DNA from: a virus
Direction: 5' to 3' (one strand)
Length of the DNA: 32,384 bases
IMG/VR virus record: IMGVR_UViG_3300032083_001665
Location: 1-32,384 of that record
This document shows, one piece after another, positions 1 through 32,384 of the stretch. Positions within the stretch are counted from its first letter, which is position 1, and each line of letters opens with the position of its first letter. The notes under the pieces are model-generated. The model saw nothing but the letters and a program-made list of their open reading frames with translations, had not been told where the DNA came from and made no database searches. The position numbers and the translations under genes were made by a program.

Positions 1-145
1 GTACAGCGGTGAACTATTGTACGGCCATCTAGGGTCTCCAAAAAGTCACGTCCAGGAAAACAAGATAAGAACTGGGAGTAAACACGTCAAGGAGGTTAGA
101 GATGAGGCAATTAGCAGCAGTAATATTACCAGCGAGATTAAATAG
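1..145 (+). CDS. C-terminal part of a gene cut by the window edge; possible small terminase subunit
   Basis: The second forward frame is open from the first base to a TAG at 143-145, giving 47 residues that end in SSSNITSEIK. It overlaps the start of kdsB by 44 bases. The frame matches exactly the one left open at the right end of the window (32164 onward): the last two bases GC plus the first base G make an alanine codon and reading continues without a stop. Joined, the two pieces give 121 residues. The protein was not recognised by sequence. A small terminase subunit is a guess from size and from lying a few genes upstream of terL. Confidence 0.45.
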   Translation, partial: YSGELLYGHLGSPKSHVQENKIRTGSKHVKEVRDEAISSSNITSEIK

Positions 146-872
146 TACGCGAGCTGACAAGAAGTTACTAAGAGAGCTAGGTGGTAAGTCAGTTTTACAA
201 CTGGCCTATGAGAATGCCTGTAAAGCAAAGCAACCTTATGTTGTTGGAATAGCGTCTGACAGTACAGAAGAAATGTTAGATCATGCTAAGTCTTTCTGCC
301 CTGTTGTTATTAAGACTGATTCATCAATTAGATGTGGAACCTCTAGAGTAGCTAGAGCATCTACACATAATGCTTTTGGAAAAGCAGATATCATTGTAAA
401 CGTACAGGCTGACGAGATCGATATTGATCCATCAGTAATAGATAAAGTTATTCAAATGCTCGCAGACGATGTACACTTAGACATGGTCACGGTTGTAAAG
501 AGAAGAAGTAAAAACGACAGCCCATCGGCTAACTCAACTGTTCAAGCTATTGTCGATGATAAAGGGTTACTGACTGATTTAGTTAGATTTACTGAGGATA
601 AAGCTGATTCTGATTACTACGAACATATTGGAATAGCTGGATTTAGAAAAACAGCATTATATAAGTACATGGCACTAAGTCCTAGTGATAGAGATAGGGC
701 CCAAGGAAATGAGTATCTAACTGCTATTGATAATAAGTTTCGAATTGGGCTTGTTAAATATGAAGGATCTTCTAAGGCTGTAAATACGGAAGAAGATCTT
801 GAAATTGAAGCCCCTAAACCTAAGAAAAAGATAAAACGAAAACCGAGAGCTAGAAATGTCAAAAAAGTCTAA
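102..872 (+). CDS. kdsB: 3-deoxy-manno-octulosonate cytidylyltransferase (CMP-KDO synthetase)
   Basis: This protein probably activates KDO with CTP to CMP-KDO, the donor for lipopolysaccharide inner core synthesis in the cytoplasm. The 256 residues match the family from end to end: nucleotide-binding PARLNSTR at 10-17, a GTSR motif near residue 80, VNVQADE at 99-105 (family VNVQGDEP), EHIGIAGFR near 175 and VNTEEDLE at 227-234. The first 234 residues cover the usual domain; a lysine/arginine-rich tail follows. Family members normally have Asp in the VDTxEDL motif, where this one has Asn228, and the QGDEP motif reads QADEI, so activity or sugar preference may differ. The start has AAGGAGG with a good spacer. 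It is the first complete gene of the late block and overlaps orf2 by 17 bases. Confidence 0.87.
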   Translation: MRQLAAVILPARLNSTRADKKLLRELGGKSVLQLAYENACKAKQPYVVGIASDSTEEMLDHAKSFCPVVIKTDSSIRCGTSRVARASTHNAFGKADIIVNVQADEIDIDPSVIDKVIQMLADDVHLDMVTVVKRRSKNDSPSANSTVQAIVDDKGLLTDLVRFTEDKADSDYYEHIGIAGFRKTALYKYMALSPSDRDRAQGNEYLTAIDNKFRIGLVKYEGSSKAVNTEEDLEIEAPKPKKKIKRKPRARNVKKV

Positions 873-1638
873 ATACTGGAGAGACGATCTTCCAATACAA
901 GGTCCTATTGTTAAATGGGAACATTTAGTTTCTTTGAATAGGATTCAGGGTATATCTAATTTTAGAAAATTTGGACTTAATGAAGCTGTAGGAACCTCGT
1001 ACGAGACTATTGGTAGTTATAACGCTCAGTACACACTTCCAACTGCTGCTCAGACACTAGATGTTGTCAGCGGAAGTACGGAAGATGCAGCTGAAGGCAC
1101 GGGCGCTCTTACAATGCGCATAGAGGGATTGGATGCTAACTATGCTGAAATTACAGAAGATGTTACATTAACAGGTCAAACTACAGCTACCACCACGCAA
1201 AGTTTTCTACGTGTAAATGCTGCGTATATACTTACGGCTGGATCTACAGGCTCTAATGTCGGAGTTATAACAGTAGATCAGACAACCAGCGGTACTGTAG
1301 TTGCTGTAATAAGTGCCACTTACGGCGAAGCATTGCAATTGATACAGACTGTACCTGCGGGGAAATATATGATATTGGATCATATGACTATTGGAATAGA
1401 CAAGGGCGATAGGGCGACTGTTCAATTTAGATATAAGATTTTTGGGGGTGCTTGGAGATCAGCTTTAGTAGAGACTCTATATCAGAACTTTGCCTCCTTT
1501 TCATCGTCCCCTGGACTGACATTTCCACCAAAGACTGATTGGGAAGTAAGAGGCATAGTGCGATCAGGAAGTGGCGGTGTTATATCATCTTTTGTAGAAG
1601 GTTTTCTATTTGATTCAGGTTGGTATGATGACTCTTAA
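856..1638 (+). CDS. Putative virion structural protein
   Basis: This 260-residue protein was not assigned to a named family. It is rich in Thr, Ser, Gly and Ala with short beta-type segments, such as GLDANYAEITEDVTLTGQT near residue 95, a composition typical of phage decoration, tail or fibre proteins. There is no signal peptide or membrane segment. The start overlaps kdsB and follows GAGAGCTAGAA. Its last residues (FLFDSGWYDDS) lie inside a 93-base segment that recurs at the end of the deformylase gene, so the two proteins share nearly the same C-terminal tail. Its position upstream of terL fits a virion component expressed late. Function is inferred from composition and position only. Confidence 0.6.
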   Translation: MSKKSKYWRDDLPIQGPIVKWEHLVSLNRIQGISNFRKFGLNEAVGTSYETIGSYNAQYTLPTAAQTLDVVSGSTEDAAEGTGALTMRIEGLDANYAEITEDVTLTGQTTATTTQSFLRVNAAYILTAGSTGSNVGVITVDQTTSGTVVAVISATYGEALQLIQTVPAGKYMILDHMTIGIDKGDRATVQFRYKIFGGAWRSALVETLYQNFASFSSSPGLTFPPKTDWEVRGIVRSGSGGVISSFVEGFLFDSGWYDDS

Positions 1639-1694
1639 AGAGTTACGACATAAATTTGATAAACTAACTAACAAACAAAAGAGTTTGTTTAATT
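1602..1694 (+). repeat. Direct repeat, copy 1 (orf2/deformylase junction)
   Basis: This 93-base segment aligns without gaps to 2320-2412, with 78 identical positions by hand count (about 84%). It spans the end of orf2, the overlapping start ATG at 1628 and the first 22 codons of the deformylase frame. The second copy spans the end of the deformylase gene and the start of terL. The copies bracket the deformylase cassette. Confidence 0.85.
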
Positions 1695-2356
1695 TATTTT
1701 TAGGTTTTTGCATGATAAGAGAAATCGTGAAATTTGGCCACCCTGTTCTAAGGGCAAAAGCCAAAGAGATTGATACACTAACAAACCGTATCACAACATT
1801 AATTGCTGATTTATCTGAAACCGTTGATGCCGATTCTAACGGGGTTGGTGTATGTGCTCCTCAAGTTAACGAGTCCCTTAGGATTTTTGTAATTCATCAA
1901 GAGCGAGCTCATGAAGTCATGCAATCCATTTTAAAATACGAGCAGGAAGACTACGAGCCAAAGGCATTTTCTGAAAAGAAAAATATTGGTGTTTATATTA
2001 ACCCTAAAATTCTTTCATTTTCAGAAGAGGAATGGACCTATCCTGAGGGTTGTCTCTCAACCCCTACACTCTATGGTGATGTAACAAGGCCTTGGGAAAT
2101 TGAAGTTGAGGCACTAGATGAAGATTTTAAACCTTTTAAAAAAACCTTAGTAGGCTATGAGGCTAGAGTCTTTCTTCATGAAAATGATCACTTAAATGGT
2201 GTTTTATTTATTGATCGCTTAGATAAAAAAGAGCGAAAGAAGATGACAAATGCTATGCAAGAACTTAAGAAGAAGTTCAAAGAATATAACAAGCAGTTTG
2301 CATCCTTTAAAACGTCCGATTTTATATTCGATAATGGTTGGTATAATGAATCTTAA
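1628..2356 (+). CDS. def: Peptide deformylase with terminase-derived N-terminal extension
   Basis: This enzyme removes the formyl group from the N-terminal methionine of new proteins in the cytoplasm using a bound metal. All three family motifs are present: GVGVCAPQV (family GxGxxAPQ), EGCLS at 140-144 with the metal-binding cysteine, and HENDH at 184-188 with both metal-binding histidines and the catalytic Glu. The ordinary enzyme appears to begin at Met29 (base 1712, MIREIVKFGHPVLR). The 28 residues before it match the N-terminus of the large terminase downstream (MTLKELRHKFDKLTNKQKSL versus MNLKDLRFKFDKLTPKQKSL). The last residues, FIFDNGWYNES, match the end of the preceding gene. ATG 1628 is chosen because it corresponds to the terL start in the repeat and overlaps the orf2 stop, suggesting translational coupling. 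Phage deformylases are known in marine phages. Confidence 0.9.
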   Translation: MTLKELRHKFDKLTNKQKSLFNLFLGFCMIREIVKFGHPVLRAKAKEIDTLTNRITTLIADLSETVDADSNGVGVCAPQVNESLRIFVIHQERAHEVMQSILKYEQEDYEPKAFSEKKNIGVYINPKILSFSEEEWTYPEGCLSTPTLYGDVTRPWEIEVEALDEDFKPFKKTLVGYEARVFLHENDHLNGVLFIDRLDKKERKKMTNAMQELKKKFKEYNKQFASFKTSDFIFDNGWYNES

Positions 2357-2412
2357 AGATTTACGATTTAAATTTGATAAATTAACTCCCAAGCAAAAGA
2401 GTTTGTTTTATT
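2320..2412 (+). repeat. Direct repeat, copy 2 (deformylase/terL junction)
   Basis: This is the partner of 1602-1694, offset by exactly 718 bases. It carries the end of the deformylase gene, the overlapping terL ATG at 2346 and the first 22 codons of terL. The match extends to both sides of the stop/start overlap, so it is a duplicated gene junction rather than a shared protein motif. Confidence 0.85.
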
Positions 2413-3680
2413 CAGCTCTATCTGATCAAGAACGAGTTATGATTGCTAAATCATGGGCATTTTTGGCACGTAAGAATCAATTAGCACCAGACGAATGGAA
2501 TTCTAATAAACCTTACTGGGTTATTGTATCTGGTCGAGGATATGGAAAGACAAGGACTGGGGCTGAAACCACACTTGATCACATAGAAGAGCTAGGAAGT
2601 CAAGCTAGAGTTGCATTAATTGCTTCTATTTCATCGGATGCTAGGGATGTTATGATTGAGGGTGAAAGCGGCTTACTGGCCTGTGCTCAGAGACGAGGAA
2701 TCGAATGTACATACGAGCCCTCTAAGCGACGAATATCATTCAAAAACGGAGCGGTAGCGACGTCTTTTACTGCCGAGGAACCTAATCGACTCAGAGGACC
2801 TCAGCATACGTTTGCTTGGTGTGATGAACTGTCTTCTTGGAAGTATGATCAAGAAACTTGGGATATGATGATGTTTGGGCTTAGATTAGGCCCTTGCCCT
2901 AAAGTTATTATTACGACAACTCCTAAGCCTAGAAGGTTGATGAGAGATTTATTAACCAGTGATAAAAGTGTTATTACTAGGGGATCTACATACGAGAATA
3001 AGGCTAATCTTGCTCCTCAGTTCTTAAAGGCAATTGAAGAGAGATTTGAAGGTACCAGATTAGGTAGGCAGGAAATATATGGGGATTTATTAGAAGACAA
3101 TCCAGATGCTCTATGGCAGCCTGCGATGATAGAATCGACAAGAATACATGATATCATGCATATTGATGATTTGTCACATAAATATAATATAACAAGAATA
3201 GTTGTTGCAGTAGATCCTGCAGTTACAAGTGGAGATAATGCAGATGAAACAGGTGTTGTTGTGGCCGCAAAATGTGAAGATGGTACATTCCTTGTGCTCG
3301 ATGACCAAACCTGTAAACTTAGCCCTGACCAATGGGGAAGACTTGTCGTCGATCTTTACCATAAATGGAATGCGGATCGCATTATCGGAGAGGCAAATCA
3401 AGGAGGAGATCTTATTGAATCCTTACTCAGAAATATTGATAGATCAATACCATATAGATCTGTAAGAGCGACAAAAGGAAAGAGAACAAGAGCGGAACCG
3501 ATATCAGCACTGTATGAACAAGGTAAAGTTCGTCATGTTGGTTGTTTTGATAAATTAGAAGATCAAATGTGTATGTTTACTGCTGATAATTTTGACGGAA
3601 GTCCAGATAGAGTAGACGCCCTTGTATGGGCCCTAACTGAACTGTCCGCCAGTAAGAAAGGTGGGATATCATTTATCTGA
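2346..3680 (+). CDS. terL: Terminase large subunit
   Basis: This is the ATP-driven motor and nuclease that packages DNA into the prohead through the portal. The N-terminal ATPase has Walker A GRGYGKT at 63-69, Walker B FAWCDE at about 156-161 and the coupling motif TTTP at about 190-193. The C-terminal RNase H-like nuclease begins with VAVDPAVTSGD near residue 288 and continues with GEANQGGD. At 444 residues it matches the Terminase_6 type. An upstream in-frame ATG exists at 2334, but 2346 is preferred because it is the position conserved in the repeated junction at 1628. The last 12 bases overlap the end of the antisense gene at 3669-3950. Confidence 0.95.
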   Translation: MNLKDLRFKFDKLTPKQKSLFYSALSDQERVMIAKSWAFLARKNQLAPDEWNSNKPYWVIVSGRGYGKTRTGAETTLDHIEELGSQARVALIASISSDARDVMIEGESGLLACAQRRGIECTYEPSKRRISFKNGAVATSFTAEEPNRLRGPQHTFAWCDELSSWKYDQETWDMMMFGLRLGPCPKVIITTTPKPRRLMRDLLTSDKSVITRGSTYENKANLAPQFLKAIEERFEGTRLGRQEIYGDLLEDNPDALWQPAMIESTRIHDIMHIDDLSHKYNITRIVVAVDPAVTSGDNADETGVVVAAKCEDGTFLVLDDQTCKLSPDQWGRLVVDLYHKWNADRIIGEANQGGDLIESLLRNIDRSIPYRSVRATKGKRTRAEPISALYEQGKVRHVGCFDKLEDQMCMFTADNFDGSPDRVDALVWALTELSASKKGGISFI

Positions 3681-3950
3681 TACATCTATTGTATCAACAA
3701 GATCTGTAGGTATTTCACCATCATGATCTTCAGGCGGCTTATTATAGGTCGCCAGTATATGACTTGTAAGTGAATTTAAATTAACTAGTGCTTGAAGCAC
3801 TTCTTTTGGAACACCTTTTTTAGGTTTAATCTGACCCTCGCCGATAGGATATCTTTTATCGCGAGTATAGTCCATTAAGATCCAAGAGATATCAAATAAA
3901 GATTGTATGAACTCTATGCTATTTAAAAGAGACGTTTCATTGTTAGACAT
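3669..3950 (-). CDS. Antisense moron-like gene, unknown function
   Basis: This 93-residue protein is not recognised. It has an acidic C-terminus, no clear membrane segment, and the central stretch RDKRYPIGEGQIKPKKGVPK. It is the only clear gene on the minus strand inside the late block, lying between terL and portal. The call rests on a consensus AGGAGG six bases before the ATG and a near-consensus promoter on the same strand upstream (3977-4006). An independently promoted gene opposed to late transcription is typical of morons or early/lysogenic genes. Its 3' end overlaps the end of terL tail to tail. Confidence 0.75.
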   Translation of the reverse strand: MSNNETSLLNSIEFIQSLFDISWILMDYTRDKRYPIGEGQIKPKKGVPKEVLQALVNLNSLTSHILATYNKPPEDHDGEIPTDLVDTIDVSDK

Positions 3951-3976
3951 GTAAACCTCCTATGCCTTTTTATTTT

Positions 3977-4006
3977 ATTATAGCATATCGATAATATTTT
4001 AGTCAA
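3977..4006 (-). promoter_or_regulatory. Sigma70-like promoter for the antisense gene
   Basis: On the minus strand TTGACT (4001-4006) is followed by an 18-base spacer and TATAAT (3977-3982). The next features downstream are AGGAGG and the ATG at 3950. Confidence 0.75.
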
Positions 4007-4023
4007 CCCTTTTAGGAGAAGTA

Positions 4024-6069
4024 ATGGGAATTTTTGATTACGTAAAGAACATGTTTGCAACGAAGGGTATAGAAACAGGAATATCTGCCTTTAAGGATGG
4101 ACAAGCACAGTACCCTACTGATAATTTCTTGGATAATGCTTTAGGCGGCTATGGAAAAAATGAAGTTGTATATGCATGTATTCAGGAGATTTCATCTTCT
4201 TTAGCTGAAGCTCCTATTGAGTCATTAGACATGGATGGGCTTCCAGTACAGGCCGATGGAACTGTTGCCTTAATTAGAAAACCTAATCCTTTTATGTCAC
4301 AATATGAGTTTTGGGAAACAACAGTAAACCACCTATATCTTGCAGGTAATGCATACTGGTTAAAAGTAAAGACGGGACGTGGAAAGGTTAAAGAACTGTG
4401 GCCACTTAGACCTGATAGAATGAGAATAGTTCCTGATAAGGATAAATACATAAAACACTATCTTTACAATCTTGACGGTAAAAACCATCCTATTAGTGCA
4501 GATGATATTGTGCATTTTAAATTTCCTAATCCGTCAGATGATGTAATGGGTATGTCTCCTTTACGGCCTGCGCTTCGTCAAATAGCAACTGACAATGATG
4601 CTACAGATTTTTCCAAGGTAATGCTGCAAAACGGCGGTGTTCCTTCTGGAATACTTAAAATACCTGAGCCTTTATCGAGAGAAGCTAGGCAGCGAATTAA
4701 AAGTCAATGGAAACAATCTTACGGCGGCTCTTCACGAGGTGAAATAGCTGTCCTAGAGGGCGATACATCTTTTGAGCAGATTAGTATGGATATGCAGTCA
4801 TTAGCATTCGCTGACCTACGAGGAATCAGTGAAAGTAGGATATGTATGGTATTTGGAGTACCTCCAATTGTCATTGGTGCTAAAGTAGGGCTAGATAAAG
4901 CAAGTTATGCTAACTACAAGGAAGCAAGAGAGTCTTTCTGGGAAGAAACAATATCAGCTCTTCATAAGCGACTGTCTTCAAAGATTGAATCTGATAGTGA
5001 TTTAAATCCGTTTAAACGTGCATTTATGTTTGACACTAGTAAAGTATCGGCATACAGTGATAAACGTCAGCAGAACTTTAATAACGCTATTCTAGGGCTT
5101 CAATCTGGTATACTTACCATTGACGAAGCTAGAGCCGAGATAGGCAGAGATCCTATAGGCGATAACGGGCCTGAACAGCCAGACCCTGAACCTGAGCCGG
5201 CTGTAGAAGATGTTAAAGAAGAGGAAGTTAAGTCTCTATCAACAGAACTAGAAAAGAAACAACGTGAACTGGACTTACTTCAGCAAAGCTTAGGTATGCT
5301 AAGCTCAGCAGACAAGTACTATGACAGATTTGAACACTGGGCAAAGAAAGAGTTCAAAAGACAAGGTAAACAGTTTGCAACATTGTTAGACCAATTCGCA
5401 GAGGTTACAGAAACAAAGAATATTGATGACGATATTCCTTTACCTGATGTTAATTTGGATAAAGTAATGGCTGAGTTAGGTGCCTTAGAGATTATATGGA
5501 CAGAGCACGCAAAGGAAAGTGTTGAACCTATAATGAAGGGTCTAATGTCCGAAGCTGGTTTATCGGCTGCATCTAGTTTAGATACAGATATTACGCTATC
5601 TAATGAGCAGATATTAACATTCATTGCTGAACATAACTACAAATTTGCAAACAGTATATCAAAGAGTAGTGTTGAAACAATAAGAAAATCTGTACAGAAA
5701 GCTTTTGAGGAAGGTACTTCTTTAAAGGCCTTAAAAGACGAGCTTAAGGACAAGTTCGCAGGACAGATTAGTAAAAACAGAGCAACAATGATAGCTAGGA
5801 CGGAAACAATAAGAGCCGCAAATGAAGGTGCAAGAGCTGTTTACAAAGGAGCTGGAGTAACTAAAATGACTTGGATAGCAAGTAGTGATGCTTGTCCTTA
5901 TTGCAAAGGGTTAAATGGAAAGACTATTTCTGTTGAAGAGAACTTCTTAAGTAAGGGGGATGTATACATGCCGGAAGGAACTAAGAGAGCTTTAGATCTT
6001 TCTTACGGCGACATACCGTCACCTCCTGTACATCCTGGGTGCCGATGTACTATTGTTCCAAATAATTAA
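4024..6069 (+). CDS. Portal protein fused to a MuF-like head morphogenesis domain
   Basis: The N-terminal ~390 residues are an HK97-family portal, the dodecameric ring through which DNA enters and the tail attaches: NEVVYACIQEISSSLAEAP near 43, GNAYW near 120, and the GVPPIVIG/YANYKEARESFWE region near 280-310. After an acidic Pro/Glu linker (about 380-400) comes a helical region and a C-terminal Mu gpF/SPP1 gp7-like domain, with ARTETIRAANEGA near 595, ACPYC (Cys624, Cys627) and HPGCRC at 670-675. The two functions are usually separate adjacent genes; here one 681-residue frame holds both with no internal stop. AGGAGAA precedes the ATG. The MuF part is normally a minor head protein. Confidence 0.92.
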   Translation: MGIFDYVKNMFATKGIETGISAFKDGQAQYPTDNFLDNALGGYGKNEVVYACIQEISSSLAEAPIESLDMDGLPVQADGTVALIRKPNPFMSQYEFWETTVNHLYLAGNAYWLKVKTGRGKVKELWPLRPDRMRIVPDKDKYIKHYLYNLDGKNHPISADDIVHFKFPNPSDDVMGMSPLRPALRQIATDNDATDFSKVMLQNGGVPSGILKIPEPLSREARQRIKSQWKQSYGGSSRGEIAVLEGDTSFEQISMDMQSLAFADLRGISESRICMVFGVPPIVIGAKVGLDKASYANYKEARESFWEETISALHKRLSSKIESDSDLNPFKRAFMFDTSKVSAYSDKRQQNFNNAILGLQSGILTIDEARAEIGRDPIGDNGPEQPDPEPEPAVEDVKEEEVKSLSTELEKKQRELDLLQQSLGMLSSADKYYDRFEHWAKKEFKRQGKQFATLLDQFAEVTETKNIDDDIPLPDVNLDKVMAELGALEIIWTEHAKESVEPIMKGLMSEAGLSAASSLDTDITLSNEQILTFIAEHNYKFANSISKSSVETIRKSVQKAFEEGTSLKALKDELKDKFAGQISKNRATMIARTETIRAANEGARAVYKGAGVTKMTWIASSDACPYCKGLNGKTISVEENFLSKGDVYMPEGTKRALDLSYGDIPSPPVHPGCRCTIVPNN

Positions 6070-6080
6070 TATGGAAAAAG

Positions 6081-6138
6081 AAAAACAAAAAAAAGAAAAA
6101 GCGAAGCTTTGACATGACGCAACTAACGTTGCCCCTTA
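6081..6138 (-). ncRNA. Possible small antisense-strand RNA (promoter-hairpin-terminator unit)
   Basis: A consensus minus-strand promoter (6145-6172) would start an RNA near 6138. Within the next ~55 bases lie a hairpin (GCAAC/GTTGC, loop GTTA, 6119-6132) and then a short stem AAAGC/GCTTT (6098-6110) followed by a long T-rich run (6081-6100), which resembles an intrinsic terminator. The terminator stem is weak. The only reading frame inside would give a 21-residue, Phe-rich peptide that does not look real. Confidence 0.4.
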
Positions 6139-6144
6139 ATTACT

Positions 6145-6172
6145 ATTATACACAAATAAAAAATCTTGTCAA
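6145..6172 (-). promoter_or_regulatory. Consensus sigma70-like promoter, leftward
   Basis: On the minus strand TTGACA (6167-6172) is followed by a 16-base spacer and TATAAT (6145-6150). It points leftward, away from the protease gene and toward the 3' end of the portal gene, with no ordinary gene on that strand. Confidence 0.65.
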
Positions 6173-6251
6173 CTGTTTTTTTCATTTTACGAGAGAAATT
6201 ATTTTTCTTAACATTTTATTAACCATATTTAGATTAAGAAATCTTAACAAT

Positions 6252-6340
6252 TAATATAAGAGCCTGTAACAACGTTAAAAGAGATTAGGTAGGGTAAGAT
6301 ACCTCTAAACCATTATAAACGCAATACAGAGCATTTAAAG
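6252..6340 (+). repeat. Structured intergenic element, copy A
   Basis: This is one of three related elements (see 13551-13640 and 31461-31540). The outer stem is CTGTA (6264-6268) with TACAG (6325-6329), separated by 56 bases. The inner hairpin is AGGGTA (6291-6296), loop AGA, TACCT (6300-6304). The strand before the closing stem reads TATAAACGCAATACAG. It lies in the leader of the protease-capsid genes, ending about 20 bases before the protease start. It could be an RNA structure, a late promoter/operator region, or both. Confidence 0.6.
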
Positions 6341-6361
6341 CATAAAAACAAGGATATTGTA

Positions 6362-7045
6362 ATGGAGAAGAAATACTGTAATTTACAGGTTAAAGAATTT
6401 CATTCAGATGAAAGGACGTTATCAGGCTATGCCTCTACTTTTGGATTTCCCGCCGATTCTCACGGCGACGTCATTAAACGAGGCGCTTTTGTAGATTGTA
6501 TAAAGAAAATTCAGTCAGAAGGAATACCTTTGTTGGATTCTCACAAACAAGATAGTGAGCATGTATTAGGGACTGTAATAAGTGCTTATGAAGATGAGCA
6601 TGGTCTATTTATAAAAGCAAGATTAGCTGACACACCAAGAGTTGAAGAAATTAGACAGAAGCTAAAACAAGGTCATATTAATAAAATGAGCATTGGGTTT
6701 TTTATAGAAGCTCAGTCATTTACGGAGCAAGATGGCAAAGAGTACCGAGTAATCGAGAAAGCTGACCTTATAGAGGTTTCTGTTGTACCAATCCCTGCCA
6801 ATAGTAGAGCAGAGATTCTAGCAGTCAAAGAACAAAAAATAGACAGTAGCGAAGAGTGCGCATGCACTGATTGCGGCTGTGAAAAAAATCAAGAGAACGG
6901 AGTTAGAGCTAACGAAGCTACAGAGAACGCGGTCTCTTTAGAAACCCCAAATACTGTATCTGAAAAGGAATTACAGAATTTGGAAAGACTATCTGAATTA
7001 TTAGGATTGTCTATAAATAACACAAGGAGAAAATACAATGGATAG
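6362..7045 (+). CDS. Prohead protease (HK97/U35 family)
   Basis: This serine protease matures the capsid by cleaving the N-terminal delta domain of the capsid protein inside the prohead. It shows the family start (LSGYASTFGFPADSHGD), the catalytic His61 in LLDSHKQD, the catalytic Ser110 in NKMSIGF, and the VVPIPANSRAEI segment near 145. The C-terminal ~75 residues, with a Cys cluster CACTDCGCEK near 165, are extra and may be a scaffold-like tail. ATG follows AAGGATATTGTA. It overlaps the capsid gene by 8 bases. Confidence 0.93.
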   Translation: MEKKYCNLQVKEFHSDERTLSGYASTFGFPADSHGDVIKRGAFVDCIKKIQSEGIPLLDSHKQDSEHVLGTVISAYEDEHGLFIKARLADTPRVEEIRQKLKQGHINKMSIGFFIEAQSFTEQDGKEYRVIEKADLIEVSVVPIPANSRAEILAVKEQKIDSSEECACTDCGCEKNQENGVRANEATENAVSLETPNTVSEKELQNLERLSELLGLSINNTRRKYNG

Positions 7046-8243
7046 TAAAGAACTTTTTACTAAAGCTGACGAGGCTTTAAAGAAAGGCCAAGAAATCCTT
7101 GCTGAAGCTAAAGAAGGCGCTCTTACAGAAGAGAAAGCCGCTGAAGTTAAATCTCTTTTCGAAGAAGCTGAGACCCATCGTTTAGAAGCTGAGAAGCTAA
7201 ATGAAAAATCTAAACTAAGTGAAGAAGCAGAATTATTAGAAAAGAATTTAGAAACAGCAGTTAACCGCGTTCCTGTAGCATCAGAACAAAATGAGGAAAA
7301 AAACATGGAAAAAGAATTATTCGTTAAAGCTCATGCCAAATACTTACGTTATGGTAAATCTGAGTTAAATGTTGAAGAAAGAAAAGCTTTAGCATCAAAT
7401 AGTGATCCAGATGGCGGTATATTCGTACACGGAGAACTACAAAACAGACTGATCGAGATCTTAGATGATGTATTACAACTAAGAGCACTTGCAACAGTTG
7501 TACCTGTAAATAAAGGTTCAATACCTTTCCCAACATTTGAATTTACTGGAACAGTATCTAATGTTGCTGAAGGTGCTACATTATCAGAGCTATCAATTTC
7601 TGATGCTTTCGGTAAGCAAACATTTACACCACACAAAAAAGCTATCTTATTTAAGATTCCTGAAGAATTATTAGAGGACAGCGATTTTGACATTGAAGGT
7701 CACTTACTAGATCACTTTGCAACACGTTTTGCTGAAGAACTAGAAGATGATATTATCAACGGTACAGGTGTTAACGAAGCTTTAGGTCTGTTAAACGCAA
7801 ACCTAACAGCTAATGATTTAACATCATCTGCTACAGATATTAACACTCTTTCTGTATTAGAAGCTCCAACTAAGCTAAAGTTACAGTACAGAAGAAATGC
7901 TTCTTATATCATGAGCAGAGATCAAGTTGAAGAGTTAAATAAACTTCTTGACGGAGACAGTAAGCCAATCTTCAGAACTTCACTAATGGCTGGACAACCT
8001 TTAGTACTAAATGGTTACAACCTTATTGAAGTTGAAAGAATGACAGCACCTGCAGCTGATGGAGATTGTTCATTTATCTTCGGTGATATGAAGTACTACT
8101 GGATTGCTGAAAGAAAAGGTGTATCAGTTAAGCGCTTAGACGAAAGATATGCTGACGAAGGAAAAGTTGGTTTCATCATGAGTATGAGAGTTGACGGAGC
8201 TCCTACTGTACAAGAAGCTTTCGTACGTTACAACAGAAACTAA
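7038..8243 (+). CDS. Major capsid protein (HK97 fold)
   Basis: This shell protein assembles with the portal and is trimmed by the upstream protease. The first ~95 residues are highly charged and helical (EKAAEVKSLFEEAE), as in the scaffolding delta domain. The main domain follows with SDPDGGIFVHGEL near 115, FPTFEFTG near 160, FKIPEELLEDSDFDIEGHL near 205 and YNLIEVERM near 328. At 401 residues it is normal for the family. The Met in EEKNMEKELFVKA (base 7304) lies close to where delta domains end, but the cleavage site cannot be placed. Confidence 0.94.
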   Translation: MDSKELFTKADEALKKGQEILAEAKEGALTEEKAAEVKSLFEEAETHRLEAEKLNEKSKLSEEAELLEKNLETAVNRVPVASEQNEEKNMEKELFVKAHAKYLRYGKSELNVEERKALASNSDPDGGIFVHGELQNRLIEILDDVLQLRALATVVPVNKGSIPFPTFEFTGTVSNVAEGATLSELSISDAFGKQTFTPHKKAILFKIPEELLEDSDFDIEGHLLDHFATRFAEELEDDIINGTGVNEALGLLNANLTANDLTSSATDINTLSVLEAPTKLKLQYRRNASYIMSRDQVEELNKLLDGDSKPIFRTSLMAGQPLVLNGYNLIEVERMTAPAADGDCSFIFGDMKYYWIAERKGVSVKRLDERYADEGKVGFIMSMRVDGAPTVQEAFVRYNRN

Positions 8244-8272
8244 TACACTTAATATAACAAGGAGAAAATATT

Positions 8273-8713
8273 ATGGCTAAGAGAGATCTTGCTGCCCTTT
8301 TAGGGGACAACGGAGATGGTTTAGCAATCGGACTAGAAGCTAAAGCATATGCAGCTACCACAGCAGGTACTGCAGTAGACATGGCTGCATCAGCTACATT
8401 ACCTGGATCGGAAGGTCTAGTTTGTGTTATTAACGCTGGTGTATGTACTGATGGTAAATACGTTGTAACACTAACAGAATCAGATGATAACAGTACATTC
8501 ACTGCTGTTGCTGCTACTGACATTAGTGTTGATACAACAGCTACTATTAATGCTGCTGCTGACCAAACTGTTCAGTTAATTGGTTATATCGGTGATAAAA
8601 GATACGTAAAACCAGTCATCACTGAGTCAAGTGCTGGATCGACAGGAGTTATCTTATCAGCTACTATGGTAAGAGGCTTCCCAAGACATTTAGGTAAAAA
8701 CTTGATGGCTTAA
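8273..8713 (+). CDS. Putative capsid decoration protein
   Basis: This 146-residue protein is rich in Ala, Thr and Val, with beta-type stretches (GKYVVTLTESDDNSTFTAVA, GYIGDKRYVKPVI) that recur in proteins encoded just after capsid genes of siphoviruses. It has no membrane segment. It follows the capsid gene with GGAG before the ATG and is followed by a terminator, so it closes the head gene unit. The decoration role is inferred from position and composition; a cement protein or minor head protein is equally possible. Confidence 0.7.
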   Translation: MAKRDLAALLGDNGDGLAIGLEAKAYAATTAGTAVDMAASATLPGSEGLVCVINAGVCTDGKYVVTLTESDDNSTFTAVAATDISVDTTATINAAADQTVQLIGYIGDKRYVKPVITESSAGSTGVILSATMVRGFPRHLGKNLMA

Positions 8714-8728
8714 TTTAAGCAAACCGAC

Positions 8729-8758
8729 GAGGGGCGGTATATCCCCTCATCTTTTTAT
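8729..8758 (+). terminator. Intrinsic terminator after head genes
   Basis: The stem GAGGGG (8729-8734) pairs with CCCCTC (8743-8748) around an 8-base loop and is followed by ATCTTTTTATT. It lies between the decoration-like gene and the connector gene. It would reduce read-through, favouring capsid and decoration protein over tail genes. Confidence 0.75.
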
Positions 8759-8817
8759 TATCCTTAAGGCGCATAAGTATTTGTGCTTCTCAACGACAAT
8801 AAAACAGGAGATTAAAT

Positions 8818-9408
8818 ATGGCAGCTAGTACAGATCTAGTTACAGCGGCAGAAGTCAAAACATATCTAGGACTTACAGGCTCGACTCATGATACATTGAT
8901 AGATGAGTTAATAGATATTACTTCTGAATTTATAGAAAATTACTGTAATACAACCTTTAGTTCTACATCTACGACCGACAAGATAGACGGCGGTCACGAT
9001 TTATTAATAACCACTAGAGCACCTATTATAAGTATAACAAGTATTACAGATAATGACACGAGCGAAACAGTTACTTCTACAGATTATGATTTTTATGCTA
9101 AAAGTGGGAGAATATATATTGTTAATGATAGCCTTACTTTCCCAGCCCCTGGACGTAAGTGGTCTCAGGGAAGACAGCGATATACTGTCATTTATTCTGC
9201 TGGATACACTACTGTTCCTAAAGCTGTTAAGTGGGTTTGTTATGAGCTAATAGCTAGAAATTTAAAGGTTCTTCCTACTTCAAATAGTAAGGGAAGATGG
9301 ACACAGCCAGAGCACACTAATGCAGATGCAAAAATGGCAGGGTTACACATGGCACTGACTCCACAGGAAATGACACTACTGGCCCCGTATAGAAACAGAG
9401 AAGTGTAA
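8818..9408 (+). CDS. Head-tail connector (HK97 gp6-like)
   Basis: This adaptor ring binds under the portal. The N-terminus has the family pattern: LVTAAEVKTYLGLTGSTHDT, then LIDELIDITSEFIENYCN, and a central beta region (APIISITSITDND). The end includes a helix ALTPQEMTLLAPYRNREV common to these connectors. The 196-residue size fits. The ATG follows AGGAGATTAAAT. The TAATG junction with the next gene suggests coupled translation. Confidence 0.85.
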   Translation: MAASTDLVTAAEVKTYLGLTGSTHDTLIDELIDITSEFIENYCNTTFSSTSTTDKIDGGHDLLITTRAPIISITSITDNDTSETVTSTDYDFYAKSGRIYIVNDSLTFPAPGRKWSQGRQRYTVIYSAGYTTVPKAVKWVCYELIARNLKVLPTSNSKGRWTQPEHTNADAKMAGLHMALTPQEMTLLAPYRNREV

Positions 9409-9794
9409 TGGGTAGGTATAAAGTTAAATGGTACGGGGATAAAGTTCATAAATCCTTTAATAAAAAGATCAAAAGTAATATGCAACAGGTTGCTATTTAT
9501 ATGGAATCTGTGGTCAAGAAATCTATTAGTTTAGGAAATAGGACAGGACTTACTCCATCTAAACCTGGAGAACCGCCAAGAGTTCGTACAGGTACACTAA
9601 GATCAAGTATTGGGCACGAGATATACGTAGGAAATAATTCAATTTCAGCAGGAATTGGAGTAAGGAGAGGCCCAGCCACTGTCTATGCGGATAACCTGGA
9701 ATTTAAAGGACTTAAAGATGGGACGACTAGACCATTCTTGGCCCCTGCACTTAAGAAACACAGATTCACAATTATTAAAATGTTAGGTAAATAA
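9408..9794 (+). CDS. Neck/tail completion protein (HK97 gp10-like)
   Basis: This protein acts in joining head and tail. The 128 residues show the family signature: a basic N-terminal helix (SFNKKIKSNMQQVAIYMES), the SKPGEPPRVRTGTLRSSI segment near 50-67 and RPFLAPALKK near the C-terminus. It is linked by one-base stop/start overlaps to both neighbours, so it belongs to a translationally coupled connector-neck-tail group. Confidence 0.85.
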   Translation: MGRYKVKWYGDKVHKSFNKKIKSNMQQVAIYMESVVKKSISLGNRTGLTPSKPGEPPRVRTGTLRSSIGHEIYVGNNSISAGIGVRRGPATVYADNLEFKGLKDGTTRPFLAPALKKHRFTIIKMLGK

Positions 9795-10192
9795 TGGATG
9801 TATTAAGACAAGGTATATATGACGTTCTAGCTGGGGACAGTACGATAACTAATAACATCGCTACCTACCGAAGTGATTACGCTATTGTAGACGGCTATGA
9901 ACTTCCGTCAGATATGGAGAGCCCTGCTATTTTATATGAGGTAATATCTGACACAAATGCAGACACTAAGACTGGAAGTATCAGGGTTATAGTTGTTGAC
10001 TTTACAGTTTACACTGGCACATCCACTGACCCAGTTACTATAGCAGAAAGAATAAGAGCTTTATTTCACAGACAATCCATCACTGTCAGTGGATGGACTA
10101 ATATAATTACAAATGTGTTTGGCCCAACACAAGGCATCATAAATGAAAATGTCAAAACGGCCAATCTATCGATAGAATTCACTTTAGCATAA
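9794..10192 (+). CDS. Tail completion/terminator protein (DUF3168-like)
   Basis: The 132 residues fit the tail terminator family in size, place and pattern: an N-terminal helix (VLRQGIYDVLAGDSTITNNI), a central strand pair with VDFTVYTG, the helix VTIAERIRALFHRQ and a beta C-terminus. These proteins cap the tail tube at the head end. It lies directly between the gp10-like gene and the tail tube gene. The assignment is by pattern and order, not by strict motif. Confidence 0.75.
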   Translation: MDVLRQGIYDVLAGDSTITNNIATYRSDYAIVDGYELPSDMESPAILYEVISDTNADTKTGSIRVIVVDFTVYTGTSTDPVTIAERIRALFHRQSITVSGWTNIITNVFGPTQGIINENVKTANLSIEFTLA

Positions 10193-10202
10193 GGAGGATA
10201 TT

Positions 10203-10589
10203 ATGGCAACAGGTGAAAATGGTGATGATGTAATCATCTATGTTGGTGCAAACGCAATCGCAAGCCAACGAAACGTAACACTAAATTCCGAAATGTCGGT
10301 TATTGAGACATCTGCAAAAGGCGATGCTGAAGCAACTTTCATTGCAGGAAGAACAACACATTCAGTAGATCTTGATGGTCTGTATGTCAATGGAGACAGC
10401 GCATGGGACGATCTATCAGCAGCTATGGAGGGGCAAACGTCTATCACTCTTATGAGATATAGAAACGACTCTTTTGTTGCTTCCGCTACTGCATATGTAA
10501 CATCATTAAGTAGATCGCACCCTGATATGGATGTAGCAACTGTTAGTGCCTCATTCCAAATTTCAGGTACTTGGTCGTCAGGACTTTAA
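10203..10589 (+). CDS. Major tail tube protein
   Basis: This is the ring subunit of the tail tube. The 128 residues resemble the TP901-1/GTA tail tube type: an N-terminal strand with VIIYVGANAIASQRNVTLN, then IETSAKGDAEATFIAGRTTH near 35, a loop with a Trp (SAWDDL) and a C-terminal strand VATVSASFQISG. AAGGAGG lies five to six bases before the ATG, consistent with a highly expressed structural gene. Confidence 0.87.
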   Translation: MATGENGDDVIIYVGANAIASQRNVTLNSEMSVIETSAKGDAEATFIAGRTTHSVDLDGLYVNGDSAWDDLSAAMEGQTSITLMRYRNDSFVASATAYVTSLSRSHPDMDVATVSASFQISGTWSSGL

Positions 10590-10613
10590 TAGCTAAAATA
10601 GGAGGCGGAAACT

Positions 10614-10961
10614 ATGGCTAATAAGTACAGAGGCGAGATTAAAATTGATATTGGAGGAAGAGAGCGAGTTATGAAACTTACTCTTAATGACTTTGCTATG
10701 TTAGAGCAATTAAACCCAGGTCAAACTCTTTTAGATATTTTAGCTCGTTTAGATAAAATGGATGTAACACTGTTAAGAACTTTATTGTACTTAGCATTAA
10801 GACATGATGACAGAGACCTTACTGAAGAGCAAGTAGGGGAATTCGACTTTAACCTAACAGAACTTACCACTAAACTAGGGGAGTGTATAGCTGTAAGCTT
10901 AGGAGGAAGTTCTTCTGAAAAAAAGACAGAGGGGAAGTCGAAGGGCAGAAAGTCCAAATAG
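10614..10961 (+). CDS. Tail assembly chaperone, short form
   Basis: This 115-residue protein resembles the GTA gp10-like chaperone: GEIKIDIGGRERVMKLTLND at the start, then helical segments (LLDILARLDKMDVTLLRTLL), ending in a lysine-rich tail. Chaperones of this place coat the tape measure before the tube polymerises. Near the end are AGGAGG (10901-10906) and A AAA AAG (10919-10925), which predict that some ribosomes slip back one base to make the long form ending at 11275. The ATG has AGGAGG upstream. Confidence 0.87.
   Translation: MANKYRGEIKIDIGGRERVMKLTLNDFAMLEQLNPGQTLLDILARLDKMDVTLLRTLLYLALRHDDRDLTEEQVGEFDFNLTELTTKLGECIAVSLGGSSSEKKTEGKSKGRKSK
10901..10925 (+). promoter_or_regulatory. Programmed -1 frameshift site with internal Shine-Dalgarno
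   Basis: The heptamer A AAA AAG (10919-10925) is in the correct phase for a -1 slip from the short chaperone frame. AGGAGG at 10901-10906 sits 12 bases upstream of it. The dnaX frameshift of E. coli uses the same heptamer with a Shine-Dalgarno-like element 10 bases upstream. The -1 frame is open from 10919 to the stop at 11275. Confidence 0.82.
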
Positions 10962-11275
10962 ACTTTGAAGAACTGCAAGCAATCGCATTTGGAGTTTTAG
11001 GTATGTCACCAGATCAATTTTGGTCTATGACATACCGAGAACTCTGTTTAGCGCTTAAGGGACACAGTTATACAGTGGAAAGAGGTATTAATGAAGCATG
11101 GTATAATGCTCATTTAACCACAATAGGCCATCATAACCCTAAGAAATTCCCCAAATTAAGTGAGCTTACCAATAAACAACCTACCATATCTAAAGAAGAT
11201 AGGAAGGAAATGAAGTCTATGCTAGAGCAACTAACCGAGCGTAGGCGTAAAAAATTAAAAGAGAAGAATATATGA
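10925..11275 (+). CDS. Tail assembly chaperone second domain, made as a -1 frameshift fusion
   Basis: This frame encodes the second chaperone domain of GTA/TAC type, with FEELQAIAFGVLGMSPDQFW and SMTYRELCLALKGH as the conserved region. Half of that region lies upstream of the only ATG (11003), so an independent start would lose FEELQAIAFGVLG. The frame is open back to 10919 with no other ATG. The expected product joins 10614-10925 to 10925-11275, 220 residues, equivalent to lambda gpGT. A GGAG eight bases before ATG 11003 leaves some separate translation possible (90 residues). The C-terminus is basic and coiled. It overlaps the tape measure start by four bases. Confidence 0.85.
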   Translation, partial: DRGEVEGQKVQIDFEELQAIAFGVLGMSPDQFWSMTYRELCLALKGHSYTVERGINEAWYNAHLTTIGHHNPKKFPKLSELTNKQPTISKEDRKEMKSMLEQLTERRRKKLKEKNI

Positions 11276-12954
11276 AGTTTTCAGAACTAGCTGGTGAAGC
11301 AATAATCGAAGTCAGAGCTGATACGTCGCAGCTCAAGAAGAACTTAGATACAGCAAAGAAAAACACACAGAAAGCCTCGAAAGATATGTCAGACAGTATG
11401 AGTGTGTTCGCCTCCAGGGCAAAGGTTGCTATGGCCGCTGTCGGTGTTGCCTTTTCGGCTGCCTTAATGTCATCTGTGAGATTTGCTGATCAAATGGATA
11501 AAATGGCGGTTAAGTCAGGCTTGGCTTTTGATACTGTACAAAAGTTAAACTTTGCGTCTAAGCAGTTAGGTTTTTCTTTTCAGCTTGTTGAAACTTTAGG
11601 GTTCAGACTCACTCGACGTATGGGAGAAGCAGCCGAGGGAAGTGAAGCAGTTGCAAACGCTTTTGCTCGATTAAATGTACCTATTAAGAACGCTGATGGG
11701 ACTTTTAGAGATGTTAACGAAGTTCTTCCAGATACTGTTAATGCCTTGGCAAGTATGGAAGATAAAGCCAAACGAAACGCTATAGCTGTAAAGATTTTCG
11801 ATACAGAATTTAGATCATTATTACCTTTAATTGAAGCAGGACCAGGTGCATTAAATAGAGTTAGTGAAGAAGCTGAAAGACTAGGCCTTATTGTCTCTAA
11901 AGACGTAAACGACTCTTTCGTGTTGTTTGGTGATTTACTAAGCAATGCTACTCAACAGCTTCAAACCGGATTCATGAATGCATTGGGCCCAGCTATAGCA
12001 GGATTTAACCAGTTCATGGTAGCTATTTCGGGTACGGAGTTACAGCAAGTAAACGCTGAGCTTAACTCTTTAACCACAGAACTAGAAAGATTAAAGAAAG
12101 TTAGAGATGAGTTTGCCCAAAATGTAAAAGACGAACGATTTTTCGGTCTATTTGTAGATTCTGACACAGCAACTGTAGAGAAATACAACACTATGATCGA
12201 TGAAGTCACAAAGAAGATTGAAGATTTTAAAAAGAAACGAGATGAAATAAGTAAACCTGCACCTACAGAGGCCGCTTCTGCTGCTTCATCTTCAGGTCCT
12301 GTTACAGCTAGATCTCTTTCATTTCAAAAGACAGATCTGGCTGAGCAGCTTAGGATGGGAACTATCTCTCTTGAGGCATACAGACAGAAGTTAGCTGAAA
12401 TAAACGCGATGGCATCTTTAGGGCCTGAAGCGTTAACACAGGCTTTACAAGACGGAAAACTAGCTGTAAGAGATTTTGAAAGGATATACGAGCAGTCAAT
12501 GAACAAAGTAGCAGATAAGTCTACAGATACTGCTTCTCAGTTTACGAAGTCCTTTCAAGACGCGTTTAGTCAGTTAGGAGGTATCTTAGGTGGTAATGAC
12601 CCGATATTAGGTGCTATACTTGGCCCTATTCTAGGAGCTGTAGGTAGTAAAGCAGGAAGCTTTTTTACAGAGCAGTTTGGGTTTAAAGCGATGGGAGGCC
12701 CTGTGTCTATGTCCAAACCTTACATGGTAGGAGAGAAAGGTCCTGAACTATTTATACCACAGCAGGCAGGCACGATTGTTCCTAATGGAGCAGGTGGCCA
12801 AGGTATGGTTATTAACCAAAACATTAACCTAATGCCTGATGTTGGAGAAAGATTTAAAGAACAACTATCTATGGCGATGCCTGTAATTAGACAAGCTGCT
12901 GTGGATGCTAATAATGAATTTAATGCAAGACGAGGCCGAGGAGGAATAAGATAA
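11272..12954 (+). CDS. Tail tape measure protein
   Basis: This protein sets tail length and occupies the tube lumen. It starts with AGEAIIEVRADTSQLKKNLD, typical of these proteins, then a hydrophobic segment (VAMAAVGVAFSAALMSS, about 44-60), long helical regions, a charged coiled coil (about 260-330), a hydrophobic GGILGGNDPILGAILGPILG segment near 440-460, and the usual C-terminal GPELFIPQQAGTIVPNG. At 560 residues and roughly 0.15 nm per residue, the tail would be about 80-85 nm (inference). It starts at ATGA overlapping the chaperone frame and ends at TAATG with the next gene. Confidence 0.93.
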   Translation: MKFSELAGEAIIEVRADTSQLKKNLDTAKKNTQKASKDMSDSMSVFASRAKVAMAAVGVAFSAALMSSVRFADQMDKMAVKSGLAFDTVQKLNFASKQLGFSFQLVETLGFRLTRRMGEAAEGSEAVANAFARLNVPIKNADGTFRDVNEVLPDTVNALASMEDKAKRNAIAVKIFDTEFRSLLPLIEAGPGALNRVSEEAERLGLIVSKDVNDSFVLFGDLLSNATQQLQTGFMNALGPAIAGFNQFMVAISGTELQQVNAELNSLTTELERLKKVRDEFAQNVKDERFFGLFVDSDTATVEKYNTMIDEVTKKIEDFKKKRDEISKPAPTEAASAASSSGPVTARSLSFQKTDLAEQLRMGTISLEAYRQKLAEINAMASLGPEALTQALQDGKLAVRDFERIYEQSMNKVADKSTDTASQFTKSFQDAFSQLGGILGGNDPILGAILGPILGAVGSKAGSFFTEQFGFKAMGGPVSMSKPYMVGEKGPELFIPQQAGTIVPNGAGGQGMVINQNINLMPDVGERFKEQLSMAMPVIRQAAVDANNEFNARRGRGGIR

Positions 12955-13559
12955 TGGCGATAAGTTATCCTTTATCATTTCCATCTGTATCTATAAGAGA
13001 CATTACATGGGAAGCGAAAACAAAAGTAGCAGTTACAGAATCACCTTTTACGGGCGAGCAGCAGATAGTAGAGCACGACGGCCAATGGTTTGAAGCACAA
13101 ATATCTTTACCTCCTCTTGAAAGAGCTGAGGCAGAAGACTTTGTCGGGTTTTTACTGGCACTGAATGGGACGAAAGGGACTTTTACTTTTGGTGACCCAG
13201 ATTACTCAAGTCCAAGAGGAACTGCAACAGGTACTCCTTTAGTAAATGGGGGAAGCCAGACAGGAAGTACCCTAATTACTGACGGATGGGATGCTAGTCA
13301 AGCTTCTTTATTATTAAGAGGAGATTGGATAGGAATAGGGTCTTATATGTATAAGATTACATCAGACGCTTCTTCTGACGGCAGTGGCAACGCTACCCTA
13401 GAAATATTCCCTAATTTAAGATCGGCACCTGCTAATAACGCAAGTATCACTACGAGCAGCCCAACTGGTCTTTATAGATTATCGACTAATAACATGAACT
13501 GGAGTGTTAATGATCTTATGCACTACGGAATCACAATTACCATCAGAGAAGCTATTTAA
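12954..13559 (+). CDS. Distal tail protein-like
   Basis: This 201-residue protein follows the tape measure, where distal tail (Dit) proteins are encoded. Its pattern recurs in marine and GTA-like siphoviruses: an N-terminal belt region (QISLPPLERAEAEDFVGFLL), then GTKGTFTFGDPDYSSPRGTA near 75-95 and a second beta domain with LLLRGDWIGIGSYMYKI near 120 and YGITITIREAI at the end. It probably forms the ring joining tube to tip. The stop codon TAA at 13557-13559 lies inside the GCTATTTAAA start of structured element B. Confidence 0.8.
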   Translation: MAISYPLSFPSVSIRDITWEAKTKVAVTESPFTGEQQIVEHDGQWFEAQISLPPLERAEAEDFVGFLLALNGTKGTFTFGDPDYSSPRGTATGTPLVNGGSQTGSTLITDGWDASQASLLLRGDWIGIGSYMYKITSDASSDGSGNATLEIFPNLRSAPANNASITTSSPTGLYRLSTNNMNWSVNDLMHYGITITIREAI

Positions 13560-13640
13560 AGAGCCTGTACTACAATTATAGAGGTTAAGGCAGGGTATCA
13601 TACCCTAAATACTAAAAGTCCAATACAGGAGCTTAAAACA
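13551..13640 (+). repeat. Structured intergenic element, copy B, sequestering a ribosome binding site
   Basis: This second copy has an outer stem CCTGTA (13564-13569) with TACAGG (13624-13629) and a 54-base interior. The inner hairpin is AGGGTA (13592-13597), loop TCA, TACCCT (13601-13606), a perfect 6-bp stem. AGGAG at 13627-13631, eight bases before the ATG of the next gene, overlaps the closing strand of the outer stem, so folding should block translation of that gene. Bases 13551-13585 strongly resemble copy C (GCTATTTAAA, then CTGTACTRCAATTA). Confidence 0.65.
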
Positions 13641-14203
13641 TGTCTAGAGACATAACATCTGGTTTAAATACTGAATTTACATCATCTTCATTTAAGATTG
13701 CATTCTTCTTTAAGAGCGTGTGGTCATCAGGCACAACCTATATCTGGACAGGTTATGATGACATTACATGGGACAGCCAAACTTGGACGGGCGTAGGGCA
13801 TTTAATGGGAATACCTTCAGTATCCGAAACAAAGGAAGTTCAGGCTAATGGAGCAGCCTTTTCTCTGTCAGGAGTTCCATCTTCATTAGTTAGTTTAATA
13901 CTGTCAGATGCTAGGCAAGGAAATGAAGTATCTTTATGGGTTGCAGCTATTGACACTGACGGCAGTATTATTGCTGATCCTTACAAACTATTCTCTGGAT
14001 TAATGGATGTTCCTGGAATACAAGAAGGTGGTGATACATCTATTATTACTCTTCAAGCTGAAAATAGATTGATTGAATTAGATAGATCAAGAGAAATAAG
14101 GTATACGGATAGATTTCAACAAGATAGGTACTCAGGAGACTTAGGTCTTCAATACGTAGCTACACTACAGAATAAAGCAATTAACTGGGGACAAACAGAA
14201 TAA
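13640..14203 (+). CDS. Tail tip hub protein (DUF2163-like)
   Basis: This 187-residue protein matches the N-terminal domain of DUF2163/GTA gp13-type baseplate proteins: VWSSGTTYIWTGYDDITWDS near 28, GIPSVSETKEVQANGAAFSL near 58, LWVAAIDTDGSIIADPYKLF near 93 and the RYTDRFQQDRYSGDLGLQYV end that precedes the hydrolase region in longer relatives. It lies between the Dit-like gene and the peptidase-like gene, as in GTA clusters. Its ribosome binding site is inside the stem of element B, so it may be under translational control. Confidence 0.83.
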   Translation: MSRDITSGLNTEFTSSSFKIAFFFKSVWSSGTTYIWTGYDDITWDSQTWTGVGHLMGIPSVSETKEVQANGAAFSLSGVPSSLVSLILSDARQGNEVSLWVAAIDTDGSIIADPYKLFSGLMDVPGIQEGGDTSIITLQAENRLIELDRSREIRYTDRFQQDRYSGDLGLQYVATLQNKAINWGQTE

Positions 14204-14622
14204 TGGACTGGAAAACTAGATTTACACAACATTTATCCTCTGTTCTTAATAAAAGCTTTAAATGGGGCAAGCAAGACTGTTGTATGTTTGCCGCCGACTG
14301 TGTACTCAATATATGTGGAATTGATATACTAGAAGACTACAGAGGTAAATACTCAACAGAAGAAGAGGCTCAGGTCTTTATAGACGAGCATGGAGGAACT
14401 TTAAGTAAGTTTCTTACTCAAGTATGTAGAAAATATAAACTTAAGAAAGTACATCCCAAAAAAGCCCAAAATGGGTCAGTATGTCTAGTAAACACGGACA
14501 TAGGTGACACATGCGGCATACTTTGGAACGGAAAAGTATGGGCTCAGGGCCCTAAACAAGTCATCTGTGCGCCTAGATCGTACATAAAAAGAGCATGGTC
14601 ATTGCCAAAGGAGAGTAACTAA
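14203..14622 (+). CDS. Tail tip peptidase-like protein (NlpC/P60-related, DUF6950-like)
   Basis: The 139 residues carry the WGKQDCCMFAADCVLNICGID segment (about 24-44) with the putative nucleophile cysteine, followed by YRGKYSTEEEA, the usual pattern in GTA-like tail tip proteins. The region where the family has its His (GDTCGILWNGKVWAQGPKQV) has no histidine, so it may be structural rather than catalytic. It overlaps both neighbours by one base. In GTAs the homologous place holds a peptidase that helps cross the cell wall. This one being the endolysin is unlikely but not excluded. Confidence 0.75.
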   Translation: MDWKTRFTQHLSSVLNKSFKWGKQDCCMFAADCVLNICGIDILEDYRGKYSTEEEAQVFIDEHGGTLSKFLTQVCRKYKLKKVHPKKAQNGSVCLVNTDIGDTCGILWNGKVWAQGPKQVICAPRSYIKRAWSLPKESN

Positions 14623-17600
14623 TGCCAGGAGCCATTATTGGTGCAGTAGCATCTGCCGTAGGGACAGCAACTGCCGCAGCCGTTACAGGTACTGCAATAT
14701 CTACAGCTTTCTCTGTTGGTAGTCTAGCTACTTCCTTTTTTAGTTCATTAGCAGTAGGTGCTATAGGACAAGCTTTACAAAAGAAACCTAAACTTCCTGA
14801 TTTTAAGTCTCAGGCACAGGGTTTCTCTACTATGGTAAAGGAACCAGCTGCATCAGCTAATATTATCTATGGTAAGACTAGAGCTAGTGGATCTATGGTG
14901 TTTGTACACACTACTGATCAAAATAAATGGCTTCATCTTGTTGTTACATTAGCCCCACACGAAGTAGAATCTATTGACACTGTCTTTTTTAATGATGATA
15001 TTATTATGATAGATTCTGATGGAGACACAACAGACAGTAGGTTTACTGACGATGATGGTACTCCACTAATTACTATTAAAAAACACTTAGGATCATCTAC
15101 TCAAACTGTAGACACAGATCTAAAGTCATATGCACCTAATGTATGGACTAGTAACCATAGGCTAAGAGGTATTGCATACTTGTATGTTAGACTCGGCTGG
15201 AAGGAAGGCTTGTGGCCAAATGGAATACCTAATATCAGTGCTATAGTTAAGGGTAAAAAATTATACGATACCAGGGATACTACGACCGCTTATAGTACAA
15301 ATAGTGCTTTGGCTGCTTATGATTACTTAACTAACTCAGAGTACGGACTTAATGTACCTACGGCTGAAATAGATACAGATTCTTTTGACACAGCAGCTAA
15401 TGTATGTGATGAAAGCGTTTCCGTCACTGCCGTTAAGATTCAAGAATACCCAGATACTGTTTCTGCCAGTACAGATTCTTTAGATGCTTATAGTATCGAA
15501 TCTATATTAGATACAAATGATAATACTGTATGGTGGGCAGATACAAATACAAATGAGTATATCACTTGGAAGCTAGAATCTGCAGCTGACGTAATTCAAA
15601 TGAAACTGCAAGCTCCTTCAAAGAGCGGCGACTCGTCTCAAGCACCGACTTCTTGGACTTTATACGGATCTAATACAGGATCTTTCGGAGGAGAAGAGAC
15701 TACGATCGAGACTCAAAGTAGCCAAAGCTGGAGTGATGGAGAGACAAAGACCTATGATTTTACTAATGGTACATCTTATCTTTATTATAGATTAAAGATG
15801 ACAACTACTAATAACGAGAGATTAGGTGTAAACTCCATGTCTCTTTACTCAGAAGTAACTAGTGAAGATAGGTATACAGTTAACGGGCCCTTAGACACAG
15901 CACAGACACCTAAAGCTATATTAGAATCAATTACTCAAACTATGGCTGGTTTTGTTGTTTATCAGAACGGTAAATGGTTTTGTTATGCAGGTGAGTATAG
16001 AACACCTACAGTAAATATTTCAGAAACAGAGATTATAGGTCCTATGAAAGTGGAGACTATGGTGTCTAGGCGTGAATTATTTAACACAGTGAAAGCTGTT
16101 TACATAGATCCAGGTCAAGGATACCAGCCAGTTGACATGCCAGAAGTGACGAATTCTACGTATGTAACTAACGACAATAGTGACGTCCTTATACATGATA
16201 CTAACTTTCCTTTAGTTACTAGTGGGGCAACTGCACAAAGATTAAGTAAAATATTATTAGAATCTGTAAGGCAGCAGATTAGAGTTACGCTAAAGCTTAA
16301 TATGAACGGTTTCCAACTTCAAGTAGGTGACAACTTTCAACTGTCTAATACAAGATTCGGATGGACAAATAAAGTATTTCAAGTAGATGAGTGGTCATTT
16401 GCCCTCGAACAGGACGCTAATGGAGCTTTGGCTCCTTATGTTAATGTTATGGCAAGAGAAACAGCATCAAGTGTATATACATGGAGCACAGAGGAAACTA
16501 CGGTAGATCCTGCACCTAACACATCACTTGCTAATCCATTTACAGTAACTAGACCTGAAGACTTGACCTTTAAGACAGGTGACGATTATCTATATGTTAG
16601 AGCTGACGGTACTGTCTCATCTTTTGCTAGATTAGCATGGACACCTTCGACGGATAAGTTTGTCACACAAGGTGGTTATTTTGAGATAGAAGCTAAATTA
16701 ACTGATATTCCATCAAGAACAACTAGTACAGTATCCTTAGATGAATGGATTAAGGTTGCTGAAACAAATGGAAGAGCTTCGTCTGTAAATTTATTTAATC
16801 TTCAAGATGGGGGAACTTACTCATTTAGAATTAGAGCCGTTAATAATGCAGGTAAAAGATCTAGTTACAAAGGAATTACAGGGAAGACAATGTCTGCAAA
16901 GGCAGCGCCGCCCAGTAATGTTGAAACTTTCTTTGTATCGCAAGTAAGTGATCAGTTATATTTTAAATGGAAATCAGTGACAGATGTTGATTTAGCTGAG
17001 TACGAGATCAGGTATGGCCCAGAGTCTAATACTTCTTGGATGAACGCTACCCCATTAACTACTTCAAGAACTAACAGTGCTGTTGTATCTGCATTACCAG
17101 GCGATTGGTCGTACTTTATTAAAGCTAAAGATACAATAGGGAACTACTCAAAAGTGGCCAGAATTGCTACTGTATCTGTAGTAAATGTCAATAATGTCAT
17201 AGATTCACTAGTAGACACAGACTTTAGTACTGGAACTATATCATCTATGGTTAAGCACTACACAGGCGCTTTAACTGCACAAGATGAGCACACAGCTGAT
17301 TATTATGGGTGGTCTACATTCGATCTTTTTATACCTAATCCTGTATCTTCTGGGTCCTACACGACAACTGACCTAGATATTGATTTTGATGATACAGTAA
17401 GAGTATGGGGAACAATACAATCAGAACTTGGACCAGGGGTTGGTACCGGAGTAGCTGAACCTGAATTTAATATATTGTATTTGCTTGACGGCCAGTCCGG
17501 TCAGCTAGCAAACCAGGATACAGACTCTATATCTGCAAGTGGCACGTTCACAAATATGATACTTGATTACAGAGGAAATCTTATTCCTCAATCACAGAAC

Positions 17601-18272
17601 CTTGCTAGTGATGATGGTTTTTCAACATTCGATGTATTTGTTCCCAACCCATATACAACCTGTTCATATGAGGCAGTTGAAGTGGATGTCGGAGCAGACA
17701 GATCACTGGTCTTCAGTGTGGATGTTGAGGAGGAATTAGGTCCTGGAGAAACAGGGTCAGAGAATGCCACTACAGCAATTGATTACAGAAAGAATACCGA
17801 TGCTTATGACGGCTTCGAGAATTGGAATTCTGGTCGAATAGAGGCACAGTATATTAAGCATAAAGTTACTGTTAATACAGGCAAAGGTGTCGTTGTTGTT
17901 AGACGATTCTTTAGAAATGTTGACGGTTTTGAACCTTGGATCATAGGTAATAAGACAGGAAGAACATTTACAGGACGGATAGATGCTGATTATACAGCAG
18001 GTAACTATGTTATTAGACAGCTAGACTTTTATATTGACAAGGCTGATGTATTTCAAGATGCTCAAGATGTTGCAATTGGATCTAGTGGTACAAGTATAAC
18101 ATTTGATGAACAATACCACAATACTCCTAGGATTAAAGTCGATCCTCAAGGAACATCAGCTGTTAGTTACGCTGTTTCGAGTAAATCAGGTACAGGATTT
18201 CATGTAAAATTATTTAATAGCTCAGGTACGGGCATCTCAGGTACGATAGACTGGGAAGCTAGAGGAGCCTAG
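14622..18272 (+). CDS. Tail tip/central fibre protein J-like, with inserted F5/8-type domain
   Basis: This 1216-residue protein forms the tail tip and contacts the host. The N-terminus has a hydrophobic Ala/Gly region (about 1-50), then ANIIYGKTRASG near 78 and LAYDYLTNSEYGLN-type motifs of tip attachment protein J. Residues about 262-412 look like a discoidin/F5/8 type C carbohydrate-binding domain (SIESILDTNDNTVWWAD, SWTLYGSNTG, YLYYRLKM) inserted in the J loop between NVCDESV and DRYTVNGPLDT. Fibronectin type III-like segments follow (about 640-860). Two ~100-residue repeats come at about 880-990 and 985-1090, each containing STFD-hydrophobic-F-V/I-PNP and ELGPG. It is the likely main specificity determinant. 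Confidence 0.9.
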   Translation: MPGAIIGAVASAVGTATAAAVTGTAISTAFSVGSLATSFFSSLAVGAIGQALQKKPKLPDFKSQAQGFSTMVKEPAASANIIYGKTRASGSMVFVHTTDQNKWLHLVVTLAPHEVESIDTVFFNDDIIMIDSDGDTTDSRFTDDDGTPLITIKKHLGSSTQTVDTDLKSYAPNVWTSNHRLRGIAYLYVRLGWKEGLWPNGIPNISAIVKGKKLYDTRDTTTAYSTNSALAAYDYLTNSEYGLNVPTAEIDTDSFDTAANVCDESVSVTAVKIQEYPDTVSASTDSLDAYSIESILDTNDNTVWWADTNTNEYITWKLESAADVIQMKLQAPSKSGDSSQAPTSWTLYGSNTGSFGGEETTIETQSSQSWSDGETKTYDFTNGTSYLYYRLKMTTTNNERLGVNSMSLYSEVTSEDRYTVNGPLDTAQTPKAILESITQTMAGFVVYQNGKWFCYAGEYRTPTVNISETEIIGPMKVETMVSRRELFNTVKAVYIDPGQGYQPVDMPEVTNSTYVTNDNSDVLIHDTNFPLVTSGATAQRLSKILLESVRQQIRVTLKLNMNGFQLQVGDNFQLSNTRFGWTNKVFQVDEWSFALEQDANGALAPYVNVMARETASSVYTWSTEETTVDPAPNTSLANPFTVTRPEDLTFKTGDDYLYVRADGTVSSFARLAWTPSTDKFVTQGGYFEIEAKLTDIPSRTTSTVSLDEWIKVAETNGRASSVNLFNLQDGGTYSFRIRAVNNAGKRSSYKGITGKTMSAKAAPPSNVETFFVSQVSDQLYFKWKSVTDVDLAEYEIRYGPESNTSWMNATPLTTSRTNSAVVSALPGDWSYFIKAKDTIGNYSKVARIATVSVVNVNNVIDSLVDTDFSTGTISSMVKHYTGALTAQDEHTADYYGWSTFDLFIPNPVSSGSYTTTDLDIDFDDTVRVWGTIQSELGPGVGTGVAEPEFNILYLLDGQSGQLANQDTDSISASGTFTNMILDYRGNLIPQSQNLASDDGFSTFDVFVPNPYTTCSYEAVEVDVGADRSLVFSVDVEEELGPGETGSENATTAIDYRKNTDAYDGFENWNSGRIEAQYIKHKVTVNTGKGVVVVRRFFRNVDGFEPWIIGNKTGRTFTGRIDADYTAGNYVIRQLDFYIDKADVFQDAQDVAIGSSGTSITFDEQYHNTPRIKVDPQGTSAVSYAVSSKSGTGFHVKLFNSSGTGISGTIDWEARGA

Positions 18273-18299
18273 GCGGAAACAAAAAGGAGAAAATAAACA

Positions 18300-19349
18300 A
18301 TGTCAAATCCAGAATTTACAGCACCAGATTATACATCTCAGGATGCTGCAACTTACAAGGCCAATATAGACGCGTCTATTGCCGCTAATGGAGCTGATGC
18401 AATTAACATTGGGTTTAGTTATAGTGTTGGAACAGGGGTGTTTACAATACACGACGCAAAGGGGTCTGCCCTGTCATCATCAAACCCAGGTTTTGTTAGA
18501 GTACAAGATAAAGACAATCCAGGATATTCTAAGTATATTAGTGTGGAGGCTAACCAGTCTTTTATTGATGATAACGGTGCTTCAGAGATTATTAATAACT
18601 TATTTGGATACCCAACAGGGGTTGCCGTATCAGAAGCTAGGTTCTTTCTGTACGGAGTGGCAAACGATGACCAGGACACAATACAGTTTATGATCTCACC
18701 TGTGTCCCACCTAAGAACAAGCCCGGCAGCTGCTGCTATTGGAGCTCCTGATGACGCTGTTGCAGATGATATAACAGACTTCTGGTCGCTAGATAATATA
18801 GACGAAACAGCTTATGATAGTAATCCATGTACTTGTATTGGATCTTTTAGAATGGCTATGAGTTCTTCTGATGACTGGACAGTACAGACAATCGACTTGA
18901 CAGATGGAATTAGTGTTAAGTTTCAGAACGACAGTTCACAGGGAACATTTACACCTACGGTTTCTGCAGATACGGTAGGGTCATTAAGCATTACATATGA
19001 TGAGCAGGTAGGGATATGGTCAAGAGATGGTAATTATGTCGACTTCACAATTGCTATACAGACAAATACAGTTAGTATAGGAACTGCATCAGGATCCTTA
19101 CGCATAGAAGGTTTTCCTTTTACATTTGCGACGCTAGGGGCAGGTGGAAGAGACCAGCTAGCTGTTGTTGAGACTAATGGATTAGATGTTAGTACAACAC
19201 CTATGAACCTTACAGCGAACTGTAATGGAGGAGCAAGCTATATTATAATCATTGAAGTAAGAGATGCCGCATCGAGATCTGTTACCTCTATTGGGGATTT
19301 ATCTAGTGGAGATGATATAGTTGTACATGGAAGGGTAAAGGTCGTATAA
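18300..19349 (+). CDS. Receptor-binding tail fibre protein
   Basis: This 349-residue protein has a Thr/Ser/Asp-rich beta composition. The C-terminal ~140 residues begin SSQGTFTPTVSADTVGSLSI, followed by YDEQVGIWSRDGNYVDFTI and SLRIEGFPF. This is the pattern of trimeric tip domains at the ends of many phage tail fibres and spikes. The N-terminal part probably attaches to the J-like protein. AAGGAG lies upstream of ATG 18300. The target (sugar or protein) cannot be read from sequence. Confidence 0.8.
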   Translation: MSNPEFTAPDYTSQDAATYKANIDASIAANGADAINIGFSYSVGTGVFTIHDAKGSALSSSNPGFVRVQDKDNPGYSKYISVEANQSFIDDNGASEIINNLFGYPTGVAVSEARFFLYGVANDDQDTIQFMISPVSHLRTSPAAAAIGAPDDAVADDITDFWSLDNIDETAYDSNPCTCIGSFRMAMSSSDDWTVQTIDLTDGISVKFQNDSSQGTFTPTVSADTVGSLSITYDEQVGIWSRDGNYVDFTIAIQTNTVSIGTASGSLRIEGFPFTFATLGAGGRDQLAVVETNGLDVSTTPMNLTANCNGGASYIIIIEVRDAASRSVTSIGDLSSGDDIVVHGRVKVV

Positions 19350-19573
19350 TGAATGAATGGCAAGTAGTTGTCTTAGAGGAGTTAAAGTCTATTAATAGAA
19401 AGCTGGAACGCTTAGAAGACAACTTTAGAGGGGAATTAAGCGACTTAGAAGGGAGAGTAGACCACGAACTAGAGCCCATTAAGAAACATGTGACTCAAGT
19501 TCGCTTTACGGCCTTATTAATTAGCATAGCTGCGCCTTTACTTATAGGAGGCTGGCATTTAATGGTAGGGTGA
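19349..19573 (+). CDS. Holin-like protein (coiled coil plus one membrane segment)
   Basis: The 74 residues comprise a charged coiled coil (about 8-47) and a C-terminal membrane segment (ALLISIAAPLLIGGWHLMV, about 54-72). This layout resembles XhlA-type lysis accessory proteins. It is the last gene of the late block, a usual place for lysis functions. A tail-associated membrane protein is an alternative. The 3' end overlaps the convergent gene at 19559 by 15 bases. Confidence 0.6.
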   Translation: MNEWQVVVLEELKSINRKLERLEDNFRGELSDLEGRVDHELEPIKKHVTQVRFTALLISIAAPLLIGGWHLMVG

Positions 19574-19897
19574 CTCAGGTAACTCTCCGTGCCAAACAAT
19601 GTACACACCGTACTCATTGGCCCAGTTACTTTCTTCATAATCACTATTTGTGTACATATCCCGGGACCGCCTCATCTTGTAGCACGGATTCCGCTTAGTT
19701 AACACTTCCGCCTGTTGATTAGTGGAGGATTTTATCCACGTGTTAAACTGGGGTATGTACCTTTTTATTATATCAAAACTTAATTCGTCATATGATGCTA
19801 TCTGTCGTATGGCGAATTTTTTTTCTCCTGATTCCTTAAACTCAACATTAAGGTCATGTAAAAGTTCAGATAAATCATCTCTATTATCAAAAAACAT
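19559..19897 (-). CDS. Hypothetical protein, last gene of the leftward block
   Basis: This 112-residue soluble protein is unrecognised. It is acidic at the start (MFFDNRDDLSELLHDLN) and aromatic at the end (NEYGVYIVWHGELPESPYH). The start at 19897 is chosen because GGAG lies seven bases upstream; an in-frame TTG at 19909 would overlap that site. The stop overlaps the last late gene tail to tail with no terminator between, so the two transcription units converge directly. Confidence 0.7.
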   Translation of the reverse strand: MFFDNRDDLSELLHDLNVEFKESGEKKFAIRQIASYDELSFDIIKRYIPQFNTWIKSSTNQQAEVLTKRNPCYKMRRSRDMYTNSDYEESNWANEYGVYIVWHGELPESPYH

Positions 19898-19899
19898 AA

Positions 19900-20010
19900 T
19901 TAACTCCAAAGCAAGAATACATACTTGCCTATGGCAAAGACAATAGTGCCAGACAAGATTCTACCTATTACATGGTATATTTCTAATACAATCTTATCCT
20001 TATCTATCAT
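19900..20010 (-). CDS. Tiny single-pass membrane protein
   Basis: ATG 20010 to TAA 19900 gives 36 residues: MIDKDKIVLEIYHVIG followed by the hydrophobic RILSGTIVFAIGKYVFLLWS. The ATG overlaps the end of the DUF5664 gene (stop 20000), with AGGTAAGG just upstream. It ends two bases before the next start. Coding is supported by fit in the overlapping gene chain only. Function unknown. Confidence 0.5.
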   Translation of the reverse strand: MIDKDKIVLEIYHVIGRILSGTIVFAIGKYVFLLWS

Positions 20011-20311
20011 CCTTACCTATTCCTTTATCTTTATAGTATATTAAAAATGCTACATTACACATAGCGTGAGCAAGGTGAGATAGGCCGCTTTCATCATCTA
20101 GGTCGATTCCATCTGCATACTTGTATAAATGCCTTAATGAAGCATTTAATAAGCGGCTGTGATCCATTCCTTTCTTCCAGTTATCCCATCCATATTTACT
20201 CGCCCCGAAGGCCATAACCACGGCCATTTCCTCAAGACTTACTCTAGGTAATTTCGACAATGGCGGTTTGTTGCCGTCAAACTTATTTCCTTCTTCTCTT
20301 GCTGTGTCCAT
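20000..20311 (-). CDS. dATP/dGTP diphosphohydrolase-like protein (DUF5664/MazZ-like)
   Basis: This 103-residue all-alpha NTP pyrophosphatase has the DUF5664 pattern: KFDGNKPPLSKLPRVSLEEM, VMAFGASKYGWDNWKKG near 33-48, RLLNASLRHLYKYADGIDLD and SGLSHLAHAMCNVAFLIYY, with conserved Glu/Asp/His residues for metal and phosphate. Family members hydrolyse dNTPs to dNMPs; MazZ of diaminopurine phages belongs here. AGGAAGG lies seven bases before ATG 20311, inside the upstream gene, with which it overlaps 73 bases. It probably adjusts the deoxynucleotide pool during replication. Confidence 0.82.
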   Translation of the reverse strand: MDTAREEGNKFDGNKPPLSKLPRVSLEEMAVVMAFGASKYGWDNWKKGMDHSRLLNASLRHLYKYADGIDLDDESGLSHLAHAMCNVAFLIYYKDKGIGKDDR

Positions 20312-20703
20312 TGCAAAACCTTCCTAGCTCTCTGTTCTGTTATTTTTATTATCACACTTTCTTCCTCATAAAGAATGTATGTTACCGGGATATTGTTCTC
20401 TTTGGCAAACTTTATCTCCGCAGTTACTCCTACACTATCTTGCCATCCAGGCTCTACCAGTACAAATAGCTCATCACATCTACTTAAGAATTCAAGGTCT
20501 ACCTGAGACCAGAAATCCCAGGTCCCTGGAAGTTCGTGAGACATGTGTTGCTCGTGAGACTGAGTTATAGGGCTAAAATTAAACACCCCATTCCTTAGTA
20601 ACAGAGCAGAAGCCCCGGTAACCCTATGAAATCTATAGGTTTGAACCTCTGGGCAACTGTCTGTGTACGGAGTAGCTAAGTAAATAAGCTTACTTCCCCT
20701 CAT
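20239..20703 (-). CDS. DUF1937 / nucleoside 2-deoxyribosyltransferase-like protein
   Basis: The 154 residues show the family pattern: LIYLATPYTDSCPEV at 6-20, FNFSPITQSHEQH near 42-54, WDFWSQVDLEFLSRCDELFV near 62-81 and GWQDSVGVTAEIKFA near 85-99. The fold is related to nucleoside deoxyribosyltransferases, though DUF1937 activity is not settled. The last ~35 residues extend past the usual domain and are read out of frame with the DUF5664 gene they overlap. ATG 20703 overlaps the end of the small lipoprotein-like gene. Confidence 0.8.
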   Translation of the reverse strand: MRGSKLIYLATPYTDSCPEVQTYRFHRVTGASALLLRNGVFNFSPITQSHEQHMSHELPGTWDFWSQVDLEFLSRCDELFVLVEPGWQDSVGVTAEIKFAKENNIPVTYILYEEESVIIKITEQRARKVLQWTQQEKKEISLTATNRHCRNYLE

Positions 20704-20836
20704 ATAGTCCTTCCTCGTACTGTTCCTTTACAACAGGTGCAGAAGTATCAACAGAAGCTTTGACAGAACATCCAAATGCCATTAAAGCAATTGTTATTAT
20801 ACCTGCTATCATTATAAAATTCTCTATTCTAAACAC
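20690..20836 (-). CDS. Small lipoprotein-like or membrane peptide
   Basis: With a GTG start at 20836, preceded by AGAGGTTG, this gives 48 residues: a short N-terminus with Arg (MFRIENF), a hydrophobic stretch (IMIAGIITIALMAFG), Cys24 and a polar acidic tail. An internal ATG (20812) gives 40 residues. The Cys after LMAFG resembles a loose lipobox. An outer-membrane spanin-like lysis lipoprotein is possible, but no partner spanin was seen. It overlaps the DUF1937 start by 14 bases. Confidence 0.5.
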   Translation of the reverse strand: MFRIENFIMIAGIITIALMAFGCSVKASVDTSAPVVKEQYEEGLYEGK

Positions 20837-20845
20837 AACCAACCT

Positions 20846-21091
20846 CTATATTTTATCGGTTTCAAATTCTTCTTTAACTATTTTATTTACGGCAGCCATT
20901 ACATTTACGTAAACACTGTGGTCTACATTTGCTTTATGGAGCTCTCTTTCAATGGCTACTTTAATTTTAAAGACCCATCCATCAAGGACCTCGGCCTGCA
21001 TTCTTTCATATTGCTTCTGTTCCTGAAGCTCTTTCATCCCGTCTACCACACCTTTAATAATGGGCTCAACTAGGACGCTCAGTATATTCAT
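20846..21091 (-). CDS. Hypothetical small helical protein
   Basis: Starting at 21091, where AAGGAG precedes the ATG at good spacing, this gives 81 residues. An amphipathic N-terminus (MNILSVLVEPIIKGVVDGM) is followed by a charged helix (ELQEQKQYERMQAEVLDG) and a helical C-terminal half. No family was recognised. The start lies inside the end of the sigma factor gene (overlap 26 bases), so the two are probably translated together; a co-regulator or anti-sigma role is possible but has no sequence support. Confidence 0.6.
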   Translation of the reverse strand: MNILSVLVEPIIKGVVDGMKELQEQKQYERMQAEVLDGWVFKIKVAIERELHKANVDHSVYVNVMAAVNKIVKEEFETDKI

Positions 21092-21563
21092 CGTACATCT
21101 CCTTAAATCGTATCTTAGCAATTTTAAGTCTCTTAGATATGGCTTGTTGAGACATCCCTAGGCTTTTTGCTAATTTTCGTTGTGAAACTTTATTAACACA
21201 AACTTCTTGTATTAAGAAAGAATCAAATTCCTTCATTCTGTTTAGCACTATTGCCGCATCTCTTAGATGTTTTTGCTCAGGTACATGATAACTATCTATT
21301 TGTGATGCATAAGCCTGTTCCTCTAGGTCGTCTTTTAAGGCCCGTAGCTGGTCAATATAGCATCTTTTGATTATAACCCTTGCCCAGGGGAGAAAACTCC
21401 TGTCCTGGTCAAAGGAAGCAAAGGCAGCCGTCATCTTAAGAGCAGCTTCCTGGTATAAATCCCAAGCATCTGCCTGGTTTCTATAATATTTTCTACATTC
21501 ACTGATAAGTTTATCTTGATACAGTGTTAATAAAGAGTTTAGGCTGTCCATTAATATGCTCAT
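21066..21563 (-). CDS. ECF-like RNA polymerase sigma factor
   Basis: The 165 residues hold the two domains of a minimal sigma factor. Region 2 includes DLYQEAALKMTAAFASFDQD and SFLPWARVIIKRCYIDQLR (about 35-75), the core-binding and -10 recognition part. Region 4 includes VSQRKLAKSLGMSQQAISKR (about 126-146), a helix-turn-helix for -35 recognition. It should direct host RNA polymerase to phage promoters. AAGGAT lies before ATG 21563. As an early-block gene in a phage with no other visible late activator, it is a candidate switch for late transcription (inference). Confidence 0.8.
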   Translation of the reverse strand: MSILMDSLNSLLTLYQDKLISECRKYYRNQADAWDLYQEAALKMTAAFASFDQDRSFLPWARVIIKRCYIDQLRALKDDLEEQAYASQIDSYHVPEQKHLRDAAIVLNRMKEFDSFLIQEVCVNKVSQRKLAKSLGMSQQAISKRLKIAKIRFKEMYDEYTERPS

Positions 21564-21573
21564 TGTTTTATCC

Positions 21574-21753
21574 TTATTTTGCTGATAATACTTTACTTAA
21601 ATCCTTTAAAAATTTAACTACTGATTCGGCCGCAACATCATCAATATTATTGCTTGTCTTCTTGGCCGCGTTCATAATAGCATTGTGTACAACTTCATTA
21701 TCTAATAAATAGATTAAAATGGAAAGTCCTATTTTTACTAATAATGATTTCAT
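21574..21753 (-). CDS. Small membrane-anchored or amphipathic protein
   Basis: ATG 21753, preceded by AGGAGACAATT, to TAA 21574 gives 59 residues. The first ~18 are hydrophobic (MKSLLVKIGLSILIYLLDN) and the rest are polar and helical (AAKKTSNNIDDVAAESVVKF). It fits between the RuvC-like and sigma genes with no overlap. It is not recognised. Confidence 0.65.
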   Translation of the reverse strand: MKSLLVKIGLSILIYLLDNEVVHNAIMNAAKKTSNNIDDVAAESVVKFLKDLSKVLSAK

Positions 21754-21767
21754 AATTGTCTCCTGTG

Positions 21768-22265
21768 TTAAGAGTATTGATTATAGCCCCATAGGGCGAT
21801 TAAATATGCATCAATGACATTATGTCTTTTAGATGCTATTGTTTTTGCTGCAAACTTCTGTAGTTTGTCACGCTCATGTTGAGATACTTTTGCAAGCATA
21901 ACAGCATGGTTATCTAATTTATCTTTCTTTTCTTTCCAGGTAGGGGGAGGTACAAACTCTATAAAGTCTGCATTCACTGCCCCTAGCGCTGCCCCACTTA
22001 CCATGGCCATCCTGCACATAGTATTAAAATTACGTAAACCATGTGAGGACGATGCTGAAGCTTCTATTATTGCATGATCTACATGTTCTAGCTCTAGTAG
22101 TTTATTACGTAAATCTAGGGCCATTACGTTAGCTTTAAGAAGTTTTTCAACCTTACCTTTAGGTTTATAGCTGTTTCTTATGATACCGGCCTCTACGAGG
22201 CTCCCATTGTCTATTATGGCATACGAGGCATCATCAATTCCTGGGTCGATTCCAATAACGCGCAT
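21768..22265 (-). CDS. RuvC-like Holliday junction resolvase
   Basis: This RNase H-fold nuclease resolves branched DNA before packaging. The 165 residues have the acidic active-site set: Asp7 in GIDPG, Glu68 in AIIEAS, and His148/Asp152 in KRHNVIDAYLIALWG, plus the usual hydrophobic alternation. GAGG precedes ATG 22265, which is inside the kdsA 3' end (overlap 32 bases). It follows kdsA in the same leftward unit and probably acts with the primase-helicase and polymerase upstream. Confidence 0.87.
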   Translation of the reverse strand: MRVIGIDPGIDDASYAIIDNGSLVEAGIIRNSYKPKGKVEKLLKANVMALDLRNKLLELEHVDHAIIEASASSSHGLRNFNTMCRMAMVSGAALGAVNADFIEFVPPPTWKEKKDKLDNHAVMLAKVSQHERDKLQKFAAKTIASKRHNVIDAYLIALWGYNQYS

Positions 22266-23058
22266 TTACTACCTCGTATATCTTTTGTAATTCAATTATT
22301 AATTCTTCTATATCTTGTATATTAATCATACAAGGTCCATCACACAAGGCCTCTTCTGGACTATCATGTGTCTCTAAGAAGACCATATCGGCGCCTGCAG
22401 CTATGCCTGCTTTAGCAAGTGCTGGAGCGTAGAAACTACCACAGCTAGGGTGAGTAGCATCTATGCATGTAGAAACAGTGACATCTCTGACGCCTAGTAT
22501 ATCTCGATTGATAACTTCAAAGTTTCTCATGTCTACGACAGTATTCCCATACCCAAAGGTATTTCCTCTTTCTATGATGATTACTTCATTCATATTTCCT
22601 GCCTGCCTAATCTTATCAACAATAAAACAGACATCTTCTGGCTTCATAAATGTACCCTTTTTAACAGATACAACCTTACCTGACTTAGCCGCAGCCTCTA
22701 AGAGCGCTGTGTTTCGGCACATTTGGTGAGGTATCTGTATAATATCTAATACATCTTTTGCTTTCTCTATCTCCTCTACGGAATGTACATCTGATGTAAC
22801 TCTAAATCCGTACTTATCCTTCACAGCTTGTAGTATTTTTAATCCTTCATCTATTCCAATCCCTTCATAAGAATCCTTACTTGTTCTATTAGCCTTTGAA
22901 TATGAAGACTTATAGATGATCTCAAAAGAATCCTCGGAAGGATGATTTACACTTCTTAAGTACTGTAGTACACTAAACTGTATGTCCCACAGTTTCTTTG
23001 CCACCTTTAAGGCATGTCTTTTTGATTCGATGGCACAGGGGCCGAGTATCATCTTCAT
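22234..23058 (-). CDS. kdsA: 3-deoxy-manno-octulosonate-8-phosphate synthase, metal-dependent type
   Basis: The enzyme condenses arabinose 5-phosphate and phosphoenolpyruvate to KDO 8-phosphate. The 274 residues align along the family: GPCAIES at 6-12, KANRTS at 55-60 (the KANR signature that separates it from DAHP synthases), TSDVH at 88-92, IIQIP near 106-110, VKKGTF near 132-137, ERGNTFGYGNTVVDMR at 163-178 and LETHDSPEEALCDGP near 228-242. The residues matching the metal ligands of the Aquifex enzyme are Cys8, His203, Glu229 and Asp240, so it is predicted to need a metal. AGGAG precedes ATG 23058. It sits between a MazG-like gene and a RuvC-like gene, in the opposite block from kdsB. Confidence 0.92.
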   Translation of the reverse strand: MKMILGPCAIESKRHALKVAKKLWDIQFSVLQYLRSVNHPSEDSFEIIYKSSYSKANRTSKDSYEGIGIDEGLKILQAVKDKYGFRVTSDVHSVEEIEKAKDVLDIIQIPHQMCRNTALLEAAAKSGKVVSVKKGTFMKPEDVCFIVDKIRQAGNMNEVIIIERGNTFGYGNTVVDMRNFEVINRDILGVRDVTVSTCIDATHPSCGSFYAPALAKAGIAAGADMVFLETHDSPEEALCDGPCMINIQDIEELIIELQKIYEVVNARYWNRPRN

Positions 23059-23060
23059 AG

Positions 23061-23363
23061 TTACTCTCCTATTCGATGAGCTATTGATACTTTGATAGCA
23101 TGGTCCAGGTTTAATCTATATGCAGATGCGATATCAAAGATGTCAACAATAGAATCTGCTAACACGGTTTCCATTACAGTTCTTGGATCCCTACTATTCA
23201 TTTGCTGTTCTAGTATACCTGCTTGCTTGTGTTTAGATACTTCCGATAATGTTAATATAATATCTAACAGTTTGGATCTCAATAATTCATCCTTATTTCC
23301 GACCCAGCTTTGGTTGTCTTTACTAACCTTAGTTACTTCTCTTAATAGCTCATCTATACTCAT
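23061..23363 (-). CDS. MazG-like NTP pyrophosphohydrolase-type protein
   Basis: The start at 23363 has GGGAG at good spacing and lies just after the stop of the metallophosphoesterase gene; it gives 100 residues. The C-terminal part (VLADSIVDIFDIASAYRLNL, DHAIKVSIAHRIGE) resembles the second half of MazG-like proteins, and SKLLDIILTLSEVSKHKQAG resembles the first helix with its acidic pair. Such enzymes hydrolyse NTPs or dNTPs. The match is by pattern and the motif is weak, so activity is uncertain. Confidence 0.65.
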   Translation of the reverse strand: MSIDELLREVTKVSKDNQSWVGNKDELLRSKLLDIILTLSEVSKHKQAGILEQQMNSRDPRTVMETVLADSIVDIFDIASAYRLNLDHAIKVSIAHRIGE

Positions 23364-23364
23364 C

Positions 23365-24075
23365 TTACAGCTCCCTTGTCCACTTACCATCTTCATCTAA
23401 TAACATAGGTATGATAAATGGAACTCCTTTATCAATGAACCCTACAGAAAGAATAGGCTTTCTTAGTCCTTTCTTTGCGTAGTTGAATGCTAAAGCTTCT
23501 CTGTCTATTAAGCACCCTACTTGCATTCCAAATAGTAGTTTTTCTCTCGTCGCTAGGTATTCAACACAAGACTGGGTGTGTAAGTGTCCTGCGACACAAG
23601 AGCGTCCATAATGCTTGACTCTATTTAATGCGGCACTCATTCCGCCTGCTCCTCCTTCATCCCCATGAGTAAACATTACACCATCTATAATTAACTCATC
23701 ATGAAATTTCCATGTCTTAGGCAGACCCATCCAATTATGGTAATCTTTAAGGAAATGCCTAGGAATACCTGCCCTAACCGCGGCTCTTTGCAACCTTAGA
23801 TCGTGATTACTGGTTAAGATATCTACTTTAGGAAAGAGTTTAGCTATCTCTTTGTTAAAAGCTAACATTTGCTTTATCTCATCGTTCGCAGATATAGCAT
23901 CGGGATCTTTAGTCCATGCAGATAGGCAGTATGAATCTGTTAAATCCCCTATATTCACTACCTTAGTTGGCTTGTACTTTCGCTTTACTGCTTTCAAGAA
24001 AGCCATTGTGTCTGGGTGATGGAACGGCGCTTGTATGTCCGAAATCACCAGTATTTTATTTTTTGACCTTTTCAT
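23365..24075 (-). CDS. Calcineurin-like metallophosphoesterase
   Basis: The start at 24075 (MKRSKNKILVISD) has AAGGAG and gives 236 residues. Motifs in order are SDIQAPFHHPD (Asp13; Gln in place of the usual His, common in phage members), NIGDLTD near 40, SNHDLR near 100, FTHGDEGG near 152 and GHLH near 178. It is a binuclear metal phosphoesterase. Targets in phages are mostly unknown: nucleic acid ends, cyclic nucleotides or sugar phosphates. It lies two genes upstream of kdsA, so a KDO-8-phosphate phosphatase role (normally the HAD-family enzyme KdsC) is conceivable but speculative. Confidence 0.83.
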   Translation of the reverse strand: MKRSKNKILVISDIQAPFHHPDTMAFLKAVKRKYKPTKVVNIGDLTDSYCLSAWTKDPDAISANDEIKQMLAFNKEIAKLFPKVDILTSNHDLRLQRAAVRAGIPRHFLKDYHNWMGLPKTWKFHDELIIDGVMFTHGDEGGAGGMSAALNRVKHYGRSCVAGHLHTQSCVEYLATREKLLFGMQVGCLIDREALAFNYAKKGLRKPILSVGFIDKGVPFIIPMLLDEDGKWTREL

Positions 24076-24085
24076 TAATTGCTCC

Positions 24086-24535
24086 TTAAACAATGATATT
24101 ATGATGCCTAAACACATTTGCTCTAGTTACGTTTTCACTATGGGTTACAAATTGCATATTCCATAGTTCATATCCGTAGCGTTCATCTATTCTATCTACG
24201 CTCGGTGACAGTTTAGAATCGTAACCAGATTCTTGCCATTCTTTAAATAGATAGTGGAAATCGGGGTTATTTAATGCCCAGTGTTCAAATAATACTCTGG
24301 CCACTATAGGCTGCCCTACTGAGGACACCGCACTCTTAGACCGTCCTGTAACTCTAGAAACCATATTATTATATGATGTCTTTAAGAACCCTTGCTTCGT
24401 TCTAATGTATAACTGACGCCTTTTCTTGTCACATGTTTTACAGACTGTCTTCTTACAGTCTTTGTGTGTCAGATCTTTATAATAACACGATATAGGTTGT
24501 ACTTCTTTACATTTAGTGCATCTTTTAGTGTCCAT
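24086..24535 (-). CDS. HNH-type homing endonuclease-like protein
   Basis: The N-terminal zinc motif has two Cys pairs (RCTKCKEV, VCKTCDKKR, residues about 4-40). The C-terminal part carries the pattern of free-standing phage HNH proteins: YLFKEWQESGYDS, then SPSVDRIDERYGYELWNMQF and VTHSENVTRAN. Such proteins nick or cut DNA and spread into related phages. It is placed between the ssDNA-binding-like gene and the phosphoesterase and is preceded by a strong hairpin (24557-24574). GAGG lies near ATG 24535. Confidence 0.8.
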   Translation of the reverse strand: MDTKRCTKCKEVQPISCYYKDLTHKDCKKTVCKTCDKKRRQLYIRTKQGFLKTSYNNMVSRVTGRSKSAVSSVGQPIVARVLFEHWALNNPDFHYLFKEWQESGYDSKLSPSVDRIDERYGYELWNMQFVTHSENVTRANVFRHHNIIV

Positions 24536-24556
24536 TATTTGCCTCTTGGTTAAGTA

Positions 24557-24588
24557 GCGGGGACTATACCCCGCCTTGTTTTTCTCTT
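24557..24588 (+). terminator. Strong GC-rich hairpin upstream of the HNH gene
   Basis: GCGGGG (24557-24562) pairs with CCCCGC (24569-24574) around the loop ACTATA. The T-rich side (CTTGTTTTTCTCTT) is on the plus strand, so it is a terminator only for rightward transcripts. In the leftward transcript it would be a leader hairpin about 20 bases before the HNH start. Confidence 0.5.
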
Positions 24589-24608
24589 ATACCTTTAATA
24601 TATCACAA

Positions 24609-25187
24609 CTACATGATATCAGGCAACCCTTTTTGTGAACTTTTTTTATTTGATAAGGAATTAGCAATCTTATCTTGTATAAAGTTAGGTAGTTTAGACA
24701 GTACAGATGAATCTTGGTTATCTATATCAAATACCACTAACTCAGTATTTGTCTCTTCAACAGACATTCCTTTAGCTAATGGCATAGCGTTTAAGATTTT
24801 TGCATTACCTGTTTTTGTACGTCCAATATTTAATTGAACACCTAATCCAACTAAATCGGCTAGGTTTAATGATTCGTCAAGTTTAGCCTTTGGGTCAAGT
24901 GCTTTAACAAAAGACGGAAGTTTAGCCTTCTCAAACAATGATACTGTTAGCTCCGTACTGATAAATTTTGGTAAGTCCTCGCCATTTACGTTTACGGTTT
25001 CGCCAGGGATTTCAAAAGTAAAGAACACTTTATGTCTTTCACTAACTACACCTTGGTACTCATCTTGTTGAACACCTAAGTCAATTATTTGAACTAATCT
25101 ACCGGTATGTACCCCTTCGCTTAAAGGTTCAAACTTACTTTTACCTTTATTTCCATTACTGTTATTTTTGAATCCACTTAAAGCCAT
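24609..25187 (-). CDS. Single-stranded DNA-binding-like replication protein
   Basis: The 192 residues resemble phage ssDNA-binding proteins encoded beside family A polymerases: a Gly/Asn/Lys-rich start, GVHTGRLVQIIDLGVQQDEY near 27-46, HKVFFTFEIPGE near 52-63, SLNLADLVGLGVQLNIGRTK near 105-124, and an extended polar C-terminus. An OB-type beta core is plausible. It would protect single strands and coordinate polymerase and helicase. AAGGAGACATATT precedes the ATG. The end lacks the strongly acidic tail of classical SSB. Confidence 0.68.
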   Translation of the reverse strand: MALSGFKNNSNGNKGKSKFEPLSEGVHTGRLVQIIDLGVQQDEYQGVVSERHKVFFTFEIPGETVNVNGEDLPKFISTELTVSLFEKAKLPSFVKALDPKAKLDESLNLADLVGLGVQLNIGRTKTGNAKILNAMPLAKGMSVEETNTELVVFDIDNQDSSVLSKLPNFIQDKIANSLSNKKSSQKGLPDIM

Positions 25188-25198
25188 AATATGTCTCC

Positions 25199-26965
25199 TT
25201 ATTTAGCTTCGCTCCAATTATTACCTTCACCTATGTCGGCAACGCTTGGAATGTTTATGTTTATACATGTTTGCATTATATTTTGTAGCGTTTCCGCTGT
25301 TTTTCTATCTTTAGCTGATATGTTTATTTCATCATGAACTGTACATAATGGAATAATGTCGTGCTTATAATAAGCTTCGATTAAGGCTGCTGCTGTCTGA
25401 TCAAATGCCCCGCCCTGTATTAAACTATTTAAAGCCTTGTATTCATAGCCTTTTTCATTATAAAGCTTACGTCCGCCTACAGTCTTAATAAATCCTCTTG
25501 AGAGCATAACTTCTTGGCAGTATTTATTTAAATCCTTTAAGTATGATGCTCCTTTAAAATAAGCATTTCGTACCTTAGCATACTCTATTTCACTCACTCC
25601 AAGGGCTTTAGCACCTTTGGCCTTACCCATTCCGTATGAAAGGGCTAGTGTCATAATCTTACTATCACTTCTTGTAATAGTTACTTTTGTTTTATCCCTA
25701 ACCATTGCACAGGCTTCTAGGTACAAATCTGTTCTTGGATTTAATCTATATTTATCAGCTAATTCTTTACCATTTTCACTGCCTATTGCTTCTGCGTAGT
25801 GTATTTGTAACCTAGGTTCCTGAGAACTGAAATCCAGGCTATACCACTTCTCGTTAAAATTTGGCAAGAACAGGCCTCTAATCAAAGGGGCAATTTCTTC
25901 ATCTCGTGACGGTATTTGCTGTACATTAGGAGACACGCAACTAAACCGACCTGTTCTCGCCTGGAGGATGTTAAGCTGTGGATAAATCCTTCCATGTTTT
26001 TCATGTTCTTCTATTGTTTTACAGAAGGATATCATCTTATCTAGTTTTTTAATCTTAGCAAATAAAGCTATGTCCTCATGGCTTTTATTTGCTTCTACCC
26101 AATCTTTTCCAAAAGATTCTTTGCCATCATCGTCTTTTAAACCTCGAACACCTAACTGATTGTATGCCCAAAGCTTTACTTGTGCTGGTGAGTTGTAGTT
26201 AAAGTATCCAAATTTTTCCCACATCTGGCGCTCTAATGGTCTTAGTTTATTTTCTAATTCAAATCTTACATTAAAAGTCTTTTTTATGTCAACTCTAATT
26301 CCTTGAAATCTCATATCGGTTGCGACATTGATTAACTTACAGTAGTATGCGTAAATATTTTTATCTAGTTTTTCTAATAATCTATTATGTAATTGTTCTG
26401 TTAAACTAACATCTTCTAAGCAATACTCTTCTACTACATCGCTAGCTTCTTGTATTCTGTCTAGGTTTTCCCAAACAATGTTCATCATTCTATTCTTTGC
26501 AGTTTTTATCTTCTTAAGTAGTTTAACATCACCGCCAAAATACATATCGGGATCTTCATAATACTCTGGAACTACGAATAGGCCGATCTCAGCGCCTACA
26601 TCTATTAATTTATTACTTTTTTTCTTCTTACCTAAGTATCTATTCGCTAAATAATCCAACGCATACGAGTTTTCTAAGTTACAATTTAACTTGCTTCCAA
26701 GTTGGGTACAGTAAAATTGTTTGTGTTTAATATCAACGCCTAGCATTTTAATTAAACCCGCTTCGTACGTAGCATTGTGTGCTATTATTCTATCAGCTTT
26801 CTCACATATTTCTTTGATCTTATTAATATCTCTTTCATAATAAACATCTTGGTCATCTATTTTTAGGCCGCAGCCTAATATCTTTACACCTCCCCAAGGT
26901 GCTCCTGACCCTTGGCCACTTTGAATACCGTAATCAAGTGTTTCGAAATCTATTATAATTTGCAT
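25199..26965 (-). CDS. Family A DNA polymerase with 3'-5' exonuclease
   Basis: This is the replicative polymerase of the phage. The N-terminal exonuclease has IIDFETLD (Asp6, Glu8), IIAHNATYEAG near 60 and YCLEDVSLTEQL near 185. The polymerase domain has QARTGRFSC near 336, motif A LDFSSQEPRLQ near 375, motif B RSDSKIMTLALSYGMG near 431-446 and motif C TVHDEI near 541-546. The motif B position matching E. coli Pol I Phe762 is Leu (about 439). At 588 residues it lacks a 5' nuclease domain, usual in phages. GGAGCG precedes the ATG. It follows the primase-helicase gene by 10 bases. Confidence 0.95.
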   Translation of the reverse strand: MQIIIDFETLDYGIQSGQGSGAPWGGVKILGCGLKIDDQDVYYERDINKIKEICEKADRIIAHNATYEAGLIKMLGVDIKHKQFYCTQLGSKLNCNLENSYALDYLANRYLGKKKKSNKLIDVGAEIGLFVVPEYYEDPDMYFGGDVKLLKKIKTAKNRMMNIVWENLDRIQEASDVVEEYCLEDVSLTEQLHNRLLEKLDKNIYAYYCKLINVATDMRFQGIRVDIKKTFNVRFELENKLRPLERQMWEKFGYFNYNSPAQVKLWAYNQLGVRGLKDDDGKESFGKDWVEANKSHEDIALFAKIKKLDKMISFCKTIEEHEKHGRIYPQLNILQARTGRFSCVSPNVQQIPSRDEEIAPLIRGLFLPNFNEKWYSLDFSSQEPRLQIHYAEAIGSENGKELADKYRLNPRTDLYLEACAMVRDKTKVTITRSDSKIMTLALSYGMGKAKGAKALGVSEIEYAKVRNAYFKGASYLKDLNKYCQEVMLSRGFIKTVGGRKLYNEKGYEYKALNSLIQGGAFDQTAAALIEAYYKHDIIPLCTVHDEINISAKDRKTAETLQNIMQTCININIPSVADIGEGNNWSEAK

Positions 26966-26975
26966 ATTTTCGCTC

Positions 26976-28670
26976 CTAAAGTATGCTATTGTCTATATTT
27001 ACACTTGAATAAGGTTCAATTCTACCTGTTTCAAGATTAAATTTAAGGTCTGCCCCTGGGCCTAGTTCACCTGCCAGTCTATTTTTAATAACATGATATT
27101 TTACAGGGCCGTCAGACTGTCTCTGATCTCGCTGAATGACGATAACTGCGTCACTGTAGTTCTTTACCGATGAAGATCCATAAAGCGAATCTAGGCACGG
27201 TACAGCGCCATTCTCATAGCTTTTAGACTCATCTGATCTTTTTCTAACGTGAGAAGCTAGTACGATGCAGATACCAAGCTCTTGTGTTAACATTTGTAAG
27301 GTTACTACTAATTTCTCTGTCTTTTCGTTTTTAGAGCCTCCACCATCTGTGCCATACATTGATGTTAGTGCAGATAAGTGGTCGACAAAGATAAACTTAC
27401 ATCCACCAGCATGTGCCATATATCTAATCTTATTTGCCAGGCCATCTGCGTCTAAGTGGCCAAATGCCTGATCTAACATAAATCTATTATTGTCAAATAG
27501 GTGTTTCCATGCTTCTTTTTGCATGTCTTCAGGTACATCTTTGCTTAAGTGCAGTCTTCTATTGAGGTGTATACTCATTAAGCCGCCAACAGTGTCGCAA
27601 GTTGGTTCCTCTAGGTGGATAATGCCTATATTATATTTAGTAGAGTTGAATACATAATACTCTAGTTCTTTAAATAAGGTGGTTTTACCTTGTCCTGTCC
27701 CGGCTCCTATAGTTATTAAACTACCTAGCCTTAGTATATCTCCGTATCGTCCAAGTCCCCAGCCAGCAGGGAAAGGAATTGCTTCATAGTTGTCTCGTTC
27801 CATCCAAAGATCCCATGTGTCCTCCGATCGTATGATGCCCGATGGAGTATACTCTTTAGCTTGGAAGAGCGATGAGTAGAATTCTGTAAACTTGCCCGTT
27901 CTGCACATGTCCGATACATCATTTTCACTAAATCGGGCGATAAATCCTTTTCCTGGTGGTAATAGTTTACAAAATTCTTCTGCATCTTTTAAGTCCTTTT
28001 CTTCTTCTTGGTCTACTGCAAATATAACTTTTTCAAAGCCTTCAAACCATTGAAGGTTATCTTTTAAAGATGAAGCACTGCATCCATTAGGGAGCGAAAC
28101 GGATGCAATGCCTCTGCCAACTGAACTCTTGTATTTGGTAATCTCATAAGCGGCCATAGCGTCTTCTTCACCTGCAGTCACAATCACTATCTTTCCAGAT
28201 TTAAATAAATGCTGTCCAAATAACTCAATAGTTCCTGACGTATCTCCAACACGACCTTTAGTAAAATCCTTAGGTAGTACTCGTTTCTTGTATCCTACCA
28301 GTTGGCGTTGTTTATATACAGGGTAGTATCTTTCGATTTCTTCCCCATTTTCATTGTACAGCGATTTAACGCCGTAGAAATCACATGTATCTTTAGATAT
28401 TCTTCTATCTATAATACCTAAAGATGATAATTGTTTTACTTCTTGTATTTTAAGCATATGATTAACTTCTTTAACTTTTTTATAGGTTTTAACTTGCAGT
28501 TCGTCCTCTTCATCAATTATTAATGATTTACAGGAAAAACAGTACCCATCTATTGTGCCATCTGGCTTCTCGTAATAAGACACGGCGTCACTAGAAGGGC
28601 ATTTTGGGCAGGGCTGTCCGCTCTTAATTAGTCGGCCTTTAATCATTTGCTTGCTCCCTTTGCTTCTCAT
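26976..28670 (-). CDS. Bifunctional primase-helicase (T7 gp4-like)
   Basis: This protein primes and unwinds DNA at the fork. The N-terminal zinc finger has CPKC at 21-24 and CFSC near 44. A Toprim region holds VTAGEEDAMAA near 166-176 and FAVDQEEE near 218. The RecA/DnaB-like helicase has Walker A GAGTGQGKTT near 320, IIHLEEPT, FIFVDHLSALTS (Walker B) near 427 and ASHVRKRSD near 466. At 564 residues it matches the T7 gp4 size. An alternative start nine codons in (28646) has AAAGGGAG upstream. ATGA overlap links it to the nuclease gene. Confidence 0.93.
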   Translation of the reverse strand: MRSKGSKQMIKGRLIKSGQPCPKCPSSDAVSYYEKPDGTIDGYCFSCKSLIIDEEDELQVKTYKKVKEVNHMLKIQEVKQLSSLGIIDRRISKDTCDFYGVKSLYNENGEEIERYYPVYKQRQLVGYKKRVLPKDFTKGRVGDTSGTIELFGQHLFKSGKIVIVTAGEEDAMAAYEITKYKSSVGRGIASVSLPNGCSASSLKDNLQWFEGFEKVIFAVDQEEEKDLKDAEEFCKLLPPGKGFIARFSENDVSDMCRTGKFTEFYSSLFQAKEYTPSGIIRSEDTWDLWMERDNYEAIPFPAGWGLGRYGDILRLGSLITIGAGTGQGKTTLFKELEYYVFNSTKYNIGIIHLEEPTCDTVGGLMSIHLNRRLHLSKDVPEDMQKEAWKHLFDNNRFMLDQAFGHLDADGLANKIRYMAHAGGCKFIFVDHLSALTSMYGTDGGGSKNEKTEKLVVTLQMLTQELGICIVLASHVRKRSDESKSYENGAVPCLDSLYGSSSVKNYSDAVIVIQRDQRQSDGPVKYHVIKNRLAGELGPGADLKFNLETGRIEPYSSVNIDNSIL

Positions 28671-29458
28671 AATGCCTCGTCTCCTTCCTTATACTCTTTA
28701 TTATGCCTATCTTTTTCTTTTTTGTCAACAATATATTGTAATAAAGTTTCTATGTCGTTTTGTATAAACGGTACTTCATATTCTTTTAAAGAATCTGCTA
28801 AGATATGAAGTAGTGTTAATTCTTCTATCTCATCTTTATCGCAGTACCCCTCTGTCTCCATTATATATTTATAAAGATTTAATTGAAACATGTACTTGGT
28901 AAAATTTGCATCATTATGCTCCTCTATGGGAGGATATGCTGGTTTGGAGTACCTGTTCTCTTTAACTATCTGTTTATTAGTCTTGTAATCTAAAAGACAC
29001 AACTTGCCTGTCTCTTTATTTCTTAAGACTAAATCAATCGTACCCGCTATTCCATGTTTTGGACTAAAAACAATCTTTTCACTGTCTACAAACTCATACT
29101 TAACTAAAATGTCATCAATAGCCTTTTCGACAAGAGGGAATATATTCTTTTCTCTGTCATTATTCGGTTTGTTTAATTTTAAATCTTGTATATATAGTTC
29201 GGCATAAAGGTGTACTGCTGTCCCAAAATCACAGGCAGCGTTTTTATTAGCTTCCCACTCTTTTAATACTGCTTGTTTAGTTATACCTCTCTTTCTTGCA
29301 ACAAAGTATGCAATTCTATCGGCCTCAAACTTAGGGAAAAACTGCCCTAAAAAGGTGGTTGCCGACGTATACTTCTTTTTGCCAGATGTATAACTATGGG
29401 CAGCTTCATTAAATTTAAGTTTACTGCCGTTTGGGTGTTGTACTTCTTTATCGCTCAT
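28667..29458 (-). CDS. PD-(D/E)XK (RecB/Cas4-like) nuclease
   Basis: The 263 residues show the RecB-type nuclease pattern: a His in TAVHLYAELYI near 95, Asp in GIAGTIDLVLRN near 136-147, LCLLDYKTNKQ near 153-163 (the D...E/DXK core) and a C-terminal QLNLYKYIME motif near 193. It probably processes DNA ends for recombination or degrades host DNA. It starts in the last codons of the preceding small gene and its stop overlaps the primase-helicase start. Confidence 0.87.
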   Translation of the reverse strand: MSDKEVQHPNGSKLKFNEAAHSYTSGKKKYTSATTFLGQFFPKFEADRIAYFVARKRGITKQAVLKEWEANKNAACDFGTAVHLYAELYIQDLKLNKPNNDREKNIFPLVEKAIDDILVKYEFVDSEKIVFSPKHGIAGTIDLVLRNKETGKLCLLDYKTNKQIVKENRYSKPAYPPIEEHNDANFTKYMFQLNLYKYIMETEGYCDKDEIEELTLLHILADSLKEYEVPFIQNDIETLLQYIVDKKEKDRHNKEYKEGDEAL

Positions 29459-29651
29459 CTTTTACCACTACTATTTCTACTTGGCCATCAATAATATCGC
29501 AGTCTGGATAGTGTTTCTGTACCAAAGGTTTATATTCTGTCGGAAGAATGATCGAAGTCACCTTCTCCGTCTTAACAAAGGTACACGGCATGTGTACTAA
29601 TCGTCTTTTATTCAATGTTTCCATTGTATCGAAAAAGTTATCTAGAGACAT
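29448..29651 (-). CDS. Hypothetical small protein
   Basis: The 67 residues start MSLDNFFDTMETLNKRR and end VEIVVVKDER. AGAGGTAACTT precedes the ATG. It overlaps the nuclease gene by 11 bases and follows a tiny membrane gene by three bases, so it is part of a tight leftward chain. There is no membrane segment and no recognised family. Confidence 0.6.
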   Translation of the reverse strand: MSLDNFFDTMETLNKRRLVHMPCTFVKTEKVTSIILPTEYKPLVQKHYPDCDIIDGQVEIVVVKDER

Positions 29652-29654
29652 AAG

Positions 29655-29765
29655 TTACCTCTGTTTTGTATATTGGTGAATAACTTCAGCGGCTAATACT
29701 ACTGCCATGGGCGGTATAAAAAGCGACACGATAGTTAAAGCTATTATATAAAGTGTATCGTGCAT
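29655..29765 (-). CDS. Tiny membrane protein
   Basis: ATG 29765, preceded by AGGAGATAGAT, to TAA 29655 gives 36 residues, mostly hydrophobic (LYIIALTIVSLFIPPMAVVL) with a polar end (HQYTKQR). It fills the gap between two genes. Coding is supported by the ribosome binding site and packing; function unknown. Confidence 0.6.
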   Translation of the reverse strand: MHDTLYIIALTIVSLFIPPMAVVLAAEVIHQYTKQR

Positions 29766-29774
29766 ATCTATCTC

Positions 29775-29948
29775 CTATTGTCCTATAGACTTTAAGTATG
29801 AGATGATTTCTTCCATCTCTTTGACACTAATTCCCACTAATGTCTTTAGTGTTAAAGCATCATTAGCCCTTCGTGCATCGTTAGTTAGATGAATTGCTAT
29901 CATCTGTAAGTGCTCGCTTGGCTTTATTGTTTTTAATTTTTTGTTCAC
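29775..29948 (-). CDS. Hypothetical small helical protein, GTG start
   Basis: A GTG at 29948 has AAGGAGG six bases upstream, much better than the upstream ATG at 29975, so 57 residues are predicted. It starts with VNKKLKTIKPSEHLQMIAIH and contains a helical VKEMEEIISYLKSIGQ end. The gene overlaps the preceding 54-codon gene by 68 bases in a different frame. It is not recognised. Confidence 0.55.
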   Translation of the reverse strand: MNKKLKTIKPSEHLQMIAIHLTNDARRANDALTLKTLVGISVKEMEEIISYLKSIGQ

Positions 29949-30045
29949 GTAGAACCTCCTTATAAAGATTATCAATATCTTCCTCAGTTAAGTCATTAAC
30001 ACCGTAGTTTTCTAACTCTTCATCTAAATAATCATTTATATCCAT
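29881..30045 (-). CDS. Hypothetical small acidic protein
   Basis: ATG 30045, preceded by AAGGAGACACACTA, to TAA 29881 gives 54 residues: an acidic half (MDINDYLDEELENYG, DLTEEDIDNLYKEV) and a basic half (REQKIKNNKAKRAL). The start overlaps the stop of the upstream gene (TAATG). The long overlap with the next gene means at least one of the pair may have a different end, but both have good ribosome binding sites. Confidence 0.55.
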   Translation of the reverse strand: MDINDYLDEELENYGVNDLTEEDIDNLYKEVLREQKIKNNKAKRALTDDSNSSN

Positions 30046-30275
30046 TAGTGTGTCTCCTTGTACATGGCTCTAAATAATAGTTCATTTTCTTTATTTGGTA
30101 AAAGTACCATAGCTTCGTTAGATTCTACGTAATCTACAATAGCGTGGTAGATACATTCAGCTGGTACTTGAGTTTTAATATATCTTGTTACATTTGATTG
30201 AGTTAGGCGGGATGTGGCCACCATCTCTTCAATCATGTCGTCTAAGTTGTCTGGACTTACTCTATAGTTTTCCAT
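30045..30275 (-). CDS. Hypothetical small protein
   Basis: The start at 30275 has AGGAGG six bases upstream and gives 76 residues (MENYRVSPDNLDDMIEEMV, ending LLFRAMYKETH). It overlaps both neighbours at TAATG junctions, so it is translationally coupled. It is predicted soluble and helical; no family recognised. Confidence 0.65.
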   Translation of the reverse strand: MENYRVSPDNLDDMIEEMVATSRLTQSNVTRYIKTQVPAECIYHAIVDYVESNEAMVLLPNKENELLFRAMYKETH

Positions 30276-30433
30276 TACTTGCCTCCTATCATTGCTATGC
30301 CAAATATACTTAGTATAGCTATTGTTATAATAGGCTGGGCGATAAAAGCTACCATACCTAGGCCAAGTAACCCAAGTCCGCAACTAATAATTCCCACGTC
30401 TACTAGTGTTTGTTTAAATGTTATCTTCTTCAT
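30275..30433 (-). CDS. Small two-pass membrane protein
   Basis: ATG 30433, preceded by AAGGAGATTAACA, to TAA 30275 gives 52 residues: a basic start (MKKITFKQT), hydrophobic segments about 11-31 (VGIISCGLGLLGLGMVAF) and 34-49 (IITIAILSIFGIAMIG). It is the first gene after the strong promoter at 30461-30489. Size and topology would fit a holin or a membrane-active early protein; no homology evidence. Confidence 0.65.
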   Translation of the reverse strand: MKKITFKQTLVDVGIISCGLGLLGLGMVAFIAQPIITIAILSIFGIAMIGGK

Positions 30434-30448
30434 TGTTAATCTCCTTTG

Positions 30449-30476
30449 CTCTATACCTTAATTATATCGTATAGAG
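30449..30476. promoter_or_regulatory. Inverted repeat over a -10 box (operator candidate)
   Basis: CTCTATAC (30449-30456) and GTATAGAG (30469-30476) form a perfect 8-base inverted repeat with a 12-base spacer that contains the TATAAT box of the adjoining promoter. This is where a dimeric repressor would block transcription. Confidence 0.55.
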
Positions 30477-30489
30477 ATCATTTTGTCAA
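30461..30489 (-). promoter_or_regulatory. Consensus sigma70-like early promoter
   Basis: On the minus strand TTGACA (30484-30489), an exact 17-base spacer and TATAAT (30461-30466) match the full consensus. The -35 overlaps the stop codon of the upstream 55-codon gene. It should drive 30275-30433 and the genes after it. Confidence 0.85.
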
Positions 30490-30653
30490 TATTTATTTTC
30501 TAAATCAGCCATTGCAACAATAGTGAATACGGCAAATATGGTTAATGCCAGTGAAAACAATACAATACCAGCAGGTTCTTGGTAGTGAGTAGGGATTACC
30601 CACATTGCTGCCCCTAAACTGATAATTATTGGGTAGGTTATCCATCTGTTCAT
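30486..30653 (-). CDS. Small two-pass membrane protein
   Basis: ATG 30653, preceded by GGAGACATAAG, to TGA 30486 gives 55 residues with two hydrophobic stretches: WITYPIIISLGAAMWVIP and AGIVLFSLALTIFAVFTIVA. The C-terminus is charged (DLENKY). It follows the promoter at 30685-30712. It is not recognised. Confidence 0.6.
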   Translation of the reverse strand: MNRWITYPIIISLGAAMWVIPTHYQEPAGIVLFSLALTIFAVFTIVAMADLENKY

Positions 30654-30680
30654 CTTATGTCTCCTATTTCTTTCTTTCCT

Positions 30681-30857
30681 TTATTTTATAAGAATACATC
30701 TATATTCGTCAACTAAATCTCTTATTTTTTGTAGTCTCATTGAATCTGAGAGATTTGGCTCGTCAGCAAGAAAAGCTACATCTTCTATGAAGCTGACTGC
30801 GTCTTCTACGTAAGTATCGTGCTCTTCTATATACATTAGTTCATCTGGGTCTAACAT
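30681..30857 (-). CDS. Small acidic protein
   Basis: ATG 30857, preceded by AGGGAGATAACA, to TAA 30681 gives 58 residues with many Asp and Glu (MLDPDELMYIEEHDTYVEDA), ending RLQKIRDLVDEYRCILIK. Small acidic early proteins often bind host proteins or mimic DNA, but nothing specific is visible here. A promoter for the next gene lies inside its 3' end. Confidence 0.6.
   Translation of the reverse strand: MLDPDELMYIEEHDTYVEDAVSFIEDVAFLADEPNLSDSMRLQKIRDLVDEYRCILIK
30685..30712 (-). promoter_or_regulatory. Sigma70-like promoter inside the acidic gene
   Basis: On the minus strand TTGACG (30707-30712), a 16-base spacer and TATAAA (30685-30690). It lies within the coding end of 30681-30857, upstream of the membrane gene at 30486-30653. 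Confidence 0.5.
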
Positions 30858-30883
30858 TGTTATCTCCCTTTAGTTGTTTATCT

Positions 30884-30924
30884 TAGTGTACATTATACAA
30901 GCTAATAGTGTACACAATGTACTA
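30884..30924. promoter_or_regulatory. Repeat-rich regulatory region with -10 box
   Basis: TAGTGTACA occurs at 30884-30892 and 30906-30914, and TGTACTA (30918-30924) is partly inverted to it. A minus-strand TATAAT (30892-30897) lies between the copies; no good -35 is seen, which would fit an activated or repressed promoter for the acidic gene at 30681-30857. Confidence 0.45.
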
Positions 30925-30939
30925 TATTAACAATACTTC

Positions 30940-31020
30940 CTAAATCCAAAAGGATAGCATAGTTGCTATAAAAACTATAATTAAAATGGCATCTAATGCC
31001 GTAAACTTATCTCCTTTCAT
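30940..31020 (-). CDS. Very short membrane peptide
   Basis: ATG 31020, preceded by AAGGAGAGTAAATA, to TAG 30940 gives 26 residues: a polar start (MKGDKFTALD) and one membrane segment (AILIIVFIATMLSFWI). Coding is supported by the strong ribosome binding site and tight packing behind the lipoprotein gene. Confidence 0.5.
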   Translation of the reverse strand: MKGDKFTALDAILIIVFIATMLSFWI

Positions 31021-31023
31021 TAT

Positions 31024-31209
31024 TTACTCTCCTTTATTGGTTTCTTTAGGTTCTTCTAGTAGAACACATTGATCTACCTGGTGTGCAATTACACCTACTC
31101 CCGCTACGTAAACATAATTGTTTCTAGGTTCCCATTTAGCACATCTAGCGGCTGTGCAGCTGGTGGTTATCATTGCCAACCCTGTAAGGCATAGACAGAT
31201 TATACGCAT
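31024..31209 (-). CDS. Putative small lipoprotein
   Basis: The 61 residues begin with a signal-like segment (MRIICLCLTGLAMITTSC) with Arg2, a hydrophobic core and a lipobox-like ITTSC (Cys18), followed by a polar mature part with further Cys residues. It would be lipidated in the cell envelope. AGGGGTAAGTA precedes the ATG. Early phage lipoproteins can act in superinfection exclusion; a spanin role is less likely this early. Function unknown. Confidence 0.6.
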   Translation of the reverse strand: MRIICLCLTGLAMITTSCTAARCAKWEPRNNYVYVAGVGVIAHQVDQCVLLEEPKETNKGE

Positions 31210-31222
31210 TACTTACCCCTGG

Positions 31223-31366
31223 TTAGTTCTTTGCTATAAGGTATGTTAAGCCTGCAGTGAGGACTAGTGCGATTCCAACCAGAGGACTGACAATCATTAT
31301 TATGAAAAATAATAAAGGGCCAAATAGTAGGCAGGTTGCTTTGATGAAGTTAAGTAGTAGTTCCAT
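31223..31366 (-). CDS. Small two-pass membrane protein, first gene of the leftward block
   Basis: ATG 31366, preceded by AAGGAGTAAATA, to TAA 31223 gives 47 residues, nearly all hydrophobic: CLLFGPLLFFIIMIVS and PLVGIALVLTAGLTYLI, with a short polar end (AKN). It is the first gene after the leftward promoter at 31398-31426, so it is probably among the earliest made. It is not recognised. Confidence 0.62.
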   Translation of the reverse strand: MELLLNFIKATCLLFGPLLFFIIMIVSPLVGIALVLTAGLTYLIAKN

Positions 31367-31397
31367 TATTTACTCCTTGTGTTTTGTTTATACCCTT

Positions 31398-31426
31398 ATC
31401 TTATCTCATTTTTACACTTTTGTCAA
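31398..31426 (-). promoter_or_regulatory. Leading early promoter of the leftward block
   Basis: On the minus strand TTGACA (31421-31426), a 17-base spacer and TAAGAT (31398-31403). It is the outermost leftward promoter, just beside the control region, and points at the whole early block. Confidence 0.75.
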
Positions 31427-31460
31427 TACTTTTTATTATTTTTTTTATTTTAACTATAAG

Positions 31461-31540
31461 GCTATTTAAAAGCGCTGTACTGCAATTAAAGCTTTGGCAG
31501 TATGATTACATACCTTGGCCCGTATAATCGCAATACAGCC
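31461..31540 (+). repeat. Structured intergenic element, copy C
   Basis: This third copy has an outer stem GCTGTA (31474-31479) with TACAGC (31534-31539) and a 54-base interior. The inner hairpin is GTATG (31500-31504), loop ATTA, CATAC (31509-31513). Relative to copy B the first outer pair changes from C-G to G-C, and the hairpin sequence changes while its pairing is kept. It starts GCTATTTAAA like copy B and contains TATAATCGCAATACAG, like TATAAACGCAATACAG in copy A. Confidence 0.6.
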
Positions 31541-31957
31541 ACTATGTATAGCTTTTATGGACATACTGGACAAAACACGGCCCTCTTTTGTGGGGTTGGC
31601 CTGTAAAACAGCCCCCTCAAATAAAGACATAACAAAGAAAAAACGGCATTTTCTAAGAATTTGGCCTGCAAATAACGGCAAAAATCCCCCGGTTGTTGTG
31701 CATATAACAGAAATACAAACAAAAAGTAACACTTTCTTGTGCTCATTAAATGTGTTGAATATTACTACACTTAGTTAAGAAATATCATTATTATTGTAAA
31801 TTTTATATAAATATTTTAAATTTGGTTGTGAAAAGTGGGTAGTTTTACGTATACCTTAGTGAAGGGACTAAGGATTAAGAGAGCGAGTGAGAAGCGAAGC
31901 TTCGAGCGAGCGACCAAGACAACAGGGATAATACACAATAATAATTAACCATTATGT

Positions 31958-32072
31958 TATAATAAAGATAATAATACATAATGCATAGGACAATAATACT
32001 GGACAATAAATAATAACTATGATATAATAAAGATAAGGGATAATAATACATAATGCCTGCATAATGCATAAG
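31958..32072. repeat. Iteron-like AT-rich direct repeats (origin candidate)
   Basis: GATAATAATACATAATGC occurs exactly at 31967-31984 and 32039-32056. TATAATAAAGATAA occurs at 31958-31971 and 32023-32036, so both units repeat in the same order. CATAATGCATA recurs at 31977-31987 and 32060-32070, and GGACAATAA occurs twice between. The AT-rich setting between divergent transcription units fits a replication origin. Confidence 0.5.
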
Positions 32073-32163
32073 ATATACTGGGACGCTACCTTGTCCTATT
32101 TCCCACCCGGCCAGTGGTTAAAGCGGCCATTTCAGTAACACATTGATCAGAGGGCTAAAAGTA

Positions 32164-32384
32164 ATGGATAACTTCAACTATCGGGATTATAGTAACGAAA
32201 AGGGGTATGACCTCCTCAAAGCCCTCTACGAGAAGCCTATTAAAGCCATTAAGATAGAGCCTCTTAACGAAGACTTAATAAAAGAACTCAAGCGGCACGC
32301 TGCCACCATCAAAGCGGCAATAGAAGAAGCCGAGGCTATCAAGAGCGCATTATCTCCTGGTGATGTTTCTGTTCTTGACAACGC
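32164..32384 (+). CDS. N-terminal part of a gene running off the window; possible small terminase subunit
   Basis: ATG 32164 opens a frame of 73 complete codons to the window end: MDNFNYRDYSNEKGYDLLKA, then a charged helical region (LNEDLIKELKRHAATIKAAI). AGAGGG lies about ten bases upstream. It is the first rightward gene after the control region. Joined to the open frame at 1-145 it makes 121 residues. A small terminase subunit would suit the size, helical character and position a few genes before terL, but no DNA-binding motif was identified. Confidence 0.6.
   Translation, partial: MDNFNYRDYSNEKGYDLLKALYEKPIKAIKIEPLNEDLIKELKRHAATIKAAIEEAEAIKSALSPGDVSVLDN

Follow-up and report, generated by a model that had tools for sequence, protein, structure and literature searches.

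The locus considered here raises the question of how a peptide deformylase gene (def) came to lie between orf2 and the large terminase gene terL of a phage, and how two genes with overlapping ends survived its arrival. The window, that is, the whole stretch of DNA analysed, is an IMG/VR virus record of 32,384 bases. The features relevant to the argument are the following.

102..872, plus strand: kdsB-like cytidylyltransferase gene; it adjoins terL in the relative L003
856..1638, plus strand: orf2 (phrog_8198), the intact upstream neighbour; homologues are annotated as a virion protein in a cyanophage
1602..1694, plus strand: first junction copy, with the native orf2 end and a copied terL start
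1628..1711, plus strand: candidate terL-like leader relic preceding def; open in the window, with TAG at codon 5 (1640) in the sister contig L002
1712..2356, plus strand: peptide deformylase gene from its likely native ATG, fused tail included; PF01327; the start is common to relatives
2308..2356, plus strand: C-terminal tail of def, a candidate relic of orf2; lacks 12 nt at 2319/2320 relative to L002
2320..2412, plus strand: second junction copy, with a copied orf2 end and the native terL start
2346..3680, plus strand: terL, large terminase (PF03237 and PF17289); its start overlaps the def stop by 11 nt

The layout is orf2 - terL start - def - orf2 end - terL. The segments 1602-1694 and 2320-2412 form an ungapped direct repeat of 93 nt with 84% identity and a spacing of 718 (E=6e-22 when the window is compared with itself at full length; from 6e-22 to 6e-30 across comparisons). 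The 33-nt core of the repeat occurs at only two sites in the window with up to three mismatches allowed, the expectation from 100 shuffles being zero. This confirms the initial annotation, which had described a 93-base duplicated orf2/terL junction flanking the deformylase gene. The repeat spans a stop codon together with the start that overlaps it and involves two reading frames. Both junctions retain the 11-nt stop/start overlap. When L002 is used, the homology of the first copy extends back to approximately 1590. There is also a weak additional similarity of the def end to orf2 (1478-1509, plus strand, against 2285-2317), collinear and in frame, with a shuffle p of about 0.006. It is suggestive only, but the original copied unit may have comprised about 220 nt and have been shortened later by in-frame loss.

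The frame 1628-2356 is open throughout in the window. Its residues 30-203 match PF01327 (E=1.8e-46; 158 bits against the curated cut-off of 22.8), and the deformylase has matches to 80 PDB sequences. The motifs of deformylases are GxGxAAxQ (I), EGCxS (II) and HExDHxxG (III) (PMC5591237). Here motif I is GVGVCAPQ, with one alanine replaced by cysteine, motif II is EGCLS, and motif III is HENDHLNG, with asparagine in a usually hydrophobic position, as is also seen in phage and bacterial relatives. The metal ligands and the catalytic glutamate are retained. Judged by domain and motifs, the gene qualifies as a peptide deformylase, and its product is predicted to have deformylase activity. A bacterial donor of def was searched for and none was found, the best bacterial relative having 38% identity.

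The bacterial deformylase relatives begin with MIREIVKF or its equivalent, encoded at position 1712 of the window, and end before the tail; the relatives have neither the terL-like N-terminal segment nor the orf2-like tail. Translation of def most likely starts at its own ATG at 1712. The predicted strength of the start signals at 1628, 1712 and 2346 is weak to middling, unremarkable, and does not favour any one of them. In the structure model of the protein, based on ten sequences only, most of the core has high confidence, the extension middling confidence, and the last 15 residues very low confidence; a long C-terminal helix is predicted at residues 200-225 and is followed by the orf2-derived tail.

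The native positions of the two ends can be assigned by comparison with relatives of the neighbouring genes. The terL relatives, L003 and others, align through the N-terminal segment, so the terL start is the native one and the segment before def the copy. The orf2 homologues (80 relatives) as a rule finish in a strand resembling SASFEGIYIKN, to which SSFVEGFLFDSG of orf2 corresponds; thus this tail is native to orf2, and that of def the copy. The direction of copying indicated by these alignments is clear, namely from orf2 and terL to the ends of def. Apart from L002 itself (locus L146), none of the 80 orf2 loci carries this type of terL. In two cyanophages an orf2 homologue lies directly before a terminase gene (L088, 2468-4877; L089, 2468-4872). 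Near some orf2 homologues, successive dissimilar small genes have near-identical C-terminal tails (L195, 5275-8191; L181, 5655-6925; L208, 37-885; L168, 5175-5812), for example SSRADGIAxRGKTKGRMI on four genes of L195. This last tail was found at eight of the 80 orf2 loci and at no terL loci, and possibly represents a shared tag.

Over 6.3 kb, the sister contig L002 and the window share 98.6% identity; L002 has the same gene order, with a repeat of 105 nt (E=7e-27). The same gene order with unrelated junctions was not encountered, as L002 combines this order with the same similarity; nor was the motif found at unrelated gene ends. Relative to L002, the second copy in the window lacks 12 nt between two TTTTATA repeats, and the most likely explanation is that the window lost TTTTATAGACGG between these short repeats. 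The base before the terL start in L002 makes its second copy ATGATG, the same as the first copy. In the terminase-like leader, codon 5 (position 1640) is GAG in the window but TAG in L002. Thus def of L002 must start downstream, after a four-codon leader, most likely at its own ATG equivalent to window position 1712.

The remaining nearby difference between the two contigs, at 1671, is also in the leader; the def core and the neighbouring ends of orf2 and terL are free of differences. The mismatches number 76, of which 54 fall in a portal gene patch (5001-5500) and 22 lie outside it, in about 5.8 kb. Three of these 22 background substitutions are within the 103 of 5842 nt covered by the relics (p=0.007, in a post hoc test picked after the data were seen), and the relics hold the sole nearby indel as well. 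Such a concentration of changes is expected of decaying scraps, and the leader and the tail are probably decaying copied scraps of the neighbouring genes. The dN/dS ratio between the repeat copies is 0.5-0.8, which, with few sites, is not clearly neutral. The orf2-like C-terminal tail claimed for the deformylase is in frame in both the window and L002; it is predicted to be disordered, and in the window four of its codons have been lost. The claim of a 28-residue terminase-like N-terminal extension stands in that its frame is open in the window. However, it does not hold for a working part of the protein, given the stop in L002, the start at 1712 that matches the extension-less relatives, and the changes gathered in this region.

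The 500-nt portal gene patch, with 54 of the 76 substitutions, is a likely recombination tract or hypervariable segment. Six other substitutions between the window and L002 are clustered in 28 nt of the kdsB-like gene (window 500-527).

The window and L002 are the sole carriers found and, being close relatives, count as a single event. The repeat copies differ by 0.18 substitutions per site, with a rough dS of 0.2-0.25 from under 20 synonymous sites. This lies between the divergence of the window from L002 (about 0.004 per site) and that from L003, where fourfold sites are saturated (0.73). The def leader resembles terL of the window and not terL of L003; thus the copying happened in this lineage, after the L003 split. 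Dating the repeats by divergence, as had been proposed, places the duplication in all likelihood far before the window/L002 split and after the L003 split, with no finer date possible.

In L003 the identities to the window are 63% for terL, 57% for the portal gene, 48% for the MptE-like gene upstream and 42% for kdsB. There kdsB is followed directly by terL; orf2 and def are missing at this place, and neither was found elsewhere in the 36-kb record (in a search without a positive control). Since kdsB is directly beside terL in L003, it marks the left edge of a variable slot. From L003 it is evident that genes enter or leave this slot, but the orf2-terL arrangement that preceded def is not seen there; loss of def in L003 is indistinguishable from never having had it, L003 being also without orf2.

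No relative with a single orf2-terL junction was found in IMG/VR by the terL, orf2 and def queries, the terL alignment or two junction patterns, and the only near relatives in these searches were L002, with the same layout, and L003, with no orf2 and no def. Among candidates for comparable junctions, L139 was rejected as a ribonucleotide reductase subunit, and L140-L145 were rejected as the pattern is inside frames or beside short ones. A DNA search of the phage collection gave no match. When 224 records (1.7 Mb) were scanned for single genes enclosed by a pair of repeats, no second case emerged, pairs beyond the ten inspected being judged by coordinates, length and identity only. The ten other pairs inspected were paralogous starts, repeats within one protein, shared C-terminal tails and short non-coding repeats.

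The reading that we prefer, with a probability of roughly 0.78, is that def entered where orf2 and terL overlap, through end-offset illegitimate recombination or a template switch that duplicated the junction, and that the spare ends have since drifted. The recombinant would exit phage sequence about 25 codons inside terL, run through the foreign def gene, and re-enter phage sequence at a more upstream point, within the 3' end of orf2. As a result, def would be flanked on both sides by 105 bp or more of junction, possibly some 220 bp. The overlapping start of terL itself would survive within the copied orf2 tail that is now fused to def, and the two spare ends, the terL start before def and the orf2 end after it, would drift as relics. 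That orf2 and terL are intact is explained by their ends being duplicated, not lost; opposite offsets would delete the orf2 end or the terL start and would probably not be survivable. Since the 11-nt overlap is kept at both junctions, translational coupling could be kept, and coupled translation is plausible. The central proposal of the initial annotation, that a metabolic gene was inserted and the orf2/terL junction duplicated in the process, is thus supported. The anatomy of the locus makes it most likely that def came in with the duplicated junction; we infer the recombination route, and also that def arrived when orf2 and terL already adjoined each other.

The insert contains def alone, with no transposase or nuclease gene, and no inverted repeat was found at its ends. 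There are no terminator-like sites, and promoter-like matches number five against 3.4 expected (sigma-70 consensus only). Thus def has no promoter or terminator of its own above chance and depends on its neighbours for transcription.

The same final layout would result from two steps, namely a tandem duplication of the orf2-terL region and then replacement of the interior of the duplicate by def, with a terL start and an orf2 end remaining around it. The additional orf2 similarity at 2285-2317 would suit a longer duplicate that was later trimmed. However, this scenario needs one more event, and no further remnant of orf2 or terL is seen between the copies, so we consider it unlikely. Somewhat less probable still is the arrival of def as a ready-made cassette, either with the flanking junction from a related phage by homologous recombination, or by looping in and out via the repeats as recombination sites. 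Direct repeats of about 100 bp can indeed recombine, and transfer from another phage was favoured by the authors who described LRRHood for their case (PMC3029335). On the other hand, no donor phage for such a cassette was found in IMG/VR or the phage collection, the copies are only 84% identical and are not being kept alike, and a donor merely shifts the first insertion to another phage.

We also considered, and dropped, a packaging or start-signal role of the repeat. That it is a functional element under selection at both places (a signal for coupled translation, a packaging site or a regulatory site) is very improbable. Both copies do have the stop/start overlap, and the second surely starts terL, but the similarity continues far beyond the start, over 21 codons of terL on one side and into the codons of orf2 on the other, and the start signals are of ordinary strength. 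Moreover, the first copy gained a stop in L002 and the second lost 12 nt in the window, and the segment is absent from L003 and was not found at other genes of the window or at gene junctions of other IMG/VR contigs. Chance similarity or an assembly artefact, which might be feared in AT-rich metagenome contigs, can be practically dismissed given the E-values, the lack of any shuffle match and the same structure in a second contig of differing sequence.

Several other features were observed near the locus. A gene for a Fis-type HTH protein, a putative small terminase, is separated from terL by the MptE-like gene, kdsB, orf2 and def (L002, 218-4768; window, 1-2356), and the stretch between it and terL seems to gather extra genes. 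The kdsB-like cytidylyltransferase (102-872), a kdsA-like DAHP_synth_1 enzyme (22234-23058) and the MptE-like gene upstream in L002 suggest a CMP-sugar route. Between terL and the portal gene, a 93-aa gene with no family match lies on the opposite strand (window 3669-3950); it is in the same place in L003, with 48% identity.

Most phage gene gains are visible only as presence or absence of a gene, whereas here the scraps reveal the direction of the joins. They also show why the overlapped genes survived: the shared stretch was copied, not cut. What looks like an N-terminal extension or a C-terminal tail of a phage metabolic gene should be treated with caution, as it can be a copy of neighbouring sequence rather than a functional domain. 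It is tempting, although doubtful, to generalise that gene gain in tightly overlapped phage operons usually leaves a duplicated junction behind; selection would pass random illegitimate joins that duplicate ends and never those that delete them, and neighbour-derived leaders and tails on gained genes would fade with time.

Gains of phage segments bounded by direct repeats are already known. In the Cluster C1 mycobacteriophage LRRHood (genes 43-46), 1.35 kb lies between 29-bp direct repeats that are single in relatives (PMC3029335). As in LRRHood, direct repeats bound the segment gained here, the first lying at the end of a gene and the second ahead of the following gene. However, the repeat is at least 105 bp at 84% identity, as opposed to 29 bp; it crosses an overlapping stop and start and has left in-frame scraps on the gained gene; and single-copy relatives are known for LRRHood, whereas none was found here. 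Like phage morons (PMC3029335), def lies as an additional gene within the structural block, between two of its genes; the relative L003 has no def, but it has no orf2 either. Unlike morons, def has no terminator, has promoter matches at chance level, and sits in a chain of overlapped genes. It differs from a transposon or homing element with target duplication in having no transposase or nuclease gene and no inverted ends. Phage deformylases are also known (PMC5591237). Like the viral deformylases of Vp16 and S-SSM7, that of the window is phage-borne and has the metal-binding cysteine and two histidines of motifs II and III, but whereas most viral deformylases have short C-termini (PMC5591237), here the predicted long helix is followed by the tail derived from orf2. 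Thus this is a well-documented case of a known type of event and not a new kind of system; what it adds is that the repeat runs over a stop and the start overlapping it, that pieces of the neighbours remain in frame on the new gene, and that a sister contig shows these pieces decaying.
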